64,000 nt of DNA from Candidatus Poribacteria bacterium (lineage in GTDB: Bacteria > Poribacteria > WGA-4E > PCPOR2b): positions 157,673 to 221,672 of the forward strand of contig JAPPKS010000023.1 in assembly GCA_028819845.1 (NCBI GenBank), read 5' to 3'. The position numbers and the translations under genes are program-made. Below, piece after piece: positions 1-64,000 of the stretch. The notes under the pieces were generated by a model, which was not told the DNA's origin, searched no databases, and was given only the letters and a program-made list of their open reading frames with translations. Within the stretch, counting starts at the first letter, position 1. The number at the start of each line of letters is the position of its first letter.

Positions 1-57
1 CGAGCATTCAAAGCCGGTGTGCGAGACAGTTTGGAATACATACGGGGAGAATCATAG

Positions 58-390
58 TTGAAGAATGAACCTAAAAAAGCCATACTGGATGACTTCTTTT
101 CCAAGAATGATGATGTACGCGCCGGGCAGATGTTCGGCTATCCGGCATATTACGTAGGACGTTCGATGTTCGCGTGCCTCTACGAAGGGAAGATTGGTTT
201 AAAACTGCCAGAAGCGATGGCGAATGAAGCGAGGGAGAAGAACGAAATCACCTATTTTCAGCCTTATGGAAAACCCAAAATGCGGGAATGGGTCCAATTC
301 GATTTCGACTCGGAAGGCGACCTAGACCGGCAAAAAAACCTCCTGGATGCCGCGATAGCGTATGCGCAAACGAGAAGCAGCAAAAAATGA
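58..390 (+). CDS. TfoX N-terminal-domain-like small protein
   Basis: A 110-residue protein that reads like the TfoX/Sxy N-terminal fold, a small alpha/beta domain found in competence regulators and in many stand-alone proteins of unknown role. The FGYPAYYVGRSMFAC segment followed by GKIGLKLPE is the part I recognise, and WVQFDF fits the last strand. The C-terminal helical domain of full TfoX is absent, so a competence role should not be assumed. The start is TTG at 58, chosen because GGGGAGA lies about 8 bases upstream and the next in-frame ATG falls inside the conserved core. The gene stands alone and is convergent with the lipoprotein gene downstream. Confidence 0.55.
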   Translation: MKNEPKKAILDDFFSKNDDVRAGQMFGYPAYYVGRSMFACLYEGKIGLKLPEAMANEAREKNEITYFQPYGKPKMREWVQFDFDSEGDLDRQKNLLDAAIAYAQTRSSKK

Positions 391-468
391 AGGGCTGTTT
401 GCAGGGAGATTTCGGTAGAAAGTCATTCCTGCGATTGAGATTGCAACACTAAACCGCTAAAAATGAAA

Positions 469-500
469 AAAGGGTCTGCCCAATGAATGGCAGACCCTTT
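469..500 (-). terminator. Intrinsic terminator between convergent genes
   Basis: AAAGGGTCTGCC (469-480) and GGCAGACCCTTT (489-500) form a perfect 12-bp stem with an 8-base loop. Read on the minus strand the stem is followed by a run of T, fitting the gene at 530-1102. On the plus strand the T tract is short, so it may work in both directions but best on the minus strand. Confidence 0.8.
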
Positions 501-529
501 CCTTACTGACGAAATGCGAATCAATAGAC

Positions 530-1102
530 TCAAGGGAGTTGCGTGAAGACACTGTCTTTACCCGGTACAGCTTCATCATTTACCTTGCTGTGGCACGCGT
601 GGCAGCCTTCGCCTCTATTTCCATCTATGTCGCCAGCGACGCCGATGAACACGTCATCCGCTGAATCGCGCTGATACTGGATGTATCTCCAGTTATTGTG
701 GTCGGCATACATCGCATCGTCCACTTTCCACATAACCGCGACACGCCAGAGGTAGCTGTTGGCGTCATCCATAATATCCTTGACAATTGTGGTTCCGCTA
801 TGAAAGGTCTGCTCGCTCGCATTTTCAAGGGTTTCCACGCCTGTCGAGTTGATATAGACGGTTCTCGTTCCCGCCCCGTGTGCGCTGCCGCTGTTCTGCG
901 GCGCTTCAAATTCCGCGGGCGGCGCGCCGAGATCAACGCTCCTCCAAGACTCGTACCCCGCTATATCTGACGGGAGGCCTGCTGCCAGCATCTGTTCGGC
1001 CTCATCGTCCATTTCGGGCTCATCGTCTTCTGAATCGCCGCACGCAACGAATACAACACATCCAATCAAAATCGCAATCAGTACACTTTGTCGATTTAAC
1101 AT
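530..1102 (-). CDS. Cytochrome P460-like lipoprotein with one CxxCH site
   Basis: A 190-residue secreted protein. It opens with a lipoprotein signal (hydrophobic stretch ending FVAC, lipobox Cys about residue 21), followed by an acidic linker (EDDEPEMDDEAEQ). The C-terminal part carries one covalent-haem motif (GEGCHACHSK near residue 165), where cytochrome P460-type domains have theirs, and the segments before it (WRVAVMWK, YIQYQRDS) fit that fold. Known P460 proteins bind haem and some oxidise hydroxylamine; the substrate here cannot be told. The likely site is the periplasmic face of a membrane. It is monocistronic, with a strong terminator just downstream. Assignment to P460 rather than another c-type fold is by motif position only. 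Confidence 0.6.
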   Translation of the reverse strand: MLNRQSVLIAILIGCVVFVACGDSEDDEPEMDDEAEQMLAAGLPSDIAGYESWRSVDLGAPPAEFEAPQNSGSAHGAGTRTVYINSTGVETLENASEQTFHSGTTIVKDIMDDANSYLWRVAVMWKVDDAMYADHNNWRYIQYQRDSADDVFIGVAGDIDGNRGEGCHACHSKVNDEAVPGKDSVFTQLP

Positions 1103-1515
1103 CGCGAATCCTCCTTCCTGTTTATTTTGATAAAGACCTCACTGTTGTCAGTCTGCGCAAATAGGTTGAACTTATCCACTATATCAGTTGTCAACCATCG
1201 TAGATTCTGTAGCGCAGCCCCAAGCCATTTTGAATTTAGATTCACAATCAGTCGATTGGGGCTTGGCTATTTCTTGACAAACGGCGCATAGTATACACTA
1301 TGAGTTTACTGAAATCAACCGAAAATCCATTCACTATTTTCAGTGGTTTTCCCAACCAAGTTTCCCGGAGGATCCCCATGTGCCTGCACACCAGTTCCAC
1401 AATCCCGAAGTTCCCGCATCGCCGCCGATACGCTTGACGAAGTCCCCAATGTTAGACTAAAATTGTCCGCGGCGCAGACTGGAAGCAGACTTGAATTTTG
1501 ACCAAGGCGTGTAAA

Positions 1516-1955
1516 TTGTCTGAATCAGGATACTCAGGATTAAAGGATTTTCAGGATAACAAATGGTGGCGGATAAAATCATTTCTTCAATTCCGCTAAT
1601 CCCGGCAATAATGAATCGAAAAAAATGGGAGGCGATTCCGTGACTAGGGCGTGTTGACATTTGGCATCCCGTAGGTTGAATTGAACGGTTAAACGGCAGT
1701 CCCTATCAAGTACAAAGGAATCTTTTGTAACACAATCTGTTAGATTGTGATCCGAGCCCGCAAACTAACAGTTTGCGCTACTTATATCAGATTATCCAAT
1801 GGTGACAACGTTTGCCGAATCAGTAGCCTCAAAATGTCAACAGATCCTAATCTGAACATGCTCGCTCAAGATAACAGAGTCGTCTGGGCATTGAACCGAA
1901 ACACATAGAATCAATCCTGTAAATCCTTTAATCCAGTAAATCCTGATTCAGACAA
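1516..1955. repeat. Inverted-end repeat, long form of the TTGTCTGAATCAGGAT family
   Basis: The left end TTGTCTGAATCAGGAT (1516-1531) is matched by its exact reverse complement at 1940-1955. The same ends bound the 108-bp element at 3499. A stretch inside (about 1900-1920, ACATAGAATCAATCCTGT) is the reverse complement of the interior of the 108-bp copy, so the two copies are related. No transposase is present. Confidence 0.6.
1731..1777. repeat. Pair of adjacent short palindromes with complementary loops
   Basis: CACAATCTGTTAGATTGTG (1731-1749) and CGCAAACTAACAGTTTGCG (1759-1777) are each a perfect 8-bp stem with a 3-base loop. The central seven bases of the first (CTGTTAG) are the reverse complement of those of the second (CTAACAG). 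Confidence 0.65.
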
Positions 1956-1960
1956 TTTTT

Positions 1961-1980
1961 GTAGGTTGGGTTAAGCGGTA
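1961..1980. repeat. Solo end of the GTAGGTTGGG repeat family
   Basis: GTAGGTTGGGTTAAGCGGTA begins six bases after the end of the inverted-end repeat at 1955. The same arrangement is seen at 3606/3619. No matching second end was found. Confidence 0.5.
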
Positions 1981-2177
1981 TTGACGTATAAATGCAGGTA
2001 ATTCGATTGCCTATCGAAATTTGATGGAATTACAAATTATGATTGATATAGCGTAACACAACGCTTATTGCTAATTGCGAATTGGTTATTCGGCTGCAGG
2101 CAGTTGGAGGATTCGAATTATCTAGTATTGAATATACCAACATCAGGTATTTGCCCTCTCGGTCATCATATGATGAA

Positions 2178-2786
2178 CTATTTGGCAACAATGCGTGCGT
2201 ATGACGTCAGAGGATTCTCAGAGATTCCCATCTTTGACAAAACCGCATGCATTTTCAACTCCCATGAACGAATTCCATCGGTCTCAACATCGTTCACGAA
2301 AACGGCTTGGGAGAGTGGAAGCGGCTCTGCATCAAAAACTGCCAAAACCTCCTCGCCATTCGAAATTTTGACGTGTCGCCGGTATGAATAGGTTTCTACG
2401 TAATAATCAGCTTGAACGCCTCCTTCGCTTTCAATGTATTTTTTTGTAACTCTGGCAGATCCCTTTTGGGCAGCCGCTTTTTCCTCCATTTCGTACGGCT
2501 CCGCTCTTAATTTCTTTCCGGCTTGCTCTTCGCCGAGGGACGCCTCTTTCGTCACTTCAGTCGGTGTAGGACGATAAAACCGCACCACTTTTACGCCGGC
2601 GGTAATTATGGCGTTTTCTACTTCATTTGCAAATGTGACTTCGCGTATCTGATCGTTAGCAGGCACAACCGTGAATGTCGGATCGTCTGGCACGTCGCGG
2701 GAGACAACGACATTATATTTCGTAATACCGCACCCCCAGACACACATTACAGCAAACAAAACAATCAATCGCAAGACTAATCGCAT
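2178..2786 (-). CDS. Lipoprotein, paralogue of the one at 46663-47217
   Basis: A 202-residue protein with a lipoprotein signal ending VWGC (Cys about residue 19), so probably membrane-anchored outside the cytoplasm. After the Cys it shares with the 46.7-kb protein the pattern F-x-V-V/I-P-A-N, then F-A-N-E-V/I-E-N-A-I-I-x-A-G-V-K-V-V, and a similar middle and end (xxDYYVETY / ADYIVQTF; LSKMGI / LDKMGI). I do not recognise the family; the first half resembles periplasmic proteins that combine a conserved N-terminal strand-helix unit with a variable tail. A charged low-complexity segment (about residues 85-110) differs between the paralogues. It is monocistronic, with long non-coding DNA on both sides. 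Confidence 0.65.
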   Translation of the reverse strand: MRLVLRLIVLFAVMCVWGCGITKYNVVVSRDVPDDPTFTVVPANDQIREVTFANEVENAIITAGVKVVRFYRPTPTEVTKEASLGEEQAGKKLRAEPYEMEEKAAAQKGSARVTKKYIESEGGVQADYYVETYSYRRHVKISNGEEVLAVFDAEPLPLSQAVFVNDVETDGIRSWELKMHAVLSKMGISENPLTSYARIVAK

Positions 2787-3498
2787 TTTACAAGGCTCCC
2801 CAATTCAAGGTACAATTAAAAGCATGACCGATGACAACATACACGCTATCGCTACCGTGCTGACGATTAACTCATTAGCGTGCCCGTACTAAGCGACCCG
2901 TGGTACCTAGCTGACCATGTTTTTTTTCGCTTTATCGGGATTTTCCGCCTCTTTTGTCGAAACGTCATTTCTTTTGCGAGGGTTGCGATTAACACCTGAA
3001 ACAGTGTGATGCGGGAAATTGCTGGGTAGGCGATTTCCCTACAGCCTCGCTGGCACGGGAAGTATAACACACTCATGAAAGCGGATCAACGATGAAATGG
3101 CAAAGAAGCACAGGAACATATAAGCGGAAAACGTTGGGTTACGCTCCATCTGTCGAATCCCGAACGCGGTTAACCTCACGAACGCTTCGTTATTATCAAT
3201 ACCATTCGTGCAATCCGATCAACCCAATCTACAAAATCTTTGCAAGAATTCACCCCTGCAAATGCTCTCAACCAAATGTTCGATTCCGCACCAGATTCAA
3301 GGCGATTATTTGCTGACCGTCCTAAGGGAAAATTCACTCGGCATTTCGGCGAAAATGCTCCTTGAAATATGTTAATATACTATTCACACATGTCTAGGCG
3401 AAACGATTTAGTCGCAGACGCTTTCAGGTGAACACTGTCCTAGCCAAAATTTAATGCTAGTGAAATGCTTTGGTAATTTTTGGAGGTGGCGGTGTAAA

Positions 3499-3606
3499 TT
3501 GTCTGAATCAGGATACTCAGGATTTTAGAATTTACGGGATTGATTCTATGCGTTTCCGTTTATTATCCTGAAAATCCTTCTATCCTGAGTATCCTGATTC
3601 AGACAA
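3499..3606. repeat. 108-bp element with perfect 25-bp terminal inverted repeats
   Basis: The first 25 bases (3499-3523, starting TTGTCTGAATCAGGATAC) are the exact reverse complement of the last 25 (3582-3606, ending GTATCCTGATTCAGACAA). The interior is short and non-coding. This is MITE-like in architecture; whether it moves cannot be told from one genome segment. Confidence 0.75.
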
Positions 3607-3618
3607 TATTCTGTTTTT

Positions 3619-3999
3619 GTAGGTTTGGTAGAGCAGATATGGTGATACATGCGTAGTAATTTTTGAATAATACATACGTTGAGATTGTTTCGTAAATGTA
3701 ACGGTGGAGCGAAACCCAACGTTTTTGAAACGTTCCGAGAGATGTCCAGCGGACGTAATCCTCAGAACGATTAGAACAGGAAAAAACCATGAGGGAATTA
3801 AGAATTCGCAGCGGTGTGATGAATTCGGGATTTATAAGGGTTGACGGAGGTTTTTTTATACTGAAGACTATCGCCTTCGCTATTGCTCAGTTGCTCGTTG
3901 GGTTTCGCGCTGCGTGTATCGACAGCAGCTCCATTAGAAATTCGGAACGGTTAATTGCTACCTGAACCGTTTCGGAATCATCCGCTCTGCCCAACCTAC
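3619..3999. mobile_element. MITE-like 381-bp foldback element, copy 1
   Basis: It begins GTAGGTTTGGTAGAGCAGAT and ends ATCCGCTCTGCCCAACCTAC, an imperfect terminal inverted repeat of about 20 bp. A second inverted pair lies inside (GAGCGAAACCCAACG against CGTTGGGTTTCGCGCT). Copy 2 at 6351-6731 has exactly the same length and clear similarity throughout, with one long identical block containing TTTCGTAAATGTAACGG. No open frame or transposase lies inside, so it would be non-autonomous. It sits 12 bases after the 108-bp element. Confidence 0.75.
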
Positions 4000-4094
4000 G
4001 GAAACTTAGTCGTTGTTCTAGATTAATTTTCGTTGTTTTTCGATTGGCGATATTTTATAATACAATGTGAAATTATGTCATTAAGGAGAACATC

Positions 4095-4772
4095 GTGTCA
4101 CTTGGGGATTTGAAACCTTTACAAGTTGAAACAGGTATTATTTTTGGTCAGGAGTGTTATCTAGACCCATCGCGGGCACGAGAATTCCACACCAAAGTCA
4201 ATGAAATTTTCCCCAATTTTTTGACTCGTTACAACTATCAACAACTTCCTGACCGCTTCACATTGGAAAATGCCAACGGTGCAAGACGGTGTGTCGTCCA
4301 ACTTAACCGCTTCAATTATTCTGTGCATGTACCAATTGAACCATCTGATTTTCTACAGCAGGTGGAAGAGATTTTTGATTGCTTTAAAAATCTGTTTGCT
4401 CTTGACGATGTTAGACGAATTGGAAAGATATACGATTTTCAGTCTCCTGCAAGTTTAACGAAGGATTCGCTTGCAGATATTTTAAAAATTCAGGAATCTT
4501 TGCAAGTTAATCACATGGAACTCTTATTTCGAGATGATGGGAAAAATATCAATATTCACTTTCAGTCAGTGGACAAAGGGCAAATCGAATTTGCAGGGAG
4601 AAGAATTACATTGGAGCCGGGCGTTATAATTCGATGTGACATCAATAACATTGATATGAATTCGCGATTGAACTTTCCTGATACTCTAAAAGAGGTTTTC
4701 GGGTATACTGATCGTTATGTACAGGAAGACCTTTTAGCATTCCTCGACGAATATTTTGGAGGAAAACCATGA
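4095..4772 (+). CDS. Unknown protein, possibly TIGR04255-like
   Basis: A 225-residue cytoplasmic protein with no signal or membrane segment. Overall length, the alternating beta-rich pattern and the segment RRIGKIYDF recall TIGR04255-type proteins, a sporadically distributed family of unknown function, but the match is weak. Start ATG... is replaced here by GTG at 4095 (ORF begins GTG TCA CTT), with AAGGAG about 8 bases upstream (TTAAGGAGAACATC), a good ribosome site. Its stop overlaps the next start (ATGA, 4769-4772), so the two are translationally coupled. The gene pair and the HEPN-like gene downstream are enclosed by two foldback repeats. Confidence 0.6.
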   Translation: MSLGDLKPLQVETGIIFGQECYLDPSRAREFHTKVNEIFPNFLTRYNYQQLPDRFTLENANGARRCVVQLNRFNYSVHVPIEPSDFLQQVEEIFDCFKNLFALDDVRRIGKIYDFQSPASLTKDSLADILKIQESLQVNHMELLFRDDGKNINIHFQSVDKGQIEFAGRRITLEPGVIIRCDINNIDMNSRLNFPDTLKEVFGYTDRYVQEDLLAFLDEYFGGKP

Positions 4773-5593
4773 ATGAATTTGCCGAGTTATTCAACAAGTC
4801 CGAATGGCAACTGGATATAGCTCATACCTATTGGACGGACGAGGAGAAATTTGCGTATTTAGAAAAAGACTTGCCTTCGCAGTCAGCTACATCGAGTTCC
4901 TCTTCACTTTTTGAGGTCATTTTGTTAAGCCGATTGTCTGAATCAAATCGTCCTGCTGAACAAATTGAACCGCCGTATTTAAGTCGACATTCCGTAACGG
5001 AAAGAATGTTACCTGGAGTTAGTTGGACCAGTCACTTTTTACCAAGTAAACCTCTAGAATTTCGCCAGGCTCCTGAAACTCGCTGGGTGCAAAATCTTAG
5101 AAATCCCGCTTATCACCTTCGCCAGCCAATTCCAATCCTAATTGAAAGAGTCGATGGCGACGTGACCGCCATTTACGACGATGTCGATTTACATGCTGCA
5201 GGCGACAGTGTAAGCGCCGCAATTTCGAAATTGTGTACAAAAATAGTTGCCCACTATGAAGAATTGAAGAAACGTAAAGCAAAAACTACTGAGAAAAAGT
5301 TCCTTGCCCGAATTATCGAAGAAGTTGAACCCCCAGCTTGGCAGGAACTTAAACAACTGTATAGAGAAAAATTGGAAGAATTCCCTTATGTGCAAGAAGG
5401 TTATATTGACATTTCTGCACCGGAATACGCCGACGTGATTCTAATACTTTCAGACTATTCAGTAGATCGAATTGAACGGCTAGCTGAAATTGATTTGGAG
5501 ATAAATCTGAAATTCCGTCCCCTCCACTTTTTTGTCGAATATGAGTTATCAGAAGATCATCCGGTGGTGGGAGAATTTGAACGGTTTTATTAA
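4769..5593 (+). CDS. Unknown cytoplasmic protein coupled to the gene before it
   Basis: A 274-residue soluble protein I do not recognise. A Ser-rich patch lies near residue 40 (SQSATSSSSSLF), a Lys-rich helix near 165-180 (ELKKRKAKTTEKKF), and the C-terminal third is acidic and strand-rich. The 4-base overlap with the upstream stop and GGAGG (at about 4758-4762) argue for an operon in which the two proteins are made in fixed ratio. The pairing of two conserved-looking but unassigned soluble proteins with a HEPN-like protein is typical of toxin-antitoxin or defence cassettes, but nothing in this protein itself shows a catalytic motif. Confidence 0.6.
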   Translation: MNEFAELFNKSEWQLDIAHTYWTDEEKFAYLEKDLPSQSATSSSSSLFEVILLSRLSESNRPAEQIEPPYLSRHSVTERMLPGVSWTSHFLPSKPLEFRQAPETRWVQNLRNPAYHLRQPIPILIERVDGDVTAIYDDVDLHAAGDSVSAAISKLCTKIVAHYEELKKRKAKTTEKKFLARIIEEVEPPAWQELKQLYREKLEEFPYVQEGYIDISAPEYADVILILSDYSVDRIERLAEIDLEINLKFRPLHFFVEYELSEDHPVVGEFERFY

Positions 5594-5595
5594 AC

Positions 5596-5674
5596 TTGTC
5601 CCCGGCTCGTTCCTGACTAACCTGCATCCCTAGATCCCTAGTAGACCTCCCGTGAAGGGGACTGAGAACGGGGA
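5596..5674. repeat. REP-like inverted repeat
   Basis: CTTGTCCCCG near 5596 pairs with CGGGGACG near 5664-5671, and GGGGACTGAGAACGGGGAC lies beside it. This matches the style of REP-type repeats. It separates the coupled pair from the HEPN-like gene, whose ribosome site appears to lie within the right arm. Confidence 0.45.
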
Positions 5675-5682
5675 CGCACAAC

Positions 5683-6069
5683 ATGCCAACAACACAAGCA
5701 CATATCCATAAACAAAGCAGAATACAAATCACCCTCTCTTGCCTTCAGCAATCGCGAAATAGTCCTCAACACGCTGACTGGATTGTGACACTTGCCTTCT
5801 ACAAAGCCTTACATGCTGTTGACTCTTATTTGGCTACATTGGGTATTCACCCTAAAGTTCATACGAATAAATATAAAACTGGTAGGAATCAATTCGTGCA
5901 ACGACATCTTAGCAGTATACACCGAAAGTACTCGACGTTATACGATGCAAGTATAAGGGCACGATATAAGGATTATACATTCCAAAATAATCCTCACGGG
6001 GTCACAACGCTAATTAGTCATTCATTGAGCATTGGAGAGCACATCAAGAAACTACTTCAGTCTCCCTAA
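5683..6069 (+). CDS. HEPN-like small protein (candidate RNase/toxin)
   Basis: A 128-residue all-helical protein. The opening helix (HADWIVTLAFYKALHAVDSYLA) and the RNQFVQRHL segment with an R-x6-H spacing about 30 residues later resemble stand-alone HEPN domains, in which an R-x4-6-H motif cleaves RNA. The following SIRARYKDYTF and closing helix fit the same bundle. Many HEPN proteins act as toxins, or as effectors with a nucleotidyltransferase antitoxin; no such antitoxin is next to it. The start at 5683 has GGGGAC about 8 bases upstream. Assignment rests on pattern similarity only, and the exact catalytic spacing is not certain. Confidence 0.5.
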   Translation: MPTTQAHIHKQSRIQITLSCLQQSRNSPQHADWIVTLAFYKALHAVDSYLATLGIHPKVHTNKYKTGRNQFVQRHLSSIHRKYSTLYDASIRARYKDYTFQNNPHGVTTLISHSLSIGEHIKKLLQSP

Positions 6070-6876
6070 ATCTCCCTAATACTGCACCTCGCCCTCCATC
6101 CTTTGCTCATCATATGTCTGTCGACCTGTCAGCACCGCAGGTGTATGTCAACAAACTGCAAAAAAGAATCTCAGTAGCAGCGCGTTGTCTTGAACGGTTA
6201 TCCGCCCAATTAGGGAGAGAGCAATCAGCGATCGCGATAAAACCCCGCAGACGTTCAGTGAATCCCTACACGATTATCAGTTGCAATTCCAAAATCTGAG
6301 ATATTTCAAGCGTGGGCGAACTGTGAAAGATGCATTACGCACAAGCTTTTGTAGGTTGGGTAGAGCGAATATGGCGAAAAATGTGTAGTATTTCGTACGC
6401 GGTACATACATTGAGATTGTTTCGTAAATGTAACGGTGGAGCGAAACCCAACGTTTTTGAAACGTTTCGATAGCCGAACGGCGGACGCCACCGCCAGAAC
6501 GATTGGAATAATGAAAAACAATGTGAGTGTTTGGAATTCGCAGCGGTGTGATGAATTCGGGATTTATACGGGTTGACGGAAGTTTTTAATACGGAAGACT
6601 ATCGCCTTCGCTATTAGTTCAGTTGATCGTTGTATTTCGCTCTGCGTGTATTGACAGCAGCACCATTAGAAAGTCGGAACGGTTAATTGCTACCGGAACC
6701 GTATCGGAATTATCCACTCTACCCAACCCACGGAAACTGAGAAATTTCGAGCATTGCCGAAGTGTGGAAGATAGATACCGCACTAGGAGTTTTCGGTCAG
6801 TATGGTGCATCCGAACCAGCGCGCTTTTGAGTTTCAAAGTCATCACAGTGTGCTGCTACCTACAAGGAGAACAAAC
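6070..6876. other. Non-coding spacer containing the second foldback element
   Basis: An open frame at 6114-6299 (61 codons) has no ribosome site and no recognisable sequence, and is not called. From 6351 to 6731 lies copy 2 of the 381-bp element; the rest is the leader of the LamG gene. Confidence 0.55.
6351..6731. mobile_element. MITE-like 381-bp foldback element, copy 2
   Basis: Same length and orientation as the copy at 3619-3999. Ends are GTAGGTTGGGTAGAGCG and TCTACCCAACCCAC. Together the two copies form direct repeats around the three-gene cassette at 4095-6069. Confidence 0.75.
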
Positions 6877-7683
6877 ATGAAAACAGTGGTTCTGAAATTG
6901 GTGTTGTCCATTTTATTCGCGGCGCTTTCTTTTGGAATAGCCGCTGCCGCGGTGGACAATGATGTGGTGCTCGCCATGCCATTTGAGGAAGGTGTTGGTG
7001 AGGACACCAAAGACCTCTCCCCCCACGAAAATCACGGCACGTTCAACGGAAAGGTTACTTGGGCGGATGGAAAGTTTGGCAGTGCGCTTCGGTTCGAGCC
7101 GGTTAGCTTTGTTGACGCCGGACAGGATGAGAGTCTGAGTCTATCCGACACAGACTTTACGATTGCCGCTTGGGTAAACATGGAGGAAACTGCCGTCCAA
7201 CAACACGGATTTCTCGGCCAAGATGAAGGGGGCGGATCGAAAAACAAGTGGATTTTTCGATACAACAAAGCCCAAAGCATAAAATTGAATTTTGTGGCGT
7301 ACAACAGCGGACCTGCGCGAGCCGCGCAACTCGATTCGAAGCTGTGGGAACCCAAACCCGCAGCGAATCGGTGGTATCAGGTCGCTGTGGTGCGGGAGGG
7401 CGACGACTATACGTTCTATATTGATGGCAAACCGCATAGCATGGCGTCGGATGACTTGGTGATTCCACCCGTCATTGAAGCGCCGCTAACGGTCGGATGG
7501 GCTGAAGGCCCCATTGCCATGGATGGCATTATCGACGAAGTCCTGATGCTCCGGCGGGCTTTCACTGACCTTGAAATTCAAACTCACTTCAAAGGCGGTT
7601 TGGCGCAAGTTCTCGCCGTTCAATCTCATGGAAAACTCGCCACTACCTGGGCTTCCCTAAAGGGCGCACTCACCCTTCGTTGA
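6877..7683 (+). CDS. Secreted LamG (concanavalin A-like) protein
   Basis: A 268-residue exported protein. A signal peptide (residues 1 to about 25, ending GIAAAA) is followed by one LamG/laminin-G-like jelly roll (about 30-245): VVLAMPFEEGVGE, GKFGSALRFEP, FTIAAWVNM, WYQVAVVREGDDYTFYIDG and GIIDEVLMLRRA are the family's usual strands. Such domains bind glycans or proteins at the cell surface. The tail after the domain (LAVQSHGKLATTW) resembles that of LamG proteins I associate with Poribacteria. The start is ATG 6877, behind AAGGAGA; the open frame extends further upstream but without a ribosome site. It is monocistronic. Confidence 0.85.
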   Translation: MKTVVLKLVLSILFAALSFGIAAAAVDNDVVLAMPFEEGVGEDTKDLSPHENHGTFNGKVTWADGKFGSALRFEPVSFVDAGQDESLSLSDTDFTIAAWVNMEETAVQQHGFLGQDEGGGSKNKWIFRYNKAQSIKLNFVAYNSGPARAAQLDSKLWEPKPAANRWYQVAVVREGDDYTFYIDGKPHSMASDDLVIPPVIEAPLTVGWAEGPIAMDGIIDEVLMLRRAFTDLEIQTHFKGGLAQVLAVQSHGKLATTWASLKGALTLR

Positions 7684-8123
7684 ACCCCCGGTACAGATTT
7701 GGCATGCTGCCTACAAATTTAAAGCGCGGTCTTAACCATGTTATGGCGGACGTTAAAAATTCTCAATAGTTTTTGTAGGTTGGGTAGAGCGGATATGGTG
7801 ATTCATGCGTAGTATTTTGTAAATTGACGCAGCCGAAATTGATAGAAATGCCAACATATAATACCTGTATATATGTTAACATCGAATTATCAAAATTTCA
7901 CAGTAACTCTTTGGTAACACTTTTTAAAATTCGACTAAACCCTTGTCCTATATGGGTTTATAGGAATATTCCTGCAACTCGTTTTTTCAGTTTACTGTGA
8001 AAACTGTGAAATTTTGCCGCCAGGATGCGGCGCACTTCGCAGTAAAATCAAGTCCCCAAAGTTGCCAAAATCTTTGTATGATTCAGGGCGAGAAACATGT
8101 CGGGAATCAATCTGAAGCGATAC
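7684..8123. other. Non-coding spacer with a truncated repeat
   Basis: GTAGGTTGGGTAGAGCGGAT at 7775 and the next 27 bases match the left end of the 381-bp element; the match then stops. The rest is AT-rich with no supported gene. AATTTCACAGT near 7890 and ACTGTGAAATTT near 8000 form a long-range inverted pair. Confidence 0.55.
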
Positions 8124-8843
8124 CTAGTTGAGCTTGGCTTTCAGCCTTCGTAGCGCGATGAAGGCAGCGTCATAATCCGGCATTTCATACAATGCGCGTT
8201 TGTAGCACGCCATCGCTTTATCCCATTCAAACCGATGTTCCCAGACGCGGCCAAGGTTCATGTGCGGATACGCCCGCGGTTCGTATCGGGGTGCGCGGGT
8301 CGCCTGCTCCAACCAAGGAATAGCGGCATCGTATTCGCCCATTTCAATCAAATATGCGCCGATGTCGTTGTATGGGTTGCCGAAATCAGGGTCAACCCGA
8401 ATGGCTTTGCGACATTCCTCAATCGCATCTTCGCCGCGTCCAATCATGCTATATGTCCAACCGAGATAGGTGTGCGCCTCAGCAGTCGGATAAATTTCAA
8501 TGGATTTTAGATACAACCCAATCGCATCGGAAAATTCACCCTTCTGTTGATGCTCTAAAGCGTCCTGCCAGCAAAACAACGCCTGTTCCTTTTTATAAGC
8601 AATTTCATCGTCGTATATGTTCAGCCTATCTTCGGCTCTCTTGACCGTGTAGATGCGGTCGTCATCTTTGTCTACAATTAACCATTCGCTATCTTCCGTT
8701 TCAATCGATACTTTGACATTTCGAGAGAGGACAATCTTGTTCTTTTTAAATGCTTGGCGCAGTTCGTCCGGGAGCGTACCGCGGTTTAAATCCGTTTGAT
8801 AACTCAATTCGACATCGAACAGCAACATCTCATCCGCAGCCAC
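8124..8843 (-). CDS. TPR-repeat protein
   Basis: A 239-residue soluble protein. Residues 1-75 form a small strand-rich unit (LPDELRQAFKKN..., then VSIETEDSEWLIVDKDDD), which I have seen as a lead-in module on other TPR proteins. Residues about 85-235 hold at least four tetratricopeptide repeats (for example EDAIEECRKAIRVDPDFGNP and KAMACYKRALYEMPDYDAA). TPR arrays bind partner proteins; no catalytic domain is present. The GTG start at 8843 is supported by AAAGGAG 8 bases upstream. It follows the SPATA20-like gene on the same strand after a hairpin-bearing gap, so the two are probably separate units. Confidence 0.8.
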   Translation of the reverse strand: MAADEMLLFDVELSYQTDLNRGTLPDELRQAFKKNKIVLSRNVKVSIETEDSEWLIVDKDDDRIYTVKRAEDRLNIYDDEIAYKKEQALFCWQDALEHQQKGEFSDAIGLYLKSIEIYPTAEAHTYLGWTYSMIGRGEDAIEECRKAIRVDPDFGNPYNDIGAYLIEMGEYDAAIPWLEQATRAPRYEPRAYPHMNLGRVWEHRFEWDKAMACYKRALYEMPDYDAAFIALRRLKAKLN

Positions 8844-8991
8844 AATCGGTGCTCCTTTCTAAGCGGTTTGACATCACAGAACCCTACAACGAACTTTCTT
8901 GATTCTTCGAGACTCGTCAGTAACGACAAAACTCTACCGTTTATCGCTTCGGCACCAACATCCCCACCCTTATCAAGCAGCCACAATCATC

Positions 8992-9012
8992 CTCCCCCAC
9001 AACAAGGGGGAG
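8992..9012. terminator. Stem-loop after the SPATA20-like gene
   Basis: CTCCCCC (8992-8998) and GGGGGAG (9006-9012) form a 7-bp GC stem. There is no clear T run. It could be a weak terminator or one of the GC-rich palindromic spacers common in bacteria. Confidence 0.35.
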
Positions 9013-9035
9013 TGAGAGGGGGATTCGTCAGCTCC

Positions 9036-11117
9036 TCACTTCGAGTCCAACTGGCTTTTAAATTCCGCGAGATTCGTGGTAGGCGATTTACAGGCGTAAT
9101 TTTCGCAGACATAGACGGTTGTTTCGCCGTTGATTTGCCGCTTGTATTCAAGGAGCGGGATGAGCGCCTCGGTCTCGTGAGCCTTCTCATCCGTATCGTC
9201 CAACATCGCCATGACCTTGTTCGGGATAAACCGGCTGTGAATGGTAAGCAAGACTCTCTTCGCACCCTCGCTGTTCAGCTTCCCGGCAATCGCTATTTCC
9301 TTGGGGATTGAATGCAGAAAATCGAGTTCGCACAGCAGTTGAGCAGAACCGCTTGGCGCCGATTTCATCTGATGCGAATAGAGATTCAATGCCGTTTGCG
9401 CGTTTTCCCTCAGATTGGGTTGATTGAGCAACTTCGAAAGCCGAAGTAAACTGTGGATGGCGATCGAGGTGCCGGACGGCGTAGCGCCATCGTATGCCGA
9501 TTTGGACCGGACAATCAGCGATTCGTGCCCCTTGCTGGTGTAGAAAAAACCGCCTTTAGCGTCATCCCAGAACTGTTCGATCATCGTCTCATTGAGTCGT
9601 CGGGCGTTCTTGAGCCAGTGAAGATTGAAAGTCGCCTCGTATAGATTGATTAAGCCGGCGATGAAATACGAATAATCTTCGAGATAGGCGTTCAGATGGC
9701 TTTTACCGGCGCGATGGGTTCGCAGCAGCCCGTTATCCTGTGACAGTTCGGTCAACACAAAATTGGCTGACGCTTCCGCAGCTTTAAGAAAGCGGTTATG
9801 TCCAAGGATTTGATATCCTGATGCCATACTCCGAACCATCAAACCGTTCCAGCTCGTGAGGATTTTGTCGTCCAGGCCGGGTTTTATGCGCTGCTCTCGG
9901 ACCTCAAACAGCTTCCGCTGCCCTTCGGTGAGAATCGTCTCCAACTCGCCCAAATCCATTCCCAGTTTCTTTGCGAAGATGTCCGGCGGGGTCTGGACGT
10001 GAAGGATGTTCTCGCCTTCAAAATTACCGGGTTCCGTAATATCGTAATATTCACAGAAAACCTTCGCGTTCGCTGCCCCAAGTAATTTTTCTACTTCATC
10101 GGGCGTCCAAACGAAAAACTTGCCTTCGACGCCCTCGCTGTCCGCATCTTGCGTCGAGTAAAACCCGCCTGTTTCCGGCTTGTACATTTCGCGCAAGACG
10201 TAGTCGAGCGTGTCTTCAGCGATGCTGGCGTAAAACGACTCGCCGGTCGCCTGATATGTTTCCAGATAGATTGCCGTAAGCAGTGCGTTGTCGTACAGCA
10301 TCTTCTCAAAGTGTGGGACGAGCCAAGATTCGTCGGTCGAATAGCGGTGAAATCCGCCGCCAATCTGATCATACATTCCGCCCTGCGCCATTTTTTGCAG
10401 CGTTAGTTCGACCATTTCTAGCGCGTTCTGATTACCGGTGCGGTGCCAGTAACGCAGCAGGAAAGCGAGTCCCATGCTCGGCGGGAATTTGGGCGCACTT
10501 CCAAATCCGCCGTGCCGAGAATCAAACCGCGACCGATAAACTTGATAAGCACGGTCGAATACATCGGTGTTTAGGGGCTGACCGCCCGCCTGCGTCTCCG
10601 ATAGTTGATGCAAGCGTTCGGTGATTCGATTTGCTTGTTCAACAATGCTCTCGTGACGTTCGCGGTACGCTTCAATTACACCAAGCAGCACACGCGGGAA
10701 ACCGGGGCGTCCATATCGGTCATCAGGGGGGAAGTAGGTGCCGCCGTAAAAGGGTTTCAAATCCGGAGCGAGAAACATGGTCATTGGCCAACCGCCGGAT
10801 CCCGTGAGCATCTGGACGGCGTTCATGTAGATTTCATCAAGATCTGGACGTTCCTCGCGGTCCACCTTGATGTTGATAAAATGTTCGTTCATGATTGAGG
10901 CGATTTGCTCGTTCTCAAAGGATTCGTGCTCCATCACGTGGCACCAATGGCATGCAGCATAACCAACGCTCAAGAGAATCGGCTTATTCTCACGCCGCGC
11001 GAGCGACAATGCCTCTTCTCCCCACGGATACCAATCGACAGGATTGTGAGCGTGCTGCAGGAGGTACGGGCTCGTCTCGTTAATGAGCCGATTTGTATGT
11101 TTCGGGTTTTCAGACAT
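9036..11117 (-). CDS. SPATA20/YyaL-like thioredoxin-fold protein (DUF255)
   Basis: A 693-residue protein of full family length. Residues 1-165 are the DUF255 thioredoxin-like domain, with [12 protein letters not shown], the [12 protein letters not shown] active-site-type motif (Cys pair about 57/60), [10 protein letters not shown] and GGWPMTMFL. The rest (about 200-690) is an alpha/alpha toroid of the glycosidase or epimerase type ([33 protein letters not shown]). The biochemical role of the family is not established. ATG at 11117 lies behind GAGGG. It starts 13 bases after the rsgA stop, so the two are probably cotranscribed. Confidence 0.9.
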
Positions 11118-11130
11118 TCATTTCCCTCTC

Positions 11131-12084
11131 TTAGGGTGCCGCGATGCCGCCGCTGCTGCCAGTTTTTAGGACGACATAGCTCCTATATCGAACCGGGCTA
11201 ATCTCGCCCGCATTGACAGCCTCGGTTACCGCGCAATCTGGCTCATTAAGATGGATGCAATCGTTGTATTTGCATTCACCAAGGTAGGAGTCCATTTCCG
11301 GAAAATATAGGTCAAGGTCTTCCGTATCAACTCCCCACAGACCGACCTCCCGAATGCCCGGCGTGTCCGCCACTTCGCCGCCGTTTTCCAAGGAAAAAAG
11401 TTCAACAAGCGTTGTGGTATGGCGTCCTTTACCGGTTTTCAACCCGACTTCACCAATGGGCAAGGCGAGTCCCGGTTGCACCGCGTTAAGGAGGCTCGAC
11501 TTTCCTACTCCAGACGCCCCGACGATGACACTGAACTTATCGGATAATACACCTTGGAGACGATCAATCTCTTCACCATTTGTAACGCTAGTATAGATTA
11601 CCCGATAGCCGAGACGTTCGTAGACGTTCAATATTGAGGTTACCTTACCCTTTTCCACCGAGTCGATAAGGTCCATCTTATTTAGACAAACTACCGCCTC
11701 CATCTGCCCCGCTTCGGCTAAAATAAGGAATCGATCGAGCGTTCGGTAGTTAAGGTCCGGCAGGCGGGTTGAAACAACAGCCACCACCTGGTCAGCGTTG
11801 GCAACGACGATTTGCTCGATTGTGTCTCGCTTGCCTGGGTGGCGGCGCGATAGTTTAGTCCGCCGCGGCAGGATGCCTTCGATTACACCCATTTCCTCGT
11901 CAAGGCGTTCGACCACAACTTCATCGCCAACAGCGACAGGGTCGGCGTAGATTTGCTTGCCCTCCTCCGAGCGCCGCTCTCGCTTGACGCGCCCGCGCAG
12001 CGTGCAGCGAAGTACGCTATCGCCAAGCTGGACATCGTAAAAACTCGTTCGGGCGCGAATGACTCTTCCGTGACTGTCGTCCAT
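11131..12084 (-). CDS. rsgA: Ribosome small-subunit GTPase RsgA
   Basis: A circularly permuted GTPase that helps finish and check the 30S subunit. An N-terminal OB fold (VQLGDSVLRCTLRGRVKRE; DPVAVGDEVVVE) is followed by G4 (NKMD), the P-loop GASGVGKSSLLNAV, G3 (DTPGIRE) and a zinc-binding end with Cys/His residues (GECKYNDCIHLNEPDC). The order G4-G1-G3 is the permutation typical of the family. I place the start at ATG 12084, so that the protein begins MDDSHGRVIRA like other RsgA proteins; the open frame also allows GTG at 12126, but without a ribosome site. It is followed after 13 bases by the SPATA20-like gene. Confidence 0.93.
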   Translation of the reverse strand: MDDSHGRVIRARTSFYDVQLGDSVLRCTLRGRVKRERRSEEGKQIYADPVAVGDEVVVERLDEEMGVIEGILPRRTKLSRRHPGKRDTIEQIVVANADQVVAVVSTRLPDLNYRTLDRFLILAEAGQMEAVVCLNKMDLIDSVEKGKVTSILNVYERLGYRVIYTSVTNGEEIDRLQGVLSDKFSVIVGASGVGKSSLLNAVQPGLALPIGEVGLKTGKGRHTTTLVELFSLENGGEVADTPGIREVGLWGVDTEDLDLYFPEMDSYLGECKYNDCIHLNEPDCAVTEAVNAGEISPVRYRSYVVLKTGSSGGIAAP

Positions 12085-12152
12085 ATAAATCCGTCCGCCT
12101 TGACAATCATGTCTTCCTACGAACACAGGGGTTAGTGCGAACCATTAACGCA

Positions 12153-12536
12153 CTAGCAGGGGATTACCCAATGCAGGACAGTGTCGATAAGCGAAATTAG
12201 AAGGGCAGCTATTATGGTGTTGAAGAAGCCCTTTACCTCGAACCCTTTGATTATCTTCGCCGTAATCCAGAGGAGAAACGCGTTTATGACAAAATAGAAC
12301 AGACCGAACGTCAGAACAAACAGCGGCAACGTTAGCAAAATAAAAATCTTGGTGAAAACCGTTTTCAATATTCCGTAAACGAGCGCTACGACGATTGCCG
12401 TGGCGAAGTTCTTGACACGGATAGACGATAAGATATGGGTAACGACAAAGACCGATACGCTGAGGATTAAGAGTTCAATTATCCAGTGAATTATGGGGCT
12501 ATAATCAGGCAATCTCGATTTCCCTTTCGTGGACAA
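12153..12536 (-). CDS. Phage-holin-family (YvlD-type) membrane protein
   Basis: A 127-residue integral membrane protein with four hydrophobic segments (about 18-38, 43-62, 68-90, 100-122). It matches the four-helix phage-holin-superfamily IV/YvlD proteins, which are common chromosomal genes despite the name. Their role is unclear; some relate to cell-envelope stress. GFEVKGFFNTIIAALLIS near the end is the family's usual close. The only plausible start is TTG at 12536, 23 bases after the isoprenyl transferase stop, so the start is uncertain but cotranscription is likely. Confidence 0.75.
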   Translation of the reverse strand: MSTKGKSRLPDYSPIIHWIIELLILSVSVFVVTHILSSIRVKNFATAIVVALVYGILKTVFTKIFILLTLPLFVLTFGLFYFVINAFLLWITAKIIKGFEVKGFFNTIIAALLISLIDTVLHWVIPC

Positions 12537-12559
12537 AAAGGCGCCCTTGACCGTATTCC

Positions 12560-13363
12560 TTACTTCCCGAACCGCCGCTGCCGTTGGCTATAGTCACGAA
12601 TTGCGCGGAGAAAGTCAATTTTTCTAAATGCGGGCCAATACGTATCGCAGAAGTAGTATTCTGAATACACGCTTTGCCAAAGCAAAAACCCAGATAGTCG
12701 TACCTCTCCACTGGTTCGGATAATCAGGTCGGGATCCGGCAATTCAGACGTGTAAAGGTGCGGGCTAATCTTTTCGACACTGAGTTCATCCGTAATTTCG
12801 GCGGGTTCACGCCCTTTCGCAAGTTCGGATTGCAGATGGCTGCGGACGGCTTCGACAATTTCCTCACGCCCGCCGTAAGCGACAGCTACATTCAAAATAA
12901 ATTTGTCGTAATGCTTTGTTGCCTTCTCCGCAGCGTGAATTGCATCTTGAAGGCTCTGCGGCAGCAGTTCAACTTGTCCCATGGATCGAATCTTAATCTG
13001 GTTGGTGTGCAGCCCTTCAATCGTCACAACTTCGCGCATCTTCTTTTCAATGAGATCCAATATCTCAGTGACTTCGGATTGATCGCGCTTGAAATTGTCG
13101 AGAGAGAAAATCCAGATGGAAACAATCTTGACGCCCAACTCGTCACACCAATGGAGCATCTCTTCCAGTTTGTGAGCGCCGTCATAATGTCCTTTGATGC
13201 TATCCATAAAGCCCTGCTTTTTCGCATAACGGCGATTACCATCAAGAATAATACCGATGTGGTGGGGAATATGCCAATGGCTGGTTTTCTGCTCAAGACG
13301 CTTTTGGTAAACCGCGTAGAAGAATTTTTTGAGAGGATTTTTTATAATCTGCAATGGTTGCAT
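12560..13363 (-). CDS. uppS: Isoprenyl transferase (undecaprenyl diphosphate synthase family)
   Basis: A cis-prenyltransferase that condenses isopentenyl diphosphate onto an allylic diphosphate to make the lipid carrier for cell-wall synthesis. HIGIILDGNRRYAKKQG holds the catalytic Asp of the D-G-N-R-R motif. IWIFSLDNFKRDQSEV corresponds to the family's FSxEN(W/F)xR region, and PDPDLIIRTSGEVRLSGFLLWQ is the conserved C-terminal substrate-binding block, which also ends like UppS (YWPAFRKIDFLRAIRDY). I start it at ATG 13363 with GAGG 7 bases upstream; the longer frame to 13405 runs into the promoter -10 box. The holin-like gene follows. Confidence 0.9.
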   Translation of the reverse strand: MQPLQIIKNPLKKFFYAVYQKRLEQKTSHWHIPHHIGIILDGNRRYAKKQGFMDSIKGHYDGAHKLEEMLHWCDELGVKIVSIWIFSLDNFKRDQSEVTEILDLIEKKMREVVTIEGLHTNQIKIRSMGQVELLPQSLQDAIHAAEKATKHYDKFILNVAVAYGGREEIVEAVRSHLQSELAKGREPAEITDELSVEKISPHLYTSELPDPDLIIRTSGEVRLSGFLLWQSVYSEYYFCDTYWPAFRKIDFLRAIRDYSQRQRRFGK

Positions 13364-13668
13364 GTTGAGGCCTCGAAAAGATAGTTCATTTTGATTATAC
13401 CACACAACACAAGATGAGAAAAAGCCAAAACCATTGATGCTGTTAAATCCAATAATTGTACGGACATCTTTTGATATCAGTGTAAAGTCCGCTCACAGGA
13501 GGCATAGTCTTCGCACTAATCGTATTTAAAGAACCACGTTATTTGCACATACCCCTTTCGTTTTACTTTTGCGTTTCAGGTTAAACATGGTAAAATTATG
13601 CCGCCTCGTAACGTCCCAGTATTTGGGAAGATGATGCTTCGCAGCCATTTTGGAAAGGAAACGGGTGC
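13364..13668. other. Divergent intergenic region
   Basis: It separates uppS (minus) from the cupin gene (plus). It holds the extended -10 promoter for uppS; no gene is seen, and no clear promoter for the cupin gene was picked out. Confidence 0.5.
13394..13402 (-). promoter_or_regulatory. Extended -10 promoter for uppS
   Basis: Read on the minus strand, TGG-TATAAT (-10 at 13399-13394) lies about 30 bases before the uppS ATG. The -35 region is weak, as is usual for extended -10 promoters. Confidence 0.55.
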
Positions 13669-14814
13669 ATGCCGGACGTTGTTGTTGGACATATTGAAGA
13701 CCCAGAAAGCCTTAAAGCTGTGTTCACTGAATTTGAACGGCATCATCCCGGCATCAGAATGGGGATGGGACATTTCGAAGACGACGACAGTGAGCTTGCA
13801 ACGGAGTATGGCGGCGTCCGATATATTTGGATTGACCAGGGTGCGGGCGAGGTCTTTCTAGATTCAGGTTATCGTACGCAAGAGGGAGATGGCGAGCGAT
13901 TGCCCGCAATTTACGTATCGGATCGATGTGATGATGAGAATTGGTCAATTTTGCAAACATTGGCGGAAAACCTTGACACACTCCATGAAAGAATTAGACC
14001 GCCCGTTGAGGGCATATTAGACAGAATTGCGGAACGAACATTGGTTGGGGACATCGCCAACGAAATCTGGTTAATGGAGGAGAGCGGGGTCTCTCGCGAA
14101 CAATGGTCGAGCCGACCGAAGGTGCGCCGTACCTTTGAACTTCTGCTGGAAAACTATTCTACTTTCGGTTGGTCTACGAAACAGACAAGTTCGTTTGAAC
14201 CCATCCAAGCTGGCGACCAACTCACCGTACTGGATGATGAACCGATTCGGGTGCGCGGGAAATTCAGTTATTGGTGGATTGAGAACACGAATATCTTCAT
14301 GACACACTTAACAACAGTTCGCCGCCTGCGCTATCTGCGTGATACGGCGGGCGGTTGCAACACATCAACTGACGCTTTCCGCCGCTTAACCATGACATGG
14401 CATTGCAACACAGCGACTGCAGATGAGGATGACGGCATCAATACCGTCAATAGCCATGTTGTCAACATTACTGCTCAGTCCTCGCGGACCCACTACCACC
14501 CAGCGATTCCGGTTGGCGGCGGCAAACCACAGCACGAAATCTACCTGGCGCTCAACCCGAGCGCGTATTCGTTGAACACTTACGGGCGCGATAGTTACCT
14601 ACATGTCTTCCCCAATCTTACAAATCTCGCTGACCACCAACAGATACCGCTAACGCCGGGTGCCGTCGTCTACATTCCGCCAGATACCGGACATCGTGCC
14701 GTGGATGCCTTTGTGAACGTCGTTACGCTGCCCGGCTTCAAGCCGCATAATGAGGTGGATTTAGATGCGCAAATTAAGGAGACAACCGACGGGAGTGTTC
14801 CCTACAATGAGTAG
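13669..14814 (+). CDS. Two-part protein with C-terminal cupin domain
   Basis: A 381-residue soluble protein. Residues 1 to about 130 form an unrecognised, acidic N-terminal part (HFEDDDSELATEYGG; YVSDRCDDENW). Residues about 255-370 are a cupin barrel: THYHPAIPVGGGKPQHEIYL supplies the metal-binding His and Glu, and PGAVVYIPPDTGHRAVDAF the second motif with its His. Cupins of this layout bind a metal and often act on sugars or small acids; the substrate cannot be told. The start at ATG 13669 has AAGGAAACGGG upstream. It stands alone, divergent from uppS. Confidence 0.7.
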   Translation: MPDVVVGHIEDPESLKAVFTEFERHHPGIRMGMGHFEDDDSELATEYGGVRYIWIDQGAGEVFLDSGYRTQEGDGERLPAIYVSDRCDDENWSILQTLAENLDTLHERIRPPVEGILDRIAERTLVGDIANEIWLMEESGVSREQWSSRPKVRRTFELLLENYSTFGWSTKQTSSFEPIQAGDQLTVLDDEPIRVRGKFSYWWIENTNIFMTHLTTVRRLRYLRDTAGGCNTSTDAFRRLTMTWHCNTATADEDDGINTVNSHVVNITAQSSRTHYHPAIPVGGGKPQHEIYLALNPSAYSLNTYGRDSYLHVFPNLTNLADHQQIPLTPGAVVYIPPDTGHRAVDAFVNVVTLPGFKPHNEVDLDAQIKETTDGSVPYNE

Positions 14815-15030
14815 GTTCTTCAATAACAAAGGGACTTGTATGAAAAGTGGGCGGTACAACTAATTTTGGTTTGACCGCGGAAATCATGGGATTTTTTAGG
14901 ACTTCACCCTTTCGATAAAGCTATAAACCGATTGGACAATTATGAGGCTATACCGTCCACTTCTCCTTTAACCGCACTACGCCACTAGCAAAAATCTGTG
15001 GAGCATCCTTGAAATTCGGATAAACGGATA

Positions 15031-15852
15031 ATGGACGAGAAGATATTCAACTATTACGAGAAGGGCGAAGAGGCAGCTCGCCTCAGTGGTGGATTCGACC
15101 GTGTGGAGTTTGAAAGAACGAAGGAAATCCTGCTCAGATACTTGCCGCCGCCGCCCGCAAAAATTCTCGATGTTGGAGGCGGCGCCGGCGCCTATTCCTT
15201 CTGGTTAGCGGAAAAGTCCTACACAGTTCATCTGATTGACATTGTGCCCCTCCATGTGGAGCAGGCGAAAAATGCAGACGGTGCGGCGCTTCTTGCCAGC
15301 ATTGGTGAAGGAGACGCCAGAAAACTCGATTTCAAATCTGACTCTATGGATGTCGTGCTTCTACTCGGGCCGCTCTACCATCTTCCACGCCGTTCGGATC
15401 GAATCCGGGCATTGAATGAAACTCACCGCGTCTTAAAAACCGGAGGTTTGGTGTTTTGCGCTGCCATTTCACGGTTCGCATCTCTTCTTGGCGGCTTGGC
15501 TCAAGATTTCTTATCCGATCCAGAGTTTCGCAAAATCGCCCTGAAAGATGTAAAAGATGGAAATCACCTCAATCCGAAAGAGATTCCGGGTTACTTTACA
15601 ACCGCATACTTTCACAGACCAGAAGAGTTAGCAGCGGAAATTCAGGAAGCAGGACTTAGCCATGTAAGCACATTGGGCTTAGAGGGGTCATCATGGCTGT
15701 TGGGAGATTTCGACGAGCGGTGGGCAGACCCCGCGCGAAAAGAGATTATTCTTGAAGTGTTACGCCTGATAGAAGACGAAAAAACACTTCTCGGTGTCAG
15801 TGCCCATCTTTTGGCAGTTGCCAAAAATGAAATAAGAACTGAAGCTATCTGA
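15031..15852 (+). CDS. Class I SAM-dependent methyltransferase
   Basis: A 273-residue protein with the Rossmann methyltransferase fold. Motif I is ILDVGGGAGAYSFWLA (about residues 44-59), the acidic ribose-binding residue follows in VHLIDIVPLH, and motif IV-like VVLLLGPLYHLP and RVLKTGGLVFCAAIS complete the UbiE/type-11 layout. The second half (GYFTTAYFHRPEELAAEIQEAG) is the usual variable cap. The acceptor is unknown. It is followed after 36 bases by a small membrane protein gene and then the DUF362 gene, in one direction, but with no sign of a shared pathway. Confidence 0.85.
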   Translation: MDEKIFNYYEKGEEAARLSGGFDRVEFERTKEILLRYLPPPPAKILDVGGGAGAYSFWLAEKSYTVHLIDIVPLHVEQAKNADGAALLASIGEGDARKLDFKSDSMDVVLLLGPLYHLPRRSDRIRALNETHRVLKTGGLVFCAAISRFASLLGGLAQDFLSDPEFRKIALKDVKDGNHLNPKEIPGYFTTAYFHRPEELAAEIQEAGLSHVSTLGLEGSSWLLGDFDERWADPARKEIILEVLRLIEDEKTLLGVSAHLLAVAKNEIRTEAI

Positions 15853-15888
15853 TTCAGTTGTCCTTCAATAGGAATCGAAGGTGTAACG

Positions 15889-16113
15889 ATGGATAAATGG
15901 TATATCAGCGTAACAGTTTTGAACGTACTCGCCCTCATTATGCTCATCGGATTTCTAGTGTACTTTTTTCAACCATCGGCGCTTGTTAAACGGTTAGGGC
16001 TTATCTTTTTCCTAACCGCGGGCACGTTGGTCATGGTTAGAGGTGTCGTAAAAATCACGATGGGCATGCAAAAAAGCGGGAGATTACGGATCCCATCGAA
16101 AAAAAGAGATTGA
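15889..16113 (+). CDS. Small membrane protein
   Basis: 74 residues with two hydrophobic segments (about 6-27 and 37-56) and a basic tail (SGRLRIPSKKRD), which by the positive-inside rule places the C-terminus in the cytoplasm. GAAGGTG precedes the ATG at good distance. No family is recognised. It lies in line with the methyltransferase gene, 36 bases after its stop. Confidence 0.55.
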   Translation: MDKWYISVTVLNVLALIMLIGFLVYFFQPSALVKRLGLIFFLTAGTLVMVRGVVKITMGMQKSGRLRIPSKKRD

Positions 16114-16174
16114 CCATCCCGCGTTGTAAACTATTTCTCAGTCGGGAAGTCATAATCATTATCGGAGGAAAATC

Positions 16175-17128
16175 ATGAATGACAATCGAACGAAAGTGGC
16201 ACTTACCCGAGAAGGAAATCGACGTGAAAATGTCTTCACCGCACTCGATTTGGTCCGCGGCGATGTCGTTCCCAAGTTGCGGGATCAGGTGATGTTGAAA
16301 CCGAATTTCCTTTCGGGCGATAACCAGTTGGCGTCAACACACGTTGATGCCATCCGCGGCACAATTGATTTTTTGCTGACCACTACAGCGCCGCCGCAGG
16401 AAATTATTGTGGCGGAAGGCGGCAACGAAGCGGTACCCGGAGAGGCGTTCGAGAATTTCGGTTATTACGCTTTAATTGACGAATACCCCATCCCAATTCG
16501 GTTGGTCGATCTCAATCAGGAGGAGAATTGGGAGGAGACGCACATCCTTCTCGCGGATTGCAGTGAAGTCCCCGTGTACATGCCCAAAACCGTGTTGGAT
16601 TGCCCGTGCACGATCTCCGTCGGTGTCGCAAAAACACACGATGTCTGTGTGGTTACACTTGCCCTTAAAAACATGATTATGGGGACATTACGCAAACAGG
16701 ACCGCGTCAAGATGCACGGCTTCTGCAGCCACGCGGAGCGAAAATTGCCACGTGAGGCACAGACACTGAACATCAATCTAATGCGATTGTCCCGATATCT
16801 GTGCCCCGACATCGCCGTTATTGACGGATACCTTGGGTTACAGGGAAACGGTCCTATTGGAACCGACGCCGTTGATTTCGGGATTGCTGTCGCAAGTGCA
16901 GACGTGTTTGCCGCCGACACCGTGATGGCGAAAGCGATGGGTTTTGATCCACTGCATCTTGGATTGATGCATTACGCCAATGAGATGGGATATGGTACGG
17001 CTGATCTCGATAAAATCGATGTGTTGGGGACCCCGCTCGAATCAGTGATCACGCCTTTCAAGCCGCATGAAACGGTGCATCTCCAATTGCAATGGCATGA
17101 ACCCGATGCGATGCGTTATTTGACATAA
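16175..17128 (+). CDS. DUF362 domain protein
   Basis: A 317-residue soluble protein. VMLKPNFLSGDNQLASTHVDAI, the EGGNEA segment, GVAKTHDVCVVTLALKNMIMG and PDIAVIDGYLGLQGNGP are the conserved blocks of DUF362, a family often found with iron-sulfur ferredoxin domains. No Cys-rich ferredoxin module is present here, and two clustered Cys (residues about 140-143, LDCPC) are the only candidates. The biochemical function is not established. A strong ribosome site (GGAGGA) precedes the ATG. It is the last host gene before the integrated element. Confidence 0.85.
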   Translation: MNDNRTKVALTREGNRRENVFTALDLVRGDVVPKLRDQVMLKPNFLSGDNQLASTHVDAIRGTIDFLLTTTAPPQEIIVAEGGNEAVPGEAFENFGYYALIDEYPIPIRLVDLNQEENWEETHILLADCSEVPVYMPKTVLDCPCTISVGVAKTHDVCVVTLALKNMIMGTLRKQDRVKMHGFCSHAERKLPREAQTLNINLMRLSRYLCPDIAVIDGYLGLQGNGPIGTDAVDFGIAVASADVFAADTVMAKAMGFDPLHLGLMHYANEMGYGTADLDKIDVLGTPLESVITPFKPHETVHLQLQWHEPDAMRYLT

Positions 17129-17241
17129 AATGTGTGAGTACGTCGATTGGCTTGTTCAGGCGGCATAGGGACGGTCGAGCAGAACATCAGAGTAGGTGCG
17201 GAGGAATCACTTCGCACCCATCGCGTCGAGCTAGAAAAAAC

Positions 17242-17270
17242 TTGACATCTTATCAATCGTTTGTTAACAT
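17242..17270 (+). promoter_or_regulatory. Strong sigma-70-type promoter
   Basis: TTGACA (17242-17247), a 17-base spacer and TAACAT (17265-17270). It points at the small frame at 17314, and no larger gene follows for more than 400 bases. Confidence 0.6.
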
Positions 17271-17313
17271 AGTGTTATAGTTTGCCGCGACTTCAGATGG
17301 AGAGATTTGGACT

Positions 17314-17454
17314 GTGTCACATTCATTATCACGCGCCGCCGTGGACAAGACGCATAATAGAGGCATACCCGCTGTACATTTCGTGTCTGCCTTGATTCCC
17401 ATAATCGACGTCATTTGCGCGTCTTACTGTGGTGGGCTGATAAAAACGACCTAA
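17314..17454 (+). CDS. Possible 46-residue small protein
   Basis: GTG at 17314 opens a 46-codon frame ending with TAA at 17452-17454. It starts MSHSLSRAAVDKTHN and has a hydrophobic middle (HFVSALIPIIDVICASY). GGAGAG lies about 10 bases upstream, and the promoter at 17242 would start transcription near 17277, which is why I list it. The stop lies before the candidate left attachment site, so it is not obviously cut by the insertion. The frame is short, and no relatives are known to me. Confidence 0.3.
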   Translation: MSHSLSRAAVDKTHNRGIPAVHFVSALIPIIDVICASYCGGLIKTT

Positions 17455-17484
17455 ATTCGGTTCCGCAATCATAATTATACATAA

Positions 17485-17500
17485 TGCCCATTATCGAAAC
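17485..17500. other. Candidate left attachment site
   Basis: TGCCCATTATCGAAAC matches TGCCCATCATCGAAAC at 24939-24954 in 15 of 16 bases. The two lie just outside the first and last element genes. Confidence 0.45.
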
Positions 17501-17608
17501 TTTTTTCAATACCGCAAAAAAACCCACCAACCCCTACTACCACTAGCCTAGATGCACTTTCAACCGCATTAACTCCTAGCCAATAGCAAAATTATCAGTA
17601 AAAAAACT

Positions 17609-17638
17609 TGATATTTTTTGACGGCAATTCGTATAATA
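17609..17638 (+). promoter_or_regulatory. Integrase promoter
   Basis: TTGATA (17609-17614), an 18-base spacer and TATAAT (17633-17638). The context CGTATAATAAA is shared with the promoter before the primase-like gene. Confidence 0.5.
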
Positions 17639-17708
17639 AATTATCAGTCAATTTTGACAATTTAGAACGCCTAACAACCCGCAAGGGTAAATCAATAGGG
17701 GATACGAA

Positions 17709-18635
17709 ATGAAATTGAACGCTGCCGTCAATAAGTTTGAATCTTACCTCGAGACTCAAGACCGCTCCCCCGCAACAATTCAGGGTTACAAATTCGACTT
17801 GAAAATGTTTGTTGAGTTCATACTAGAGGACTATGACGGGGAAATGCCATCCGTTGAGACGCTAGATTTCTCAGACGTTGGCAACTTCAAGCGTCATGCA
17901 ATAGACGCAGGGAAAAAGCCGTCAACAATAAATCGCTATATTATCGCAGTGCGCAAACTCTATAAATACCTAGTAAAAGAGGGCATTGTGAGTGAGAACA
18001 TAGCCGATGACGTTACAAGGCTAAAAGAGGACGCTGCCTCCCCCAAGTGCATAGCAAAAGAGGACATTCGCAAAATTGAACGGGCAATCAAAAAGTCCGC
18101 AAAAATTCGTAACATGGCAATGTTCTCAGTTCTCAAAAATTCGGGGATTCGAGTGTCTGAACTCTGCAACCTGAAGTGGACAGACTATAAACCGACTAAG
18201 GCTTCGGGGGAGGCTACTGCACTGTTGCATATACGGCATGGAAAAGGCAGCAAGTCACGCCTTGCATACCTGAACAGCGAAGGGGTTGGATTCCTACGCA
18301 AATATAGAAAAATTCAGGACGCAAAACGTAACAGAAATCCTATACAAGACAGCGAATATATTTTTGCGTCAACTCATTCCCGCTGCCTAGACAAACCCGT
18401 TACGGAAGTGTCAATTCGCAAAATGCTAAAGTCGTACTGTGAACGCTGCGGGATTGAGACTATCAAGCCGCATGACTTACGGCATACATTCGCAAAAAAT
18501 CTAATTGACGCTGGGAAATCCGTTACAGTCGTTGCCAAGCTGCTAGGACATAGCAACCTCAATATGGTATTCCGCTACACAACCCCAACCGAAGTTGACC
18601 TGTCCGCAGCAGTAGAGGAAATCGCCTGGACATAA
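17709..18635 (+). CDS. Tyrosine recombinase (integrase)
   Basis: A 308-residue site-specific recombinase. The N-terminal core-binding (SAM-like) domain spans about 1-90 (SPATIQGYKFDLKMF; INRYIIAVRKLYKYL). The catalytic domain spans about 115-300 with the full set of residues: Arg148 in NSGIRVSEL, Lys179/182 in HGKGSKSR, His256 and Arg259 in HDLRHTF, His281 in LLGHSN and Tyr290 in FRYTTP. It would cut and rejoin the attachment sites of this element. It resembles XerC/D-type enzymes in size, but lies with capsid genes and away from any dif-like context. The promoter is at 17609 and the terminator at 18657. The ribosome site is AGGGGA. Confidence 0.93.
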   Translation: MKLNAAVNKFESYLETQDRSPATIQGYKFDLKMFVEFILEDYDGEMPSVETLDFSDVGNFKRHAIDAGKKPSTINRYIIAVRKLYKYLVKEGIVSENIADDVTRLKEDAASPKCIAKEDIRKIERAIKKSAKIRNMAMFSVLKNSGIRVSELCNLKWTDYKPTKASGEATALLHIRHGKGSKSRLAYLNSEGVGFLRKYRKIQDAKRNRNPIQDSEYIFASTHSRCLDKPVTEVSIRKMLKSYCERCGIETIKPHDLRHTFAKNLIDAGKSVTVVAKLLGHSNLNMVFRYTTPTEVDLSAAVEEIAWT

Positions 18636-18656
18636 ATTAGCAACCCGAACCCGAAC

Positions 18657-18691
18657 GGGGAGGTGCCTTACCGGTGCCTCCCCTTTTTTTT
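18657..18691 (+). terminator. Intrinsic terminator after the integrase
   Basis: GGGGAGGTGCC and GGTGCCTCCCC form an 11-bp stem with two G-T wobbles, followed by TTTTTTTT. Confidence 0.8.
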
Positions 18692-19003
18692 GCCCATCAC
18701 CGAATTCTACCTGAACACCTCCCGCAGCGTACCCAAAACCCGCCAAATTTAGCCACTGTGGGCAGTTTGAGACTTTTTTGGTGTCCTAATGCCCCAAAAG
18801 CGAGAAATCGTCATGAATACCGCCTAAATTGCCCAAGGTGCAAAAATTAGAGTTTAGGGGGTTGCAATGTTTACGAATTGACGGCAAACCGCACTCGACG
18901 CTTTTTTGCGTGTTAATGTACGATTCGCTTTACATTTCTTCCTGCTGCTGATTATAACTACAGTGACAGCTACACGAATCCGAACACACGGGGAGTGCAA
19001 CTC
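18692..19003. other. Spacer before the HTH gene
   Basis: No gene seen. TTGACGGCAA near 18879 repeats a sequence found in the integrase promoter region, but no matching -10 box was settled. Confidence 0.4.
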
Positions 19004-19207
19004 ATGACAAATAACGATTACAAGTTCATACTTGAGATGACGCTGTTAGGACTATCGAATACGGAAATCGCAGAGAAGCTAGCCGTTAATAAACAGACCA
19101 TCAGCAGAGCACGGAATAGACAACCTTATAGAAAACTCGAGGGCTATCTAGCTGCAGACCTGAGGGCTACTCCGTCATACAAAATCGAACACATAATCGA
19201 GAATTGA
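19004..19207 (+). CDS. Small helix-turn-helix protein
   Basis: A 67-residue protein. LLGLSNTEIAEKLAVNKQTISRARNR (about 12-38) reads as a helix-turn-helix of the sigma-70 region 4/LuxR type, with the usual turn residues. It has no other domain, so it is probably a DNA-binding regulator of the element. ATG 19004 is preferred because GGGGAG lies 8 bases upstream. It lies just before the structured leader of the first capsid gene, which makes control of the capsid genes a fair guess, but no operator can be named. Confidence 0.65.
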   Translation: MTNNDYKFILEMTLLGLSNTEIAEKLAVNKQTISRARNRQPYRKLEGYLAADLRATPSYKIEHIIEN

Positions 19208-19212
19208 AGGGC

Positions 19213-19368
19213 TTGGGGTTAAACCCAAAAAATCTCGTTGTTACCTCCAACGAGTCGGCAGCTTCGTACACTGCCGAAAAGGATTCTCGCTAACGGGGGG
19301 GGATGGGGGTTACGTCATCTTGTCTGTATGCAGCGCAGACAACCTACAATAGACCGCCATCCCCCCCG
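19213..19368 (+). promoter_or_regulatory. Structured leader of the capsid genes
   Basis: Four inverted repeats lie in a row: TTGGG/CCCAA (19213-19228), CTCGTTG/CAACGAG (19234-19254), TCGGCAG/CTGCCGA (19255-19277) and GGGGGGGATGG/CCATCCCCCCC (19296-19367). The last encloses a GTCTG/CAGAC hairpin (about 19322-19340). It ends 29 bases before the capsid start. An RNA control region, a packaging signal or a replication signal are all possible. Confidence 0.5.
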
Positions 19369-19396
19369 CTTTTACAACCGAACAACAGGAGACACA

Positions 19397-20644
19397 ATGA
19401 CAAAAAGAGAGCAATTTTACGAACTATCGCACAAGTACAACATCCCAGCAGAGTTCACGGCATCCGCACTAAGACAGGACATAACGATTTCAGATTTCAA
19501 GGACGCTATTTTAGAACGTCTGCAGCAGGGCAACCTTGACCGAAAAAGCCATAGTACGTTTAGCCTTCGGAGGTTAATTTTAGACAAAGCCGATAACGCA
19601 GCGCTTAGGGATGAAGAGCAGTCCGTAACAGACCGCATAAAAGAGCATAGGCAACCCAATAGCACGTCTAGGGGCATCCCGCTGCCAGCGTCAATTTTGA
19701 GAGAGATTCCAACGGGGAAAAGGGACTTAACGGCAGGGGTTGACAGCGCTGGGGGCTACACAGTCGATGACGAACTGCAAGCGTTAATTTTTCCGCTGGA
19801 TCCGCAAACGCCGATTTTTAATGCTGCTACGAAGGTTGACAGCAAAAGTCCGTACACGATCCCGATAAAACAGACGCCTACAAGCGCTCAGTGGGTTGCT
19901 GAGACGCAAGCCGCATCCGAACAAAATATAGTCTTTAATGCTAAAAACGTAACATCGCATTATTTGCGCAGTTTTACCTCGTACAGCAGAGAGCTACTAT
20001 CGCAGAGTTCAACCGACATTGAGAACCTTGTGAGAGACGATTTGCGCAAGGCGATAATGTTTGGCATAGAGAACAAATTAGCAAACAGCACAGCTGGCAG
20101 TCTCAATAGTCCGCTGGGGCTTGCTAATATGAATCTCAACGAGGTTACATTTACGGCAGCAAACGGGTTGACTTATGAGAACGTTCTCGAGGTTGAGGAG
20201 GCAGTGTTAAATCGTAACGTAGCAGTCCAAAATTCCGAAGGAAATCTACAGTCGGGGGAACGGGGCTATCCGCTGCGCCTGGCATGGGTTGCAAGTCCTA
20301 AAATGCGGAGGCTAATGCGCAAAACACCGCAGCTGCCTAACGGATCAATTCCCATATGGGATACTGGGGACGTTGGCAATGACTCTGTGACAATTCACGG
20401 GGAGGGCAGTCCGAACATGCCAAGAGTCCTAGATTATAGAGCGGAAATCTCAACCGACATCCCCGATGCTCATGCCTATTTCGGCAACTGGAGAGACCTC
20501 GTTTTGAGCACGTTCTCAGGTTTTGATCTGCTAGTCGATCCGTACACGTTAGGACACCAAGGCATCATTAGGGTTTTTGCGTACACATCAATTAACTTTT
20601 TTCTCAGACATACCCAATCCATATCTCGACTCAAGGAGATTTAA
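19397..20644 (+). CDS. HK97-fold major capsid protein 1
   Basis: A 415-residue capsid protein of the HK97 gp5 type. Residues 1 to about 110 look like the scaffold-like delta region (helical and charged, with FSLRRLILDKADNAA). After it come the start of the mature subunit (LTAGVDSAGGYTVDDEL), the axial-type QWVAETQAASEQN, LRSFTSYSRELLSQSS with the spine helix after it, and a C-terminal FDLLVDPYTLGHQGIIRVFAY strand block, as in phage capsids. ATG 19397 is preceded by AGGAGA; the frame extends upstream without a ribosome site. No prohead protease gene is present to remove the delta region. It is 5 bases before the second capsid gene. Confidence 0.88.
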   Translation: MTKREQFYELSHKYNIPAEFTASALRQDITISDFKDAILERLQQGNLDRKSHSTFSLRRLILDKADNAALRDEEQSVTDRIKEHRQPNSTSRGIPLPASILREIPTGKRDLTAGVDSAGGYTVDDELQALIFPLDPQTPIFNAATKVDSKSPYTIPIKQTPTSAQWVAETQAASEQNIVFNAKNVTSHYLRSFTSYSRELLSQSSTDIENLVRDDLRKAIMFGIENKLANSTAGSLNSPLGLANMNLNEVTFTAANGLTYENVLEVEEAVLNRNVAVQNSEGNLQSGERGYPLRLAWVASPKMRRLMRKTPQLPNGSIPIWDTGDVGNDSVTIHGEGSPNMPRVLDYRAEISTDIPDAHAYFGNWRDLVLSTFSGFDLLVDPYTLGHQGIIRVFAYTSINFFLRHTQSISRLKEI

Positions 20645-20649
20645 TTAGC

Positions 20650-21618
20650 ATGAAATACGACTTTAGTTTGTCTCAATATGCAAAGGCTAAAATTGACAAA
20701 GTCGAATACAAATCCAACGCAGTCAATGACTCTGCGGATTTGCTTTACGACAGCATTTCACTTAGGGCTTTGACGGCAGGAACCGAACCCGAACTGATAG
20801 ACAAAAACGTTGACGGTTCAGAGTTCAATAATTTCTATTCGCAGAGTGTCCTATTGAGGTTTGCAACTGTCATCTCAGGACTCAAAACATCCCTCGTATT
20901 GACCAAAAAAACACAATCGGGGACTTTGGTTGCAAACGCAGTAGGGGAGAACGCTGCAAACATTTTTTCACCCGAACAAACGGGGGGATCCGTAACCCTA
21001 AATCCGAAGTTTATTCGAGTGTCAATAGACGTTAGCAAAACGCTGATTATGCAGTCATCCCGTACCCTAGACCAGCTGCTAATAACCGAACTCAGAGACG
21101 CCTTGACGGAGGAGTTAGAACGGCAATTATTCAAGGGTACTAGCAGCAACGAAATAACGGGTATATTCTCGACTGCTAACGTCTCAAAAATTAGCTGGGC
21201 TGGCTTTGCTACATTGACGGGGGATGGTGCATTTGACAAATTGACGGCAGCGGAAAAAACGCTTGGGGAAGCAAAGGTGCCTCCGCCGTTTATTTGGACA
21301 TACAACAGCGCATCCCGTGAACACCTCCGCAAGCTAGGCAAACATTCCGAACCTCTATTAAAAATGGACGCAATCGGGGGGGCTAGAATGCTTGGCTATA
21401 GGGGCTACTCAACCGAACAAATGACAGACGATCAAGTGTACCTACTCAACCCGTCATACTTAATAATCGGCATTTGGAATGAGTCACGGGATGAACGCCT
21501 TGAGGTATTTGTCGATCCGTACACAAAATCGAATCAAGGGCTTGTGTCTATCACCGGTGCTATATATGCTAACGCTGCACTCATTAAACCCGAATCATGT
21601 GTCATATTACACGCTTAA
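20650..21618 (+). CDS. HK97-fold capsid protein 2
   Basis: A 322-residue second capsid-type protein, clearly different from the first. It has no long delta region and reaches the mature-type sequence by residue about 40 (ALTAGTEPELIDKN). It shares with capsid 1 the glycine- and acid-rich loop (GENAANIFSPEQ against AETQAASEQN), a spine helix (ITELRDALTEELERQLFKG) and the closing VDPYTKSNQGLVSITGAIY. Such a pair could form a mixed shell, or one could be a decoration or size-determining variant. AAGGAG precedes the ATG, and the gap to capsid 1 is 5 bases, so both are on one transcript. Confidence 0.82.
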   Translation: MKYDFSLSQYAKAKIDKVEYKSNAVNDSADLLYDSISLRALTAGTEPELIDKNVDGSEFNNFYSQSVLLRFATVISGLKTSLVLTKKTQSGTLVANAVGENAANIFSPEQTGGSVTLNPKFIRVSIDVSKTLIMQSSRTLDQLLITELRDALTEELERQLFKGTSSNEITGIFSTANVSKISWAGFATLTGDGAFDKLTAAEKTLGEAKVPPPFIWTYNSASREHLRKLGKHSEPLLKMDAIGGARMLGYRGYSTEQMTDDQVYLLNPSYLIIGIWNESRDERLEVFVDPYTKSNQGLVSITGAIYANAALIKPESCVILHA

Positions 21619-21891
21619 CCCGAACTATCGCACCTTGGCGAACCTGGTGCGTTTTTGGGCATGTTCTGCGAAGGGTATTATGACACCATCAGGAGGCTAA
21701 ACTGCGAACCTGACCGAACCTCGAGACGATTTCCCCTATGCAAACGGAGGGATGGCTGACGAGGATGGGATGGCTATGAATTTTTCACGGGTCCTTGCTA
21801 GGAAAAGCCAGCGGGTTGCCAATGCCCGCAGTTTACGACATCTGAGGGATTTTTAGCATTCATCCCCAAAACCGCATTACAAACAACCGGC

Positions 21892-21920
21892 TTACAGTTT
21901 TGTAGGCTAAATCGTATAAT
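21892..21920 (+). promoter_or_regulatory. Promoter for the primase-like gene
   Basis: TTACAG (21892-21897), a 17-base spacer and TATAAT (21915-21920). It shares CGTATAATAAA with the integrase promoter. Confidence 0.5.
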
Positions 21921-21938
21921 AAAAGCATCTGTCTTGTC

Positions 21939-21994
21939 CTCTAGGGGGGACGGCTTGACCTTGAGAAAGTCAACCGACTCAACCTCCCCTAGAG
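21939..21994 (+). promoter_or_regulatory. Nested stem-loop before the primase-like gene
   Basis: CTCTAGGGG (21939-21947) pairs with CCCCTAGAG (21986-21994), enclosing a smaller TTGAC/GTCAA hairpin (21955-21973), then TCTCATTTTT. It may be an attenuator or a replication signal. The layout is like that of the capsid leader (outer stem around a small inner hairpin). Confidence 0.5.
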
Positions 21995-22033
21995 TCTCAT
22001 TTTTACAAGGCTAGGTGCTAGACAGGACAGACA

Positions 22034-23224
22034 GTGAACTTTAACCCATCAGTCTCATTATTCCAAAGCGTCAAGTCAACACACTCTAGCAGCATCCCCT
22101 TCCTAGACGTTCTGCAGCGCAACCTTCCGAACTATACCGAACACGAAAAAAACATTTTAGCCTACAGACACGGGGAAATCTCAAAAGAACAGAGAGAGGA
22201 TTTAATACCCGCATATACGCCTTCGGGGGTTGTTGGCAAGCGGAGAGTCCTACTCAACCCGTCCTTGTTGCTGGGGATGGACATTGACAAAAAAATAGCG
22301 AACGTTGACCACCTCGAGAGAGAGATAGCAAGCAATGAATTAACGTTTGCAGTCATGAAGTCGATTTCGGGGAGGGGGCTTGTTGTATTTGTTAGAATTG
22401 ACAGACCAGCCTCGAGACAAAACCATCCCCGCATTGTTGACGCTGCAGCAGCAGAACTTGGGCTTTGTGAACATTTGGATCCAGGGGGGAAGGCGCAGAC
22501 TCAACCTCGATTTTTAAGCCTAACCTCAACGGATGAATTATTCATAAACCATGACTCCCGAATCTATGAGTTCGCAGACGTTCAACCCGAACCTGAAATC
22601 CAAGAGTACTCAACCGAACACATAGACATCCCCGTTAAAATTGTTACGGAAATAATGAGTCGCTGGCTTGACGGCAGATGGTTAAACCATGCAAACGTCC
22701 GCAAACTTTGGGCTGGCAGCGTCAAACGTTACACGGATGAAAAATCCCGTAACGAAGCAGACTTAGCACTATGTAGACACCTAGCGTGGTACCTTTTGGA
22801 CGCTCATGGGGTTGTACTGCCATATTACCTCAATAAATTGAACCTTGGCGATCCTGGTGCGTCCTTGGGGCTAATTATCGATGGTTGCTTTAGGCATTCT
22901 AAACTAATGAGACCGAAATGGGCTATACGCCATGACTATAGGCAGCGAACAATCGGCAGAGCTATCGCCTTAGTTCAAGAGGAGGGGGGCTACGATTACA
23001 CGAAGGCAAATGGTTATAACCCGTTGACCGAACAAGTGCTAGACGTTCTGCAGCAGCACAAACAACCTTTAACCCTCAGGCAAATCCGAATCAAAATAAA
23101 CCGAACAACGAGAGAGGTTGACAATGAAATCCAACGCCTACTCTATGCACACAAAATCAGAGAGATTCGCAGCCGTAAAACTCAAAACAAGCGGAATATA
23201 TTACGTTATACACTTGCAGGTTAA
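22034..23224 (+). CDS. BT4734/VirE-N-like primase-type protein
   Basis: A 396-residue protein. Residues about 60-190 match the BT4734-like (VirE N-terminal) fold of archaeo-eukaryotic-type primases: LLGMDIDKK (Asp83/Asp85, candidate metal ligands), SISGRGLVVFVRID and the late PRFLSLTS. The C-terminal 65 residues (PLTEQVLDVLQQHKQPLTLRQI) look like a winged helix. The usual helicase partner is not visible. It probably acts in replication of the element. GTG at 22034 is the first codon of the frame; the ribosome site is weak. An alternative is a DNA-binding replication initiator without priming activity. Confidence 0.7.
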   Translation: MNFNPSVSLFQSVKSTHSSSIPFLDVLQRNLPNYTEHEKNILAYRHGEISKEQREDLIPAYTPSGVVGKRRVLLNPSLLLGMDIDKKIANVDHLEREIASNELTFAVMKSISGRGLVVFVRIDRPASRQNHPRIVDAAAAELGLCEHLDPGGKAQTQPRFLSLTSTDELFINHDSRIYEFADVQPEPEIQEYSTEHIDIPVKIVTEIMSRWLDGRWLNHANVRKLWAGSVKRYTDEKSRNEADLALCRHLAWYLLDAHGVVLPYYLNKLNLGDPGASLGLIIDGCFRHSKLMRPKWAIRHDYRQRTIGRAIALVQEEGGYDYTKANGYNPLTEQVLDVLQQHKQPLTLRQIRIKINRTTREVDNEIQRLLYAHKIREIRSRKTQNKRNILRYTLAG

Positions 23225-23621
23225 AAGTCGGGTTTCGTTTTATTAAAAGTTCACGCTAACGGAATCCTTAAATCCCATCCAGGCTAGTCTATGACAGGGA
23301 TAACTGGGATTTAGTGGTGTAAGACACACTGGGATGTATTTATCTTTTAAGAGAGAGAGAAAAGAGAGGAAAATAGCAACTTTTCTAACAGCGTCAAATC
23401 ATAACCTTTTACCTAAACTAAACCCGACTTTTACAGCATATAACACGCTGCAGCGCATTAAAATCGAATAAAGGCATTAAACCCGTATTTAATGCAAAAA
23501 ATTACCTGACCTTTAGGGGCTATAAACCCGCACTATGACACAGTCCAGACGGCAGCGGAATCATTTATTGCAAAAATACCGATTTAATGCTAAAATAAAC
23601 GGCAAAAATTGGAGGGCAGCA
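23225..23621. other. Spacer within the element
   Basis: No gene is seen. A purine-rich run (AAGAGAGAGAGAAAAGAGAGG, about 23348-23369) is the only notable feature. Confidence 0.45.
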
Positions 23622-23831
23622 ATGACTTATAACGTCTACCTACAAGACCACAGCGGAATAACAACTCGAGAAGACACTATTGATGCAAAGGATGACAAAC
23701 AGGCAAAGGCAAGGGCTACGACTTGGGCAGACCTCCCCGCAGTTGACAAATGGAGGTCTATACCGACCGCAGGAACCGTATTTAAGCGCAAGCTGGGCTA
23801 TGGATTCAGCGTTCTATTGACTATAATTTAA
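23622..23831 (+). CDS. Small unknown protein of the element
   Basis: 69 residues, starting at ATG 23622 behind GGAGGG. Short strand-rich start (MTYNVYLQDHSG), charged middle (DTIDAKDDKQAKARATTWAD) and a hydrophobic end (FSVLLTII). No family is recognised. The frame extends upstream to 23535, but without a ribosome site. Confidence 0.5.
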   Translation: MTYNVYLQDHSGITTREDTIDAKDDKQAKARATTWADLPAVDKWRSIPTAGTVFKRKLGYGFSVLLTII

Positions 23832-24046
23832 CAGCACTAAAGCGAGGGAAGATTTCAACATGAATATCGAATTGCAAAAAAGAACTGACAGCGCCAACCT
23901 AAAAAATCGAATACAAGTTTCGATATATGCAAAATTTTTTCACTAAAACTAAACACAGTATGGTAAAATATCGTCTATACGCTACACTTTTCAAATATTT
24001 TATGCAAATTGAAAACGAGATAACCACACATGGAGGACATTTGTCA

Positions 24047-24283
24047 ATGCGCCTAATACGCTCGGGCGATAAGCATTTTACGACCCTAACAGGAGTGGCT
24101 GGCATTATCGATTTGTTTGGGACAGAGGGTTACATTTTATACAACCAAATTAAGAGTAAATCCCATCTGCGCACCCGACAGTCTGATTGCGAATCCATTA
24201 AATCAGACTGGGCTAATGTAGGAAATTCTCTGACAATAGCAATACACAAAGCACAGGAGTTGTATGGCTCGCGGAAAGCGTAA
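24047..24283 (+). CDS. Small unknown protein of the element
   Basis: 78 residues, started at ATG 24047 because GGAGGA lies 9 bases upstream; the longer frame (from 23927) has none. LTGVAGIIDLFGTEGYILYNQ is its most distinctive stretch. I recognise no domain. It overlaps the DUF2335 gene by 20 bases in another frame, so the two are probably made from one transcript. Confidence 0.5.
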   Translation: MRLIRSGDKHFTTLTGVAGIIDLFGTEGYILYNQIKSKSHLRTRQSDCESIKSDWANVGNSLTIAIHKAQELYGSRKA

Positions 24284-24692
24284 CTTACAAAACCAACCAA
24301 GCAAACAGCAAAAAGCCGAACTAAGACAGTTACTCGTCGAGTCGTTTGAGCAATATTCTGGGCCAATACCTCATCCACAAGTCATGAAAGATTACCAAGA
24401 AATTTCACCCGACATCGTGGAGCGAATACTAACAATGGCAGAGGAAGAATCTAATTCTAGGCGATTGCTAGAGGAGAGAGTCATAGAAAACTCGCACAAA
24501 CAAATTGTTGGCGGACAACGTGGTGCCCTCATTTTAGGAATTAGCGGATTGGCTGCTGCCGTAGCCATTGCCTATTTCAATCCTTCATGGGGCGGTGCCG
24601 TCGGTATATCTGCAATAGCAAGCCTTATTATATCTCTTGTAGTTAAGCGCAGAAATGATTATTCGCATAACAACAATGGCATCAGTGAATAA
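24264..24692 (+). CDS. DUF2335 membrane protein
   Basis: 142 residues. YSGPIPHPQVMKDYQEISPDIVERILTMAEEESNSRR is the DUF2335 signature (split here over about residues 31-68), followed by two close hydrophobic segments (about 87-105 and 110-127) and a polar tail. The family consists of small predicted membrane proteins, common on mobile elements and of unknown role. Being the last gene of the element, it may act at the host membrane, but nothing shows lysis activity. A terminator follows at 24718. Confidence 0.72.
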   Translation: MARGKRNLQNQPSKQQKAELRQLLVESFEQYSGPIPHPQVMKDYQEISPDIVERILTMAEEESNSRRLLEERVIENSHKQIVGGQRGALILGISGLAAAVAIAYFNPSWGGAVGISAIASLIISLVVKRRNDYSHNNNGISE

Positions 24693-24717
24693 TTAACCCA
24701 TTAGCAACAACTGGGAT

Positions 24718-24747
24718 AGCCGAGGGCATTTAGTTCTCGGCTTTTTT
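24718..24747 (+). terminator. Intrinsic terminator after the DUF2335 gene
   Basis: AGCCGAG (24718-24724) pairs with CTCGGCT (24736-24742), followed by TTTTT. Confidence 0.75.
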
Positions 24748-24938
24748 ATTGAATAGACATCACCCGAAATAGCAATGCAATAGACAAAAAGGCATACTAT
24801 TATCGAAACCTTTTTTTGTTAAAAGCCCCTAGTTTTTTGAAGTTCAAATATAGCCTTAAAGCCGCATGAAACTTATGAAAACTAAGCACTGCCTAAAAAC
24901 CCGCAGACATGTAAAAATCGGCATTTAACCCCAGATAC

Positions 24939-24954
24939 TGCCCATCATCGAAAC
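24939..24954. other. Candidate right attachment site
   Basis: TGCCCATCATCGAAAC differs in one base from the copy at 17485. It forms the left arm of a terminator hairpin, a kind of target some integrases use. Confidence 0.45.
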
Positions 24955-24981
24955 AGGCTTCGATGGTGGGCGTTTTTATTT
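24940..24981 (+). terminator. Intrinsic terminator overlapping the right attachment candidate
   Basis: GCCCATCATCGAA (24940-24952) pairs with TTCGATGGTGGGC (24959-24971) with one wobble pair, then TTTTTATTTT. Confidence 0.75.
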
Positions 24982-25074
24982 TCGGTGAATATCTGTCATA
25001 GCCATTACCATCCATGTGTGCACACGCCGCGTTAGGTGCGGATTCCAACCGAACCTATGGACTGGATGAATACC

Positions 25075-25096
25075 GGTTCGGTTAAGAAACCGAACC
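25075..25096. repeat. Perfect hairpin in the ileS leader
   Basis: GGTTCGGTT (25075-25083) and AACCGAACC (25088-25096) with a 4-base loop. A related GGTGCGGATTCCAACCGAACC lies just upstream, near 25035. It may be a genome repeat of the GGTGCG/CGCACC kind also seen at 17195; it does not have T-box hallmarks. Confidence 0.5.
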
Positions 25097-25185
25097 TGCC
25101 GCAGTGTATAAATCTTCATAGGATTCACTATAGCTTTTGGAAGGTTTTGGACGCTCCAACGGTTTGCGTTAGGGAGGAAGAGCGT

Positions 25186-28100
25186 ATGTTTAAGGAAGTA
25201 CCCAACACAGTCGATTTTATCGCGCAGGAACACCAAGTGCTTGAGTTCTGGCGCGACAGCGACGCGTTTAATAAGCTCAAAGCGTTAAGACAAGACGGCC
25301 CGCGCTGGAGTTTCATTGATGGTCCGATTACAGCCAACAATCCGATGGGGGTTCACCACGCTTGGGGACGCACTTACAAGGATCTCTATCACCGTTTCAA
25401 GGCGATGCAAGGTTACCAAACGCGCTATCAAAACGGGTTTGATTGCCAAGGGCTCTGGGTTGAGGTCAATGTCGAGCGTGAAATTGGATTTAAGAGTAAA
25501 AAGGATATTGAATCCTACGGGCTGGCTGAATTTGTCAACGCTTGCAAACAGACGGTGCTTCGATACGCCGCAACGCAGACTGAGCAGTCGATTCGGTTGG
25601 GTTACTGGATGGAGTGGGATGACCCGCAGCAGTTACGGTATCTAGAAGCGAAGATGGCTGAAGACCCATCGGCAATAGTCACCGTCGAAGCACCGAATGG
25701 CTCCGTCACCGACACAGCGGAACAGCTCGTCGGACGGCTGGGCATGCCGCAGTTGGGCGGTTCTTATTTCACATTCTCAGACGAAAACAACTACACGATT
25801 TGGTCGATGCTCAAGAGTTGTTTCGATCGCGGTTGGATTTACAAGGGTACAGATGTCATGCCTTGGTGCACGCGATGTGATACGGGCATCAGCCAGCACG
25901 AGATTGTGACCGACGGATACCGGGAGTTGAGCCATAAAAGCATTTTCCTGCGCTTTCCGCTGCGCAACCGCCCCGATGAAAGCCTGTTAGTTTGGACGAC
26001 GACGCCGTGGACACTGACTAGCAACGTAGCGGCAGCCGTGCATCCCGATCTCAGCTACGTCCTCGTTGAACAAAATGGACAACGCATGTGGCTGGGCAAA
26101 GGGGCATTGGAGAACGCCATTCGAGGTTCTTTTCAGGTGCTTGAAGAAAAATTGGGTTCTGCGTTAGAGGGTTGGACCTATGACGGCCCATTTGATGAGC
26201 TGCCCGCCCAACAAATCGCCGGAGCAGCCGCCCAGCACAGCATCGTGCTGTGGGACGAAGTGGGAAAAGCCGAGGGAACGGGAATTGTTCATGTAGCGCC
26301 GGGGTGCGGAGCAGAGGACTTTGAGCTGAGCAAAGCCCAGAATCTGGCAGTCATTGCGCCGTTGGAGGCGGGAGGAATCTATGGAGAAGGGTTCGATTGG
26401 TTGACGGGCCGGTATGTACATACCGTCACCGAAGAAATTTTCGAAAATCTGAAGCAGAAGGGTATTGTGTATCGCCTGGAGGACTATACTCACCGTTATC
26501 CGGTTTGTTGGCGATGCGAAGAGGAACTGGTTTTCCGCTTGGTAGACGAATGGTATATCTCAATGGGTGAGCAATTCGACAAGCCCTATGAGGAGATTGC
26601 CGAAGCGGAAAAGCGCCAAAATTTACGCTACCAGATGATGGAGGTAGTCCTAAACCAAACCAACTGGTATCCCGCGTTTGGACGTGCGCGCGAACTTGAT
26701 TGGCTGCGCAATATGCACGACTGGATGATTTCCAAGAAGCGCTACTGGGGTCTAGCGCTTCCAATCTACGAATGCGGCGAATGCAGCCACTTCCATGTCG
26801 TCGGGAGCCGCGAGGAATTGAAGGAACGCGCAGTTGAGGGCTGGGAGGAGTTTGAGGGGCATACGCCGCACCGCCCCTGGATTGATGCCGTGAAAATCGC
26901 ATGCCCACAGTGCAGTGCGCCGGTTTCACGGATTCAAGATGTAGGCAACCCGTGGTTGGACGCGGGCATCGTCACCTTCAGCACGCTTCAGTACCGCACC
27001 GATAGAGACTACTGGAAAAAGTGGTTTCCCGCGGATTTAATCAGTGAAAGTTTTCCGGGCCAATTTCGCAACTGGTTCTACTCGCTAATCGCCATGAGCA
27101 CTGTCATGGCAAAACACGCACCCTTCAGGCATATCTTCACTTACGCAACACTGTTTGGCGAAGACGGGAAACCGATGCACAAATCCTCGCCAAATGTAAT
27201 CTGGTTCGATGAGGCGGCGGAGAAGATGGGAGTGGACGTGATGCGCTGGATGTATTGCGTCGCGAAACCGGAGCAAAATCTACTTTTTGGTTATAAACGA
27301 GCGGACGAGGTTCGGCGCCAGTGCTTGATACCGTTGTGGAACTTGTATAGCTTCCTCGTCACTTATGCGAATCTTGACGGGTGGCAGCCAGACAGCAAGC
27401 TCTGGGCGGCGTATGCGGACAACCTGCACCGTAATACTTTGGATCGCTGGATATTATCGCGGCTACAGGTAACGGTCCGCGAAGTAACCGACGGACTAGA
27501 GACGTTTGAGCCGGATAAAGCCTGCCGCGCGATTGAGCGTTTTCTTGACGATTTATCAAATTGGTATGTGCGGCGAAGCCGCCGCCGCTTCTGGAAGTCG
27601 GAGGCGGATGCGGACAAACAGTCCGCATACCGGACGCTCTACAGCGTTATGGTAACCTTCACACATCTGCTAGCGCCGTTCGTCCCTTTCGTCACAGAGT
27701 CAATCTATCAAAACTTGGTACGCCGAGTTGATCCGACAGCGCCGGAATCGGTACACCATGTCAATTGGCCGCAACCGCACGAAGCGTTGCTGGATGAATC
27801 CCTCATTAAGGCGATGGGAACAACCCGCACGGTGGTGACATTGGGGCTTGCCGCCCGCGCCTCTGCGAACCTGAAAGTTCGGCAACCGCTGAGCCGCGCC
27901 TTAGTTTCCCTACCCGACAGACAGAAGTTAGACGATGAGATGATTGTGTTGATTACGGACGAACTCAACGTGAAGTCCGTGGAGTTTGTGGACGATGCCA
28001 ATCAACTGCTACGATACCGTCTGCTGCCGGATAACCGCATACTGGGACCGCGGTTTGGGGCGCGCTTCCCGGCGGTGAGGCGAGCGCTGGATGAGTTAAG

Positions 28101-28557
28101 CGACCAGGATACAACGGAAGCCGTGCGGCAGTTGGAAAGCGGCGGCGCAATTGCACTGGAATTGGATGACGGGATGGTTCCGCTCGCCGCGGAGGAGGTC
28201 ATCATCCAGCACGAACAACCCGAAGGGCTGGCGGTCACCACGGAACAGGGGATGACGGTTGCTGTTGATACGCAACTTACTCCGGAACTAGTTTCGGAGG
28301 GATTGGCACGCGAGGTGGTGCGCCACATTCAGAACTTGCGGAAAGCTGCCGATTTCAAGCTAGACGATCGAATTGTCACCACGTATCAGGCTGACGAGGA
28401 ACTCATGCAGGTGATTGCCGATTGGTCGGCGTACATTGCGAACGAAACGTTAAGCGTGGAATTACGCGCGGGGCAACCAATGGCAGAGGCTGCGCAGGCC
28501 GAAGACACCGTGTCCGGACTTCAGTTGAAATTAGGGGTGAGCCGGGCAGTTGTGTAG
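25186..28557 (+). CDS. ileS: Isoleucine-tRNA ligase, atypical form
   Basis: A 1123-residue class I aminoacyl-tRNA synthetase that charges tRNA-Ile. It holds a Rossmann catalytic core with an inserted editing domain (WTTTPWTLTSNVAAAVHPD) and an anticodon-binding and C-terminal domain (VRQPLSRALVSLP; LVSEGLAREVVRHIQNLRK). The HIGH motif appears as GVHHAWGR and KMSKS as PMHKSS, so neither is canonical; I know this variant from other uncultured phyla, and it is probably active. The start is ATG 25186 behind GGGAGGAAG; an in-frame open stretch to 25036 crosses the repeat hairpin and has no ribosome site. It is monocistronic, with the attachment-site terminator about 200 bases upstream. Confidence 0.93.
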   Translation: MFKEVPNTVDFIAQEHQVLEFWRDSDAFNKLKALRQDGPRWSFIDGPITANNPMGVHHAWGRTYKDLYHRFKAMQGYQTRYQNGFDCQGLWVEVNVEREIGFKSKKDIESYGLAEFVNACKQTVLRYAATQTEQSIRLGYWMEWDDPQQLRYLEAKMAEDPSAIVTVEAPNGSVTDTAEQLVGRLGMPQLGGSYFTFSDENNYTIWSMLKSCFDRGWIYKGTDVMPWCTRCDTGISQHEIVTDGYRELSHKSIFLRFPLRNRPDESLLVWTTTPWTLTSNVAAAVHPDLSYVLVEQNGQRMWLGKGALENAIRGSFQVLEEKLGSALEGWTYDGPFDELPAQQIAGAAAQHSIVLWDEVGKAEGTGIVHVAPGCGAEDFELSKAQNLAVIAPLEAGGIYGEGFDWLTGRYVHTVTEEIFENLKQKGIVYRLEDYTHRYPVCWRCEEELVFRLVDEWYISMGEQFDKPYEEIAEAEKRQNLRYQMMEVVLNQTNWYPAFGRARELDWLRNMHDWMISKKRYWGLALPIYECGECSHFHVVGSREELKERAVEGWEEFEGHTPHRPWIDAVKIACPQCSAPVSRIQDVGNPWLDAGIVTFSTLQYRTDRDYWKKWFPADLISESFPGQFRNWFYSLIAMSTVMAKHAPFRHIFTYATLFGEDGKPMHKSSPNVIWFDEAAEKMGVDVMRWMYCVAKPEQNLLFGYKRADEVRRQCLIPLWNLYSFLVTYANLDGWQPDSKLWAAYADNLHRNTLDRWILSRLQVTVREVTDGLETFEPDKACRAIERFLDDLSNWYVRRSRRRFWKSEADADKQSAYRTLYSVMVTFTHLLAPFVPFVTESIYQNLVRRVDPTAPESVHHVNWPQPHEALLDESLIKAMGTTRTVVTLGLAARASANLKVRQPLSRALVSLPDRQKLDDEMIVLITDELNVKSVEFVDDANQLLRYRLLPDNRILGPRFGARFPAVRRALDELSDQDTTEAVRQLESGGAIALELDDGMVPLAAEEVIIQHEQPEGLAVTTEQGMTVAVDTQLTPELVSEGLAREVVRHIQNLRKAADFKLDDRIVTTYQADEELMQVIADWSAYIANETLSVELRAGQPMAEAAQAEDTVSGLQLKLGVSRAVV

Positions 28558-28690
28558 CTCATGCGCCGAGGCAGATTTTTGGGTGGAAGGGCGGCGCTTT
28601 CCCATCGGGCATAACACATGCCAACGCTTCGGCGTCAAGAACGCGGCTATCTCGTCAAAACGACGCAAATTCCGAGTGTGGAGTATACCC

Positions 28691-30961
28691 TCAGCGATTC
28701 CAGAGATAAGAAATTTTGATGACGAAAACCCGGTCGTCCAATCTCAACTTTTCTTCTTCGGTTTGCCAATCTTCATTATACGCTAAAAATAGATGGCTTT
28801 TAGGGCTGTATTCCCACCCGAACAGTACGCTGACCAGATAATTCTTCTCGGTGTGCATCTTGTCATAGGAGATATGTTCGCGTCCGGCTTGGGTGAATAC
28901 CCTCAGAAATGCGTCCCGGGTAAACAGATAAGTGATGCGCAGCGAACTTACCAAAAACCGTCCGTCAATGATGGATTCTTGATCCAAGCTCTGGGCGTAA
29001 CTGCCCGAAAAAACTGCGGTGATGTTACTCCGCGGCCGAACGGTGCTAAATATAGAGAACTGGCGCTTCTTCCCTGCGGATTGCCTCGCAAAATTGTAAA
29101 AATCGCCCAACTCGCCCTCTAATCCCACCGATGCGGGGCGTGCGCTGTTGGTTTCAACAAAAATTCCGTATTCGTTCGCCGTGAATATGTCGGTTAGCTC
29201 GACCTCCCGCGCACGCCGATAATGCGCCCCGAGGACATCCAAAATCGACTCGGTAAAATTCAAACCCGCAGAAAAGTCTCCCTCCCAAGCGATTAAATCC
29301 TCTTCAAACTCCGGAGAAAGCGTGCTGATCGGATTTTTCTCTTTCCAATCCCTAAAATACGATTCGGTGTAAAGCCCACGATATGCACTTCCGTGTCCCT
29401 CCACAAAAAACCGATGCGAACGCAACTGGGGAGTAAAAGCCGCTTCGAAACTAATACCCTGTTCCCCGCGGTACATCTCCTTTTGTAAGAAACCTGTCTG
29501 ATTGGTTTCAAATAGAGGGGCTATCCTTTCCAATCCGATCGCGGCGTTCCAGAGATGATTTCGCTGCCCAACTTCGATGAGATAGGCGCTGTTATTCGTG
29601 TCGTCCCCCGGGTGATAACTCTCACTGAATTGTGCCGACAATCGATATGTTTTGTGAAAGAGCAAATTCGCATCCACGCCTCCCACTCGGCTATGCCCAC
29701 CCTGATTGTCATCAAGGTGTTCTTTGTTGGCGATGATAAACCCGATATTTGAACGTTTCAGGATATCCTTTTTAAGCCGCAACGCTGAATACAGTACCGA
29801 TTCATTGAATTCTGCCGGCCTTCCAAATCCGAACACATCGAAACTGCCAGTTTGGCTGGTCAGAAATCCGATTGAGTAATCGCCAACCTTGCCGGTCATC
29901 TTTGTACCCCAGAGAATATCCCCGCGGCTGCCGATCCGGCGGCTGAAAAAGAGATCTAATGGGGTTTCAAAGAAGCTGTTCCCTTCGATGAAGAAAGGCC
30001 GCTTCTCCGGAAAGCGCGTCGGATAACGGGTCAGGTTTATTTCCAACTGGTCGGCTTCCACTTGGGCAAAATCGGGGTTAACGGTAAGGTTAGTCTTTAA
30101 TGACTCTGTCAAGTTAAATTGAATATCTAAACCGGTACCTAGCTCATGGTCTACCCCTGCCTCCCCTTCAGAGATAGATTCTTTGCCGTTACCCTTAAAC
30201 ATGCCTCCTAAAAAGTAGGGAGAAATCTCTAACTGTTTGCCGGCTTCGATATCTTGCACTCCCGTCAAGTGGCCCAAATCAGCCATCCGCGTAACAGCAC
30301 CGGACTGGGTCATCTGCTTCCAGACGGTGACCTCATTCTTCCTCCGATTCACGCGCTCAACGTCAAATCCCCACACCGGTTGCCCCTTGGCTGCAAATCG
30401 AAAATTTGCAAACGGGATTTTAAACTCTGCAGTCCATCCAAGGTCATCCCGCTGCGTCTCAACCCACCAGATTCCCTTCCAGCTAGAATCCGACCGGGAA
30501 TCATTATAACGATAGGCATCGCTTTGCACACCGCCGGGCGTGGTTGCGAACTTGTAACCGGTGCGGTGGTCATGATGAGGATCAAAGAAAAAGGAAATTA
30601 CATCCGACTCATACACATTTCCGCGCCGGGTGATGCGATTGATAATTTTATCGGGATCGGCATCGAAACAGCGGAATCCGACGTAGATATGATTATCGTC
30701 ATAGGCGATAGCAAACGCCGTATCATCTGTCGCAGGCTGGCCGCGATTCGGAGTGAGTTGAATGAATTTGCTTACGAACCTTGTGATTTGCCACGCGGGA
30801 TCATCCAATCGTCCATCAATTTTGGGCGGCGGAGTGTTTTCTATTCGGTGAGCTTCTACAATGTGTTTTCCTAATCCATCCTCATGGGCTTGCAACAGAT
30901 TCGGGCTTAGGAACAACAACGGTAGGAGGAGGGCGGATAATTGACACCGACCTTTTTTCAC
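28691..30961 (-). CDS. DUF5916 protein with CBM9-like domain
   Basis: A 756-residue secreted protein. A signal peptide (about 1-25, LLLPLLFLSPNLLQA) is followed by a carbohydrate-binding-9-like domain (about 35-235): PKIDGRLDDPAWQIT, AFAIAYDDNHIYVGFRC and WTAEFKIPFANFRF are typical. The rest (from about 245) is the DUF5916 region, rich in alternating hydrophobic/polar strands and ending in a strand with terminal aromatic-type pattern (ISYLWNR), which suggests an outer-membrane barrel. The TRFPEKRPFFIEG segment is a hallmark of the family. Function unproven. The start is GTG 30961 with GAGG upstream. The VWA gene follows upstream on the same strand after 54 bases. Confidence 0.88.
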   Translation of the reverse strand: MKKGRCQLSALLLPLLFLSPNLLQAHEDGLGKHIVEAHRIENTPPPKIDGRLDDPAWQITRFVSKFIQLTPNRGQPATDDTAFAIAYDDNHIYVGFRCFDADPDKIINRITRRGNVYESDVISFFFDPHHDHRTGYKFATTPGGVQSDAYRYNDSRSDSSWKGIWWVETQRDDLGWTAEFKIPFANFRFAAKGQPVWGFDVERVNRRKNEVTVWKQMTQSGAVTRMADLGHLTGVQDIEAGKQLEISPYFLGGMFKGNGKESISEGEAGVDHELGTGLDIQFNLTESLKTNLTVNPDFAQVEADQLEINLTRYPTRFPEKRPFFIEGNSFFETPLDLFFSRRIGSRGDILWGTKMTGKVGDYSIGFLTSQTGSFDVFGFGRPAEFNESVLYSALRLKKDILKRSNIGFIIANKEHLDDNQGGHSRVGGVDANLLFHKTYRLSAQFSESYHPGDDTNNSAYLIEVGQRNHLWNAAIGLERIAPLFETNQTGFLQKEMYRGEQGISFEAAFTPQLRSHRFFVEGHGSAYRGLYTESYFRDWKEKNPISTLSPEFEEDLIAWEGDFSAGLNFTESILDVLGAHYRRAREVELTDIFTANEYGIFVETNSARPASVGLEGELGDFYNFARQSAGKKRQFSIFSTVRPRSNITAVFSGSYAQSLDQESIIDGRFLVSSLRITYLFTRDAFLRVFTQAGREHISYDKMHTEKNYLVSVLFGWEYSPKSHLFLAYNEDWQTEEEKLRLDDRVFVIKISYLWNR

Positions 30962-31015
30962 TGCGCAACCTCATCGTGATACAAGATCAGTGCAAAAGCA
31001 TCTGAGAGAGGTGAG

Positions 31016-32239
31016 TTAATCATCCAGCGGGTTAAGACCTGATTTTGAATACTGCGCCAGCTGCTCTGAACCGATAATCTTGAATTTGCCGTTGTTCTGG
31101 TCCGTCAATGAGACCAACAGTTGAGCTCCCATCGAACGCTGTAGATTTATTTCAAGTCCGACGACATAAATGCTCGCATCGTTGACATTTTTCGCTCTGA
31201 CAGTCTCGAGGATTTTCCTAGAATCTGTTTCAATATGGCCTTGCTTACCGCGTCCCGCTGTTGGAAGTCCGTCAGTGACCAATACGATGATTGATGTGTC
31301 GATTTCAAGGGCTTTTTCAACGGCTGCGAGGAGATTTGTGCCTTGATAATTCACGATGCGTTCAGGGGTAAATCGATTGAGGTATTTCGACGCTTTTTCA
31401 ATGTTCTCAATCGTTGCGGGAAGCAGCGAATTGCTCATCAGCGTCGCATTAGCCGAAAACGTAACAATATTGAAATGGTCGTCGCTGCCAAGCGAAAACA
31501 TCGATTCTTTAATCGATTCGAGCGCGAGCTCAAGCTTCTTCAATCCTGCCGCTTGCATGCTTGCAGAGACATCTAGGCAATAGACGATGTTTTGCGGGCC
31601 TTCAAACTCGTCAAGAAAGTCGATAATACCCAATTTATCGCCGATTCCCGAATTTCCACCCCCGCCAAGCAGTCCGTCAATGGAATCGCCGTAAGAATCA
31701 ACACCGAACATTCCGTTGCGCTGCCCGGGTACCCGCACACGTCCCGTGACCTTGCCTTGCCCGTCCACCGGTCCACGGTGGGAAACCAGCCGTTCAAGAT
31801 TTGACGCTTCAGCGTCACGGAGTTGGGCGTCCGTCATTAATTCAGGAATCTTCTCACTTGGCGCTGCCGTGTTGACTTCGATATTTTTGTACACAATGCG
31901 CTCACTGAGACGCATGACTTCTCGAATCTTGTTGGGTGAGGATTCGGCGAGTTTGTTTTTTGCCTCGCGCGCAAGCAGTTCATCGGGTCTGCGGACCGTC
32001 TTTTTTAACGGCGGTTTGGTCTTGGGCTGCCGCAGTTTCGGTTTAGGTACGTCCTTGACCCATTCCACGGCTATGCTATCTTCGTCTTTGACAGGTTTCT
32101 GCTGAAGGACAAAAAGATAGATGATTACAGCGATGACGTGGAAGATTAACGACAGGAGCAGCGCCGAACGCCTTCGAGTTTTGCTGCGCACAATCTGCTC
32201 TTGTCTGGCAGCCAAGGTTGTCGATTGTAACGAAGTCAT
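31016..32239 (-). CDS. Membrane-anchored VWA-domain protein
   Basis: A 407-residue protein. A short cytoplasmic start, one membrane segment (about 25-48) and a Pro/Lys-rich stretch (PKPKLRQPKTKPPLKK) recall TonB/TolA-like energy-transducer linkers. Residues about 215-395 are a von Willebrand A domain with the MIDAS pattern D-x-S-x-S (CLDVSASM), a conserved Thr (YQGTNLLAAV) and a later Asp (VTDGLPT), so metal-dependent ligand binding is plausible. It probably acts in the periplasm. It lies 54 bases upstream of the DUF5916 gene and could share its transcript. Confidence 0.8.
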   Translation of the reverse strand: MTSLQSTTLAARQEQIVRSKTRRRSALLLSLIFHVIAVIIYLFVLQQKPVKDEDSIAVEWVKDVPKPKLRQPKTKPPLKKTVRRPDELLAREAKNKLAESSPNKIREVMRLSERIVYKNIEVNTAAPSEKIPELMTDAQLRDAEASNLERLVSHRGPVDGQGKVTGRVRVPGQRNGMFGVDSYGDSIDGLLGGGGNSGIGDKLGIIDFLDEFEGPQNIVYCLDVSASMQAAGLKKLELALESIKESMFSLGSDDHFNIVTFSANATLMSNSLLPATIENIEKASKYLNRFTPERIVNYQGTNLLAAVEKALEIDTSIIVLVTDGLPTAGRGKQGHIETDSRKILETVRAKNVNDASIYVVGLEINLQRSMGAQLLVSLTDQNNGKFKIIGSEQLAQYSKSGLNPLDD

Positions 32240-32367
32240 GGTAGCCTCCTGAATTCATTGGGCAAACCGTTAAACCTAGTCATCAATAATTGTTTTTTGC
32301 GGGTTGGCGAAGAATTTACATAACGGTAAACGAATCGTCCATGCGACACTTAGTTCACCGCACAAAC

Positions 32368-33738
32368 TCAAATCTGCATCCGTTCCCACCGGTTGCCGCG
32401 GAAGCGCAAAAAGTAAGTTAATCCAAGGATAATGATATAAACCGTAGCTCCTCCCCATGCGCCCACAACGCCGTAACCTAATACTACGCCAATCCCATAA
32501 GCGAGCGGAAGGAATAATAACCATGCGTAACCGATGCCGACCCACATTGTGAAAAGCGTATCTCCCGCGCCTTCGAGCGCGCCTACCGAACAGATTCCGA
32601 ATGCATCTGCGATTTGGAAAATTGCGGCAAAATATAGAATGAACTTGCCAATCCGCACGACCTCCGCGTCTAATGTAACTAGCGAGAACAGCCATTCCGG
32701 CACTGTAAAAAATACAACCGCCGCCACGAGGGTGTAAGCGATTCCCATTTTTATTGTGGTGTAGCCGCTTTTTCGGGCGTAATGCAGTTGATTGCATCCG
32801 ATATATTGTCCAACTAATGTTGTCGCGGCTCGAGAGATTCCGTGCAGCGGCATAAACACTGTGGAAATCAAAGTGATTACCGCGGTATTCGCCGCAAGCG
32901 CAACATCGCTCATCTGCCCGATAAAAGCGGTGAATACCGTAAAACTCAATAGGTCCAAGAAAGACTGAACCCCCATCGGCGCACCAATTCGGAGAATTCG
33001 GCGCAATTCGCTGAAATTAATCTGAAAACTGGAGCGTGTTTTGAAGGCTTGGTCGGATTTCCGTGATAGGAAAACGGCGAGATAGCCAATTGCCGCCACG
33101 ATGCCCGCGATTACCGTTGCAATGGCGGCACCCGCGACTTCTAGCCTAGGGAAACCGAAATGTCCAAATATCAGCGCATAGTCGAGGACGATGTTGATAA
33201 TATTCGCAACAAGCTCAATCCACATCGGGGTTTGCGTGTCGCCGATGCCGCGCAGAAAGCCGCCCACCCCGAATGAAATGAATAGATTAATCCCACCGTA
33301 CAACCGAATTTGTGCGTAGATGCCCCCCAACCGTTGAACTTCGTCAGAAGGGTTCATCACCGCAAACAAAAATCCCGCGACTCGACTCAGCAGCAATACG
33401 ACAAGGTACGATCCCAACGCCAAGTAAAGCCCCTGCCAAGTTGCAACGGCGACACCGTGCCGATCTTCGGAACCGTAACGTTGTGCGACGAAGGTATTGA
33501 TGCTGAAGAGCAAACCGTTAAAAAAAGAAAACAGCGTCCACGTCAATAATCCCGCAAACCCGACAGCCGCTAGTTCTACAGCGCCGAGCCGTCCCACCAT
33601 TGCCGTGTCAACAAACATCATCACGGTACGCGACATCATCGTGATAACAACGGGATACCCCAACATCCAGACTTCACGATAGCCGCCGGGAGCGATTGCA
33701 GGCTTTTTGCTATTCAGTTGGTCTTCGTTTTGGTGCAC
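32368..33738 (-). CDS. MATE-family efflux transporter
   Basis: A 456-residue inner-membrane protein with about 12 membrane helices, the usual count and length for multidrug and toxin extrusion proteins. VDTAMVGRLGAVELAAVGFA is the typical N-terminal repeat motif, and FGICSVGALEGAGDTLFTMW its counterpart in the second half; FLRGIGDTQTPMW is another recognised block. It exports drugs or metabolites with Na+ or H+; the substrate is unknown. GTG at 33738 is preceded by AGGAAGG. The RelA-type zinc-finger fusion gene ends 18 bases upstream, so coexpression is likely. Confidence 0.9.
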   Translation of the reverse strand: MHQNEDQLNSKKPAIAPGGYREVWMLGYPVVITMMSRTVMMFVDTAMVGRLGAVELAAVGFAGLLTWTLFSFFNGLLFSINTFVAQRYGSEDRHGVAVATWQGLYLALGSYLVVLLLSRVAGFLFAVMNPSDEVQRLGGIYAQIRLYGGINLFISFGVGGFLRGIGDTQTPMWIELVANIINIVLDYALIFGHFGFPRLEVAGAAIATVIAGIVAAIGYLAVFLSRKSDQAFKTRSSFQINFSELRRILRIGAPMGVQSFLDLLSFTVFTAFIGQMSDVALAANTAVITLISTVFMPLHGISRAATTLVGQYIGCNQLHYARKSGYTTIKMGIAYTLVAAVVFFTVPEWLFSLVTLDAEVVRIGKFILYFAAIFQIADAFGICSVGALEGAGDTLFTMWVGIGYAWLLFLPLAYGIGVVLGYGVVGAWGGATVYIIILGLTYFLRFRGNRWERMQI

Positions 33739-33756
33739 TCATTCCTTCCTATGCAA

Positions 33757-34323
33757 TCAGCCCCTATCGTATAAGTTTCGACGAAATACGCCGCTGTCTC
33801 GTTTACATGCATCGTCTGTCAACCCATTTCTTTCAAACATGTCAATCCATTTTTCTCCTCTGGGAGTCAATTCATAATAGGTGTGATTCCGGTGCTTCAT
33901 CCATTTTCCTTTGACGATATTCTTGCGGTATTGAATGATTCGTTTTTCGACGCGTTTCAAACCGCCAATCGCCTTTAATTTCCGATGTTGTTTGTAAGTT
34001 TCTTCAAGTGCGATTCCGAGTGCTTCGGAGACAGCGATTGAGTAGTCTATCCCAAATTTTTGATGATGCTTGAGTATAAGGTAATCTATCTCATCTAGCG
34101 TGCCAAACACCGAATCAGCTTCATCTGGTTCCGAAGTCGATGCGGCAGCCTGAATTTCCTGCCATGTCACACTGAGGAGTCGTTCTTGCCGAAGGTGTTT
34201 TAACGATGCACAACCGGATAGGTGGACAGCGATGGCACCGTCTTCCTTGAAGTATCCGATAACGCGGCATCCAACTTGCGGCGAGCAACACTTGGCGAGT
34301 GCGTAGGTGAGTTCTTCAGTCAT
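33757..34323 (-). CDS. RelA/SpoT-type zinc-finger domain fused to a DUF2250 winged helix
   Basis: A 188-residue soluble protein in two parts. Residues about 7-55 (LAKCCSPQVGCRVIGYF, then GAIAVHLSGCASLKHL and ERLLSVTW) match the zinc-finger (ZFD/CC) domain that long RelA/SpoT proteins carry near their C-terminus, including the Cys-Cys pair and the H-x4-C. In those enzymes it contacts the ribosome. Residues about 70-175 read as the DUF2250 winged helix (LDEIDYLILKHHQKFG; LKAIGGLKRVEKRI; YYELTPRGEKW). No synthetase, hydrolase or TGS domain is present. It is probably a regulator; whether it senses the ribosome or a ligand is open. It lies between purD and the MATE gene on the minus strand. Confidence 0.72.
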   Translation of the reverse strand: MTEELTYALAKCCSPQVGCRVIGYFKEDGAIAVHLSGCASLKHLRQERLLSVTWQEIQAAASTSEPDEADSVFGTLDEIDYLILKHHQKFGIDYSIAVSEALGIALEETYKQHRKLKAIGGLKRVEKRIIQYRKNIVKGKWMKHRNHTYYELTPRGEKWIDMFERNGLTDDACKRDSGVFRRNLYDRG

Positions 34324-34359
34324 TCATTTTACCACTTTAGTCAGATATGCATTCACGTC

Positions 34360-35640
34360 TCACGAATCTCTGCCCAACACCCGATGTCCAATGTCCTTCC
34401 GAAAATGGGCAGCGTCAAAGTGGATTTCTGCGACGCCGAGATATGCGCGGCTGATTGCTTCGCTGACGTCACTTGCCAGCGCCGTGACGCCTAACACTCG
34501 CCCGCCGTTGGTGACGATGCGTCCACTATCCGACTGTGTACCAGCGTGAAAGACGGTTACGCCTTCCAATGAGTTCGCAGCCTCCAGTCCGGTGATTGCT
34601 TTACCGCTCTCGTATGCATCGGGATAACCGCCGGATGCCATAACTACGCACACCGCCGCGCCGGGTTTCCATTCGACTGAAATCTCATCCAATCCTCCGT
34701 CCACGCACGCGTTAAGCAGTGGAACCAGATCGCTCTCCATTCTCGGCAGCAGCACCTGCGCTTCCGGATCGCCCAAACGGCAATTGAACTCCAATACTTT
34801 CACTTCTGACCCGTCAATCATTAAGCCGACATACAACACACCTCTGAATGGACGCCCCGCTTCACGCATCGCCCTGATAGTCGGATAAACAACCGTGTTC
34901 ATGACTTGCGAGTGAATTTCAGGGGTGATGGCAGGCGCCGGTGAATAAGCGCCCATGCCGCCGGTGTTCTTTCCTCGGTCTCCATCCAGCGCCGGCTTGT
35001 GATCTTGAGAGCTGACTAATGGGATGCAATGCACACCGTCGGTCAACACGGTAAAGGAAGCCTCCTCGCCAACCAGCAACTCTTCGATGACGACCTTATT
35101 CCCCGCGCTGCCGAAGGCACGATGAACCATAATCTGCTCAACAGCACTGATGGCTTCATCCTGCGTACGGCCGCTAATGGCGCCCTTGCCTGCGGCGAGG
35201 CCATCCGCCTTGACAAAGACAGGTGTGTTTATCCCTTTGAGATACGCGACGGCGGCATCAGGACTGTCGAATGTGCGGTGTGCCGCCGTCGGGATGTTGT
35301 TGTCAATCATTAACTGCTTGGCGAAGTCCTTACTGGCTTCCAGTATTGCCGCCTTCCGATTGGGTCCGAACGCTCGAAGTCCGCGTTCAAGAAAGACATC
35401 GACTAAACCGTTCGCCAAAGGCAGCTCTGGCCCCACAATAGTCAGATCTATCTTTTCCGTTTCGGCGAAGTCCGCGAGTTCAGCGAAGTTGTTTTCCAAG
35501 CGAATCGACCGGCAGTCGGCGATTTGCGCGATACCGGGGTTTCCGGGCACGCAATATACTTTTTCAACAACCGCGCTCTGCGCAATCTTCCATGCGATGA
35601 CGTGCTCTCTTCCGCCGCTGCCAATAACCAGAACTCTCAT
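34360..35640 (-). CDS. purD: Phosphoribosylamine-glycine ligase
   Basis: A 426-residue ATP-grasp enzyme for step 2 of de novo purine synthesis: 5-phosphoribosylamine + glycine + ATP to GAR. MRVLVIGSGGREHVIAW is the classical start. Other conserved blocks are PELPLANGLVD, FVKADGLAAGKGA (ATP-grasp), DHKPALDGDRGKNTGGMGAYSPAP and FNCRLGDPEAQVLLPR (metal-binding). It is of normal length and complete. The gene ends 36 bases before the zinc-finger fusion gene and starts 69 bases after ftsY ends, in the same direction. No other purine gene lies nearby. Confidence 0.96.
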   Translation of the reverse strand: MRVLVIGSGGREHVIAWKIAQSAVVEKVYCVPGNPGIAQIADCRSIRLENNFAELADFAETEKIDLTIVGPELPLANGLVDVFLERGLRAFGPNRKAAILEASKDFAKQLMIDNNIPTAAHRTFDSPDAAVAYLKGINTPVFVKADGLAAGKGAISGRTQDEAISAVEQIMVHRAFGSAGNKVVIEELLVGEEASFTVLTDGVHCIPLVSSQDHKPALDGDRGKNTGGMGAYSPAPAITPEIHSQVMNTVVYPTIRAMREAGRPFRGVLYVGLMIDGSEVKVLEFNCRLGDPEAQVLLPRMESDLVPLLNACVDGGLDEISVEWKPGAAVCVVMASGGYPDAYESGKAITGLEAANSLEGVTVFHAGTQSDSGRIVTNGGRVLGVTALASDVSEAISRAYLGVAEIHFDAAHFRKDIGHRVLGRDS

Positions 35641-35709
35641 TGCTCACCTTCTAATTTTCTGAGGTTCTTTTCCTCACGCCAATAAACGCCAAATTTTCAA
35701 AGTTGTCGG

Positions 35710-36804
35710 TTAGATTGCCTCATGTGCGAAGAGTGCATCAACAAAATCGCGCGGAACAAAGTCGCGTAAATCGTCCAATTTTTCCCCGATTCCTATCAGT
35801 TTGACGGGCGCACCGATTTCTTCCTTCACGGCAATGACAATGCCGCCCTTTGCGGTACCGTCCAGCTTTGTCACGGCAACGCCTGTAACGGGCACGGTTT
35901 CATTAAAGGTTTTCGCCTGCATAATTGCATTCTGGCCGGCTGTCCCGTCGATGACGAGCAGGACTTCATGCGGGGCGTCCGGCAGCCCGCGCGACATGAC
36001 TCTCCCGATCTTCGATAGCTGATCCATCAAGGGCTTCTTCGTATGAAGCCGTCCTGCGGTATCGACGAGAAGCACATCGACCTGCCGAGCCTTCGCAGCT
36101 TGGACGGCATCAAAGACAACCGATGCAGGGTCTGAACCGTGGCTGCCTCTAATCAGTTCGCTGCCGGTGCGATTGCACCAAATCGCCAATTGATCTTCGG
36201 CAGCGGCGCGGAAGGTATCTCCTGCGGCGACGAGCACACGCTTTTCCTCGGATTTGAATCGATGTGCGAGTTTGCCGATTGTCGTCGTTTTGCCAGAACC
36301 GTTAACGCCTAAGATCAGAATGGCATACGGCCGCCGACCCTCGACATCAATGCCCGCTTCCGATTCTCCGAGTACATTCAGTATTTCCCCTTTGAGAATC
36401 TCTTCCAATTCGGACGGATGTTTTAACCCCTTTCCATTGACTGTCTCACGGACGTTATTCATCAACTTTGCCGTCGTATTTACGCCAACATCGGCTTGAA
36501 TCAAGATTGCCTCGATTTCATCCAGTAAATCTTCATCAATACGGTTGCCGCTGCGCAGAAGGCTGCCGATTTGACCGATAAGTTGACTCCGTGTTTTTGA
36601 CAGTCCCGCCTTAAGTCGGCCGAACCAGTTGCGTTCCGCATCGACCGATGAATCAGTCTGCCGGAATGATTGCGTGCCGGGTTTCTCAGGAGGAATCTCT
36701 ACCGTGTCAGGAGAATTTGCCGAATTCACGGATTCCTCCGGCACCGTCTGTGTCTGTTCTTGTGCTTCGTTATTCTTTTTTCGTTTGAATGGGTTCTTTA
36801 TCAT
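35710..36804 (-). CDS. ftsY: Signal recognition particle receptor FtsY
   Basis: A 364-residue GTPase that docks SRP-ribosome complexes at the membrane. Residues 1 to about 60 are a polar, charged linker (QEQTQTVPEESVNSANS) as in many FtsY proteins. The NG domain follows: LIQADVGVNTTAKLM in the N part, then GVNGSGKTTTIGKLA (P-loop), DTAGRLHTK, TKLDGTAKGG and the closing GIGEKLDDLRDFVPRDFV. AAAGGCG precedes the ATG. It lies in line with purD and after the cupin gene, with about 40 bases of gap. Confidence 0.96.
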   Translation of the reverse strand: MIKNPFKRKKNNEAQEQTQTVPEESVNSANSPDTVEIPPEKPGTQSFRQTDSSVDAERNWFGRLKAGLSKTRSQLIGQIGSLLRSGNRIDEDLLDEIEAILIQADVGVNTTAKLMNNVRETVNGKGLKHPSELEEILKGEILNVLGESEAGIDVEGRRPYAILILGVNGSGKTTTIGKLAHRFKSEEKRVLVAAGDTFRAAAEDQLAIWCNRTGSELIRGSHGSDPASVVFDAVQAAKARQVDVLLVDTAGRLHTKKPLMDQLSKIGRVMSRGLPDAPHEVLLVIDGTAGQNAIMQAKTFNETVPVTGVAVTKLDGTAKGGIVIAVKEEIGAPVKLIGIGEKLDDLRDFVPRDFVDALFAHEAI

Positions 36805-36847
36805 TGACGCCTTTCACATGAGCGGAATTAAATGGGATGTATTTCTC

Positions 36848-37273
36848 TTAAGGACGATTGATAATCCCCGACTCCACGGTGACCTTCGCCTTACGCTCCG
36901 GTCTTTCATGTAGATGCCCATGTCCGGGCAGCGCAATTCCCACCCGCACGGATGGCTTGTCTCCTTTGGGGAAAATGTGGTGGAAACACCGAGCCGGGAC
37001 ATAGACAAAATCCCCCGCGGATGCCTTTACCGGCCTATCTTCGCGCCCCTCTATGACCCATTCAATCTCGCCCTCAAGCACGACCCACCACTCGTCGTAA
37101 TCGTGGCAATGACGGTCGTTTATATGTCCCGGATTCTGGTAAATCACCACGCCTACCACGTGCTCTGCGAGCACCACTGGGTGGGACCACGGCGGAGGTC
37201 CCATCATCTTCTTAATGTCTTCAAGACTGATGTTATTTAGCGTATCGCTAAGAATCGGCGTTTTCAACGGCAT
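36848..37273 (-). CDS. Cupin-domain protein
   Basis: A 141-residue single-cupin protein. GHINDRHCHDYDEWWVVLEGEIEWV supplies the first motif with its metal-binding His and Glu, and AGDFVYVPARCFHHIFPKGDKP the second with its His. Typical of small metal-dependent or sugar-binding cupins; no substrate is suggested. It is coded on the minus strand just upstream of ftsY (gap about 43 bases). Confidence 0.78.
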   Translation of the reverse strand: MPLKTPILSDTLNNISLEDIKKMMGPPPWSHPVVLAEHVVGVVIYQNPGHINDRHCHDYDEWWVVLEGEIEWVIEGREDRPVKASAGDFVYVPARCFHHIFPKGDKPSVRVGIALPGHGHLHERPERKAKVTVESGIINRP

Positions 37274-37325
37274 GGATTTCTACTTTGCAGATTTTAAACA
37301 TCGGCAAATTCAACCTTAAAGTAAA

Positions 37326-37359
37326 GAAGGCTGAAGGGTAGGACAAACCTTCAGCCTTC
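37326..37359 (-). terminator. Intrinsic terminator after the cyclophilin pair
   Basis: GAAGGCTGAAGG (37326-37337) and CCTTCAGCCTTC (37348-37359) form a perfect 12-bp stem with a 10-base loop. The minus-strand side is followed by TTTACTTTAAG. It lies 52 bases after the stop of the cyclophilin gene at 37412. Confidence 0.7.
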
Positions 37360-37411
37360 ATGAGCTTATCGCTTCATTCCCGATATAACTTCGTGACGGG
37401 AGCGGCGAATT

Positions 37412-38005
37412 TTAGCCTTTTTCGCGGATACTAATCGTCGTGATTTTGTCGCCCGGCTCAATTTTATCTAGCACATCAAGGCCCTTGACGACTTTACCGA
37501 ACACTGCGTAATCACCAACAGGTTCAAGTTCGGTGAGACAGATATAGAATTCGGAGGCGTGTGATTCTGAAACTCCATCGCCTGCCATCGCAATTATCCC
37601 TTTAACATGACCCCGATCGTTTTTCTCCAATGGCATCGTGTCAGCTACCAGGGGAGAACCCGCTTGGATGGTTTCGCCGGGATTATCAGTGTGAAACGAC
37701 CTACCGTTGTAATATCCCAACCTGGCGTTCTTGACGAAGTTTTGTACCGTCTGAGTCGCGTCGTTGGAATAGAGTTCAACTTCCATCATTCCCTTGGCTG
37801 TCTCAATCACAGCGATAGCGTTGTGAATGTCAATCTGCGGCGCTTTTTTCTGCGCTGGCTGCGCACTTATCGTCGGACGCGCTTTCGGCGCGGGCGGCTC
37901 TTTTTTTTCCTCTGGGCAGCTTGCGAGAAACACGACGCACATCGTTACGAGAATCGCCGGAGCAAAACGGCTGGTGCACATTCGGTTGCTACTGAGGCTT
38001 AACAT
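37412..38005 (-). CDS. Cyclophilin-type peptidyl-prolyl isomerase lipoprotein
   Basis: A 197-residue protein. A lipoprotein signal (about 1-31, ending FLASC) places it on the periplasmic side of a membrane. A Pro/Ala/Lys-rich linker follows, then a short cyclophilin fold (about 60-195): VIETAKGMMEVELYSNDATQTVQNFV, YYNGRSFH, SEFYICLTELEPVGDYAVFGKVVKGLDVLDKIEPG. The catalytic Arg region reads GRSFHTDNPG rather than the usual F-H-R-V/I, so activity is doubtful and a binding role is possible. The ATG at 38005 overlaps the upstream cyclophilin gene by 17 bases, with GGAGGTGA as ribosome site, so they are coupled. Confidence 0.85.
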   Translation of the reverse strand: MLSLSSNRMCTSRFAPAILVTMCVVFLASCPEEKKEPPAPKARPTISAQPAQKKAPQIDIHNAIAVIETAKGMMEVELYSNDATQTVQNFVKNARLGYYNGRSFHTDNPGETIQAGSPLVADTMPLEKNDRGHVKGIIAMAGDGVSESHASEFYICLTELEPVGDYAVFGKVVKGLDVLDKIEPGDKITTISIREKG

Positions 38006-38561
38006 ACTTTGACTTCACCTCCAATCGAACGGTTTTCATGCTGTCGCCAATCTCCAACAGATCGACGACATCCATGCCTTGGATGACTCGACCAAACGTT
38101 GTATATCGTCCGTCAAGATGAGGCTGCGGTTTCAGACAGATGTAAACTTGACTCCCAGCTGAGTTTGGAGCGTTTGTACGCGCCATGGCGACGGTGCCTC
38201 TCAGATGAGGGCGTTGGTTCGGTAGGGTATACTCGTCAATGATGGTGTAGCCGGGGCCGCCGGTTCCATCGCCGTTCGGGTCACCTCCCTGCACAATGTT
38301 CAAACTCTCGTTGTTTACGATACGGTGAAATGTAAGCCCATTGTAGAACCGTTTCTTAACCAGTTTTTTGAAGTTGCCAACGGCGACGGGCGCGGAATCC
38401 GAATACAACTCAATGACAATCTTCCCCTTCGTGGTTCTCATCGTGACGACCTGCTCCTCTGAAGTCTCACTTTCGCCCATAATCATGGCGCAACTCGTCC
38501 ACACGAATGGGGCGAGTAGAATGACGAGAACTTTAGCGGATAAAAGAAGATTTCTTGGCAT
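37989..38561 (-). CDS. Cyclophilin-type peptidyl-prolyl isomerase lipoprotein
   Basis: A 190-residue protein with a lipoprotein signal (VLVILLAPFVWTSC). A full small cyclophilin follows: MRTTKGKIVIELYSDSAPVAVGNF, YNGLTFHRI with the catalytic-type F-H-R, QGGDPNGDGTGGPGY, GTVAMARTNAPNSAGSQVYI and TTFGRVIQGMDVVDLLEIGD. It catalyses cis/trans isomerisation of prolyl bonds, probably during folding in the periplasm. I prefer ATG 38561 (MPRNLL...) with AGGCGG upstream; GTG 38576 is also in frame. It is followed, overlapping, by a second cyclophilin lacking the F-H-R. Confidence 0.9.
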   Translation of the reverse strand: MPRNLLLSAKVLVILLAPFVWTSCAMIMGESETSEEQVVTMRTTKGKIVIELYSDSAPVAVGNFKKLVKKRFYNGLTFHRIVNNESLNIVQGGDPNGDGTGGPGYTIIDEYTLPNQRPHLRGTVAMARTNAPNSAGSQVYICLKPQPHLDGRYTTFGRVIQGMDVVDLLEIGDSMKTVRLEVKSKYVKPQ

Positions 38562-38691
38562 CAAGCCGCCTTTCACGGTTGTGAAACGATACCGGTTATG
38601 AAAGCTGGTTTTTTCGATTACGCATTAGCATAGCAAAAGTCCGAATAAAAGTCAAGAATTTCGTGGCAAATTCCTCGCCCGTCCTTTCCGC

Positions 38692-38720
38692 TTGATCTTT
38701 ACACACGCTTAATGTATAAT
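38692..38720 (+). promoter_or_regulatory. leuC promoter
   Basis: TTGATC (38692-38697), a 17-base spacer and TATAAT (38715-38720). It lies about 60 bases before the leuC ATG. No leader peptide is obvious in between. Confidence 0.7.
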
Positions 38721-38783
38721 CTCGCACGCTAAAAATACGAATGGGACTTTGGCGTTTGAAAGTCCATGCACTAGGAGAAGCAG

Positions 38784-40187
38784 ATGAAGCCGCGAACAAT
38801 GTTTGAAAAAATTTGGAACGCCCACATCGTGCGTGAAGTGCCGGGAGAAGCGACAATTCTTTATATTGACACGCATCTCGTCCACGAAGTGACCTCTCCC
38901 CAGGCGTTTGAAGGATTGAGGCTCGCCGGACGAAAGGTGCGGTGCCCGCATCTTACGTTTGCGACGATGGATCATAATGTGCCGACAACGGATAGATCCC
39001 TCCCAATCACGGATTTGATTGCCGCCAAACAGATAGAAACCTTAGCGAAAAATTGCAGCGAATTTGGGATTACCTTATACGACCTGCATAGTGCGAAACA
39101 GGGAATCGTCCATGTAATTGGCCCTGAACTTGGGATTACACAGCCGGGAAAGACGATGGTTTGCGGCGACAGCCACACCTCGACGCACGGCGCGTTGGGG
39201 GCGCTTGCCATCGGCATTGGTACCAGCGAAATCGAGCACGTCCTCGCGACACAATGCCTTCTGCAGCAGCGTTCGAAGACCTTTGAAATTAACATCGAAG
39301 GGCAACTTTCCCACGGCGTGACAGCGAAGGATATCATTCTCTCGATAATTGGGAAAATCGGAATCGGCGGCGGCACGGGAACTGTGGTTGAATATTCAGG
39401 TTCGACCATCCGATCGTTGAGCATTGAGGAGCGGATGACGGTTTGCAATATGTCCATCGAAGCCGGTGCGCGAGCCGGAATGGTCGCGCCCGATGATACG
39501 ACCTACGAATACTTGGCTGACCGCGAATTTTCACCGAAAGGAGAAGCCTTTAATCGCGCCGTCGAGCGGTGGAACAGACTGCGGCCCGATGAGGGTGCAA
39601 GTTATGACAAATCCATCAGCATTGATGCAAAAACACTTGCACCCCAAGTTACATGGGGGACCAACCCCGGTATGGTAACCGATGTGACCGGCGTTGTCCC
39701 GGATCCGGACGATATGCCGACACTTGATGAGAAAAATGCCGTCCAACGAGCGCTTGAGTATGTCAATCTGACGCCGGGAACACAAATGACAGATGTTCAG
39801 GTAGACAGGGTGTTCATCGGCAGTTGCACAAATTCGCGCATCACCGATCTTCGCGCAGCGGCTGAAACGGCGAAAGGAAGAAAGGTTGCTCCGACAGTAA
39901 ATGCGCTTGTCGTCCCGGGATCGCAAGCGGTCAAACGGCAAGCGGAAGCGGAAGGCTTAGACGGTATCTTCCGCGCCGCCGGTTTTGAATGGCGCGAGGC
40001 GGGCTGCAGCATGTGTCTCGGCATGAATCCTGACATCCTGATGCCGGGACAGCGATGCGCGAGTACATCGAACCGAAATTTTGAGGGCAGGCAAGGGAAA
40101 GGCGGGCGGACTCACCTCGTCAGTCCGCAGATGGCTGCGGCGGCTGCAATCGCCGGGCATTTCGTTGATGTTCGCACGTGGGAATAA
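38784..40187 (+). CDS. leuC: 3-isopropylmalate dehydratase large subunit
   Basis: A 467-residue subunit that, with LeuD, interconverts 2- and 3-isopropylmalate in leucine synthesis. Cys of the 4Fe-4S cluster lie in [10 protein letters not shown] and in [38 protein letters not shown] and [12 protein letters not shown] are other family blocks. Length is normal. The ribosome site AGGAGAAG precedes ATG 38784. leuD follows after 55 bases. No other leucine gene is in the window. Confidence 0.96.
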
Positions 40188-40242
40188 CTCCTAACCGCGA
40201 TTTACAAGAATTTTCATCGACGAGCCAGAAGGAGACGGGAGT

Positions 40243-40836
40243 ATGGAACCCTTTCGAAAACACACGGGATTGTGTGTCCCGCTGAATCGAATCAATGTCG
40301 ATACCGACCAAATTATCCCCAAGCAGTTTCTGAAACGCATCGAACGTACCGGTTTTGGCGCCTACCTCTTCCACGACTGGCGCTTTCTTGACACGGGCGA
40401 ACTCAACCCGGACTTCGTTCTGAACGCCCCGCGGTATCAGGGGGCAAGCATCCTGGTTGCGGGCACCAACTTTGGCTGCGGCAGCTCTCGTGAACATGCG
40501 CCGTGGGCTTTGCAAGATTACGGTTTCGCGGCGGTTATCGCGCCCTCCTTCGGCGATATTTTCCGTAACAACTGCTACAAAAACGGACTTCTACCGGTCG
40601 TCCTTTCGGAGGATATTTCTGCGGATCTCATACGGCAGATCGAGGCGCAAGAGGTTTACAGGCTGACAATAGATCTCGAAAGTCAGAAGGTGATCCAATC
40701 GGACGGGACCGCACACGCGTTTGAGATTGGAGATTTCCAGAGGCAGTGCCTGCTCAACGGGTTAGACGAAATCGGTTGGACGCTCCAGTTTGAATCGTCT
40801 ATTGCCGAATATGAGAGTGGAAGGGAAGTTTATTGA
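40243..40836 (+). CDS. leuD: 3-isopropylmalate dehydratase small subunit
   Basis: A 197-residue swivel-domain partner of Leu[42 protein letters not shown] and [17 protein letters not shown] are the conserved blocks. It has GAAGGAGACGGG before ATG 40243 and is on the leuC transcript. It is convergent with the defence operon whose last gene ends at 40897. Confidence 0.96.
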
Positions 40837-40896
40837 GGTGGTACTCAACCAGATCGACACCGCGCACTTTTTACCTTCGCGCGATTTTCCGTTATT

Positions 40897-41169
40897 TCAT
40901 GTAATGGGATAGGCATTTTCTAAGGAAATCGGGCTGTTGGCTTTTGGAATTTGTGCATTGCCAGGAAGGGGTTTACCGAGTTCTTCATAGAGTTCGACAA
41001 CGGCAAGAAAAGCGTCATTGGCATTTTCTAACGCTTCATCTATAGAATCGCCTTCTGTTATGAGTTCTGGCAATGTAGGGGAGGTGACGGTATAACCGCC
41101 TTCAGGCTGTGGCGTTAAAATTAACTTGATGCTCTCAAACTCCTTTTCTAATGCATTGGGGGATTGCAT
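40897..41169 (-). CDS. HicB-like antitoxin-type protein
   Basis: 90 residues. ILTPQPEGGYTVTSPTLPELITEGDSIDEALENANDAFL is the HicB-type fold (here over about residues 17-56), which in type II toxin-antitoxin pairs blocks the HicA RNase. No DNA-binding end is obvious and no hicA lies on either side, so it may be a solitary relative with another role. Its start lies within the 3' end of the Vsr gene (overlap 35 bases), so it belongs to that operon, the last of six genes. Confidence 0.78.
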   Translation of the reverse strand: MQSPNALEKEFESIKLILTPQPEGGYTVTSPTLPELITEGDSIDEALENANDAFLAVVELYEELGKPLPGNAQIPKANSPISLENAYPIT

Positions 41170-41590
41170 AGTTGTTGGCAGTGCTAAGAAACCTGTGGAT
41201 TTGGTCGAGGACGTCCACAGGGTGTCTTAATTGACATTCCCAGACTGTTAAAACCCGCCAGCCTTTGTCCAGTAACGAAGCGGTGTGCTCTATATCCCTT
41301 TTGCGAGTGCGCGCCAGCTTAGGCTTCCAATATTGTATGTTTGACTTTGGCAAACCTGCTATGGGACAATCAGGATCGGGATGCCAATGCCAGAAACATC
41401 CGTTTACAAAGATAACCGCCCTGTGCCGAGGTAGCACTAAATCTGGCCTTCCCGGCAAGTCCTGTCGATGCAACCTGAACCGGAAACCTAAGCGGTGTAC
41501 CATTGAATGAACTGCTAGTTCAGGTTTCATACCCTTCGATCTAATCTGTGACATGCACCATGAGCGATCTTCGGGCGTTAAGTTGTCCAT
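41135..41590 (-). CDS. vsr: Vsr-type (very short patch repair) endonuclease
   Basis: A 151-residue nuclease. RSWCMSQIRSKGMKPELAV, GRPDLVLPRHRAVIFVNGCFWHWHPDPDC and KLARTRKRDI are family motifs, with the catalytic-type Asp50 and His68. Vsr proteins nick next to T:G mismatches left by deamination of 5-methylcytosine, and commonly lie beside a cytosine methyltransferase, as here. Some relatives act in restriction. I start it at ATG 41590 (AGGTGA upstream), as the frame upstream lies within the preceding gene. It overlaps hicB and is 7 bases after the DUF6339-like gene. Confidence 0.92.
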   Translation of the reverse strand: MDNLTPEDRSWCMSQIRSKGMKPELAVHSMVHRLGFRFRLHRQDLPGRPDLVLPRHRAVIFVNGCFWHWHPDPDCPIAGLPKSNIQYWKPKLARTRKRDIEHTASLLDKGWRVLTVWECQLRHPVDVLDQIHRFLSTANNYAIPQCIRKGV

Positions 41591-41597
41591 CCTATTA

Positions 41598-42347
41598 TCA
41601 CCTGAGGACACGTTCCGCCTCTTCGCGCAAGAGTTCTGCGAGCACGTCGTCCGAAAGAGAGTCCAATAGCACAACCCCGCCGCGTCGATTTAACGCCACC
41701 ATCCAGCTTCGAAAATTTTGGCGCTCAAACAATTCTCCGCCATTCGCCCAGTGATTTTTCATCACTTCGTAAATCGCACGAAGCACTGTTCGGTTCATAG
41801 ATATCGCTGGACGTTCTATCAACGCCGATCGTACATCCTGCCTGTGAAGAAGGATGGTGAGGAACTTGCGAGGGTCCTGAGAATCTACGTCGTTTGCAAT
41901 CTTTCCCAACCACCATAGTCTTGAAACTCCATTGTCGCGTATCAGGGCTCTGGTTCCTTTCGCAAAAAAATGATTATGAACCTTACGAACGGCATCCTTA
42001 GTCTGATCCGGGCGATTTTGCAGCCACCTGCTAGCCACGTAATTAGGGCAATCCGAGTGACACAAACACGCCCACAATCGCTCAAAAGAGGCCTGATGTG
42101 ATGTCAACTCAGACAATGCTTCGAAAACTAAAATCGCATTCGTAACATCAGTTTCAGGCGGCCTTTTCAAATCTATCTTTAGCTGTCTATCAAGTGCTGG
42201 CGCCGAAATTTTTGACTGTCTAAAGTCACTCCACGTAGTCGCTTGAGGCGGTTTACCCTCTGGTGCATAATACCAATCCAGATTGTCAGCGACATTAAGC
42301 CGTAACTCTTCTAGTGCATCCGTCGTGTAGTAACGCAGTTGTGTCAT
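41598..42347 (-). CDS. DUF6339-like protein of the defence operon
   Basis: A 249-residue soluble protein. The order of blocks (LWACLCHSDCPNYVASRW, HFFAKGTRALIRDNGVSRLWWLGKIAND, then RNGLNR-like ends) matches my memory of DUF6339, a helical family of unknown function often next to restriction-type genes. The assignment is moderately sure. There is no evident catalytic triad. It overlaps the unknown gene upstream by 4 bases, showing coupling, and the Vsr gene follows after 7 bases. Confidence 0.6.
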   Translation of the reverse strand: MTQLRYYTTDALEELRLNVADNLDWYYAPEGKPPQATTWSDFRQSKISAPALDRQLKIDLKRPPETDVTNAILVFEALSELTSHQASFERLWACLCHSDCPNYVASRWLQNRPDQTKDAVRKVHNHFFAKGTRALIRDNGVSRLWWLGKIANDVDSQDPRKFLTILLHRQDVRSALIERPAISMNRTVLRAIYEVMKNHWANGGELFERQNFRSWMVALNRRGGVVLLDSLSDDVLAELLREEAERVLR

Positions 42348-43210
42348 TCGTTGTTATTCTCCGCATCTGCAATCATGGGCATTTTGGTAAAGGGAAAGTC
42401 AAGTATCTTCTGAGCATCAACCACACGATTGGCTCTTTCGGATCCAATGGAATCACATCCGACCTCTTTTAGGCGTTGATTGAGCGACGTGAACCAGCGA
42501 TACTCTTCGAAGTCTTCCGCGCGGTTATCTGCTTCAGTCAACACGGCCAACAAAGCAGGCAAATACAGTCCATTCATTAGGTAGTAGCCTACACCTCGAT
42601 TGGACAACTGGGAGCGGGCCGATTTCAAGCGTCCAGCATCATCAGTAGACATCACAATCCATACACGGTCATTTTCAAGTATATAATTCCAGTAGCCGTC
42701 GGGATGTTTGGATTGGGGTCGAAGTTCAAATATTGAGCCAATTGGACCTTCCTCCGTCGTGTCCATCCAATAGATTTTGGGCTCGTCCTCTGCCAGCACT
42801 GATCCTGTCGCAATGTTAAATGTTCTGCCGTCAAAGTCAGGATGCCAACCTTTTGCTGCAAAATCGGAAATGTCACGGGTGCTGATTAAGAAAGGGGAGA
42901 TTTCAACCTTGCCAGTCAGCGTGGCTGCGCTATATTTATGCTCTAGCCGAGGGGTAGCTGACTGAATACATTCTCGCACGTGAGTTTTGGGCGCTTTAAT
43001 CAAAAGCACGTAGCGGGCGGCCCCGTCCTGTACCAACCGCAAGAGATCCGGGTCGCTAAGTTCAAAATTGACATTGACTTCTACCTCCGTACCGTGTTGA
43101 ACGCGATTTACTTCGATCTCCACTTCAAATTCTGCACTCGGATAGTCGTCTCCGTAGCTCGGAGGGCGCAGTACCGGATGCGGCCAGGCTTTACCAGCGT
43201 CAAAAATCAT
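42344..43210 (-). CDS. Unknown protein of the defence operon
   Basis: A 288-residue soluble protein I do not recognise. The first half is strand-rich and hydrophilic (EFEVEIEVNRVQHGTEVEVNV), the second mixed alpha/beta with a helical end. No membrane segment or nuclease motif is visible. Its position between the GHKL ATPase and the DUF6339-like gene, with gaps of 3 and -4 bases, makes it a likely subunit of the same complex. Confidence 0.65.
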   Translation of the reverse strand: MIFDAGKAWPHPVLRPPSYGDDYPSAEFEVEIEVNRVQHGTEVEVNVNFELSDPDLLRLVQDGAARYVLLIKAPKTHVRECIQSATPRLEHKYSAATLTGKVEISPFLISTRDISDFAAKGWHPDFDGRTFNIATGSVLAEDEPKIYWMDTTEEGPIGSIFELRPQSKHPDGYWNYILENDRVWIVMSTDDAGRLKSARSQLSNRGVGYYLMNGLYLPALLAVLTEADNRAEDFEEYRWFTSLNQRLKEVGCDSIGSERANRVVDAQKILDFPFTKMPMIADAENNNE

Positions 43211-43213
43211 CTG

Positions 43214-45166
43214 CTAATCTCCGTGGGCATGTACGGCCCGAAGCCGTAATGCTCTGTCGCTAATTGACATGTCGGCCATAACAATTATCTCCGTGCGCCT
43301 ACCCTTTTGAAGGTGGACGCCCTCCAGAGACTCCTGCTCATTAACAACTCGAATATCATCCCGAGCCACAGTAGATGAGTCTCCGGCCTCTTCGAGTTCA
43401 AGTCGTGCAACGCCGTCTCCGTCTGCACGAAAACTAAGCCGGTAATGGTTATCCTGACCATCGATTGGCATCACACGGACACAAGAAACGGGGATTGGTT
43501 TTGATGTCACTCCGTCGCCACCACGATTACCGGTGCCACCGTCACCTTCGCCTTCACCTCGGCCGCCACTTCCGCCCTCGCCGTTGTTTGTGCCTTCCCC
43601 GCTCCCGCCTACAATGCCGGTGTCATCTCCGTCACCACCGTCTTCCGTTGTGTCCCCGCCGGGTGTCAAACCCTTCGGTTTTGACCTGATGACCGGTTTT
43701 AGTCTGATTTTTACGCGCTGGCCGAAACCCGGTTCTCTGTTAGTTTCGTCATCCGTATTGGCATCGTCAAACTCATCATCGGGTTGTAGGTCGGGTAGAT
43801 ATGGTGCTAGTTCTTCTAACGTTATTAACTGCCCACCTTCAGGCGGGCCAGCAACCTTACGGATTTCCGATCGTATCCATTTTGTAAGACGATTCAGTGC
43901 GCGTCGCCCTCGCTGTTTGTCGTCGTCCGGTAGCCGTTCTGGCTCAAACTTATCGTGCTGCGGGTTTTCCATATTGCGAAGTAGTTCGTTTCCTTTCGAA
44001 TCCTCGAATACGCACAGTGCAACAAAATCTCGGAAACCGTAGAATCGCTGTAGTTTAGGCTGTTGATCTGTTACTAGCATCCCAGTGCGTCGAACTAACG
44101 CTACTTTACTCGGTAAGTTCTCCTCAACGCGAATCCATAGTTTGCAGTGACCTAGATCTTTGTCTTGCTTCTCAACAGTCGGGGCGCCACGTGAAATTTC
44201 CCAAAACGCCCGTGTTTGCGGCAACGCATTGCCAGGTTCTTCGCCAGAATCGTCCGTGTCAACCGGATTTGCTTCTAAGTAATCGAACCAATTTTGTAAT
44301 GAATCCTTATCAATTTCGAGCAGATCCGGTTCAATTTCATGCTCGTGTGGAGCAATCCTAACGGTGAGTTTGCCTTGGTCAACTGCATAAAAGTAATTCT
44401 CAATCACGCTCGACGCGATCCGCAGGCGCCACTCTTCCGTGGTGCGGAACCCTATGATTGACAGGCTGGTTCCTGGTACAGGTGATTTCGCATCCTTGGC
44501 TAATACTCGAAATTGCCCGGGAATCTTGGAACCTTCCAGCTCTTTACACTGTTTTTTTATTCCATAAAATCCTGTCCCTTGAGTTTCCCCAAGGTTGTTA
44601 TTATGGGACATAAGTACAGATTTTCCTTGGAAGCGCTCTTTTTTGCGGCCGTTCTCCTGATAGCAAGACCAGTAAAACACCGTACGCAGGGCGGATACGG
44701 CGAACGGCGCGTATTTCCCAATCCCGTGTGATCCTCCCGCACCCTCAATGTCTGGTTTGTGGCTCACACCTTGCATCTTTACAAGCGTGCGCCATTTGTC
44801 TCCTTGAAGTCCGGTGGTATTTCGGTCAGATACGCGCAAGCAGGTTACATTGTGCTTTTGCAAAGTCAATTGGGCTGCTTCAAGCGCCTTTTTCGCCGCA
44901 GTATTGCCACTTTCCTCTCGAATACAGGCGTCAATGGCCAACCTCAATTCATCACCCCCAATATCCTTGAGCGGTAAATCAATCAACTCAAAGGAGACAT
45001 GAACCGGCATGTTTGAGGGTCCCGGTGCATCCAGAGAGTTCTGAATTGTCTCGCGAGCTAGGCTCGATAACGGTGCACCATTAAAATGCGCAATGCCGGG
45101 GTCGTTATAACCGTCTGCACGCCCGCCGTTTGTCGGCGGGAATACCCAGCCGATCTTTGATTTCAT
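43214..45166 (-). CDS. GHKL (MORC/MutL-like) ATPase
   Basis: A 650-residue protein. The N-terminal part holds the GHKL ATP-binding motifs: ARETIQNSLDA (N box, Glu39/Asn43), RVSDRNTTGL (the Asp-x-Gly-type box, about 111-120, here D-x-N) and GGSHGIGKYAPF (G2 box). The layout fits MORC-type ATPases that Iyer and Aravind described in bacterial restriction-modification operons. A Gly/Asp/Glu-rich linker (about 490-550, e.g. GDGDDTGIVGGSGEG) separates it from a C-terminal strand-rich domain (about 555-650). It would use ATP to clamp or remodel DNA. ATGA overlap with the methyltransferase gene. Confidence 0.82.
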   Translation of the reverse strand: MKSKIGWVFPPTNGGRADGYNDPGIAHFNGAPLSSLARETIQNSLDAPGPSNMPVHVSFELIDLPLKDIGGDELRLAIDACIREESGNTAAKKALEAAQLTLQKHNVTCLRVSDRNTTGLQGDKWRTLVKMQGVSHKPDIEGAGGSHGIGKYAPFAVSALRTVFYWSCYQENGRKKERFQGKSVLMSHNNNLGETQGTGFYGIKKQCKELEGSKIPGQFRVLAKDAKSPVPGTSLSIIGFRTTEEWRLRIASSVIENYFYAVDQGKLTVRIAPHEHEIEPDLLEIDKDSLQNWFDYLEANPVDTDDSGEEPGNALPQTRAFWEISRGAPTVEKQDKDLGHCKLWIRVEENLPSKVALVRRTGMLVTDQQPKLQRFYGFRDFVALCVFEDSKGNELLRNMENPQHDKFEPERLPDDDKQRGRRALNRLTKWIRSEIRKVAGPPEGGQLITLEELAPYLPDLQPDDEFDDANTDDETNREPGFGQRVKIRLKPVIRSKPKGLTPGGDTTEDGGDGDDTGIVGGSGEGTNNGEGGSGGRGEGEGDGGTGNRGGDGVTSKPIPVSCVRVMPIDGQDNHYRLSFRADGDGVARLELEEAGDSSTVARDDIRVVNEQESLEGVHLQKGRRTEIIVMADMSISDRALRLRAVHAHGD

Positions 45167-46245
45167 TTTAGATACTCACCTTTCAAAATAGCTGCGCATT
45201 CGTAAGCGACCAAATGCGCCAATTGTACGCATACTGCATTTCCTAATAATCGGTATTGCTTCTGAGTTGGTATTTCAGGGAATAGTATTTCGTCTGCGTC
45301 GAATCCCTGAAGGACGGCAACCTCTTCAATACTTAACCTACGAATACCCCAAGCATCCCGAACAAAAGGTACATTATGGCCGCCAATTCCCATGTTCGCA
45401 GTCAATGTTGGACATAGGCCGTGTTTTTTCTCCCGTACATATGAACGCCGCAATTGATAGATGTTCTTATCCGATTCACCGGCAATCATCGCTGCATTAA
45501 TCATCTTATAATAGCGGTTTTCTTCAGGCAAATATGCTTGAGCATCGGCCGGCTGATTCCGGTCAATAAAATCGTCGACGTGACCCGGTTTAATTGCTTT
45601 ATCGCTCGGGACAATTGGAGGCTTGAATGGATTGTATCGGAAATGCTGGCGTGACGCCGCCACCATGAACAATCGCTCGCGGTCCTGTGGCAACTCAGTA
45701 GCATCTTTAACATTCACCGTCCAGCACGACTCTTCTCTGAACCAATAACCGGCTCTTCGCAGTGCACGTCGAATTTCGTCAAACCAAGATTTATCCGCTC
45801 CGTGAAGCAGGTGCGGAACATTCTCCAATACGACCAATCGAGGGCGTTCATTTGACTCGAATTCAGCCAACAGCCGCGGTATTTCGAAAAAAAGCCGACC
45901 TCGCGGATCTTTGAATCCTTTCCGATTTCCGGCCATTGAGAAACTTTGACAAGGAAAGCCTGCGGCTACTACGTCAACATTGGTTAGACTATCTTTTGTC
46001 ACGGAAAGTTTTTTAACATCCTTCTCAACCACTGACACGTTCGGCAATCGGTGTCTAAACGTATCACACGCAAACTGATCGCAGTCGGATGCCCAACGGA
46101 TTGCAAAACCCGCCCGAACTAGGCCTGAAGCAAGCCCTCCCATGCCACTGAATAAGCAGCCGGCCGTCGGTACATCTTGCGACTGAACCGAACCGCAGTT
46201 GTCGTTACTGATTGGCTGCGTTTCATTTATGGCTGTTTTATCCAT
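45163..46245 (-). CDS. DNA cytosine-5 methyltransferase
   Basis: A 360-residue enzyme that puts a methyl group on C5 of cytosine in a specific sequence. Motifs in order: I (CLFSGMGGLASGL), IV (AGFPCQSFS, catalytic Cys99), VI (VLENVPHLL), VIII (QDRERLFMVAA) and IX/X (GFDADEILFP; YRLLGNAVCVQLAHLVAYE). The target-recognition region lies about 215-290. It is a single-chain enzyme of standard size. It is the first gene of the six-gene operon that ends with vsr and hicB, and would mark host DNA. No clear promoter or ribosome site was found. Confidence 0.95.
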   Translation of the reverse strand: MDKTAINETQPISNDNCGSVQSQDVPTAGCLFSGMGGLASGLVRAGFAIRWASDCDQFACDTFRHRLPNVSVVEKDVKKLSVTKDSLTNVDVVAAGFPCQSFSMAGNRKGFKDPRGRLFFEIPRLLAEFESNERPRLVVLENVPHLLHGADKSWFDEIRRALRRAGYWFREESCWTVNVKDATELPQDRERLFMVAASRQHFRYNPFKPPIVPSDKAIKPGHVDDFIDRNQPADAQAYLPEENRYYKMINAAMIAGESDKNIYQLRRSYVREKKHGLCPTLTANMGIGGHNVPFVRDAWGIRRLSIEEVAVLQGFDADEILFPEIPTQKQYRLLGNAVCVQLAHLVAYECAAILKGEYLK

Positions 46246-46662
46246 TGTGTCTGGAGAGTTTCCAATATCCGTTCAATATTGCCTAACTCACGAAATTTGC
46301 TGCCAGTCGAAAATTGGAATTTTGTTCTGATACACTATTTGCTACATATCTATCCCAATTAACTCGTTTTCAATAAACTCAATGTAACGGCTCGAATTTA
46401 AGTGGTATCGGAGTTCTTGCGATTGGCATTATTTCCAAATAATTCGGAGCAAGTGTAGACTCCATCGGGCTCCGAGATTAGATTTGAACAATCTCAAATT
46501 TATAAGAAAAAAATTCTCAACCTGATTCACGTCCATGTAGACACCGTAGTTCGTTTAGTGAAAACTTCACGACTTGCACCATCTTTTTGCATATGCATGA
46601 CAAATGCCAAGGTTGCGGGGATGACCGAGTCTCGCCACGGTAGGTTTTTTCATTACGTTACT
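46246..46662. other. Intergenic region upstream of the defence operon
   Basis: No gene is supported on either strand. It must hold the operon promoter, but I could not single one out. Confidence 0.4.
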
Positions 46663-47217
46663 CTACTCAAAAACGGGAATTCCCATTTTATCCAACGTCA
46701 TATGAATTGAATGCTGCCATAAATTTGACCTTCTATTGATGCTTCGAGAATTTAACACGTCAATTTCGGTGACAACTGCTAGAATTTCCATTGATTCCTT
46801 TTTAGTAAATTTAACTTGTTGCTCAGGGGTCGTGAAGGTTTGCACTATGTAATCGGCAGTAATTTCGTCGAACGCAAAATATCTTTCGGTTACTTTTGCC
46901 TCCGCGGATCTAATTGCTTGAGCACCAGATCCTTGTATGCCTTCCGCTCCGTGAACTCCTTTCTCCGTCATGACTTCTTTTGTAACGGGCCGGGCGACGA
47001 CCTTGACTCCTGCGCTGATAATTGCATTCTCGATCTCATTTGCAAACCAAACTTCATGAGAATAATTGTTAGCTGGAATAACAACAAACGATGGATATTT
47101 TGGCACATTACGAAGGACTACATATTGCGTTTTTCCGCAACTCGTTAAAGCAAATGATAAAAAAACGACAATTAACGCTTTTATCGGTGTTCTTGGTTTC
47201 AATCTATCGATCTCCAA
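46663..47217 (-). CDS. Lipoprotein, paralogue of the one at 2178-2786
   Basis: 184 residues with a lipoprotein signal ending ALTSC (about residue 27). The YPSFVVIPANNYSHEVWFANEIENAIISAGVKVV stretch (split over about residues 40-73) is nearly the same as in the paralogue at 2.2 kb, and the ends (LDKMGIPVFE; LSKMGISEN) also agree; the middle (GVHGAEGIQGSGAQAIRS) differs. The family is not known to me. It is monocistronic. Confidence 0.65.
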   Translation of the reverse strand: MEIDRLKPRTPIKALIVVFLSFALTSCGKTQYVVLRNVPKYPSFVVIPANNYSHEVWFANEIENAIISAGVKVVARPVTKEVMTEKGVHGAEGIQGSGAQAIRSAEAKVTERYFAFDEITADYIVQTFTTPEQQVKFTKKESMEILAVVTEIDVLNSRSINRRSNLWQHSIHMTLDKMGIPVFE

Positions 47218-47619
47218 TTTTACGTAAATTTAATTTGGATTAGTGAAACATACTCCCCGAATGAAAATGCCACATCGGAGTCACATGATAATTCCTCTGC
47301 GCTTAAGGCATCATTGACCAGGTTAAAGTCAATGACACTAAACTCTACTTTCGTGGGGGCACTCATTTTTCCAAATTGTGCTGACAGTTTTAGGACACTT
47401 ACATGACGATTTTTTCAGCATATCAATTGAGTAAAATGAAAATCCATGAGAAATCGCACACAGACGGGGAATGCGAGTGAAACCCAACACTTGAAAGTGA
47501 GTAATTAGGGAAATTAGGTGTTGGGTTTTACCGTAGAACCATTCTAAAACAGTGTCGTTGCAAGCCAGAGGCTTTATGGTCGTTTATGGAGATTTGCTTT
47601 TTTCCAATCAACTCAGCCT
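47218..47619. other. Spacer with an inverted repeat
   Basis: No gene. The inverted repeat 47477-47531 belongs to the repeat style described at 3619. Confidence 0.5.
47477..47531. repeat. GTTGGGTTT-type inverted repeat
   Basis: GTGAAACCCAACAC (47477-47490) pairs with GTGTTGGGTTTTAC (47518-47531) with one mismatch. The arms share AAACCCAAC with the interior of the 381-bp element. Confidence 0.55.
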
Positions 47620-48873
47620 CTATATTGAGCTAACTTTTTGCGAGACTGTGGCCGCCGCGGCGGCGAGTGCTTCTTCGACGCGGCGGTTGGTCTCCGCATC
47701 AATGGCGTTCGGATGGATGGCGGAGATGGGTCCGTCTTGGTGGAGGTCACCGGAGATGACGGTAATCTGATCGACAGGGAATAGATCGAGGGTTTGGGCA
47801 AACGGTTCGATTAAATCCTCAAACTTTTCGATGATGTAGGTTGTCAGCCCGGGATCGCCCGCCGAACGGAGGATTTCGATGGTTCGCTTGAGTTGGGTGA
47901 GCTCGGCTTGCGCCTGCCCGCGGATTGTCGCGGCTTGCGCCTCCGCCTCTTGAATCATCTTCTCCTTTGTCGCAGCCGCGGGGACGATGGTATCCGCCTC
48001 GCACCGCGCCCGCACCATCTCGATTCGCTGCGTTTCAGCCTCAATCTGCGCTTGGATACCCGCGACCTCAGAGTCCGCGTTGCGGGTCTCTTCCTGCGCA
48101 TCAATGGCGCCGCGCTGATTCTCTTCTGCAGTCTTGACCTTTGCCTCTGCGTCAATTCGTTGATGCTCGTTTTCAAGCTCGCGGACAGACACTTCAGCCC
48201 GGCGTTCTTCCGACTGCTCCTTTGCGGCGGCGCGCGCGTTGGCTTGCGCCTCCCGGGACTGCGCTTCGGCATCGGCAGTTTGAATGCGTTTGAGCAGCGC
48301 GATATACAGGTCGGGTTCTTCAACGCCTTCGAGCCGATGGTCGTCCACGTCAGCGATATTCATGGTGGTGATTTCCAGACCGATGCCTTCCAGATCGGAT
48401 TTGCACACCTTAATCATGTTCTGGATAAGCTGGTCTTTCTGGCTCATCACCTCTTCGGGGGTCATCGCTGCAATGGAGTCGCGCAGATGCCCTTCAATGA
48501 TGGACGTGGCGATGGCTTGCAGTTCATCCCAGTTCCGGGTCATGTTCAGGATGCGTTTGACTGCGTTGACAAGCCCCTTCTCGGTTTTTGCGACAGCATA
48601 GCTGACGGTTGCCTTTACGGTTAGGGGCACAATTCCCTCGGCGATGGCAGATTCCACAACCACCGTCGTGGTTTGAGGGGTTAAGTCCATGGTGCTAAAG
48701 CGGTTGATGAGCGGAAACACGAAAACGCGCCCGCCTCGGAACGTACTGAAACTGCCGCCTCTACCGTGCACCACGGCAAGTTCGCTCGGGGGAATCAGCT
48801 TCATCTTCATCACCAATTGAAGAATTAGCGTAATAAAGATGAGTAGTCCGAGTATAATGAGGAAGAGTATCAT
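47620..48873 (-). CDS. Flotillin-like SPFH protein
   Basis: A 417-residue membrane-associated protein. One N-terminal membrane segment (about 1-23), an SPFH/band-7 domain (about 25-200: PPSELAVVHGRG, VSYAVAKTEKGL, DLEGIGLEITTMNIADV), then a long Ala/Glu coiled coil (about 205-345, EAQSREAQANARAAAKE...) and a hydrophobic tail (EEALAAAAATVSQ). Flotillins scaffold lipid domains in the inner membrane and oligomerise through the coiled coil. It overlaps the second SPFH gene by 4 bases. Its operon partner NfeD-like protein is the usual one. Confidence 0.9.
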   Translation of the reverse strand: MILFLIILGLLIFITLILQLVMKMKLIPPSELAVVHGRGGSFSTFRGGRVFVFPLINRFSTMDLTPQTTTVVVESAIAEGIVPLTVKATVSYAVAKTEKGLVNAVKRILNMTRNWDELQAIATSIIEGHLRDSIAAMTPEEVMSQKDQLIQNMIKVCKSDLEGIGLEITTMNIADVDDHRLEGVEEPDLYIALLKRIQTADAEAQSREAQANARAAAKEQSEERRAEVSVRELENEHQRIDAEAKVKTAEENQRGAIDAQEETRNADSEVAGIQAQIEAETQRIEMVRARCEADTIVPAAATKEKMIQEAEAQAATIRGQAQAELTQLKRTIEILRSAGDPGLTTYIIEKFEDLIEPFAQTLDLFPVDQITVISGDLHQDGPISAIHPNAIDAETNRRVEEALAAAAATVSQKVSSI

Positions 48874-50330
48874 GATACACCCCCTTCTTGGATAGCCGCA
48901 GATTCAGCGGCATTTGCCTCGTCTGCGCCTCTCTGCGTGATGAGGTCTTTTACACTAATGCCGAAGCCCTGTTCAAAGCATCTCAAGAAATCGACAAATG
49001 CCGCGGGACCTCGATTGACTGCGCTATTGAAGCCGTCTTCTTCGTTGAGCACCAGCAAATTATCGACCTTCAGCGACTTGGCATGCGAGCGGTACGCTTC
49101 GAAGAGGTGCGGCAACTGCGTAATGAACAGCGCGATTTTGCCCGTATCCTGGGTTTCTTTGAGTAAATCCACTTTCTGTTGAAGAAGATCATTCTCCGTC
49201 TGCTGAACAATCTCAACAGCTCTCGCCTCGCCTTCCGCCAGAATCTCCGCAGCGCGGCGGTTGGCTTCAGCCTCCACAATAACCTCCGAACGGTTCTTCA
49301 ACTTTTGAAGTTCCGCCGTGACCTCCTCTATGCGTCTCTGACCCGTACTCCTGGCTTTAACGATGCCGCTGTCCGCCTCAAGTTTTGCGCGGTGGATTGA
49401 TGCGTCGCATTGACGGCGAAACAGTTCAACACCTTGCCGGGCTTGAAGAATTTTCTCCGTGGCGCGGTTTTCAGCCACTAACATGCGGCGTTTTGAATCA
49501 GATTCGGCGCGCTCGGCACGCGCTTGCAGCCGCGCCTCCTCGATTTCTACCTCCTGGCGTTTGCGCGAAAGGGTTTTGTTCGCGAGATTGGCGATGTAGT
49601 TCGATGTATCCCAAATCCGCTGGAGCGATACCGAGACCACATTCATACCGAATGCGCTTAAGTCCTCGCGGCAATCCTCGAGCAACAGATGCCGGAAGAT
49701 TGCCCGGTCGCCGTCTTTGGATTCCGTCGTTGCGGCTGGAGGTGAATCGTCCGCGCCTTGTTCGATATTCGCCGCGTTTCCCTCTGAAGGCTCGCTAGCG
49801 GCGGAGGTTTTCACTGATTCCGTCTGCTCCACACTGTCTACGCTCTCGTCCATGCCGATTGCCTGCAACGGCGTGGTTTTGTTGAGTGTCGCACGGAAGT
49901 TGCCTATCATCGTCTGCTGAATCTGTTCTTGGATCTGTGCGCGCGATTTTCCAAGCAGTTGCTGCACGGCGCTGTAGAGCAACACCTTGTCCATGTCGTC
50001 GATGCAAACGCACGCTGTGGCATCCGAGCCGACGGTGATACCGTTCGCCGAATTCACATTATCGACCTGTACGTTTATCGGGATGATTGTGATATCAATG
50101 AACCGGGCGCTCTGAATGAACGGAATGACGAAGGTCCAACCGCCCTTTTGAAGCCGGAAACCGTATTTTTTGCCTTCAACGACGGTTTGTACGCCTCCGG
50201 TAACGACCAGAATATGGTTAGATGGACAGACACGCACCAAAGCGCGCAGTCCCGCAATCAATATGAGGAAAACGATGACCGCGAGAACGCCGCCGGCAAT
50301 GCCGCCGCCTTGAGTAAGGATTTCTTCCAT
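48870..50330 (-). CDS. Flotillin-like SPFH protein, larger paralogue
   Basis: A 486-residue relative with an N-terminal membrane segment (GGVLAVIVFLILIAGLRALV), a SPFH domain that contains an acidic insert of about 60 residues (EGNAANIEQGADDSPPAATT region, about 165-215), then a long charged coiled coil (about 245-385). DLSAFGMNVVSVSLQRIWDTSNYI is the SPFH end. The insert is unusual for the family. Together with the first flotillin and the NfeD-like protein it makes one operon, as in yuaF-yuaG of Bacillus. Probably both flotillins form a mixed assembly. Confidence 0.88.
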   Translation of the reverse strand: MEEILTQGGGIAGGVLAVIVFLILIAGLRALVRVCPSNHILVVTGGVQTVVEGKKYGFRLQKGGWTFVIPFIQSARFIDITIIPINVQVDNVNSANGITVGSDATACVCIDDMDKVLLYSAVQQLLGKSRAQIQEQIQQTMIGNFRATLNKTTPLQAIGMDESVDSVEQTESVKTSAASEPSEGNAANIEQGADDSPPAATTESKDGDRAIFRHLLLEDCREDLSAFGMNVVSVSLQRIWDTSNYIANLANKTLSRKRQEVEIEEARLQARAERAESDSKRRMLVAENRATEKILQARQGVELFRRQCDASIHRAKLEADSGIVKARSTGQRRIEEVTAELQKLKNRSEVIVEAEANRRAAEILAEGEARAVEIVQQTENDLLQQKVDLLKETQDTGKIALFITQLPHLFEAYRSHAKSLKVDNLLVLNEEDGFNSAVNRGPAAFVDFLRCFEQGFGISVKDLITQRGADEANAAESAAIQEGGVS

Positions 50331-50336
50331 GTTTAT

Positions 50337-51005
50337 CTACTCCTTTGCAATTTTTTCGTGCTCGACGTAAACACACTCCGGGGTAACGTTGGTCACCCAA
50401 ACCGTATCCCCTTTTTCAAACTGGGTATTTGGTTCGGAAGCCAGCGCATATTGTTCGGTCACATTCATTCCGACCCGAACACGCACTTTACCCATCGTGT
50501 CGTGTGTTAGTGGAACGATAACCGTTGCTTGCTGGAAGTAAAGTTCTTCTGATTGGAGGGATGAATCCGTGTCGGTGCGCTGGAATCGGAAGAATGCCCG
50601 CGCCAACACAAAAGCCGCCAGCCCTGCCGGCACCGCCCAGACTAAACTCTTTACCGCACTGTTTCCCAAAGTAATGGCTACCCAGCCGGTAGGTCCAAAA
50701 CCGAGACAAAAATAGACGAGGCTGCGCAGGTAGGAAAGAACCGACAGCACAGCTACCCTGCCGGTCGGGTGAGTGATATCCGCGGGCGCTGTTTTTCCCG
50801 AGTGAACTTCATCTGGCGGCAGATCGGTGTCGAAGTTCATGTCGCCGTGTTCACCGTCGCCGCCCTGCGCATCACCTGCATCGGGTGCGTCCGCAGTGTC
50901 TCCGCCATCGTCTTGACTTCCGCTCAGGAATCCAAGGAAATCAAGGACTGTAATGCTCACAGAAAAAAGTGTACAACCGATGTAAACGCCATTGAGCCAG
51001 CCCAT
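50337..51005 (-). CDS. NfeD-like membrane protein (YuaF-type)
   Basis: 222 residues: a hydrophobic start (about 8-28), an Asp/Gly-rich loop (SQDDGGDTADAPDAGDAQGG), two further membrane segments (about 90-110 and 113-135), and a C-terminal OB-type domain (about 150-222; ATVIVPLTHDTMGKVRVRVG, GDTVWVTNVTPECVYVE). Such proteins accompany flotillins and are thought to help place them. AAGGAGGTG precedes ATG 51005. It is the first gene of the flotillin operon, 6 bases before the larger flotillin gene. Confidence 0.8.
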   Translation of the reverse strand: MGWLNGVYIGCTLFSVSITVLDFLGFLSGSQDDGGDTADAPDAGDAQGGDGEHGDMNFDTDLPPDEVHSGKTAPADITHPTGRVAVLSVLSYLRSLVYFCLGFGPTGWVAITLGNSAVKSLVWAVPAGLAAFVLARAFFRFQRTDTDSSLQSEELYFQQATVIVPLTHDTMGKVRVRVGMNVTEQYALASEPNTQFEKGDTVWVTNVTPECVYVEHEKIAKE

Positions 51006-51479
51006 CAGACACCTCCTTGTAATGGGGAAGTTGGAGTGAATGGGGTAGATGATTATGTTGCTCTTGAAACGCCTTAATGGATTGAGGTCATGCTTTTCAT
51101 CAGCCGGTATCCTTGGCTACTGAACGCCGCTCATTTTATCCATTAAGGCAAAGATTAACACAAGAAGGTTAAAGTGTCAAGCGTTCCAGCTCGACTTCGT
51201 CCGTCTTTCGGGATTAGCGGTTCAAAGGTAACGCGGGCAAGGTTTTGTAGGATGGATTGAGCGGGTTATATCGAATACTTAGCGAATAAAATATAACGCC
51301 ATGTACATAATACCACGCAATCGCAAAAATCAATGAAGCTTAACCCAACCTACGGGGGAATCGCATGTGATTGTAAAGAGGTAGGAGAGAAGGAGAAGGG
51401 AGGAGGTGACTTGGTTTTTACGCCCAATAATAGGGCGAGAGGTGTATGCCGCCAGCCGCAATTTGCGGCTTTCGAAACG
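51006..51479. other. Spacer with a small foldback element
   Basis: No gene. It holds the 107-bp element at 51247-51353; the rest lies between ppdK's stop and the flotillin operon. Confidence 0.5.
51247..51353. repeat. 107-bp mini-element of the GTAGGTTGGG family
   Basis: It starts GTAGGATGGATTGAGC and ends GCTTAACCCAACCTAC, which pair imperfectly (13 of 16 bases). The ends resemble those of the 381-bp elements at 3619 and 6351; the interior does not. Confidence 0.55.
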
Positions 51480-54116
51480 TCACGCTTCGTCTTTGATAGC
51501 GGCTTGCGCCGCCGCGAGGCGGGCTATCGGGACTCGAAACGGTGAACAACTCACATAATCCAACCCTAAACGATGACAGAACTCGACTGAACTCGGTTCG
51601 CCGCCGTGTTCGCCGCAAATGCCGACTTTGAGATTCGGGCGGGTTTGACGTCCGCGTTCTGTGCCGATTTGCACGAGCTGTCCCACGCCTTCCTGATCGA
51701 GTATTTGGAACGGATCGCCTTCAAAGATGTCGCTCTCAACGTAATGCTCTAGAAATTTGCCGATATCATCTCGACTCAGTCCGAACGTGGTCTGCGTCAG
51801 GTCGTTTGTCCCAAAAGAGAAAAATTCCGCTGCTTCAGCGATCTCGTTTCCTGTTAATGCGGCTCTAGGGAGCTCAATCATTGTGCCAATGAGGTAATCG
51901 ACTCTGACACCGCTGCCATTAAACACCGCTTCCGCAGTATCAATGACTATCTGGCGTTGTAACACCAGCTCTTTGACATGCCCGACCAAGGGAATCATGA
52001 TCTCGGGAATAACTTTAATCCCACGTTTGGACGCATCCACGGCGGCTTCAAAGATGGCGCGCGCTTGCATTTCCGTAATTTCCGGATAGACAATTCCGAG
52101 GCGGCAGCCGCGGTGGCCTAACATCGGATTAGTCTCGCGCAGCGATTCCACTTGCTTGCGCAGCAATTCGGGAGAACTACCGGTTTTGTCCGCAAGTGCG
52201 TAAATCTCCTCGTCGGTATGCGGCAAGAATTCATGAAGCGGCGGATCTAAAGTTCGGATTGTGACAGGATAACCGTCAATTGCCTCAAAAATGCCGATAA
52301 AATCCTCTAGTTGGTAAGGCAGTAGCTTCGCCAATGCGCGTTTTCGCCCTTTTTCATTTCGCGCGAGGATCATTTCGCGCATCGCATCGATTTGATCGCC
52401 CTCAAAGAACATGTGCTCTGTACGGCAAAGCCCAATACCTTCCGCGCCAAATTCCCTCGCCTTCTTTGTATCCGACGGTGTATCGGCATTGGTACGCACA
52501 CCAAGTTTCCTAAATTCGTCCGACCATTCCATGAGCGTTGCAAATTCACGGCTCAATGTGGGTTCAATCAATTCGACCGCCCCGGCAATAACTTCACCTG
52601 TTGACCCATTCAGCGTAATGTAGTCGCCTTCCTCGAATTGCTGCGTATTGACGTGAAATTCCTTGTTCGCCGGATTGACGACGATGGCGCTGCACCCGGC
52701 AACACAGCTTTTTCCCATACCGCGTGCGACGACGGCGGCATGAGAGGTCATTCCGCCGCGCGATGTAAGAATTCCCGCAGCCGCATACATCCCGCCAATG
52801 TCTTCCGGCGAAGTCTCCGACCGCACCAATATAACGTCCTCACCTTCGTGCGCTAGTTCCTCGGCACGATCCGCAGTGAAAACCACTTTGCCGACGGCGG
52901 CACCGGGAGAGGCGGGAAGGCCTTTTGCAATCACATCAACAGTTGAATTGGGATCAATCATCGAATGCAACAGTTGGTCAAGGTCGTTCGGCGGTACACG
53001 CATCACAGCGGTGCGTTTATCAATTAGACCTTCATTGACCATTTCAACTGCGACCCGCACGGCTGCATGACCTGTCCGCTTACCTGCACGGGTTTGAAGC
53101 ATAAAGAGGCGCCCATCTTGAATCGTAAATTCCAAATCCTGCATATCGCGATAGTGCGTTTCAAGTCGGCCGGCAGTTTCCACTAACTGATTATACGCGT
53201 CCGGCAAAATGGTACGGAGGTCGTCAATGGGGAGCGGTGTGCGGATTCCCGCGACGACATCTTCGCCTTGTGCATTTACCAAAAACTCACCGTAGAAGCG
53301 ATTTTCCCCTGTAGACGGATTTCGCGTAAATGCGACCCCGGTCGCAGAATTGCCGCCCAAGTTTCCAAAGACCATGGCTTGCACGTTTACAGCGGTTTGC
53401 CCTTGATTGTCGGGGATGTTGTTCAATCGGCGGTAGATAACCGCTCTTTCATTATTAGACGATTCAAACACCGCGTCGCGAGCCATATCCAACTGCCGAC
53501 GTACGTCTTCCGGGAAGTCGGCTCCCGTCGCCCGTCTGACAGCCGTTTTGAATTCCAAAATGAGTTCTCCGAGATCGCCCGCCCCTAATTCGGTGTCCAG
53601 TTCAACGCCTTTTGCCTCCTTCTTCGCTTCCAACAGATGCTCAAAAGTATCATGTTTAACATTGAGGACGACGTTGCCGAACATCTGTACGAACCGGCGG
53701 TAAGCGTCGTAAGCGAATCGTTCGGATCCCGACTTGGCAATCAGACCCTTGACCGTGTCATCGTTTAAGCCGAGATTGAGAATCGTATCCATCATGCCCG
53801 GCATCGAAATTGCGGCGCCTGATCTCACAGACACGAGCAATGGATTTTCCGGGTCGGCGAACTTTGTCCCCATTGCAGATTCGAGCTTTCCCAAGTTTTC
53901 ATCAATTTGCTGCTCAAGCCCGTCCGGATATGTTTTTTGATTCGCGTAATAAAACTTGCAGACCTCTGTGGATATGGTGTATCCAGGGGGGACTGGTATG
54001 CCTAAGTTTGTCATTTCCGCGAGATTCGCACCCTTGCCGCCGAGCAGCGCACGCATCTCGGCGCTTCCGTCGGCTTTCCCCTCACCGAAAAAATACACAT
54101 ACTTGGAATGAGACAT
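51480..54116 (-). CDS. ppdK: Pyruvate, phosphate dikinase
   Basis: An 878-residue enzyme (usual length) that interconverts pyruvate, ATP and phosphate with phosphoenolpyruvate, AMP and pyrophosphate. The N-terminal ATP-grasp part (LGGKGANLAEMTNLGIPVPPGYTIS; VNVQAMVFGN) is followed by the phosphohistidine domain (SRGGMTSHAAVVARGMGKSCV, catalytic His) and the C-terminal PEP-binding barrel (GLCRTEHMFFE; SFGTNDLTQTTFGLSRDD; CGEHGGEPSSV). It likely runs gluconeogenic or glycolytic flux depending on energy state. I start at ATG 54116 (MSHSKYVYFFG, GAGG upstream); an ATG 12 bases earlier is also open. It is monocistronic. Confidence 0.96.
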   Translation of the reverse strand: MSHSKYVYFFGEGKADGSAEMRALLGGKGANLAEMTNLGIPVPPGYTISTEVCKFYYANQKTYPDGLEQQIDENLGKLESAMGTKFADPENPLLVSVRSGAAISMPGMMDTILNLGLNDDTVKGLIAKSGSERFAYDAYRRFVQMFGNVVLNVKHDTFEHLLEAKKEAKGVELDTELGAGDLGELILEFKTAVRRATGADFPEDVRRQLDMARDAVFESSNNERAVIYRRLNNIPDNQGQTAVNVQAMVFGNLGGNSATGVAFTRNPSTGENRFYGEFLVNAQGEDVVAGIRTPLPIDDLRTILPDAYNQLVETAGRLETHYRDMQDLEFTIQDGRLFMLQTRAGKRTGHAAVRVAVEMVNEGLIDKRTAVMRVPPNDLDQLLHSMIDPNSTVDVIAKGLPASPGAAVGKVVFTADRAEELAHEGEDVILVRSETSPEDIGGMYAAAGILTSRGGMTSHAAVVARGMGKSCVAGCSAIVVNPANKEFHVNTQQFEEGDYITLNGSTGEVIAGAVELIEPTLSREFATLMEWSDEFRKLGVRTNADTPSDTKKAREFGAEGIGLCRTEHMFFEGDQIDAMREMILARNEKGRKRALAKLLPYQLEDFIGIFEAIDGYPVTIRTLDPPLHEFLPHTDEEIYALADKTGSSPELLRKQVESLRETNPMLGHRGCRLGIVYPEITEMQARAIFEAAVDASKRGIKVIPEIMIPLVGHVKELVLQRQIVIDTAEAVFNGSGVRVDYLIGTMIELPRAALTGNEIAEAAEFFSFGTNDLTQTTFGLSRDDIGKFLEHYVESDIFEGDPFQILDQEGVGQLVQIGTERGRQTRPNLKVGICGEHGGEPSSVEFCHRLGLDYVSCSPFRVPIARLAAAQAAIKDEA

Positions 54117-54200
54117 CTTAACCCTCATTTGAATCGCCCCTATGTTTGTTGCGCGTTGAGCAATAGTTACGGATGCAGCATTGAAAATTTAACAAAGAAA

Positions 54201-54222
54201 ATCCCTCCGCGAAGGGAGGGAT
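54201..54222 (-). terminator. Intrinsic terminator after the proteasome operon
   Basis: ATCCCTCC (54201-54208) pairs with GGAGGGAT (54215-54222), 38 bases after the pafA stop. On the minus strand TTTTCTTTGTT follows. Confidence 0.75.
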
Positions 54223-54259
54223 ATATTAACTCAGATTGGAAAATTCCGCCGTACCGGAT

Positions 54260-55618
54260 TTAAATTGAATAAATCATACGGCTTGCTTCATCAAAATCCA
54301 CCTGAAAGGGGTTGGTTGAAAGGTAGAGCTTTTGGTAGGGTTCGTACAGTTGAATGTAACTCCAATTGACGCCGCAGAGCACCTTCCTTTCGTTTGCCAG
54401 TTTTACAAAACGCCCCCGGAATTTTGCGCGGGTGGTTTCCGGTGGATAGTGCATAGCGTTCTCAATCTCCTTATCGGCAACCATTTTTTGAACAAGGTCT
54501 TTTTTTTCAAGTTTATAATACAATCCGCGGTCCGGCCGGATATTGTGGTACTGTAGATCGAGCATCATGACTTTAGCCGAGTCCCATTTAAGGCGGCGTT
54601 GGGTGACATAGGTTTCAATCAATTTTTTCTTGGCGACCCAATCCAGTATTCGATCTAGTTGCATAGGGTCTGTTTCCAAACAGGTCAAAATGTACTCCCA
54701 AGCCGCCATAATCTTGTTTTCGTCGGCATCCGATTCCTCCTGCTCAAAATACAGTTTAGCGCATTCGAGATACTCTCGTTGAAGTTCGACCGCAGATAGC
54801 CGCTTGCCGCTCTCCAATTCAATCTGTTGGGTACAGGTCGTATCTTCCGATATTTGCTGGATTGCTCGAACAGAATCACGCAAAGCCAAACGCTTTTTTA
54901 TGAAATTGTCCTCAATCATCCGCAAGACAATTGAAGTGGTTCCGACCTTTAAAAATGTCGCTAACTCAGACATATTGGAATCGCCGACGATAACGTGCAA
55001 CCGCCTGTATTTTTCCCGATCGGCGTGCGGTTCATCGCGTGTATTTATGATTCCCCGAGCTGTTGTCGTAGCAATGGAGATTTCCTCACGGATATGCTGG
55101 GCGCGCTGAGAAATAACGTATTTGCCTCGGTTGGTCGGTTTAACTTTGCCGGCGCCCGCAAAAACTTGGCGAGTGACAAAAAATGGAATCAGTTGTGAAG
55201 CAAGTTGACGGAAGCTGACATGCCGCTCCATTAGGTAGTTTTCGTGACAACCGTAGGTGTTTCCGGGCGTATCCGTGTTATTCTTGAAAACTGAAATTCT
55301 CCCAAGGAAGCCGTCCAATCGCATCTTACGTTCCGCAGCAACGGATAGCCGCTCAATAATCCGCTCACCGGCTTTGTCATGGATCACGACATCCGTTACG
55401 CTATCGCATTCGGGGGTGGCGTATTCCGGATGGCAACCGATATCCTGATAAAAGCGAGCGCCGTTTTCTAGAAATACATCCGGATACATCCGTCCAGAGA
55501 TTATTTCGCGAAAGAGATACATCACGGCATTTTGGATGGATAGCGCTTTGCCGCCTCGCCGATCGGAGGTACAAATAATCCCGTATTCATTTTCTAAGCC
55601 ATAAATTCTACGATTCAC
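54260..55618 (-). CDS. pafA: Pup ligase PafA
   Basis: A 452-residue carboxylate-amine ligase that joins the C-terminal Glu of Pup to Lys of target proteins with ATP. YGLENEYGIICT holds the ATP/Mg-binding Glu, and RFYQDIGCHPEYATPECDS the catalytic-type Asp (about 59). NTRDEPHADREKYRRLHVIVGDSNMSE and VMMLDLQYHNIRPDRGLYYKL are further Pup-ligase/Dop blocks. The Dop loop present in the gene at 57375 is missing, which separates the two. It overlaps prcA by 4 bases and is the last gene of the operon. Confidence 0.95.
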   Translation of the reverse strand: MNRRIYGLENEYGIICTSDRRGGKALSIQNAVMYLFREIISGRMYPDVFLENGARFYQDIGCHPEYATPECDSVTDVVIHDKAGERIIERLSVAAERKMRLDGFLGRISVFKNNTDTPGNTYGCHENYLMERHVSFRQLASQLIPFFVTRQVFAGAGKVKPTNRGKYVISQRAQHIREEISIATTTARGIINTRDEPHADREKYRRLHVIVGDSNMSELATFLKVGTTSIVLRMIEDNFIKKRLALRDSVRAIQQISEDTTCTQQIELESGKRLSAVELQREYLECAKLYFEQEESDADENKIMAAWEYILTCLETDPMQLDRILDWVAKKKLIETYVTQRRLKWDSAKVMMLDLQYHNIRPDRGLYYKLEKKDLVQKMVADKEIENAMHYPPETTRAKFRGRFVKLANERKVLCGVNWSYIQLYEPYQKLYLSTNPFQVDFDEASRMIYSI

Positions 55619-56328
55619 GATGCTAATATCTCTTCGAGTTCATCCGGCAGGAGACGCCTGAATTTACGTCTATTTCTATTTTCATCAAGGACAGCGACTT
55701 CTAGCGTGTCAGCCGAAATGTGATATCTCTGATCTTCGTCCGCCTTCGCCTCAATGGTTTCAAAGCCATTCACAGCCAGCTTTACCGCATCCTTCAACTC
55801 TAATCCATCTTCGTACGCACCCTCAAGGATTTCTGAAATTTCATCTGATCGCCCGCCAATAATTGCATACTTCTGTTCTTCCCAAAAAGTGCCGTCAAAC
55901 GAAAGCTGATAGATTCTATGGCTCGAATCCGGATCTGCCCTAAGTTCGCAAAGAAGCAGTTCGACTTCAAGCGGTTTTGTATCTGTTTGCCAGAAAATTG
56001 CGGCAATTCGCTGCGAGAAAATATTATTCGTTAGCCATTTCGCAGTAACATCTGCTCGGTTGAACGTATAACCCTTGATTTCTGCTTCTCGGATGCCGAG
56101 GTATCTTAGGGCTTCATATTCTGCGATTCGGCCAGTAGCGGCGAGTGCAATTCGATCGTAAATTTCCGATATCTTGAAGAGTGTCGTCAACGGGTTTTCC
56201 GCAACCATCACGATGCCGTCTTTGTATTCTAGAACAATAACCTCTTTGGCTCTTTCGATGCCAGTGCGGACAAAATCTGCTTTGTCCTGCATGATTTGTT
56301 CCGGCGACACATAATACGGTGTGGACAT
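55615..56328 (-). CDS. prcA: Proteasome alpha subunit
   Basis: 237 residues. YYVSPEQIMQDKADFVRTGIERAKEVIVLEYKDGIVMVAENP is the alpha-subunit N-terminal region (split over about residues 5-45), which forms the gated entry ring and keeps its N-terminal helix. The fold is that of the 20S alpha ring; no N-terminal Thr nucleophile is present, as expected. ATG 56328 is chosen because AGGAGG lies 5 bases upstream; GTG 56334 is 6 bases further up and overlaps that site. It lies 15 bases after prcB ends and overlaps pafA. Confidence 0.93.
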   Translation of the reverse strand: MSTPYYVSPEQIMQDKADFVRTGIERAKEVIVLEYKDGIVMVAENPLTTLFKISEIYDRIALAATGRIAEYEALRYLGIREAEIKGYTFNRADVTAKWLTNNIFSQRIAAIFWQTDTKPLEVELLLCELRADPDSSHRIYQLSFDGTFWEEQKYAIIGGRSDEISEILEGAYEDGLELKDAVKLAVNGFETIEAKADEDQRYHISADTLEVAVLDENRNRRKFRRLLPDELEEILAS

Positions 56329-56343
56329 CAACACCTCCTCTCG

Positions 56344-57162
56344 CTACATCTCTCTGAGGTTTTCAATTAACTCAGTGTATAGCCGTTCGACCTCTGAATC
56401 CGCAATGTCTGAAACCCCTCTACGCTCTATACACTTGATTGTTGGGTAAATTCCACGAATCATATCCGGTCCCGCAGTCCCCAAGTCCTCATCGGCGGCA
56501 TCCCAAAGCGCCTCAGCGACAACCCTCAATACCTCATCACGTGCCATATCCTTGCTGTAACGTTTCTTTAAGGTTGTCTGCGCATCCTTGCCGCCGGATC
56601 CTATCGCGTGATAATCTGCTTCTTCATACCGCCCGCCGGTAACATCATATTTATAGATTTTGGCTTGTTTCTCTTTCGGATCATAACCGGCAAAGATTGG
56701 AATGACGTATAATCCCTGCAGCGCCATACCTAGATTCGACTTCACCATGTTTGACAGATGATTTGCCTTGCCTTCCAAACTCAAGGTTGTACCTTCTATT
56801 TTTTCGTAAAACTCAACCTCAACTTGGAACAGTTTTGCCATTTCAATACACGGTCCAGCGACGCCAGCAATTGCAATCGCTGAATGTTCATCTACTTCAT
56901 ATACTTTTTGGATGCGCCGCTCGCCGACCTGAAACCCTTCTACAGCCTGCCGATCGCCGGCAATAATCACGCCATCTTTGTAGACAGCCGCCAACACCGT
57001 AGTGCCTTTGAGCGCATCAAGCGAAGCGGCATGATGCCGCGCGCTTGGCAGCGGCACGTCGGATAACGCCTCCGTGTTGAATGCGGCATACAGTTCAGGA
57101 CGCCTACGCTTGAGGATTTCAAGGAAATCGGAGTTGCCGTAGTCGGCTACATCAAGCAGCAC
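56344..57162 (-). CDS. prcB: Proteasome beta subunit
   Basis: A 272-residue catalytic subunit. A propeptide of 53 residues ends LDALKG, and cleavage before Thr54 (TTVLAAVYKDGVIIAGDRQAV) would expose the nucleophile; the Asp and Lys of the usual catalytic set follow (GDRQ; residues about 70 and 85). The rest is the usual beta fold (YKYDVTGGRYEEADYHAIGSGG). The start is GTG 57162, the last base of the pup stop codon, so it is translationally coupled to pup; the ribosome site lies inside the last pup codons. The proteasome degrades pupylated proteins handed over by Mpa. Confidence 0.95.
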   Translation of the reverse strand: MLLDVADYGNSDFLEILKRRRPELYAAFNTEALSDVPLPSARHHAASLDALKGTTVLAAVYKDGVIIAGDRQAVEGFQVGERRIQKVYEVDEHSAIAIAGVAGPCIEMAKLFQVEVEFYEKIEGTTLSLEGKANHLSNMVKSNLGMALQGLYVIPIFAGYDPKEKQAKIYKYDVTGGRYEEADYHAIGSGGKDAQTTLKKRYSKDMARDEVLRVVAEALWDAADEDLGTAGPDMIRGIYPTIKCIERRGVSDIADSEVERLYTELIENLREM

Positions 57163-57359
57163 TACTGTCCTCCTCTTTGAATATAATTCTCTACAAATTC
57201 TTCTGAATCTTCTTCTAAAATTTCGTCAATTTCGTCGAGAAGTTGGTCGAGATCTTCTTTGATTTCCTCGCCCTGTTCCGTAACTTCCGGATCAGGTTGG
57301 ATTTCCTCAGCATCTTGAGTCAAGTTATCTTTGTGTTCTTGCTGTTTTTCGGACGGCAT
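57162..57359 (-). CDS. pup: Prokaryotic ubiquitin-like protein Pup
   Basis: A 65-residue, acidic and mostly disordered protein. It ends FVENYIQRGGQ, the Pup signature; the last residue is Gln, so Dop must deamidate it to Glu before PafA can attach it. An acidic helix-prone stretch (EEIKEDLDQLLDEIDEILEED, slightly split) is the segment that binds the Mpa coiled coil. AAGGAGGAG precedes ATG 57359. It lies 15 bases after dop and shares its last base with the prcB start. Confidence 0.95.
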   Translation of the reverse strand: MPSEKQQEHKDNLTQDAEEIQPDPEVTEQGEEIKEDLDQLLDEIDEILEEDSEEFVENYIQRGGQ

Positions 57360-57374
57360 TTATCTCTCCTCCTT

Positions 57375-58874
57375 TTAAAAATTGTTGTTGGAACCGTGAA
57401 TTGCATGAACGAGTTCTGATGCCGTACAAGTCCTCAAGAGATTGCCCACAATTTCTTGAGTGCCAAAATGTGGGCGGTCCATTAAGATTTTGTCTAAAGA
57501 AGAACCATCAAGTGAAAAAATCATCGAATTCCAACTCGCGCTATGAATTTCGTGCGGGTATTTTTGCAAACACACACCCCGAAAATAGGCGCGTGTATCA
57601 ACAGGTGGATGGGTTACAGCGTAGACGATTTCCTCTTGATCGAGTATACGTTCGACGTGTCCGTTTTTGAGTAACCTGACATATAGCCCTTTGTTGGGCC
57701 GTATGTCGTGATATTGCAGATCCATCATCCGGACGCGGGGATGCGACCAACTGACACCGCGGCGTTCGATATATGCAGTGATGAGGTTTTTCTTTATCAC
57801 CCAATCGAGATGCCGCTCTAGCAGCATCGGATTGACTTCGAGCTGACTGAGAACAAACTCCCATTTGTCCATCACATCCTGCATCACTGGCGTAAAATCC
57901 GCCTTAGGAAGATGTTTATGAGCAAGTTCAAGATAAGCCCGCTGCACTTCGATCGGCGTCCATCGACGTCCATCGTCCAAATCGAGGGGATTTTTACATG
58001 ATAAATCTCGCGACACCGTTTTGATTGCAGCAACTGGGTCTGACAGTTTGAATGCATCCCCCACCACACCCATTTCAATTAATTTCAGCACAATCGACGT
58101 GATTCCGACTTTCAAATAGATGGTGAACTCTGACATATTGGAATCACCGACGATTACATGCAATCGGCGGTATAATTTTTCATCGGCGTGGGGTTCGTCG
58201 CGGGTGTTGATTATCGGACGAGCCACCATAGTGCTCAACCCCACTTCCGTTTCAAAGAAATCTGCACGCTGCGAGATTTGATAGTCCGTTTCCTCCGCGC
58301 CGTTTTCGGCGCCAACTTTTCCGCTGCCGGTGATGATTTGCCGCGTCACTAGAAACGGGGTTAACCCCGCGACAATGTCCTGAAAAGGAATACTGCGATT
58401 CATCAGATAGTTTTCATGGCTGCCGTAGCTATGACCTTTATAGTCGCTGTTATTCTTATATATGATGATGTCTTGGTTAGCCGGCAGCAACTCTTCCGCA
58501 GCCATGCGGCTCAAATCTAATATCAGCTCTCCCGCCTTTTCATACTTCACAAGATCACGGGCATTTGTACATTCTGGCGTGCAATATTCCGGATGCGCAT
58601 GGTCAATATAATACCGCCCACCGTTAATAAGAATGTCGTTGATGAGACTGTTGTTTTCTTGGTCGGGAGGATTGCTTTCGCCCTCGGATATAAACCCCCT
58701 TGCATCCACCAATGGGTTTTCCTGCTCATAATCCCATGTGATGCCCTTCGGCCCCCGATCCTTATAGATATTTACGATGAGTGTCGAAGCGGCGACTGGA
58801 TCCTGATCTCGCGCATTTTTTACCGAAATCCCATACTCGGTTTCGGTTCCCATAATCATCGGTGTTGTTGTCAT
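57375..58874 (-). CDS. dop: Pup deamidase/depupylase Dop
   Basis: A 499-residue homologue of PafA that converts Pup-Gln to Pup-Glu and removes Pup from proteins. MIMGTETEYGISV holds the ATP/Mg Glu, and GRYYIDHAHPEYCTPECTN the conserved Asp (Asp91) just before HAHPEY. The Dop loop (about 40-75, ending RGFISEGESNPPD) is present, unlike in the PafA gene. NTRDEPHADEKLYRRLHVIVGDSNMSE and MMDLQYHDIRPNKGLYVRL are shared blocks. It lies 25 bases after the Mpa stop and 15 before pup. Confidence 0.94.
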   Translation of the reverse strand: MTTTPMIMGTETEYGISVKNARDQDPVAASTLIVNIYKDRGPKGITWDYEQENPLVDARGFISEGESNPPDQENNSLINDILINGGRYYIDHAHPEYCTPECTNARDLVKYEKAGELILDLSRMAAEELLPANQDIIIYKNNSDYKGHSYGSHENYLMNRSIPFQDIVAGLTPFLVTRQIITGSGKVGAENGAEETDYQISQRADFFETEVGLSTMVARPIINTRDEPHADEKLYRRLHVIVGDSNMSEFTIYLKVGITSIVLKLIEMGVVGDAFKLSDPVAAIKTVSRDLSCKNPLDLDDGRRWTPIEVQRAYLELAHKHLPKADFTPVMQDVMDKWEFVLSQLEVNPMLLERHLDWVIKKNLITAYIERRGVSWSHPRVRMMDLQYHDIRPNKGLYVRLLKNGHVERILDQEEIVYAVTHPPVDTRAYFRGVCLQKYPHEIHSASWNSMIFSLDGSSLDKILMDRPHFGTQEIVGNLLRTCTASELVHAIHGSNNNF

Positions 58875-58899
58875 AAGCTAAAAGAATAGATTGACATCT

Positions 58900-60702
58900 T
58901 TAAAGGTACGCCCCGCCCTTTACAACTCTTACATCTTTCCTCTTGCGATCGGGTTCGTTCATCAAAGCTCTGATATTGACAATTCGTTCGCCTTTCCGCC
59001 CGGAAATCTTTGCCCAATCATCTGGATTCGTTGTGTTTGGTAAATCTTCGTTTTCTTTATATTCCTCTCGGATAGCGAGTTGAAGATCTTCAAGCGTAAT
59101 GCCCCGCTCTGCTTCTTCAGAATTGATTAAACGCTTGATTGCTATCTTTTTACTTCGAGCAACGATGTTATCAATCATCGCACCGCTCACAAAATCTTTG
59201 AAGTAAAGCGTTTCGCGCTCTCCGCGCGCATAAGTCACTTCAATGAATCTATTGTCTTCCGTTGTGGCGTACATCTCATCGACCGCTTGATTAATCATGT
59301 GCTGAATTGCATTTTCCGGCTTTTGCTCAAACTTCTCTAATTCAGAAGGCGCAATGGGTAAATCCGGGGTCAAGTATTTTGAGAAAATATCCTTCGCACC
59401 TTCTGCCGTGGGCCGGTCGATTTTGATTTTGATGTCCAGCCTACCGGGGCGCAAAACGGCGGGATCAAGAAGATCTTGTCGATTACTAGCCCCAATCACA
59501 ATCACGTCATGCAACCCCTCAACACCGTCAATCTCAGCGAGAAATGTTGGGACAACCGTGGACTCCATGTCGGATGAGATACCCATTCCTCTTGATCTGA
59601 ATAAAGAATCCATTTCATCGAAGAAAATGATGACAGGCACACCTTCTTTCGATTTTTCTTTGGCTTTCGAAAACACTTCCCGAATCTTACGTTCAGTCTC
59701 TCCTACATACTTATTTAGAAGTTCTGGACCCTTGACATTTATAAAAAACCCTTTGACATCATCTCGACCTGTATGTTGGCGCACCCGTTCTGCCAGATTG
59801 TTAGCAACAGCTTTGGCAATCAAGGTTTTTCCGCAGCCGGGCGGCCCGTAAAGAAGGATGCCAACCGGTGAAGTTAAACAAAACTCCTTATATTCATCCG
59901 GATACAAGTATGGTGTTTCAATTGCATCACGTATGGCTTCAATCTGTGGATTCAAACCGCCGATATTTGCATACTTGATGTCCGGCACCTCTTCAAGCAA
60001 TAAATCTTGCACCTCGGCGTTTGGAAGTTTCTCCATGACCATTCCGGTTGTATGATTGAGCAATACAAGATCGCCCGATCGAATCGGCTCTGATTTCAGC
60101 AGATCGGAAATCTGAACAACCCGTTCTTCATCAGCACGGAGATTAACGATTATGCGGGTTTCATCAAGCCGCTCCTTTACTTTAACTACCTCGCCATGCT
60201 GGTCAAAATCTCTAACGGCGACGATGTTCATCACACCGTTGACAATAACTTCTTGGCCCTTTTGAAGTTGCTCAACGTTGATGTCCGGATCGACATTGAC
60301 TTTCCATCTTTTTCCGGAGAGATCGATGTCAACTGTTCCGTCATCGTTGGACTGGAGAAATGCGCCGTAGTTATTTGGGGGAGCGCTTAATTGCTCCACT
60401 TTTTCTTTAAGGTGCTCCAGTTTCTCTTTGGCTTCCTGAAGTGTGCTGGTCAGTTTCCGATTTCGACGATGCGCCTGCATTAATTCGCGCGTCATTTCGT
60501 AAAGCCGGATTTCAACATCGTCAGACGGGACGGCATTTAACCGCCTTCTTAGATTATCGACTTCGCTTTCCAGAGATTCGACAGTGAACTGCAATTCACG
60601 AATGCGTGTTTCATACGAAACCCGTTCCGATGAAGAAGGTGTCAGATCCAATGTTTCCTGAATGTCTTCACGTTTTGTGGAACCTCTTTTTTTGGTAGCC
60701 AT
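58900..60702 (-). CDS. mpa: Proteasome-activating AAA+ ATPase Mpa/ARC
   Basis: A 600-residue hexameric unfoldase for pupylated proteins. An N-terminal coiled coil (about 28-105) that binds Pup, then tandem OB domains (about 110-235), then the AAA domain with Walker A GPPGCGKT (286-293) and Walker B IIFFDEMDS (Asp362-Glu363). The end (VVKGGAYL) has the penultimate Tyr that docks in the alpha ring, as in GQYL-ended Mpa. I start at ATG 60702; the frame also opens with TTG 60714. It is the first gene of the operon. Confidence 0.95.
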   Translation of the reverse strand: MATKKRGSTKREDIQETLDLTPSSSERVSYETRIRELQFTVESLESEVDNLRRRLNAVPSDDVEIRLYEMTRELMQAHRRNRKLTSTLQEAKEKLEHLKEKVEQLSAPPNNYGAFLQSNDDGTVDIDLSGKRWKVNVDPDINVEQLQKGQEVIVNGVMNIVAVRDFDQHGEVVKVKERLDETRIIVNLRADEERVVQISDLLKSEPIRSGDLVLLNHTTGMVMEKLPNAEVQDLLLEEVPDIKYANIGGLNPQIEAIRDAIETPYLYPDEYKEFCLTSPVGILLYGPPGCGKTLIAKAVANNLAERVRQHTGRDDVKGFFINVKGPELLNKYVGETERKIREVFSKAKEKSKEGVPVIIFFDEMDSLFRSRGMGISSDMESTVVPTFLAEIDGVEGLHDVIVIGASNRQDLLDPAVLRPGRLDIKIKIDRPTAEGAKDIFSKYLTPDLPIAPSELEKFEQKPENAIQHMINQAVDEMYATTEDNRFIEVTYARGERETLYFKDFVSGAMIDNIVARSKKIAIKRLINSEEAERGITLEDLQLAIREEYKENEDLPNTTNPDDWAKISGRKGERIVNIRALMNEPDRKRKDVRVVKGGAYL

Positions 60703-60722
60703 AGTTTTACCCAACCTAATTT

Positions 60723-60750
60723 TTTATATTGCGATTTGACTCATTATCAA
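60723..60750 (-). promoter_or_regulatory. Proteasome operon promoter
   Basis: On the minus strand: TTGATA (60750-60745), a 16-base spacer and TATAAA (60728-60723), about 20 bases before the mpa ATG. This would leave a short leader. Confidence 0.5.
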
Positions 60751-61626
60751 AAATCAACTGATAGTACGTAGGAATGCAGCGATCGATTACAACTCTAGCA
60801 AGTAAAATTGATACTCGTTATCTGAAATCGTGCATTTGACTGTCGAGCTGGAAGGAGGGAAATTAGATTGGAAGGGGTTACATTCCGTCGGCTGGGTGCA
60901 CCTGTGCGGGATTGCCCGCTCAATGCAAATTTGTTTTTCAGGTAAGGATATATATCGGCAATGCCTCGTAAAAATTCGACTTGCACCGGATAGCCGCTTT
61001 GGCTGCCGCAACCGTAACCAACGTAAGACTGAGCATTGCCAGTATTAGCGCATTGAAGACACTGATCACCGAATTGCTGAAGTTCGGGTGTTGTCCCACT
61101 GCATTCCGCATCATTTTGAAAATCCGCTGCTTTTGCATAGAACATATCAGCTATTTCCGACTCATCTGCTTATGGGCGCTTTATCAATGCACGTGACGAG
61201 AAACGCGACTTAAACTCGAAAATCTTAAGTAGCCAGAAACTACCCAATGGCCTTCACAATTCAAATGCATCGTACTATGCGTAACCGCCCAGTTACGCCA
61301 GGTTTAGTATTGAAACCGTGTAGCATTTCCCGATGGAAAAGCAACTAAAAATAGTCGTCATTTTGGACGCTACAAGCGGTTAGATTATAGCATTCGCCTA
61401 TAATCGTGTCAAGGAAAATATCCGAAACTGGCAGGGCTCGCGCCGTTCAGTTACAAGCACAGAAACCTTTCGGCGAGCGAGCCATGGCGCTGATTTCAAG
61501 ATTGCCCATTCTCGTTGTTATTGCTAATGCGCATTATATTGATTTTCCGCTGGAAATTGGTGCGCCGCCGCGACTGCGACAAATCCCGGCACTGCAGTTT
61601 CACTTTACTTAGATGCAACCGGACTC
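60751..61626. other. Long non-coding spacer between mpa and recA
   Basis: Open frames on both strands (up to 116 codons) overlap each other, have no ribosome sites, and contain no recognisable sequence, so none is called. The sequence GGGTGCACCTGTGCGGGATTGCCCG near 60893 is GC-rich and structured, of unknown meaning. No terminator for recA was found here. Confidence 0.45.
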
Positions 61627-62679
61627 CTATTCCTCAACGGATTCTCGGGCATCAACATCGTCCCCAACAGAGGCGGTGCCTGGCGGGCTATGAACTCCTA
61701 ATTTTTCTCGAATTTTGGTTTCGATTTCAGCGGAAATTTCGGTGTGTTCTTTTAGGTAAAGCTTGGCGTTGTTCCTACCTTGACCAAGCCTATCGCCTCC
61801 ATAGGCGAACCATGCACCGCTCTTTTCTATGATGCCTTCATCTACTCCGACATCAAGAATACCGCCTTCTTTCGAGATGCCGTCACCAAAAGTCAAATCA
61901 AACTCAGCTTGCCGAAATGGCGGCGCCACCTTGTTTTTGGCAATCTTGACACGTACGCGGTTGCCAATGGCTTCATTTCCTTCTTTCAAGCTCTCGACCC
62001 GCCGCATTTCAAGTCGCACAGAGGCATGAAATTTGAGCGCTAATCCGCCAGGCGTAGTTTCCGGGTTGCCAAACATAACGCCTATCTTCTGACGAATCTG
62101 GTTTGTAAAAACAACACAGGTCTTTGACCGATTTGTAATACCGCTGAGTTTACGCAGCGCTTTGGACATTAAACGCGGCAATAAGCCCACATGCGCGTCA
62201 CCCATATCCCCCTCAATTTCCGCTTGAGGTGTCAACGCCGCCACCGAATCAATCACAACGATGTCAATTGCCCCGCTGCGAATAAGGGTTTCCACAATTT
62301 CCAACGCTTGTTCGCCGGTGTCCGGCTGAGAAATGAGCAGCTCATCCATATCTACACCGATGCGTTTTGAATAATTGGGGTCTAGTGCGTGTTCAACATC
62401 TACAAATGCCGCAACCCCTCGTTGTTTTTGTGCTTCAGCCACAACATGCAGCGCAAGCGTTGTTTTTCCGCTCGATTCGTGGCCGAAAATTTCGACGATG
62501 CGCCCGCGGGGCACGCCACCTACACCGAGCGCAATGTCTAGTGCAAGCGAACCTGTAGGAATAGATTCGACCGGAACAATTTCAGTACTGTTAAAGCGCA
62601 TTATCGCGCCTTTACCGTGTTGCCGCTCAATTTGTGTTATTGCAAGATCGATGGTATGGTTCTTTTCATCTCTTGTCAT
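61627..62679 (-). CDS. recA: Recombinase RecA
   Basis: A 350-residue DNA strand-exchange ATPase for homologous recombination and the SOS response. [19 protein letters not shown] is the Walker A region, [38 protein letters not shown] and [22 protein letters not shown] are further family blocks. The C-terminal tail is short and acidic. GGAGG lies upstream of three in-frame starts (TTG 62685, ATG 62682, ATG 62679); I prefer ATG 62679 (7 bases). The thpR stop codon overlaps this region, so recA is made from the pgsA-thpR-recA transcript. Confidence 0.97.
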
Positions 62680-62681
62680 CA

Positions 62682-63269
62682 TCAAACCTCCATATTCAAT
62701 CTACACGATTTTAAGCGGGTGTAGACCGCCCCTGTCAATTGCAGTTGGCTCCGCACAAGTGTAATCTCCTCGACCGTCATTGAGGCGCCGTCAATTTTCT
62801 CATATTGCTGAAACGCATCGGTGAACGGCCGCAAATCCATCCGCTTCTTAATTCTGGCGATTGTCAAATGAGGGCTTGCTGCTCTTTCATCGCGCGGAAA
62901 TCCACATCGATCTAGTTCAAGGTTGATTTCTTTGGCTAACTCACTTATGTCGGCACTCCCATCTTTAACACCGCACCAAACCACCCTTGGGCGTTTTAGA
63001 TTCGGAAATGCGCCAATCCCTCCAACCCGCATCGTAAATGGGAAATGCCCCATCGCTACCTTCTGGATGGCAGCTTCAATCGTACCGAGCTGGGTGTGTT
63101 CAACCTCTCCCAAGAATTTTAATGTAAGGTGAAAATTTTTCGGGATAACCCATGACGCATGGCGAATACGTTTTCTGAGTATATCTTGAATTTGTGCCAA
63201 CTTGTCTTGAATTGTGGACGGGATTTCGATTGCTACGAAACAACGAATTCGCTGCGATGTGTTTTGCAT
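62682..63269 (-). CDS. thpR: RNA 2',3'-cyclic phosphodiesterase ThpR
   Basis: A 195-residue 2H phosphoesterase. The two H-x-T-x motifs are [10 protein letters not shown] and [28 protein letters not shown] is the family start. Known relatives open 2',3'-cyclic phosphate ends of RNA, such as tRNA pieces. I start at ATG 63269; TTG 63293 is the first codon of the open frame. The stop TGA overlaps the recA start region. Confidence 0.9.
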
Positions 63270-63342
63270 ACCCCTAATACTGAATAAATACAATCACCAA
63301 TGTCACGGTTTGACGTTGACACTTACGCTTGATACGATCGAT

Positions 63343-63969
63343 TTAGAGATCGTCGCCGGTGTATATATCCGCCGACCGCATCAAGTCGTACATCGCCTTG
63401 CGGTTATTATACAGAAATTCCAAACCAGACACCACTGTTAAAATGAGCGGAATGTACATCATAAAATAGATTGGCCCGAACGGGTGAACGATAATGTTTG
63501 CGGGAAGCACTCGCAATCCTCCAAATTCATAGATAACAAGCAATGCCAAACTTATGGTAAGGACAACCATTTGTGAAGATGTCTTATATTTCCCCCACTT
63601 GGCTGATGCGACGACAGTCCCCTGCGTTGCAATGAATGCAATCCGTAACCCCGTAACAACAAATTCACGCCCTATAATGGTAATAACCATCCAGCCTGGA
63701 ATTAGTCCTTCTCCGAACCGGGTTAGACAAATTAACGCCGCGCCAACAAGGAGTTTATCCGCGAGTGGATCGATGAATTTTCCAAAACTAGTGGTACCTT
63801 GCTTCCGAGCGATTCGTCCATCGAAGAAATCCGTGAGCGAGGATACCGCAAATATGATTAGCGCTGCAAGCAAACGTTGGTAGCGAAAAGAGAGCATCAA
63901 AAGCGGTACCATGACGATGCGTGAAATCGTTAGGTAATTCGCCAAGCGCATGAGGTTGTGAATATTCAT
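63343..63969 (-). CDS. pgsA: CDP-diacylglycerol-glycerol-3-phosphate 3-phosphatidyltransferase
   Basis: A 208-residue inner-membrane enzyme of phosphatidylglycerol synthesis. The CDP-alcohol phosphotransferase motif D-x2-D-G-x2-A-R-x8-G-x3-D-x3-D is seen in SLTDFFDGRIARKQG, then FGKFIDPLADK. About five or six membrane helices follow. LTISRIVMVPLLML is the usual N-terminal region. It is complete within the window (start ATG 63969). Downstream on the minus strand come thpR and recA. Confidence 0.93.
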   Translation of the reverse strand: MNIHNLMRLANYLTISRIVMVPLLMLSFRYQRLLAALIIFAVSSLTDFFDGRIARKQGTTSFGKFIDPLADKLLVGAALICLTRFGEGLIPGWMVITIIGREFVVTGLRIAFIATQGTVVASAKWGKYKTSSQMVVLTISLALLVIYEFGGLRVLPANIIVHPFGPIYFMMYIPLILTVVSGLEFLYNNRKAMYDLMRSADIYTGDDL

Positions 63970-64000
63970 AGTTATACTGTTGTGCTACGTGAGAGGTGCG

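Follow-up and report, generated by a model that had tools for sequence, protein, structure and literature searches.

An integrated element with a pair of HK97-type capsid genes in the ileS attenuator of a Candidatus Poribacteria genome: a candidate phage satellite

Candidatus Poribacteria is a bacterial group that includes sponge-associated members. In a stretch of 64,000 nucleotides from one Candidatus Poribacteria MAG (the window), we found an intact integrated element of 7.45 kb at positions 17486-24954. Att sites with a 15-bp core flank it on both sides. The attL core GCCCATTATCGAAAC (17486-17500) is the host copy and belongs to the 5' arm of a terminator, and the attR core GCCCATCATCGAAAC (24940-24954) was recognized by repeat comparison and from the empty sites of relatives. 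Since the two cores agree at 14 of 15 positions, with a single mismatch, and the empty site is seen in four related genomes, the near-identical end repeats noted in a preliminary description of this DNA are real. Repeat comparison also revealed an internal att-like copy, CTATTATCGAAACCTTTTTTT (24795-24815), which may have been left behind by a tandem insertion or may serve the integrase as an arm site. All genes, promoters, hairpins and terminators described below lie on the + strand.

The insertion point is the attenuator of ileS (IleRS, 25186-28557), which a genome search found as a single copy in the MAG. Integration has parted the Ile-rich leader peptide from its terminator. The ileS leader promoter (TTGACA-17-TAACAT, 17242-17270, from a promoter scan) and the leader peptide (46 aa with six Ile, ...SALIPIIDVICAS...GGLIKTT, 17314-17454, from comparison with relatives) now stand upstream of the element, which has moved them 7.45 kb away. 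In the four empty sites, leader and hairpin are contiguous. The promoter, TTGACATC...GTTACCAT, also precedes ileS in related genomes, whose leader peptides are 42-43 aa long, with Ile runs (SIGIISIIIGIP) and DGGLM-T at the C-terminus. The attenuator terminator hairpin itself (24939-24972; terminator scan and folding), conserved before ileS in relatives, is rebuilt by the element, whose right end restores the 5' arm while the 3' arm is host sequence. The terminator scan placed terminators after the integrase gene (18657-18683) and after the DUF2335 gene (24718-24742); the terminator at the right end does not belong to the element but is the attenuator hairpin of the host. The locus offers a clear case of an integrase targeting a regulatory hairpin.

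Eight proteins are encoded by the element: an integrase, an HTH protein, two capsid proteins (cap1 and cap2), a primase-like protein, a 98-aa ORF, s118 and a DUF2335 protein. Family searches confirmed all the parts listed in the preliminary description (integrase, HTH, two capsids, primase-type protein, small ORFs and DUF2335 in about 7.5 kb). The tyrosine integrase (308 aa, XerC/D-like, 17709-18635) matches PF00589 at 2.4e-32 and TIGR02225 at 1.4e-49, the latter under that model's equivalog cut-off, and is preceded by a promoter-like site (TTGATA-18-TATAAT, 17608-17637, 11/12 matches in the promoter scan). Its relatives in the phylum share 32-37% identity, occur about once per genome and resemble host XerC/D, and we set them aside. 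The small HTH DNA-binding protein (67-70 aa, 18995-19207) has weak matches to PF00196 (GerE, 1.5e-4) and PF13384 (3.8e-4). A similarly weak match to phrog_2538, a terminase small subunit family (9e-4), is the sole hint of a terminase, portal, protease or tail family in the element, and the protein may be a regulator or TerS-like. Family-profile searches gave no convincing match to terminase, portal, protease or tail families among the eight proteins. The absence of these genes, on which the earlier reading depended, therefore holds, and no terminase, portal or protease gene was found in the region.

The primase-type replication protein (396 aa, 22034-23224) matches PF22763 (2e-10), PF08800 (9e-6) and phrog_1829 (7.5e-13); it has BT4734-like_N and NrS-1 HBD-like domains, and a helicase domain was not found. 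Its operon begins with a promoter-like site (CTTACA-18-TATAAT, 21891-21920, promoter scan) and a leader with a hairpin and T-run (21928-22030; -43.5 kcal/mol, z -3.91, 0/200 shuffles). The capsid operon leader contains a long G-run/C-run hairpin (19296-19367; -57.2 kcal/mol, z -4.46, 0/200 shuffles), so that both leaders are significantly structured when folding is compared with 200 shuffles. By the same measure the terminator-like hairpin after cap2 (CGCACC...GGTGCGTTTTT, 21628-21656) is weak, with a z of -1.2 that is not clearly above shuffles. Rfam returned no match. Downstream lie the 98-aa ORF (23535-23831), which has no family by profile searches and PADLOC, s118 (23927-24283) and the DUF2335 membrane protein (24264-24692; PF10097 3.8e-9, phrog_3996 2.4e-25, a family of the accessory/host-takeover class). 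We regard s118 as a partner of the DUF2335 gene, as two other Poribacteria (L052, L053) have an s118 homologue beside DUF2335. No related elements were seen in the DUF2335 neighbourhoods of other Poribacteria, and PADLOC detected no defence system in the small ORFs tested.

Two adjacent genes encode cap1 (415 aa, 19397-20644; PF05065 9e-22, TIGR01554 1e-23, phrog_617 7e-35), a major capsid protein (MCP) of the HK97 fold, and cap2 (322 aa, 20650-21618; PF05065 4e-22, TIGR01554 1.6e-18), a second capsid protein of that fold. Their PF05065 scores of 78.2 and 79.5 bits compare with a curated cut-off of 24.2, and both reading frames are open through the HK97 core. Cap1 retains an N-terminal pro-domain ahead of a cleavage-site-like RDLTAG motif (RDLTAGVDSAGG), and in cap2 the pro-domain has shrunk to about 40 aa. 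Structure prediction, proposed earlier as a check, bore out the fold for cap2, whose AF2 model (pTM 0.64) matched the MCP 8gta in Foldseek at 4e-15. The cap1 model, however, is of low confidence (pLDDT 56; Foldseek 2e-9 on that model), and the fold of cap1 is therefore assigned from sequence families. Cap1 and cap2 are phage-type HK97 capsid proteins. HK97-fold shells also include encapsulins, and a domesticated, encapsulin-like compartment built of two proteins on a mobile element is a reading that Foldseek could be taken to favor, since encapsulins appear among the structural matches, as does the MCP of the cf-PICI EcCI2. We consider it very improbable. The best matches by both sequence and structure are phage MCPs, the PDB sequence matches at E 0.01 are exclusively named phage, GTA and satellite capsid proteins, and no encapsulin reached that threshold. 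Moreover, the same element carries integrase and primase-type genes and no gene of the cargo-enzyme type, cap1 has kept its pro-domain and RDLTAG motif, and the element is present in just 1 of 85 Poribacteria genomes. The suggestion of a domesticated capsid in the preliminary description is correspondingly weak.

We looked for relatives of the element at several levels. Neither PF05065 outside the element nor PF04860, PF05136 or PF03237 (Terminase_6N) anywhere was found in the MAG, which is 96.6% complete. Since these searches for capsid, portal and Terminase_6N families found none besides the element's own capsids, a helper would have to come from outside this genome. Searches of the 85 Poribacteria genomes (with the capsids and primase as queries), of IMG/VR, of phages and of the genome collection brought up no second copy of the whole element, and no relative emerged when IMG/VR was scanned with the single sequences of cap1, the primase and the integrase. 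Plasmids yielded three remote capsid matches and none to the primase. A tblastn search of phage records with cap1 and cap2 returned phage capsids at 23-28% identity, and the records that we opened were single-MCP phages. One phage record with a primase match, MT835758 (unverified), seems to combine host with mobile DNA, and we did not use it.

The tandem arrangement of the two capsid genes, in contrast, does recur. It was found in contractile-tail phages, one of them in another Poribacteria MAG (G064:C517, VYFM01000064.1) and others in IMG/VR, and the order portal, protease/MCP1, MCP2 was seen in L009/L022, L018, L020 and L019. Hence the gene order that had been offered as a test is conserved in real phages as far as the capsid pair is concerned, while the whole order occurs nowhere else in the collections searched. 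These two-MCP phages (VYFM01000064.1 and, in IMG/VR, L018 and L019, among others) share tandem HK97 capsid genes with the element but are full phages, with a portal, an S78 protease fused to MCP1, a sheath and a baseplate that the element does not have. Their proteins are the closest sequence relatives of cap1, and identity between cap1/cap2 and the phage proteins is 23-37%. MCP2 of the phages contains an inserted domain of about 145 aa that is missing from cap2. In a capsid tree, cap1, cap2, MCP1 and MCP2 are set apart from single-MCP phages with a support of 100/100; within this group the pairing of cap1 with MCP1 and cap2 with MCP2 as orthologs received 35-65%. A short-word blastn search for a packaging site common to the element and the two-MCP phages found nothing beyond chance. 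We name the two-MCP phages as the candidate helper family.

The same kinship raises the question of whether the element could be what erosion has left of a two-MCP phage's prophage, with the genes for integration, replication and capsids surviving by chance. In favor of this, the capsid tandem is arranged as in the full phages, and the collections searched hold no other example of the element. Nevertheless, we saw no pseudogene or frameshift across the 7.45 kb, the operons are orderly, with promoter-like sites, structured leaders and terminators, and it is improbable that random decay would remove all portal, protease, terminase and tail genes yet leave both capsid genes open through the HK97 core. 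Erosion is thus quite unlikely to account for the element. What the locus does contain is a precise integration with integrase and att sites, and no genes for autonomous particle production; the terminase, portal and tail genes of a tailed phage or prophage are absent.

To our knowledge, capsid-bearing satellites are of two kinds: those with a complete module for head and packaging (cf-PICI, Mulch/Flayer) and those with a single capsid homologue that alters a helper head (Ccm). We know of no earlier satellite-type element proposed for Poribacteria. Like the present element, cf-PICI and Mulch/Flayer encode their own capsid protein, but theirs comes with a portal, a terminase and a protease or scaffold. 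Because cf-PICIs carry MCP, protease, portal, connectors and terminase and borrow only the tail (PMC10690885), and only capsid genes are present here, the cf-PICI label does not fit. The element has an integrase and an HTH gene, among which PICI-specific regulators were not recognized. PICMIs and P4-type elements are likewise small integrated satellites with few genes. PICMIs encode no capsid-remodelling gene (PMC10803314), and the P4 scaffold Sid acts on the helper capsid protein (PMC10690885). The cos-type SaPIs (SaPIbov5, Ccm) are integrated, encode a pro-domain-bearing homologue of the MCP and obtain the rest of the head from a helper (PMC8569155), just as cap1 has a pro-domain and the element is without protease, portal and terminase. 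Ccm, which has a delta domain, occupies pentamers and is the sole SaPI protein needed to redirect the helper head (PMC8569155). By analogy, cap1 and/or cap2 could co-assemble with the two MCPs of a helper so that the shell comes out smaller or different, with the helper supplying the rest. The divergence of cap1 and cap2 from the two-MCP phage proteins would suit this explanation, as would the want of scaffold, portal and protease genes. Ccm, however, is one gene in Staphylococcus that needs the helper CP and forms no capsid alone, whereas this Poribacteria element has both members of a two-MCP pair, and the mirrored pair fits a self-sufficient shell at least equally well. As there is also no known helper, we hold such redirection to be unlikely, though worth weighing.

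The capsid-encoding satellite put forward in the preliminary description remains the best fit to the precise insertion, the integrase, the primase-like gene, the phage-type capsids and the lack of functions that a helper could supply. We give about even chances to the element being an integrative phage satellite that has its own capsid pair and depends on a two-MCP phage for protease, portal, terminase and tail. More tentatively, and at somewhat below even chances, it may represent a minimal class of satellite that encodes only a complete two-protein shell of hexamer and pentamer MCPs, relies on two-MCP phages of Poribacteria for the protease, portal, terminase and tail, and integrates in the transcription attenuator of an essential tRNA synthetase, rebuilding the terminator arm and moving leader and promoter 7.45 kb away. 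Under the satellite reading in general, infection by a two-MCP phage would trigger excision, the excised element would be replicated by its own primase-like protein, and cap1 and cap2 would be produced. In T4, gp23 forms the hexamers and gp24 the pentamers; after this model the hexamers would be built of cap1, whose pro-domain is the fuller one, and the pentamers of cap2. Since cap1 has kept its pro-domain and RDLTAG site and the element has no protease, we expect cap1 to be cut by a helper protease, and the helper portal, terminase and tail would finish and fill the particle. If this is correct, two shell proteins encoded without other head genes would mean that shell identity is separable from packaging, and the element would be a small system for testing how two-MCP phages divide labour. 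Published capsid scaling assigns about 11.8 kb to T=3 and 18 kb to T=4 (PMC7762592), and on that scale a genome of 7.45 kb would imply a shell below T=3, or a dimer packaged in a T=4 shell.

The integrated element (17486-24954, 7.45 kb) contains eight open reading frames, every one on the + strand, encoding in order an integrase, a small HTH protein, the capsid proteins cap1 and cap2, a primase-type protein, a 98-residue product, s118 and a DUF2335 membrane protein. Searches of Pfam, PHROGs and NCBIfam concordantly identified cap1 and cap2 as phage HK97-type major capsid proteins (MCPs), as the preliminary description had proposed; both scored above the cut-offs for PF05065 (78.2 and 79.5 bits, respectively; cut-off 24.2) and TIGR01554 (84.1 and 67.0 bits; cut-off 27.5). 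All chains matched in a PDB profile search bear the names of capsid or head proteins, from phages, a GTA and one capsid-forming PICI (cf-PICI); domestication of the pair as a compartment is the explanation that we rank last and regard as very improbable. The HK97 fold suggested at the outset for both proteins was supported by the AlphaFold2 model of cap2, which was moderate (pTM 0.64) and had the phage vB_DshS-R4C capsid as its best structural match (E 4e-15). For cap1 the model was poor, its top structural matches nonetheless being HK97 capsids. A pro-domain of approximately 110 residues lies ahead of RDLTAGVDSAGG in cap1, and approximately 40 residues precede RALTAGTE in cap2. Since the element encodes no protease, maturation of these proteins would need the enzyme of a helper.

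The reported lack of packaging and tail genes also held, as no element protein gave a convincing match to terminase, portal, protease or tail families in Pfam, PHROGs or NCBIfam. The HTH protein matched a small-terminase PHROG too weakly (9e-4) to be taken as evidence of a terminase and was set aside. Pfam detected two domains in the primase-like protein, BT4734-like at the N terminus and NrS-1-type HBD, and no helicase domain. A longer relative of 737 residues, with BT4734-like_N, PriCT_2, D5_N and DUF5906 domains, is encoded at a contig edge of another Poribacteria MAG, G064 (locus L057, 39-2252). A 33-bp direct repeat (85%) links the region 3' of cap2 (21627-21659) with the primase gene (22837-22869).

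The closest relatives of cap1 are capsid proteins from a group of contractile-tail phages with tandem capsid genes (two-MCP phages). One, on a 25-kb G064 contig (G064:C517; VYFM01000064.1, SB0677_bin_25), has genes for tail sheath and Tail_P2_I proteins. Further members come from IMG/VR (contigs L018, L019 and L020), where L020 nearly duplicates a segment of L018. All share the order portal, S78 protease-MCP1 fusion, MCP2, the protease domain having been tested in L018 and in the G064 phage (L022). Provided that the root is placed between the two sets, a phylogeny built from mature capsid domains separated cap1, cap2, MCP1 and MCP2 from single-MCP phages with 100/100 support; branching within the group was not settled, so the tree does not assign cap1 to MCP1 or cap2 to MCP2. 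In the two-MCP phages, a domain of approximately 90-145 residues inserted in MCP2 recurs in tail sheath, baseplate-type and tail proteins (phmmer 1e-7 to 1e-22; L022 5191-6657, L018 8108-9532, 12676-14211 and 14157-15119, and, in a further locus, L008 10088-11635), and is thus distributed among various structural proteins within a single phage group.

We rate the element, known here from the sequence of a single copy, as a putative phage satellite. With about even confidence, we propose that its own capsid pair would form a shell, or contribute to one, and that a two-MCP phage would supply protease, portal, terminase and tail. Beyond the observed gene set, insertion and phage capsid pair, this reading calls for excision, induction, assembly and packaging, each of which would have to occur. 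Whereas cf-PICIs and the Mulch and Flayer satellites carry a head-and-packaging module (PMC10690885), the element has none and is therefore not filed with them. The closest working precedent is that of cos-type SaPIs, whose single MCP homologue, Ccm, occupies pentamers of the helper's shell (PMC8569155); the element, in contrast, has two capsid genes. A comparable redirection of the helper's shell is the main rival to a satellite with its own capsid pair, and we consider it possible but distinctly less probable. Erosion of a prophage ranks after it and seems unlikely.

Conservation of the gene order, which the preliminary description had proposed to seek in related genomes and metaviromes, was seen for the capsid pair in the two-MCP phages but not for the complete set: the whole element was found nowhere else in the collections searched, IMG/VR, phage and plasmid searches returned none of its kind, and it is at present a singleton. 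Among 98 genomes, cap2 was confined to two (its own and that of the G064 phage), a capsid profile search of 84,980 genomes returned the G064 phage alone, and the primase-like protein had just remote partial matches elsewhere among 85 Poribacteria genomes. Within the MAG, PF05065 occurs in the element alone, and PF04860, PF05136 and PF03237 (the terminase family covered genome-wide) are absent, indicating that the assembled portion of this genome harbors no helper of this kind.

Both element ends carry a 15-bp core, GCCCAT[T/C]ATCGAAAC. Parts of the right-border DNA recur in the family's eight other genomes, in several directly 5' of ileS. In four of five genomes inspected, a compact unit there comprises a promoter, a leader peptide of 42-43 residues with an isoleucine run (e.g. 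MSHVPSAHGLTSETESRNIRLSIGIISIIIGIPRDGGLMETK) and a terminator hairpin (e.g. GCCCACCATCGAAG...CTTCGGTGGTGGGCGTTTTT) located some tens of bases 5' of the ileS start; across the Poribacteria loci (L043, L044, L045, L047 and the window) the leaders span 42-46 residues. Because GATGGTGGGC at the leader end repeats the terminator 3' arm, it can pair with the 5' arm as an antiterminator. Leader-peptide attenuators are established in amino-acid operons, and we infer that this unit is one that would respond to isoleucine. In the window, the unit is divided (17242-17454 and 24939-24972): the promoter and the leader (17314-17454, MSHSLSRAAVDKTHNRGIPAVHFVSALIPIIDVICASYCGGLIKTT) are on the left side of the element, and the hairpin and ileS on its right, which places the insertion within the terminator 5' arm; the element's right end supplies a new 5' arm, so that the hairpin is again complete (14 pairs). 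As ileS is the sole IleRS gene in the MAG, it must now be driven from the element's right end or just downstream, where a consensus scan gave no + strand promoter. A third att-like copy (ATTATCGAAACCTTTTTTT, 24795-24815), approximately 145 bp inside the right end, resembles the left end and may be left over from a second, lost tandem element. An interspersed repeat (TGCGGATTCCAACCGAACC...CCGGTTCGGTT...AACCGAACCTGCCGC, 25033-25132), with about a dozen more copies in the genome, is inserted between the hairpin and ileS. Related hairpins recur across the family's genomes, and a related hairpin is also present directly 5' of a DAHP-synthase gene (locus L013).

The leaders of the capsid and primase genes fold far better than shuffled sequences (z -4.5 and -3.9, respectively; 0/200 for each), which suggests that both operons are under RNA-level control. 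The s118 and DUF2335 genes (23927-24692) make up a conserved two-gene cassette, present as well in two other Poribacteria (L052 8718-9381; L053 8913-9664), away from recognizable phage genes. A match to phrog_3996 hints at functions in host takeover or exclusion, and the cassette may be an exclusion, defense or toxin-antitoxin-type pair.
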